From assembly GCA_030916925.1 (NCBI GenBank), contig JAUPVU010000104.1, positions 1-13,756 on the forward strand: DNA of 13,756 nt, given 5' to 3'. Shown piece by piece: positions 1 to 13,756 of the stretch. The notes under the pieces are model-generated. The model did not search any database. It worked only from the letters and a program-made list of their open reading frames with translations, and was not told where the DNA came from. The translations under genes were made by a program, and so were the position numbers. Position 1 is the first letter of the stretch; every line of letters starts with the position of its first letter. Origin of the DNA: Patescibacteria group bacterium. GTDB taxonomy: Bacteria; Patescibacteriota; WWE3; 2-01-FULL-39-13.

Positions 1-61
1 ATTAAGAACCTTAACTTATCGGATCTATTCGTTACGTTTTCCTCATGCCCTAGGAGGTAAC

Positions 62-1873
62 ATGAAAGTACAGACTGTATCCTACATGGCTAATACTAAA
101 AAATTACAATACGTAAGTATTGTAATTTTTTGGCTCACTGTTAATGTAATTTTCTGGGTATGGTGGTGGAAAAGTCAACATATCGGAAACGTTATGTTGT
201 TTTCAATTTTTTCTGCTGCCCTATTCTATGAGATTACAGTACTTCCGTCGTTTTACTTATTCTATTTGGGACAGATGAAAAAACCTATCCATATTCCTGT
301 TCATTTTACTGAAAATGCAGGTGTAATAGGAAAAGTGGCAGTCATTACATTACATGTCCCAGGAAGCGAGTCATTAGAAATTGTTGAACATCAAATCAAA
401 GCAATGATGGCAATCACATATCCACATGACTCATGGATATTGGTTGACAAACATCATTCACCAGAAGTACAAGCTCTCGCTGAAAAGCATGGAGTAAAAT
501 ATTTCTGTCGACACGATGTTGCTACTTGGAGTGAGGATACAATTCAAAAATGGAATCAACCCCATCCTCCATTTAAAGCCAAAACAAAGGCTGGGAATGT
601 AAATTCTTGGCTTGATGCATTTGGCTATTGTGAATATTCTCATTTTGTTCAGCTTGACATCGACCATATTCCAAATCCAAACTATCTTGATAAAACATTA
701 GGATATTTTGTGGATAAAGATGTGGCGTGGGTTCAAGCACCGTCTGTTTATGGAAACTTAGATCATTGGACAGCAAGAGGATCAGCAGAACAAGAATTTG
801 TATTACAAGGTCCACTTCAAGCTGGTTTTTTTGGCTTTTGTAAAACACCATTTATCATTGGATCTCACTGCACATATGATATGCAGGCAATTCAAAAAAT
901 AGGTGGATTTCAACCAACTCGAGCTGAAGACCATCTCGATACTGTGCACCTTGCTGCAAATGGCAAACAAGGAGTATTTCTATCTGAGATTATTGCTATT
1001 GGAGATGGGCCAGAAACCTTCGAAACTTATGCAGCTCAACAATTTGCATGGGCGTACTCCATGATGCAAGTATTTTTTGGGCACACCCCAAAAGCTATTA
1101 AGCATTATACCTGGAGACAAGGAATACAATTTCTTTTTGTACAGACTTGGTACATCTTGTGGAGTTTGAGCATGCTAATCATGTTTTCTTTCCCAATCGT
1201 AAGTTTACTATCAAATCAATCAATAGCTAACGTTAATTACTGGCAATTTCTATGGAGAAATATGCTTGTAATTAGCGTAAGTTTTCTGATCTGGTTCTGG
1301 AGTAGACCATGGCATCTGCCGAAAGGCATTGGTTTGTCATGGCGTGGGATTATTTTACATGTAGCACGTTGGCCTATTGTCCTAAGTGCGCTCATTCAAG
1401 TGCTTATGAAGGTTGAGAAACCTTACATGATCACCGTGAAGGGATTGCACACAGGTATAAATCGCCCATTCGTAATACAAACGTATATTCCCTATTTAGG
1501 TCTCGTTTTTTTGTCAATCCTAGCAGGATGGAAATTCTTGCTAACGACAGGAACCGGACCTGTACAAGGTTATTTACTGTTTGCACTACAGGGTGCCACT
1601 ATGTTCATTGTTGTATTCACTATTACCCTAGGATTAGATATGAACAGCATGATGAAAGAAGGAGTATCCATTTGGAAGATAGTTAGATTACGTTTTCAAG
1701 CTGTAACTGTAATCATGATTCTTATCTTTGGAATCGTGATAACAAGTTTTGCCTCTTATCAACCAATCTTAGAAGCACTTAGTTACAAGGAAGAATACGA
1801 TGATTCGCAAACTACTACTATTAATGACGTTAATGATTACCAGTTTAATATCATCAGCCTGCGTCATGATTAG
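62..1873 (+). CDS. GT2 processive glycosyltransferase, cellulose-synthase-like membrane enzyme
   Basis: Probably polymerises an exopolysaccharide from a nucleotide-sugar and moves the chain across the membrane. The 603-aa protein has two N-terminal membrane segments (about 17-37 and 44-70), a cytoplasmic GT-A domain (about 90-345) and about six further membrane segments (about 356-567). GT2 landmarks are visible: VDK with D129, the KAGNVN loop at 176-181, the DxD motif D199/D201, the catalytic-base motif AED (E289, D290) and QQFAW at 326-330 in the place of QxxRW, with Ala for the usual Arg. No PilZ domain is present. The start is set by AGGAGGT at 52-58; the next Met (residue 9) lies too far from it. 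The hydrophilic tail after residue 570 overlaps the start of the downstream glycoside hydrolase gene, which suggests coupled translation. The sugar polymer cannot be read from sequence. Confidence 0.88.
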   Translation: MKVQTVSYMANTKKLQYVSIVIFWLTVNVIFWVWWWKSQHIGNVMLFSIFSAALFYEITVLPSFYLFYLGQMKKPIHIPVHFTENAGVIGKVAVITLHVPGSESLEIVEHQIKAMMAITYPHDSWILVDKHHSPEVQALAEKHGVKYFCRHDVATWSEDTIQKWNQPHPPFKAKTKAGNVNSWLDAFGYCEYSHFVQLDIDHIPNPNYLDKTLGYFVDKDVAWVQAPSVYGNLDHWTARGSAEQEFVLQGPLQAGFFGFCKTPFIIGSHCTYDMQAIQKIGGFQPTRAEDHLDTVHLAANGKQGVFLSEIIAIGDGPETFETYAAQQFAWAYSMMQVFFGHTPKAIKHYTWRQGIQFLFVQTWYILWSLSMLIMFSFPIVSLLSNQSIANVNYWQFLWRNMLVISVSFLIWFWSRPWHLPKGIGLSWRGIILHVARWPIVLSALIQVLMKVEKPYMITVKGLHTGINRPFVIQTYIPYLGLVFLSILAGWKFLLTTGTGPVQGYLLFALQGATMFIVVFTITLGLDMNSMMKEGVSIWKIVRLRFQAVTVIMILIFGIVITSFASYQPILEALSYKEEYDDSQTTTINDVNDYQFNIISLRHD

Positions 1874-2747
1874 CCTTCCCGTAGTTGAATTACCCCAAGG
1901 ACGAATGTTTTTGGGAGTATATGATCGCTGGGATGGTGAGTTTCAGAATGTACAAATGGATGTGGAATCTGACTATGTCAGTTGGGAGAATTCCCAAGAG
2001 TTGAATAGAATCATCTCACGCATCCGATTTGATAAACGAGTTCCGTTGATTACTATCGAGCCTTTCACTACAGCTTCAGGAGAATCATTACAAGTTCTCC
2101 ATGAAACTATAGATGGGCTCAATGATGATATAATCACTGAGAATATTCGTGTTATCAAAGAACATTCACCACAACTCATACTTGTACGATTTGCTCATGA
2201 AATGGAGCTAATTGGGAATTATCCCTGGTCTCAGAAAGATGCTGATCTCTATATTGCAGCATACCAGTACTACATTAACTTTTTCCGTAAGGAAGAAGTA
2301 AAAAATGTAGAATTCATCTGGTCACCGGCTGGTAATTCTAATGCTCAACCTTATTATCCTGGTTCTGATTATGTCGACTACATTGGCATTTCAATTCTAG
2401 GATTTGAAGATTGGGATCGAGAATTCGGTCATACAGTTGGGCGCTCGTTTCAAAGCATTCTCAGTGAACGTTTGTGGCTTAAGGAACTTGACAAGCCTAT
2501 TATTATCACAGAACTCGGCGTAGCTGCAAGTGACATTCGAAATGAAGCCGAGACACTAAAGTATCAGTATGAATGGCTCTGGCTTGCATGGGAAGCATGG
2601 TATTACTATCCTTTTTTGCACGGAGTAGTATATTTCAATGCGATAAATGCAGAGAATAGCTGGCAAGGCGAACGCCCTGATTGGCGAATTCCTGCAGGAG
2701 CACTACCTCCTGCTATCCAATTGCCTCCGCGACGAACTATCAAATAG
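1800..2747 (+). CDS. Secreted GH26-like glycoside hydrolase (beta-mannanase-type fold)
   Basis: Predicted extracytoplasmic endo-glycosidase, 315 aa. Residues 1-21 form a signal peptide (Arg-Lys then a Leu/Met/Ile core). The SSAC at 18-21 is a poor lipobox because -3 is Ser, so lipidation is uncertain. The rest looks like a GH26 TIM barrel: RFAHEME at 130-136 matches the GH26 general acid/base segment (E134 candidate), WSPAGN at 174-179 follows, and ITELG at 236-240 carries the candidate nucleophile E238. Start: AAGGAAG at 1787-1793 lies 6 nt before ATG 1800, and the signal peptide lies within the part overlapping the GT2 gene, so the 74-nt overlap is real. GH26 members cut beta-mannan, mixed-link glucan or beta-1,3-xylan; the substrate here is unknown. 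Pairing with a polymer synthase suggests trimming or release of its product, as BcsZ does for cellulose. Confidence 0.82.
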   Translation: MIRKLLLLMTLMITSLISSACVMISLPVVELPQGRMFLGVYDRWDGEFQNVQMDVESDYVSWENSQELNRIISRIRFDKRVPLITIEPFTTASGESLQVLHETIDGLNDDIITENIRVIKEHSPQLILVRFAHEMELIGNYPWSQKDADLYIAAYQYYINFFRKEEVKNVEFIWSPAGNSNAQPYYPGSDYVDYIGISILGFEDWDREFGHTVGRSFQSILSERLWLKELDKPIIITELGVAASDIRNEAETLKYQYEWLWLAWEAWYYYPFLHGVVYFNAINAENSWQGERPDWRIPAGALPPAIQLPPRRTIK

Positions 2748-2756
2748 ATCCGAAAC

Positions 2757-2787
2757 GAATACCGGGTGAAAACATCACCCGGTATTC
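2757..2787 (+). terminator. Strong hairpin after the GT2-GH26 pair, probable terminator
   Basis: A perfect 13-bp inverted repeat (GAATACCGGGTGA at 2757-2769, TCACCCGGTATTC at 2775-2787) with a 5-nt AAACA loop starts 9 nt after the GH26 stop codon. No T-run follows directly, only a pyrimidine-rich stretch with TTTT at 2794, so it may be an imperfect intrinsic terminator or a 3'-end stabiliser. It separates the polysaccharide cassette from the rplK promoter. Confidence 0.65.
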
Positions 2788-2803
2788 CTCCGCTTTTATA
2801 CTC

Positions 2804-2831
2804 TTTACTTTTTCTAAATATCAGATATAAT
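2804..2831 (+). promoter_or_regulatory. Predicted sigma-70-type promoter for the rplK-rplA unit
   Basis: TTTACT at 2804-2809 (4 of 6 to the -35 consensus), a 16-nt spacer and a perfect TATAAT at 2826-2831. Transcription would begin near A2838, giving a leader of about 148 nt before the rplK ATG at 2986. The position between the upstream hairpin and the structured leader supports the call. The start site is predicted from spacing only. Confidence 0.55.
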
Positions 2832-2837
2832 TGTCTT

Positions 2838-2931
2838 ACCTGTGATTTCATAGGGAGGCTAACGCCGAAGCTTGTACAATCTAAAGTAAGATTGTTTATT
2901 CGTTTCGTACCCTTCTTATTCACAGCGGTAG
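2838..2931 (+). promoter_or_regulatory. Structured rplK leader resembling the L1 binding site of 23S rRNA
   Basis: Visible elements: AUAGGGAGGCU at 2850-2860, GGC-UAAC-GCC hairpin at 2857-2866, GCCGA at 2864-2868, a 7-bp hairpin ACAAUCU/AGAUUGU (2876-2882 with 2889-2895), and UACCCUU at 2908-2914 able to pair with AGGG at 2852-2855. From memory, E. coli 23S helices 76-77, bound by L1, read AUAGGUGGGAGGCU, then GCCGA, then UACCACCCUU. The same order of a GGG/CCC stem, a single A, a GGC/GCC stem and a 3' asymmetric loop beginning GA is present here. L1 is known to repress its own operon through an mRNA copy of its rRNA site. In addition, 2838-2845 can pair with 2920-2929, closing the leader and occupying the 5' arm of the downstream terminator. 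The mimicry is an inference from sequence and has not been tested by folding or alignment. Confidence 0.5.
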
Positions 2932-2954
2932 TTTTCAAACTACCCGTTTTTTTT
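2926..2954 (+). terminator. Intrinsic terminator inside the rplK leader (attenuator)
   Basis: The stem GGTAGTT (2927-2933) pairs with AACTACC (2938-2944) around the loop TTCA, followed by CG and eight T at 2947-2954. This is a standard Rho-independent terminator, yet it lies downstream of the predicted promoter and ends 31 nt before the rplK start, so it must be bypassed for expression. That is the layout of a transcription attenuator. The alternative is that it ends a separate small RNA of about 115 nt. Confidence 0.72.
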
Positions 2955-2985
2955 GCAAAACATTTTATTTCAACTTTTTATATTT

Positions 2986-3408
2986 ATGGCAAAAGTAGTT
3001 AAAACACAAATCAAATTAAATTTACCAGCAGGTGAAGCAACACCAGCACCTCCAGTTGGACCAGCTCTTGGACAACACGGTATTCCTATTATGGAGTTTA
3101 TTAAAGAATATAATGCTCGAACAGCAGACAAAAAAGGTAATGTTATTCCTGCTGTTATTACAGTTTACGAAGATCGAAGTTTTACATTTGTAACTAAACT
3201 TCCTCCAGTTTCTGCAATGATAAAAAAAGTACTTGGTCTTAAGGTAGCTTCCGGGAAACCAAATACTGAAAAAGTTGGAAAGCTTAAACTAGCTCAAATC
3301 GAAACTATTGCTAAAGAAAAAATGGAAGATTTAAATGCTAACGATATAGAAGCAGCAATGCAAATTGTACGCGGAACTGCCCGCTCAATGGGAGTAGAAA
3401 CAGAATAA
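2986..3408 (+). CDS. rplK: Large ribosomal subunit protein uL11
   Basis: Component of the GTPase-associated centre of the large subunit, binding 23S helices 43-44 with the L10-L12 stalk. The 140-aa protein has the usual length (about 141). It opens with [16 protein letters not shown], carries the proline-rich [13 protein letters not shown] segment near residues 21-33, and ends with the RNA-binding C-terminal domain including GTARSMG near 131-137. The ATG at 2986 is chosen because MAKVVK is the family's normal N-terminus; a longer reading from TTG 2953 would begin inside the terminator T-run. No Shine-Dalgarno is visible (the upstream bases are T/A only). Next is rplA after 19 nt, the classic L11-L1 pair, but secE/nusG are not upstream and rplJ/rplL are not downstream. 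Confidence 0.97.
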
Positions 3409-3427
3409 TAAATTTTTATTAAATATC

Positions 3428-4207
3428 ATGGGAAAAATCAGAACACGTTTTATCGGTATAGAAGAAATTGAAAAACAACAAAAAGAAGATCAAAAGAAAC
3501 GTTCTTCAGAAAAAAAAGTTGAAAAAGGTGAAGAAGAAAATCAAAATCAAGAAGTAAAAGTTGAAACTTCTAACAAAAAATCTAAGAAAAAAGATAAAAA
3601 ACTCAATGTTCACGTTCGTGGTAAAAAATATCAAGAAGCTCTTAAAAAAATTGATGAAAAAAAAGAATATCAACTACAAGAAGCTGTTGAAACTCTTAAA
3701 AAAATTACTTTTGCAAAATTTGAAGAATCCGTAGAACTACATATTAATGTACTTAATGAAGGTTTACGCGGAGAAATTGAACTCCCTCACTCTACTGGTA
3801 AAACAGTACGAGTTGCAATTGTAAGTGATACATTACTTGAAACTATTGACAAAGGAATTATTGATTTCGATATTTTAATAGCACACCCTTCTTTTATGCC
3901 AAAACTTGCTAAATATGCAAAAACATTAGGTCCAAAAGGACTTATGCCAAACCCTAAAGCAGGTACAATTAGTCCAAATCCAGAAGAAGCAGCAAAAAAA
4001 TTTGAAAAAGGTATGCTTCGTTGGAAATCAGAATCTAAATTCCCTATTGTTCATCAACTCATTGGTAAACTGCCACATGAAACAAATGCTTTAGTAGAAA
4101 ATGCCACTGCATTTTTAAACTCTGTAGGTAGAAAAAATATAAAAAATGCATTTATCAAATCTACAATGAGTCCTTCTCTTAAACTTAATTTAGAGAATAT
4201 TGGATAA
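3428..4207 (+). CDS. rplA: Large ribosomal subunit protein uL1 with Lys-rich N-terminal extension
   Basis: Binds 23S helices 76-78 to form the L1 stalk that handles exiting tRNA, and in known bacteria represses its own operon. The 259-aa protein has an unusual hydrophilic Lys/Glu-rich extension (about residues 1-60). The core starts near VRGKKYQEALKKID (63-76). Family segments are clear: AKFEESVELHINV (96-108), LPHSTGKTVRVAIV (119-132), LGPKGLMPNPKAGT (167-180). Domain II looks shortened: between PHSTGK and DFDILIAHP the stretch that normally contains the AGAD element is about 18 residues shorter than in typical L1. The RNA-binding Thr-Met-Gly triad near the C-terminus reads T246-M247-S248, with Ser for Gly. 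No Shine-Dalgarno is seen. The identification is firm; the functional effect of these changes is unknown. Confidence 0.95.
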   Translation: MGKIRTRFIGIEEIEKQQKEDQKKRSSEKKVEKGEEENQNQEVKVETSNKKSKKKDKKLNVHVRGKKYQEALKKIDEKKEYQLQEAVETLKKITFAKFEESVELHINVLNEGLRGEIELPHSTGKTVRVAIVSDTLLETIDKGIIDFDILIAHPSFMPKLAKYAKTLGPKGLMPNPKAGTISPNPEEAAKKFEKGMLRWKSESKFPIVHQLIGKLPHETNALVENATAFLNSVGRKNIKNAFIKSTMSPSLKLNLENIG

Positions 4208-4230
4208 TCTCTTCGGTGTACAATGTAGGT

Positions 4231-4893
4231 ATGCAGTATTTATTACTTTGTATACTTATTTTATTGCCTTCACATGTAGCAGCGCAAGAAATGTACTCCC
4301 CTTCATATAAACTTGAATTAGAACAAATAGAAGCCACAACGGAAGCTAAACAAATGACATTAAATCCATTACAAGAAAAACAGTTTTTTGAAAATGGATA
4401 TATTATTCACCCGCCACAAGATAACTCATTACAATTTAGTATTTCTGACGTAAGTTTAAACTTGAGTGCTTTTTCAGCTGAGCCTGTTCAATACCATTCA
4501 GTTGTTACAACAATAACCTCTCAACAAATCTATGGATATCAAATACTTGTAAAACCTCTTCAAGGGCTAGAAACAAAAAATGCAGATCAAATTCCTGCAA
4601 CACAATGTGATGGCAAAGATGAATTTTGTACAACTCATATCGCTGGTGAATGGAAAAATAATGCACGAATTGGTTGGGGATACAATATTTCGGGTCCAGA
4701 CGCACAGCTTGATTTTAAAAAAGATACTTATTTTCGTCCATTTACTACGGGTGAATCTATAGTTATGGCAACAAATGATGCTAGTGAAGGCCAACAAGCG
4801 ACAAAAATGACAATTAAAACTATTACTTCTCCTGAACAAGCTGATGGCAACTATAGCTCTCTTATTAAAATTATTGCATTACCTAAATTGTAA
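4231..4893 (+). CDS. Secreted beta-rich protein, first gene of a surface-protein pair
   Basis: Not a family I can name with certainty. The ATG at 4231 gives 220 aa with a good signal peptide (MQYLLLCILILLPSHVAA, cleavage likely after VAA at 16-18). A GTG at 4216 would add five residues ahead of the signal peptide and is less likely. The mature part is predicted mostly beta: FSISDVSLNLSAFSAEP (69-85), a Cys pair at C126 and C133 that could form a disulfide, GWGYNISG (148-155), and a final TKMTIKTITSPEQADGNYSS (191-210). That last type of strand, proline and G-x-Y ending is seen in WxL, camelysin and related cell-wall proteins. No true WxL motif is present. It follows rplA by 23 nt and precedes an anchored beta-sandwich protein by 2 nt, so the two are probably co-translated and may act together at the surface. 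Confidence 0.75.
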   Translation: MQYLLLCILILLPSHVAAQEMYSPSYKLELEQIEATTEAKQMTLNPLQEKQFFENGYIIHPPQDNSLQFSISDVSLNLSAFSAEPVQYHSVVTTITSQQIYGYQILVKPLQGLETKNADQIPATQCDGKDEFCTTHIAGEWKNNARIGWGYNISGPDAQLDFKKDTYFRPFTTGESIVMATNDASEGQQATKMTIKTITSPEQADGNYSSLIKIIALPKL

Positions 4894-4895
4894 CC

Positions 4896-5900
4896 ATGAA
4901 ATTTTCTATTTTATTATTATTTATTTTTGCTTTATTATTTGCACCAACAAATATTCATGCTCAATCTTTTTCTTTCGAACTTGCTCCTAAGCAATATGAA
5001 ATTGTATCTCAACGAAATAAAAACATAACGCTTCCTTATACACTTACAAATTATGGAGATCCTCAAGTAATTACTCTTAGTATCTATACATTAAAAATTA
5101 CTGATAATGAAGGTAACTATAATGTATCACCATATAAAGGAACAGATACATCAATTACGTTTTCTATAGCTGGTAGTAATGTTGCACTGGATTCCCCATT
5201 TCTTATTAAAGGCAAAAATACTCTAGATTTTGACTTAGAAATATCTGTTCCAGAAGGAATTAAAGAATCAGATTATACCTTTTCGTTAGTAGCAGAAATT
5301 GAGCCACAAAAAGGATTTGAAAACACAAGCACTATCATGTTACAAGGTGGAATTGGATCCAATATTGTTTTATCTGTTAGTGATTCTGGTAACTTAGATC
5401 AAAAAGGCAACATAGTTCAATATGAATTACTTACTAATAAAATAATCACTTTATTTGATAAAAAAATTGCTTTTTTTAATAGTGGAGAACCTATTCCAGT
5501 TTTGCTTATAGCTTCTAATACGGGTACAAATGCTGTAAAAACTTCTGGTTCTATTACCTTAATTTCCAATAATAAAAATAAAAGGATCGAACAACCATCT
5601 TTTACAATATCTCCCCAATATATTTTTTCTGGATCTCAAAGATTACTAAAAACTTCAAATACCTTTTGTAAAAACAATACAGATGATATATGCAAAAAAC
5701 CACATTCACTTATTATTAAAAGTCCATTTATTGGTTTGTATACTATATCTTCTGTAATTTCTTTTGGTGAAAATGCTCAAATTAGCTATGGAGCTATTAC
5801 TTTTTTTACATTCCCATTTGTATATGCCACAATCATCTTTCTAGTTATCATCATTCTCATTCTATTACTACCTAAAATACGTAGAAGTATTAAAAAGTAA
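4896..5900 (+). CDS. Membrane-anchored surface protein, DUF916/WxL-interacting-protein-like layout
   Basis: 334-aa predicted surface protein with a signal peptide (1-22, ending NIHA/Q), an extracellular region with two beta-sandwich-like parts, a single C-terminal membrane helix (about 303-326) and a basic cytoplasmic tail (KIRRSIKK). The first part opens FELAPKQYEIVSQRNKNITL (27-46), then TLTNYGDPQVITLSIY (49-64) and FDLEISVPEGI (112-122), the pattern of DUF916-type domains that begin with a proline-containing strand and a 'tN-g-d' strand. The second part (about 190-290) has PVLLIASNTGTNAVKTSGSI (201-220), like other 'NTG' Ig-like modules. C258 and C266 may pair. In Gram-positives such proteins anchor and bind WxL partners; the upstream secreted gene, 2 nt away, is the candidate partner. 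Family membership is inferred from layout only. Confidence 0.7.
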   Translation: MKFSILLLFIFALLFAPTNIHAQSFSFELAPKQYEIVSQRNKNITLPYTLTNYGDPQVITLSIYTLKITDNEGNYNVSPYKGTDTSITFSIAGSNVALDSPFLIKGKNTLDFDLEISVPEGIKESDYTFSLVAEIEPQKGFENTSTIMLQGGIGSNIVLSVSDSGNLDQKGNIVQYELLTNKIITLFDKKIAFFNSGEPIPVLLIASNTGTNAVKTSGSITLISNNKNKRIEQPSFTISPQYIFSGSQRLLKTSNTFCKNNTDDICKKPHSLIIKSPFIGLYTISSVISFGENAQISYGAITFFTFPFVYATIIFLVIIILILLLPKIRRSIKK

Positions 5901-5932
5901 GATACTTATTAGATATTTAAATTAGTTTACAT

Positions 5933-5960
5933 TTGCATAAACTTATTATAAAGTTATACA
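5933..5960 (+). promoter_or_regulatory. Possible promoter for comEA-comEC
   Basis: TTGCAT at 5933-5938 and TATACA at 5955-5960 are separated by 16 nt. Transcription would start about 6 nt before the comEA ATG, giving an almost leaderless mRNA, which fits the lack of a Shine-Dalgarno there. AT-rich sequence makes chance matches common, so this is tentative. Confidence 0.33.
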
Positions 5961-5972
5961 TATACATAACTT
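5951..5972. repeat. Inverted repeat abutting the comEA start codon
   Basis: AAGTTAT at 5951-5957 and ATAACTT at 5966-5972 form a perfect 7-bp inverted repeat with an 8-nt ACATATAC spacer. It ends directly before the ATG at 5973 and overlaps the candidate -10 element. It could be an operator or an RNA hairpin at the 5' end of the message. Confidence 0.5.
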
Positions 5973-6584
5973 ATGATAGAAGTAATACAAAGATTTAAAT
6001 ATCCAGTAGAAATTATTCTTATATTTCTTTCTATTTCTATTACATGTATTACTTTTTTTCTTTATTCCAAAGAAACAGAAACAGTACATCTTGCTAACTT
6101 AGAAGCTACCGATGTGGAAACTATTCAAAAAGAAACAATTACTATAGATCTTGCTGGTGCTGTTGAAAAACCTAATGTATATACTATTCCATCCAATACA
6201 ACACTTCATGAGGTTATTAGCATGGCTGGTGGCCTTTCTAAAGATGCGGCTCACGATTATATCAGTCGTACATTTAATATGGCTACTACTCTTTCTGATA
6301 AAGAAAAAATATATATTCCTTTTAAAGAAGAAATTGAACAAGGTTTAATTGATCAAAATGTTCAAATACTTTCTGAAACAACAACTACAGAAACTGCAAA
6401 TTCATCCGGGATATCGATTAATACTGCTTCTGAAAGTGAGCTGGATTCTTTGCCTGGTGTGGGGCCAATAACAGCTAAAAAAATAGCTGATAATCGACCT
6501 TATGAGTCTATAGAAGAACTTATTTCTAAAAAAGCTGTTAATTCTACAACTTTCGAAAAAATTAAAGAACTAATTTCACTTTAG
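5973..6584 (+). CDS. comEA: ComEA competence DNA receptor (SLBB + helix-hairpin-helix)
   Basis: Binds incoming double-stranded DNA at the outer face of the membrane and passes it to the ComEC channel during natural transformation. The 203-aa protein has the standard ComEA order: an N-terminal membrane anchor (about 12-31), an SLBB domain (about 57-117, with DLAGAVEKPNVYTIP at 59-73 and AGGLSKDA at 85-92), a Thr/Ser-rich linker (about 133-146), and a C-terminal helix-hairpin-helix DNA-binding domain (148-203) with INTASESELDSLPGVG (149-164) followed by AKKIADNR. Length and order match Gram-positive-type ComEA. The ATG at 5973 has no Shine-Dalgarno but directly precedes the anchor. The comEC gene follows after 1 nt, so the two are very likely one transcription unit. 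Confidence 0.95.
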   Translation: MIEVIQRFKYPVEIILIFLSISITCITFFLYSKETETVHLANLEATDVETIQKETITIDLAGAVEKPNVYTIPSNTTLHEVISMAGGLSKDAAHDYISRTFNMATTLSDKEKIYIPFKEEIEQGLIDQNVQILSETTTTETANSSGISINTASESELDSLPGVGPITAKKIADNRPYESIEELISKKAVNSTTFEKIKELISL

Positions 6585-6585
6585 T

Positions 6586-7383
6586 ATGGATCAATTTACT
6601 TCACTTATAAATTCATACCTTCCAGAACCTCATGCTTCTTTATTGAACGGAATTGTTCTTGGAATAGATCTGCAGACTACATATAGTTTTAAAGATAAAT
6701 TAAAAGATGTTGGTCTTATTCATATTGTTGTTTTATCTGGTATGAATATAACATTACTATCTGCAGTAATACTACAAATAATTATTCCGTTGTTTGGAAG
6801 AAAAGCAGCTACTATTATTACTATCGTGAGCATTATATTCTTTATTTACTTTGTTGGTATTGACCCTCCAATTGTTCGCGCTGGTATTATGGGGATACTT
6901 TCTTTAATTGGACTTATGTTTGGCAGAAAAACACTTGCTTTATATACATTATTTCTAACTTCTATTATATGTATTATTATTTGGCCAGATTGGCTGACAA
7001 GTATTTCGTTTCAGCTTTCTTTTGCAGCAACTTTTGGGATAATACTATTTGGCAATGTTGTTTCTGAAGAAAAAACAACAAACACAATAAAAAATTACCT
7101 CATTGATGAACTTCGTGTTTCACTTTCCGCACAATTATTTACTACGCCCATTATTTTCTTTTATTTTAGACAGATATCATTTATTTCTCCTATTGCCAAT
7201 ATTCTTGTTTCTTGGACTATTGCTCCAATTATGATTTATGGCATTATTGCGATGGTTGTAGGAAGTATTCATTGGCAGTTAGGCTTTGTTGTTTCTTGGC
7301 TTTGTTACGGCCTGGTAACTTTTATTATTTTAGTTGTAGAGTGGCTTTCTCAAATTCCTTTTGCCTCTGTAAAAATACTTTAG
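6586..7383 (+). CDS. comEC: Minimal ComEC/Rec2 DNA uptake channel (Competence domain only)
   Basis: Inner-membrane channel that carries single-stranded DNA into the cell. Only 265 aa, against roughly 700-800 for typical ComEC. What is present is the Competence-domain core: GLIHIVVLSGMNITLL (43-58, the 'SG' signature), GIDPPIVRAGIMG (91-103), SISFQLSFAATFG (139-151), about seven membrane segments, and an end at VEWLSQIPFASVKIL where this domain normally ends. The N-terminal OB-like DUF4131 region and the C-terminal metallo-beta-lactamase-like domain are both absent. The gene is intact, with no frameshift seen, and starts 1 nt after comEA. It abuts the opposite-strand LamG gene with no spacer, so the missing C-terminal domain is not encoded directly downstream. 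Whether the protein works alone or with a nuclease encoded elsewhere is unknown. Confidence 0.9.
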   Translation: MDQFTSLINSYLPEPHASLLNGIVLGIDLQTTYSFKDKLKDVGLIHIVVLSGMNITLLSAVILQIIIPLFGRKAATIITIVSIIFFIYFVGIDPPIVRAGIMGILSLIGLMFGRKTLALYTLFLTSIICIIIWPDWLTSISFQLSFAATFGIILFGNVVSEEKTTNTIKNYLIDELRVSLSAQLFTTPIIFFYFRQISFISPIANILVSWTIAPIMIYGIIAMVVGSIHWQLGFVVSWLCYGLVTFIILVVEWLSQIPFASVKIL

Positions 7384-10300
7384 TTATTGAAATCTTACAG
7401 CTCCAAGTGCCTTATCTGTTTTAACTTGTGCTGCAGTAAGGGCATAGTTATATATTTTGATTTCATCTATTTGGCCAGCATAATAATTTGAACCTTGCTT
7501 TGCAATCTCCAGTCCACCAGAATTTGTCGTTGTAGTATTAGTTGTATCAGTAGTAGTGCCGTCAAGTTTACCATCGATATACAACGACAATGTACTGCCG
7601 TTTTTGGTAAAAACAATGTGATGCCAGTCGTCATCCATATAAGATTGACGAGAAACAATTACTGGATTATTTGTTTGGTCATAACGGGCAACACGGATTT
7701 TTTCATCACTATCCCAACGAATAGAATAAGGATAACCAGTTGCACCACCTGGCCATTTTTCTATAACAGCATCGAATGAACCACTCATTCCAGCAGCAGG
7801 TGTTGTAAACCATATAGATACACTAAAATCCTGACTATAGTTAAAATCTATTTTATCGTCATCTGCTATTGTAATATAGTCGTCTACACCATCAAAATTT
7901 AAACTACCATTAAACTTACCAGTTGTACCATTATTCCATGCTTGAGTTCCAGTACCCGAAGAACATGTGCCTGTTGAAGTTTGAGTTCCTGATCCTCCAA
8001 TGGTTATAGTTCCATTCATGCCAACAACTTGTCCATTTGCATTCTTAGCAGCATTATATGCAGTACTACCTGTACATTCATCAAGACGATACCATGCAAT
8101 TGGTTTGCCTTGATTATATTCCCATGCAATTTGAGGAAGAGTACGGGCATAGTTATAAATCCTTACTTCATCTAATTTTCCAGCAAAGTTTGAATCAGGC
8201 GTTTCTGAATTATTATTCAATCCACCAATAGCCGTCCTATTTATACTTGCAGAAAATGTTCGAGAGGTAGTATCACTTGCCTGTAAGATACCATCTACAT
8301 ATATTTTCCTATCTGTTGCTGATGAAAATACTGCCACTACATGATGCCAACTATTATCATTATAAGTATTTGTTGTAGTAGCATCGGAAGCATTACCACT
8401 TTCTACAGATCTTGCGTATAATTGTCCTGAAAACATACGAATCCCCTGAAAATTATTAGTACTATTGCTACTTCCAAGCGTCATAAGATATGAACTAGCA
8501 CTTGATGACGTTTGAAACCAACCTGACATAGTAAAAGGATAAGCCGTCACAACTGCACTTGATATCTGTACATCATCATCCACACCATCAAAATTGAGTG
8601 CTTCCCCTTTTTTTCCCGCAACCCAACTTTGTGTCATTGTGGAATCAAGTGATCCGACATATCCATTTCCGCTAGTATCATTTGCCGTATTACCTATCCC
8701 TTCATTCAAAAGCCACTCACCACTAGGGGCACTACATGAGGAAGAATCGCCTGGGACACAATAACTTCTACCTGCAGAATTGTCCGGAAGCGTTCCACCT
8801 AGCCCAGTTGAACCCGCTCCAAGAACCAGAGCTTTCCCTTGGTTATATTCTACTTTTACCTGATCAGCAGTAAGAGCCAAATCGTATATTTTAATTTCAT
8901 CAATTTGACCTTTAAATTTTCTGTCTGCACTGGTGGTACTTCCACCTATTTGCATAGTGCCGGCATCAAGAGTGTTATCAGAAGGAGCAGTACCTATTAA
9001 TTGGCCGTCAATATATAAATATTGAATAGCATTGCTGTTGGTTAATACAACATGATGCCATTGATCATCATTATAAGTATCGGTAGAAGTAACAGCATCA
9101 CCTGCAACAGATCCCCATCGTGTAATAATTTTTCCATGATCTGCATGACCATCTCTAATCATAGAAAGATGCAAATACTCGCCCTGCTGTACTAAAGGTC
9201 TAATATTAGAACCAGACCCAGAGGACTGAGTACTACCCTTAACCCAAACAGAAATACTGCCATCTCCGGTTGCTTTAGTATATGTTGTATTAACATAATC
9301 ACTTGTTCCATCAAAACTAAGAGCTTTGCCAAACTTACCATCATTTGTCCAAGTTGGCGCGGAATTTCCCGTTCCAAATGTACCATTTAACGTAGAACCA
9401 GCATTGCCAACATTGTTTATTGTTGTTCCATAACCTTCATCTAATCGATAGTGGACAATTGCAGATCCAATTGGTGAACCTGGTGCAGGATGCCCTGCAT
9501 TCATATCCTGCACGATTTGAGCCTGTGTACGAGCATAATTGTAAACCTTTGCCTCATCGAGAGCTCCATCTAAATAATACAAAGGTGAACCATTATTATA
9601 AGATGCACCCAAGCTAAATTGCTCAGCAATATTAGATATTACTGTTGGAGTAGTCGCGCTCGTGGTAGTGATAGCTTGGGGAATACCATCAATATAAATT
9701 GACCCGCTATTCCCACCATTCCATACTCCGGCTACATGGTACCAGCGATTTGTTGTTAAATTAGAGGAGGTAGTATTTATCGCATAATAACCCACACCTA
9801 CTGTATTTACTCCAAACTGAATTTCATCCGTTCCACCATCATTAACGAGAAAAAATGTTCGTTCAACACCACCATTCCAATCTCCCCATTTTCTCATAAT
9901 TGTCTGCGATGATCCAAAATTCACCCGATCAAACCGTACCCATGACATAAAAGTTGCAGCCCCCACGCCATCGAAGGTAGTAATATCACCAGTAGTAATA
10001 TAATCACCACCATCAAACTCAAGTCCACTACCATATTTACCTTGTAGCCATACTGGAGTAGCATTTCCTGAGGCTAAACTTGCAGTATTCCCCACCCCTG
10101 AGCTATCAACAGCAAAACTTCCACTACCATCATCCATTTTCCAGTATCCAACTGGCCCTGGAGCCCAAGAATAAAGCATTTTTACTTCTGAAGGATCAAG
10201 TGCTTGATTATATATACGAACTTCATCAATAAGCCCAACAAATTGACGTGCTCCAGTTTCCTGTCTACCAATTTCCCAGTTCTTAGAACCATAATAAAGT

Positions 10301-11688
10301 GTATCGTTATGGGCTTCTTCTTTTCTTAAAACTCCATCCACATATAAGCGCACATATTTTCTATCATAGGTGGCTACAACATTATGCCATATATCATCTA
10401 TTATGCTTAATGTGTCATCTACTGTAACACTTGTGCCAGTTTCTCCATCGGTAGTAAACTGAAAAGTTACATTGTTACTATTTAATGTTAGTCTGGGTCC
10501 TCTTTTACCTGTATCTGCTTGCCATTTAGATACTATGTCAGTAGCTCCAGTACTTGTTTTAATCCACGCGCTAATAGTGATATTTGTAGGTTCTAAGATT
10601 GGAGGTGTGCCCATACTTATATAGTCTCCATTCCCATCGAAAAAACCAGCATTCCCAAATTTTCCTACAGCAGTAGAACCAACAGTTACATTACCTGCGC
10701 CTGTTCCACTATTATTATTTCCCGATGAATCTATTGCCGTCCAGTTACTACCACTTACTCCAATTTCATCCATTTTCCAATAACCTACTAACCCATCAGA
10801 TAAATAGCCTTGATCTTCTTGACCAAGTACTGCAGATAATCCTGCTGAACCTCCTGCATAATCTGATTTTATTTGCGATGCAGAACGAGCATAGTTATAC
10901 ACTTTTATTTCATCCATCTTCCCACTATAAGCTTCTGAAGTAAGACCAGCTACATGAGGTAACCCGATTTTTACAGGATATAAAGAATTCTGTGTTGAAC
11001 ATGTTAAGGTTCCACTATTATCTAGTTTTCCATTAATATAAATAAGGCCATTTGTTCCAGAAGTACCACCCATATATACTGCCGTAATATGTGTCCATCT
11101 TCCTACTGATACTGCTGTATTGGCACTTACAGTACACGTTGTTGATCCATCATGGTTGCCAAAGGTCAATAACCCAGTTTCCCTATAATCAACTATCCAA
11201 CTCGCATTCCCTGCTCCACCACCACCCCACTGATTTACAAGGGTAAAAATTTTCCCGCTGGAAGGCAAACGATTTGGACTCATCCATAAACTAATAGTAT
11301 ATTCTGTAAAATTAAAATCAGCATCATCCGCTACATTAACATAATCATTAGTACCGTCAAAATAAAGACATTTTTCATTTATACATTGATCATCTGTCTT
11401 CCACGTTGGTGCAGAATTTCCTGATCCAAAACTACCAATATTTGTTCCAACTGCGTCATTAACAGTGGATCCTACCCCTTCATTAAACTTCCAATATGCA
11501 ACTGGATCTGCACCGGATGCTTGTAAAAAAATTCCTTTTATTGTTACAAATTTCCAATAACCAATGCCAATAAGTAAAAAAGTAAGAACACAAATAGCCC
11601 AGGTTCTAAAAGAAAGTTTAGAACTAAACCAGTTTTTGAAGTTAAATTTATTTTGAAAAAAATGGGAAAGTCTAGTAGTTCCTAGCAT
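7384..11688 (-). CDS. Giant surface protein with six LamG (concanavalin-A-like) domains
   Basis: Predicted cell-surface adhesin or glycan-binding protein, 1434 aa. A basic N-terminus (K14, K18, K24, R28) precedes one hydrophobic segment (about 30-50), so it is a signal-anchor or atypical signal peptide with the bulk outside. Six LamG_3-type jellyrolls follow at about 63-277, 300-507, 512-730, 744-950, 990-1194 and 1197-1427. Each shows the same order: (A/G)YWKFNEG-like opening, KFG-A--FDG--DY, W-HHV, IYIDG, and closing (Q/K)(I/L)DE(I/V)(K/R)(I/V)YNYA. Domains 4 and 5 are joined by a linker with SYCVPGDSSSC (975-985). Domain 6 has C1204 and C1242. The protein ends in GAVRFQ. No catalytic motif is seen, so binding is likelier than hydrolysis. 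The ATG at 11688 is chosen because the membrane segment follows; no Shine-Dalgarno is visible. The ligand is unknown. Confidence 0.9.
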   Translation of the reverse strand: MLGTTRLSHFFQNKFNFKNWFSSKLSFRTWAICVLTFLLIGIGYWKFVTIKGIFLQASGADPVAYWKFNEGVGSTVNDAVGTNIGSFGSGNSAPTWKTDDQCINEKCLYFDGTNDYVNVADDADFNFTEYTISLWMSPNRLPSSGKIFTLVNQWGGGGAGNASWIVDYRETGLLTFGNHDGSTTCTVSANTAVSVGRWTHITAVYMGGTSGTNGLIYINGKLDNSGTLTCSTQNSLYPVKIGLPHVAGLTSEAYSGKMDEIKVYNYARSASQIKSDYAGGSAGLSAVLGQEDQGYLSDGLVGYWKMDEIGVSGSNWTAIDSSGNNNSGTGAGNVTVGSTAVGKFGNAGFFDGNGDYISMGTPPILEPTNITISAWIKTSTGATDIVSKWQADTGKRGPRLTLNSNNVTFQFTTDGETGTSVTVDDTLSIIDDIWHNVVATYDRKYVRLYVDGVLRKEEAHNDTLYYGSKNWEIGRQETGARQFVGLIDEVRIYNQALDPSEVKMLYSWAPGPVGYWKMDDGSGSFAVDSSGVGNTASLASGNATPVWLQGKYGSGLEFDGGDYITTGDITTFDGVGAATFMSWVRFDRVNFGSSQTIMRKWGDWNGGVERTFFLVNDGGTDEIQFGVNTVGVGYYAINTTSSNLTTNRWYHVAGVWNGGNSGSIYIDGIPQAITTTSATTPTVISNIAEQFSLGASYNNGSPLYYLDGALDEAKVYNYARTQAQIVQDMNAGHPAPGSPIGSAIVHYRLDEGYGTTINNVGNAGSTLNGTFGTGNSAPTWTNDGKFGKALSFDGTSDYVNTTYTKATGDGSISVWVKGSTQSSGSGSNIRPLVQQGEYLHLSMIRDGHADHGKIITRWGSVAGDAVTSTDTYNDDQWHHVVLTNSNAIQYLYIDGQLIGTAPSDNTLDAGTMQIGGSTTSADRKFKGQIDEIKIYDLALTADQVKVEYNQGKALVLGAGSTGLGGTLPDNSAGRSYCVPGDSSSCSAPSGEWLLNEGIGNTANDTSGNGYVGSLDSTMTQSWVAGKKGEALNFDGVDDDVQISSAVVTAYPFTMSGWFQTSSSASSYLMTLGSSNSTNNFQGIRMFSGQLYARSVESGNASDATTTNTYNDNSWHHVVAVFSSATDRKIYVDGILQASDTTSRTFSASINRTAIGGLNNNSETPDSNFAGKLDEVRIYNYARTLPQIAWEYNQGKPIAWYRLDECTGSTAYNAAKNANGQVVGMNGTITIGGSGTQTSTGTCSSGTGTQAWNNGTTGKFNGSLNFDGVDDYITIADDDKIDFNYSQDFSVSIWFTTPAAGMSGSFDAVIEKWPGGATGYPYSIRWDSDEKIRVARYDQTNNPVIVSRQSYMDDDWHHIVFTKNGSTLSLYIDGKLDGTTTDTTNTTTTNSGGLEIAKQGSNYYAGQIDEIKIYNYALTAAQVKTDKALGAVRFQ
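8096..8133. repeat. Module-boundary repeat, copy in the first LamG gene
   Basis: These 38 bases match 12448-12485 in the neighbouring LamG gene with about three differences. They encode the junction IAWEYNQGKPIA between the last two LamG domains. Higher identity here than in the domain bodies suggests shared ancestry of the C-terminal domain pair, or conversion at module borders. Confidence 0.6.
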
Positions 11689-11735
11689 ATCATAACTATA
11701 CTAATTTTCGAGGTAAGTTTAAAGCAGAAAAATAA

Positions 11736-13756
11736 TTATTCAAACCTTACTGCTCCTCCATTATTGTAAAGAAGCATACGTTGTTCTTTAGTAAGAACAT
11801 AATTAAAAAACTGCAATTCATCTAGCTGGCCATCAAACTGTTCATTACCTACATACAATGCACCAATGACAACATTGTTATTCCCATCATTATATGCACT
11901 TTGTGAATTATAACCAGCTGTTATCTGGCTTTTTGTAGCATCTGTATAACAATATTTTCTATTATTAACAGCGTCAAACATAGCAGTAACCATATACCAT
12001 TGACCTGTAACGATATCACTCCCTGGACTACAAGCAATTGCTGAACTACTTGTTCCATCTGAGCTCATATAAAATTCAAAACGATCAGTTGTAGCATTGT
12101 ATCTAAGATACCAACTTCTATCTGAAGCTCCCCATTTACCTAAAAGGCTCATAAATGCATCTCTATCTACCTTTGCCCACATGTTTATACTAAAATTATT
12201 GTCGCCAAAATCAAATAAGGAAGAAGATCCAATATCAATATAGTCATCTGAGCCATCAAAACTAAAACTTGATCCAAACTTTCCCACAGCCCCGTTTGCC
12301 CATGCACCAGATGTAGTACATGTTCCTGCAGTGGTGACTCCACTTGAACCAAGACTAATCGAACCATCTGATCCAGTTGATTTGTTATTCCCATTTCGAG
12401 CTGAATTATATACTGTTGTACCTGTACAGTCATTCATGTCGTAATACGCAACTGGTTTGCCTCGATTATATTCCCAAGCAATTTGTGCAGGTGAACGCAA
12501 GTAATCATACATACGAACTTCGTCTATTAATCCATCTACTGTTTCATTTGCAACTGCATTGTTACCAATTCCAAAAAAATTAGATGCATCAGACCCATAC
12601 GCTGAATCAGCATTAGTATCCAATGTCAACGCAACTAATTTACCATTAATATAAAATGAAGGATCGTTAGATACTGCATCATCATTATAAAGCACAACGA
12701 CATGATTCCATTGATTTAAATTCAAGGCGCAGTCTGCTCTCCACTGTGATTGTGTTCCGGCTGTTGGAGTTCTCATTTGAAAATCTATACGAGTACTATC
12801 ACAACTTTGTGGTTGTAAAAACCACCCTGTACTATTTGATGATTTGTTTAAAAAATGACCATTCGCCTCACCAGTACTTGCAGGTTTAACCCAAAAACTA
12901 ACACTACCACCTCCATCAAAAATATTACTAATGGATGTTCCTGTTCCGGCAATAATAGCATCATTCTGATCTAATCCGCTCGCTCCATCAAAAAATACTG
13001 CCTTACCAAATTTACCGATTTTCCATAATGGACCATTAGTAAGCGTTCCCGTATTTTCGTTATTGCTTGTATCAAAACTACTTGTTCCTGTCCCTTCATC
13101 AAATTTCCATTCCGCAACAGGTTCAGAACATGTAGTAGTATCTCCTGGTACACAATATTCACGACTGGCAGAATTAGAAGGAGAAGTTCCACCTACTCCT
13201 GTTGAAGATGAACCAAGTATAAAAGATTTACCCGCATTGTAATCTACTTTGACCTCATCTTCTGTAAGTGCAAACGGATAAATCTTGACTTCATCAATAC
13301 TACCTCTAAAATAATGATCACCACCGTATGCGTAACCTATACCTGTAAAATCCATTGTACTTGCTAATGTATATGGACCATATTGAGTACCGTTAAGATA
13401 CATATAAATAGTCCCGCTACTGTAAGTAACGACAGCATGATTCCACTGATCTCGATCTACAGCTGGTCCACCTACATAACTTAAGTCGCTCCCTCTAAAT
13501 TGCAGCAAATTTGTAGTAGATCTAAATAAAATACCTTCACCATTAGTCCCTTTTTCTCCTAAAAAGAAAGACCAATCGGAATCTCCTGGTTCTTCTTTAA
13601 GCCATAAAGATGCACTCCAGCTATCACTTGTTCCATAAGATAAGTTTCCTGGTAGAGTTACATAATCATCTGTACCATCAAACTGTAACGCTTTTCCAAA
13701 TTTACCGATTTTCCATAATGGACCATTAGTAAGCGTTCCCGTATTTTCGTTATTGC
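11736..13756 (-). CDS. LamG-repeat surface protein, 5' end beyond the window (partial)
   Basis: The reading frame stays open to the right edge, so the true start is outside; 672 residues are visible. The TTG at 13506-13508 is internal, because the preceding 82 codons read as a normal LamG start (LWKIGKFGKALQFDGTDDYV). Three LamG domains are visible at about residues 1-171, 213-427 and 435-662. The first and second are joined by a linker with EYCVPGDTTTC, as in the neighbouring gene. The third carries the paired Cys of DCTGTT and GTCTT. Each domain closes in DEVKIY, DEVRMYDY or DELQFFNY. The protein ends in GAVRFE. Its stop lies 47 nt before the ATG of the downstream LamG gene, so the two may be co-transcribed. 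It is probably a paralogue of that gene, with the same domain order at the C-terminus; the N-terminal anchor is not visible. Confidence 0.88.
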   Translation of the reverse strand, partial: NNENTGTLTNGPLWKIGKFGKALQFDGTDDYVTLPGNLSYGTSDSWSASLWLKEEPGDSDWSFFLGEKGTNGEGILFRSTTNLLQFRGSDLSYVGGPAVDRDQWNHAVVTYSSGTIYMYLNGTQYGPYTLASTMDFTGIGYAYGGDHYFRGSIDEVKIYPFALTEDEVKVDYNAGKSFILGSSSTGVGGTSPSNSASREYCVPGDTTTCSEPVAEWKFDEGTGTSSFDTSNNENTGTLTNGPLWKIGKFGKAVFFDGASGLDQNDAIIAGTGTSISNIFDGGGSVSFWVKPASTGEANGHFLNKSSNSTGWFLQPQSCDSTRIDFQMRTPTAGTQSQWRADCALNLNQWNHVVVLYNDDAVSNDPSFYINGKLVALTLDTNADSAYGSDASNFFGIGNNAVANETVDGLIDEVRMYDYLRSPAQIAWEYNRGKPVAYYDMNDCTGTTVYNSARNGNNKSTGSDGSISLGSSGVTTAGTCTTSGAWANGAVGKFGSSFSFDGSDDYIDIGSSSLFDFGDNNFSINMWAKVDRDAFMSLLGKWGASDRSWYLRYNATTDRFEFYMSSDGTSSSAIACSPGSDIVTGQWYMVTAMFDAVNNRKYCYTDATKSQITAGYNSQSAYNDGNNNVVIGALYVGNEQFDGQLDELQFFNYVLTKEQRMLLYNNGGAVRFE
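12448..12485. repeat. Module-boundary repeat, copy in the second LamG gene
   Basis: Partner of 8096-8133, about 35 of 38 bases identical, encoding IAWEYNRGKPVA at the junction before the last LamG domain. Confidence 0.6.
13006..13066. repeat. 61-bp exact direct repeat, copy 1 (inside second LamG gene)
   Basis: Identical over 61 bases to 13696-13756, offset 690 bp, which is exactly 230 codons, so the frame is kept. It encodes NNENTGTLTNGPLWKIGKFG at the start of a LamG domain. On one side the match ends at 13005/13695; the other copy reaches the window edge, so the repeat may be longer. Confidence 0.95.
13696..13756. repeat. 61-bp exact direct repeat, copy 2 (at window edge)
   Basis: Second copy of the repeat at 13006-13066. 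Base-perfect identity between modules whose other parts have diverged points to recent duplication or gene conversion between LamG modules. Confidence 0.95.

Follow-up and report, generated by a model that had tools for sequence, protein, structure and literature searches.

The rplK-rplA Locus

The window, i.e. the whole stretch of 13,756 nt that was analyzed, carries the genes of the ribosomal proteins uL11 and uL1, with the score of the latter lying over the Pfam cut-off and under that of the best-matching NCBIfam model. Both genes are preceded by a promoter-like site, a leader and a terminator-like hairpin (Table 1). The strong hairpin farther upstream, which has no T run directly 3' of the stem, is probably the 3' end of the upstream transcript, as judged from its letters and place. 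Downstream of the ribosomal protein operon are comEA-like and comEC-like competence genes (5973-7383; NCBIfam and Pfam) and, in the region 7384-13508, two long repetitive open frames on the minus strand (7384-11688 and 11736-13508), which we take to resemble several copies of a LamG-like domain.

Table 1. Features at the rplK-rplA locus of the window, with examples of predicted operators from other loci (handle:positions)
Feature	Position	Strand	Basis or remark
Strong hairpin ACCGGGTGA..TCACCCGGT	2761-2783	+	3' of upstream glycosidase-like gene; sequence
Promoter-like site, TTTACT (2804-2809), 16-nt spacer, TATAAT (2826-2831)	2804-2831	+	10/12 match
5' leader (148 nt with the expected start at 2838)	2838-2985	+	34% GC
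Long irregular hairpin closed by CUGUGA (2840-2845) and UCACAG (2920-2925)	2840-2925	+	Predicted fold
L1-site-like letters AUAGGGAGGC (2850-2859), GCCGA (2864-2868), UACCCUU (2908-2914)	2850-2914	+	Sequence
Hairpin ACAAUCU/AGAUUGU	2876-2895	+	Inside the strand whose length is 6-9 nt in rplA operators and, for most 23S sites of the class, 12 nt
Intrinsic-terminator-like hairpin GGUAGUU-UUCA-AACUACC, CG, U8	2927-2954	+	Stem 2927-2933/2938-2944, T8 2947-2954
rplK, ribosomal protein uL11	2986-3408	+	NCBIfam and Pfam
rplA, ribosomal protein uL1	3428-4207	+	NCBIfam and Pfam
Predicted rplA operators, examples	L122:872-914, L110:31-74, L055:1450-1495, L061:1338-1383		GUGGGAG or GCGGGAG, hairpin, G...ACCAC or ACCGC

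The comparison with relatives drew on 379 genomes of the phylum, mostly of 0.4 to 1.5 Mb, among which rplK was matched in 362 and read in a part; the resulting 161 loci represent 155 genomes, with L041, L045, L048, L050, L068, and L168 fetched twice and with L011, where the contig ends at rplK, left out. The genus consists of the window's genome alone, the family of 5, the order of 7, and the class of 45 genomes; a matching rplK is present in 38 of the latter, and 31 of the 37 relatives with rplK were read. In 29 of these 31 class loci the end of nusG is recognized before rplK (the exceptions being L011, at its contig end, and L028), as is nusG in 122 of the 161 phylum loci. The rplK of the window does not follow nusG, unlike the class norm, and the operon has therefore probably moved; in that position rplK needs a promoter of its own. 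No counterpart of the window's leader was seen in the 31 class loci.

Domain I of the window's uL1 keeps the KFEES and TMSPS stretches in an alignment of 14 proteins, where the statement on TMSPS, which is also found in Thermotoga L1 (3qoy), comes from the comparison with PDB relatives. The domain looks ordinary and could in principle bind RNA. Domain II is shortened, and the protein carries a lysine/glutamate-rich N-terminal extension of approximately 60 residues (3428-3615), which is absent from the bacterial PDB relatives compared; the alignments begin at about residue 64 with the bacterial structures and at residue 34 with the chloroplast L1 4v61.

The Leader and Its Terminator-like Hairpin

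The first-pass annotation had described a promoter, a structured leader, and an intrinsic terminator whose eight T stop 31 nt short of the ATG of rplK. All of these letters are found where it had placed them. Promoter-like matches over the whole window occur at chance level (53 versus 56.8 expected), and the scan's criteria yield no such site between 2955 and 2985, the 31 nt directly before rplK. From the position of the promoter-like letters, transcription is expected to start near 2838. The region 2838-2926 folds at -27.4 kcal/mol, with a z-score of -4.1 against dinucleotide shuffles, none of 200 being as good, which bears out the description of the leader as structured. In the minimum-energy fold AUAGGGAGG (2850-2858) is paired with CCUUCUUAU (2911-2919). 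A leader peptide was considered and set aside, as the 148 nt contain no ATG.

The terminator-like hairpin reaches pair probabilities of 0.73-1.0 in all five transcript ends that extend far enough to include it, and its stability is only about -7 kcal/mol. When the leader is shuffled, a run of at least seven T behind an equally stable hairpin arises in 23 of 5000 cases. Over the whole window terminator-like matches are not above chance (4 versus 6.8 expected), and leader terminators in the rplK loci of the phylum, 6 of 161 versus 1-6 in shuffles, are hardly above it. Within this genome a terminator-like hairpin is present at 4 of 97 gene ends versus 0 when shuffled, and among the six leader matches listed for the 97 genes the rplK leader hairpin alone has eight T; a hairpin with T8 is rare in this genome. 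As a feature of the sequence, then, a terminator-like hairpin lies between the promoter-like site and the first gene of the operon. Alternative folds that would switch it, as in attenuators of the L10 and L20 type (the L4 type does without them), were not predicted, and the terminator hairpin forms regardless of the upstream fold. An antiterminator made of UUACC and the 5' arm of the terminator was rejected: a start at 2838 leaves only ACC of it, and the partition function does not favor the pairing.

The first-pass annotation had also pointed to the missing Shine-Dalgarno sequence before rplK. It is absent as noted; its absence is, however, normal for this genome, in which a Shine-Dalgarno-like motif precedes 11 of 97 genes, taken from 20 of its 110 contigs and the window, versus 7 of 97 in a control stretch. 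In a genome so poor in these motifs, an operator that acts by blocking them is not the default expectation.

Recognizable L1 Sites in Other Genomes

The L1 mRNA sites called recognizable here, which were identified by structure and place and not by laboratory assay, have in common a helix P1 of 4 bp, which in most cases is GUGG/CCAC, a bulged GA, a hairpin P2 that covaries, and a short G...A strand; in the E. coli site P1 has 3 bp, GGG/CCC. In the Intestinimonas order, the succession GUGG, GA, hairpin, G...A, CCAC is found by letter pattern in 24 of the 29 readable rplK leaders, and a stricter structural descriptor matches 19 of the 29. These rplK operators are often followed by T-rich sequence, with a mean of 4.8 T in 10 over 25 loci, a value that stands without a control.

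In the phylum of the window, predicted L1 operators are located between rplK and rplA in 27 of the 161 loci (26 of 155 genomes; 0-1 in shuffles), versus none before rplK, with the match in L027 probably being due to chance. Their P1 has 4-6 bp, with GUGG in 22 and GCGG in 4, and their 3' strand has 6-9 nt; an SD-like motif lies within 14 nt in 10 of the 27. These predicted operators at rplA represent the more solid by-product of the survey. One of them, L062:1375-1428 (from the same genome as L168), is followed by ACATTTTTT, so that the hairpin of the operator could double as a terminator there.

The L1 site of 23S rRNA in the class was found by descriptor in 18 of 20 loci (L205-L224), with a P1 of 5-6 bp, which reads GGAGG/CCUCY in most, GGUGG/CCACY in L212 and L217, and GAGGG/CCCUC in L210, and with a strand of 12 nt in 17 of the 18 sites. 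A search for the 23S gene of the window's own genome did not find it. Neither at rplK nor at rplA did the class loci that were read show a convincing L1 operator.

Three models of the site were built. The first, R1, was derived from six sites of the Intestinimonas order and also found sites in the phylum of the window, mostly between rplK and rplA; as it did not find the E. coli site at E 1, it was too narrow, which is why R2 and R3 were built. R2 rests on the alignment A5 of 50 matches, about three of them probably due to chance, in which P2 covaries in many rows and the four P1 pairs are kept in 50 of 50, a constancy that is partly by construction, the rows having been found with a model that has such a P1. 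Among 27 sources, R2 gives the highest rank to the rplK leader of E. coli, which had been held out, with only 15.2 bits (E 0.04); just under it are two 14.8-bit matches, in L020 and L021, presumably due to chance. R2 recovers few of the class 23S sites. For R3, 26 genomes of the class had a 23S match, 20 of these loci were fetched, and 8 of them went into the model. It finds all five of the class 23S sites held out from it, with 37.6-44.8 bits, whereas the rplK-rplA loci of the class yield no convincing match.

Resemblance of the Leader to L1 Sites

The leader had been said to resemble helices 76-77 of 23S rRNA, to which L1 binds, and the three groups of letters are indeed present and in the rRNA order; the GGC/GCC and GGG/CCC stems that would make up the likeness, in contrast, have a pair probability of only about 0.06-0.07 in the free fold. 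An alternative L1-like fold, in which a third stem accompanies AGGG/CCCU and GGC/GCC, lies 1.4 kcal/mol above the minimum. The exact three-part letter pattern arises in 0 of 20000 shuffles of the leader, and a relaxed order, GGGAG-hairpin-G..ACC, in 6 of 20000, where the relaxed pattern allows a gap of 50 nt and was picked after seeing the window so as to include it.

Compared with the uL1 operators known from E. coli, Firmicutes, and archaea, the leader is alike in its operon and in the order of GGGAG, hairpin, G, and ACC, and its site precedes rplK as in Proteobacteria. It differs, however, in P1, which in recognizable sites comprises 3-4 bp or more and ends in GG/CC by the bulge: in the canonical register the window offers GG/CC alone, followed by A.C and U.U, and a fold held in that register reaches -20.4 kcal/mol, 7 kcal/mol worse than the minimum. 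The GA bulge is present with the 2-bp P1, and the 4-bp register AGGG/CCCU leaves only an A; P2 directly follows GA as GGC UAAC GCC. The third strand has the G...A and, instead of being short, a length of 43 nt with a hairpin of its own. Further differences are the terminator-like hairpin that comes after the site and the distance of approximately 70 nt to the start codon.

The structural descriptor of P1, GA, P2, and short strand matches none of the 161 rplK upstream regions, that of the window included (0-1 in shuffles), and a looser one, GGGA-hairpin-TACCC, matches 2 of 161, the same as shuffles (1-3). None of the models scored the site in the leader: R1 gave no match, R2 none on the plus strand and one minus-strand fragment of 3.1 bits over the terminator stem, and R3 none over 1.6 kb with filters off and E to 10. 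As R1, R2, and R3 charge for a long insertion, these results argue against a canonical site and leave room for a distorted one.

The pattern GGGAGGC..GCCGA..TACCC, with a gap of 4-34 that puts the window itself (gap 39) outside it, has 5 matches in the 379 phylum genomes, all inside long open frames, versus 6 in a backward control. Over the genome contig collection, ATAGGGAGGC..GCCGA..TACCCTT has one match, in an Intestinimonas MAG before rpmG-secE-nusG-rplK, where equal-base arithmetic expects about a dozen and the window's own record was possibly excluded. This rpmG leader was considered as a second L1 attenuator and rejected: the relatives nearest to it, L176 and L177, lack TACCC, the recognizable L1 site there sits before rplK, and its [AG]GGGAGGC is an element kept in 15 of 19 rpmG-secE-nusG leaders of the Intestinimonas order (L175-L204; e.g., L176, L182, and L199). 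The element follows T-rich sequence close to where the transcript is expected to start and is apparently not an L1 site.

Models of Premature Termination

Taken together, the letters reported by the first-pass annotation were right, a leader with a terminator is likely, and an L1 site in it is doubtful. The best explanation, to which we would give about the same chance of being right as of being wrong, is that the leader serves premature termination in an rplK-rplA operon that has been relocated. In this model the free-standing operon, displaced from its usual place behind nusG, would be driven by the promoter near 2804-2831; the leader of about 148 nt would fold into one long irregular hairpin followed by the intrinsic terminator 31 nt before rplK; and some transcripts would stop at approximately 2954 while the remainder would read through, which amounts to a transcription attenuator. 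What was obtained directly for this model are the letters, the predicted folds, the gene order, and the rarity of the hairpin with T8; from these we infer the start near 2838, the RNA end at 2954, and a regulation of the terminated fraction.

The model is favored by the fold of the leader (z -4.1), the rarity of a hairpin with such a T run in shuffles, the lack of a promoter-like site in 2955-2985, the need of the operon for its own promoter, the leader being devoid of ATG, the scarcity of Shine-Dalgarno motifs in the genome, and the precedents of ribosomal protein attenuators for L4, L10, and L20, as given in the accessible part of PMC10931766. It is disfavored by the failure of the search to find a relative with the leader, the near-chance counts of terminators in the phylum and in the window, the modest stability of the hairpin, and the lack of a predicted antiterminator. 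The last point implies that a protein regulator, if any, would favor termination from the neighboring hairpin and would not act by a two-way refolding; since the terminator hairpin forms whatever the upstream sequence does, such a regulator would have to make termination more or less efficient from a position next to it.

The same independence from the upstream fold, seen in each tested transcript end that holds the hairpin, would also suit an unregulated, leaky constitutive terminator that sets a fixed low level of rplK-rplA, and the presence of another hairpin upstream of the promoter fits with that as well. The strong upstream fold would then need some other reason, however, and with the promoter lying between two hairpins, insulation alone leaves the second of them unexplained; we consider this reading rather improbable.

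As for the regulator in the premature-termination model, L1 would be the first choice and a possible ligand, with the chances being against it. In this special case uL1 would bind a degenerate copy of its rRNA site and raise termination at 2954. The rarity of the letter order in shuffles and the small energy cost of the mimic fold with AGGG/CCCU speak for it, as do the encoding in this very operon of a uL1 with KFEES and TMSPS in domain I and the wide distribution of L1 control of rplK-rplA, described as translational in PMC10931766. Against it speak the failure of the descriptor and of all three models on the leader, the shuffle-level result of the looser descriptor, and the occurrence of the three-part letters in an Intestinimonas rpmG leader whose operon has its recognizable L1 site elsewhere, before rplK. 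The L1-linked premature termination proposed in the first-pass annotation is thus reasonable in that termination may be the control point, whereas its link to L1 is weak, most of the tests for membership among L1 sites having failed, and we regard it as unlikely. A historical version, unlikely to a like degree, would have the operon acquire a new leader after its departure from behind secE-nusG, in which the L1 site of 23S rRNA is present as a drifted copy with a hairpin inserted in one strand, so that uL1 would end the transcription of its own operon.

A separate small RNA gene of approximately 117 nt (2838-2954), with rplK transcribed from another start, would account for the promoter-like site, the compact fold, and the terminator-like hairpin as one complete unit with its own promoter and terminator; against it, an Rfam search of the window gave no match up to E 1 and the 31 nt before rplK hold no promoter-like site by the scan's criteria, and we hold it to be quite unlikely. 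A classical translational L1 operator, known in other bacteria (PMC10931766) and recognizable at rplA in this phylum, is very improbable here, as about 70 nt, including the terminator-like hairpin, would separate the end of the site from the ATG, whereas in 22 of the 27 rplA operators an ATG follows within 40 nt, and this is seen where a Shine-Dalgarno sequence is lacking as well.

Relation to Known Systems and Implications

The premature-termination leader may be compared with ribosomal protein attenuators described elsewhere. In the E. coli S10 leader, L4 stabilizes a paused complex at the attenuator hairpin, according to the accessible part of PMC10931766, and leader elements adjoin an intrinsic terminator there, as the predicted ones do in the window; the operon and the protein are different ones. 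The B. subtilis rplJL and infC attenuators, which respond to L10(L12)4 and L20, respectively, share with the window a ribosomal protein operon with a leader terminator (PMC10931766); in them, alternative structures switch the terminator, in contrast to the window, for which none are predicted. No L1 transcription attenuator was found in the literature, including the accessible part of PMC10931766 and a partial coverage of subscription papers. PMC12083536, in its accessible part, treats the E. coli L11-L1 operon in general and contains no L1 attenuator, and the accessible part of PMC7247131 mentions neither rplK nor a terminator.

No literature was found on the control of ribosomal protein genes in the small-genome bacteria of this phylum, and the subject seems little studied. 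The survey places the recognizable L1 operators of the phylum between rplK and rplA, mostly near the rplA start codon, with and without Shine-Dalgarno sequences. If the leader described here is a working attenuator, it would represent a case of an rplK-rplA operon that is controlled at transcription; and if uL1 were indeed its ligand, L1 control would act through attenuation and not at the level of translation, in a bacterium where Shine-Dalgarno sites are hardly used.
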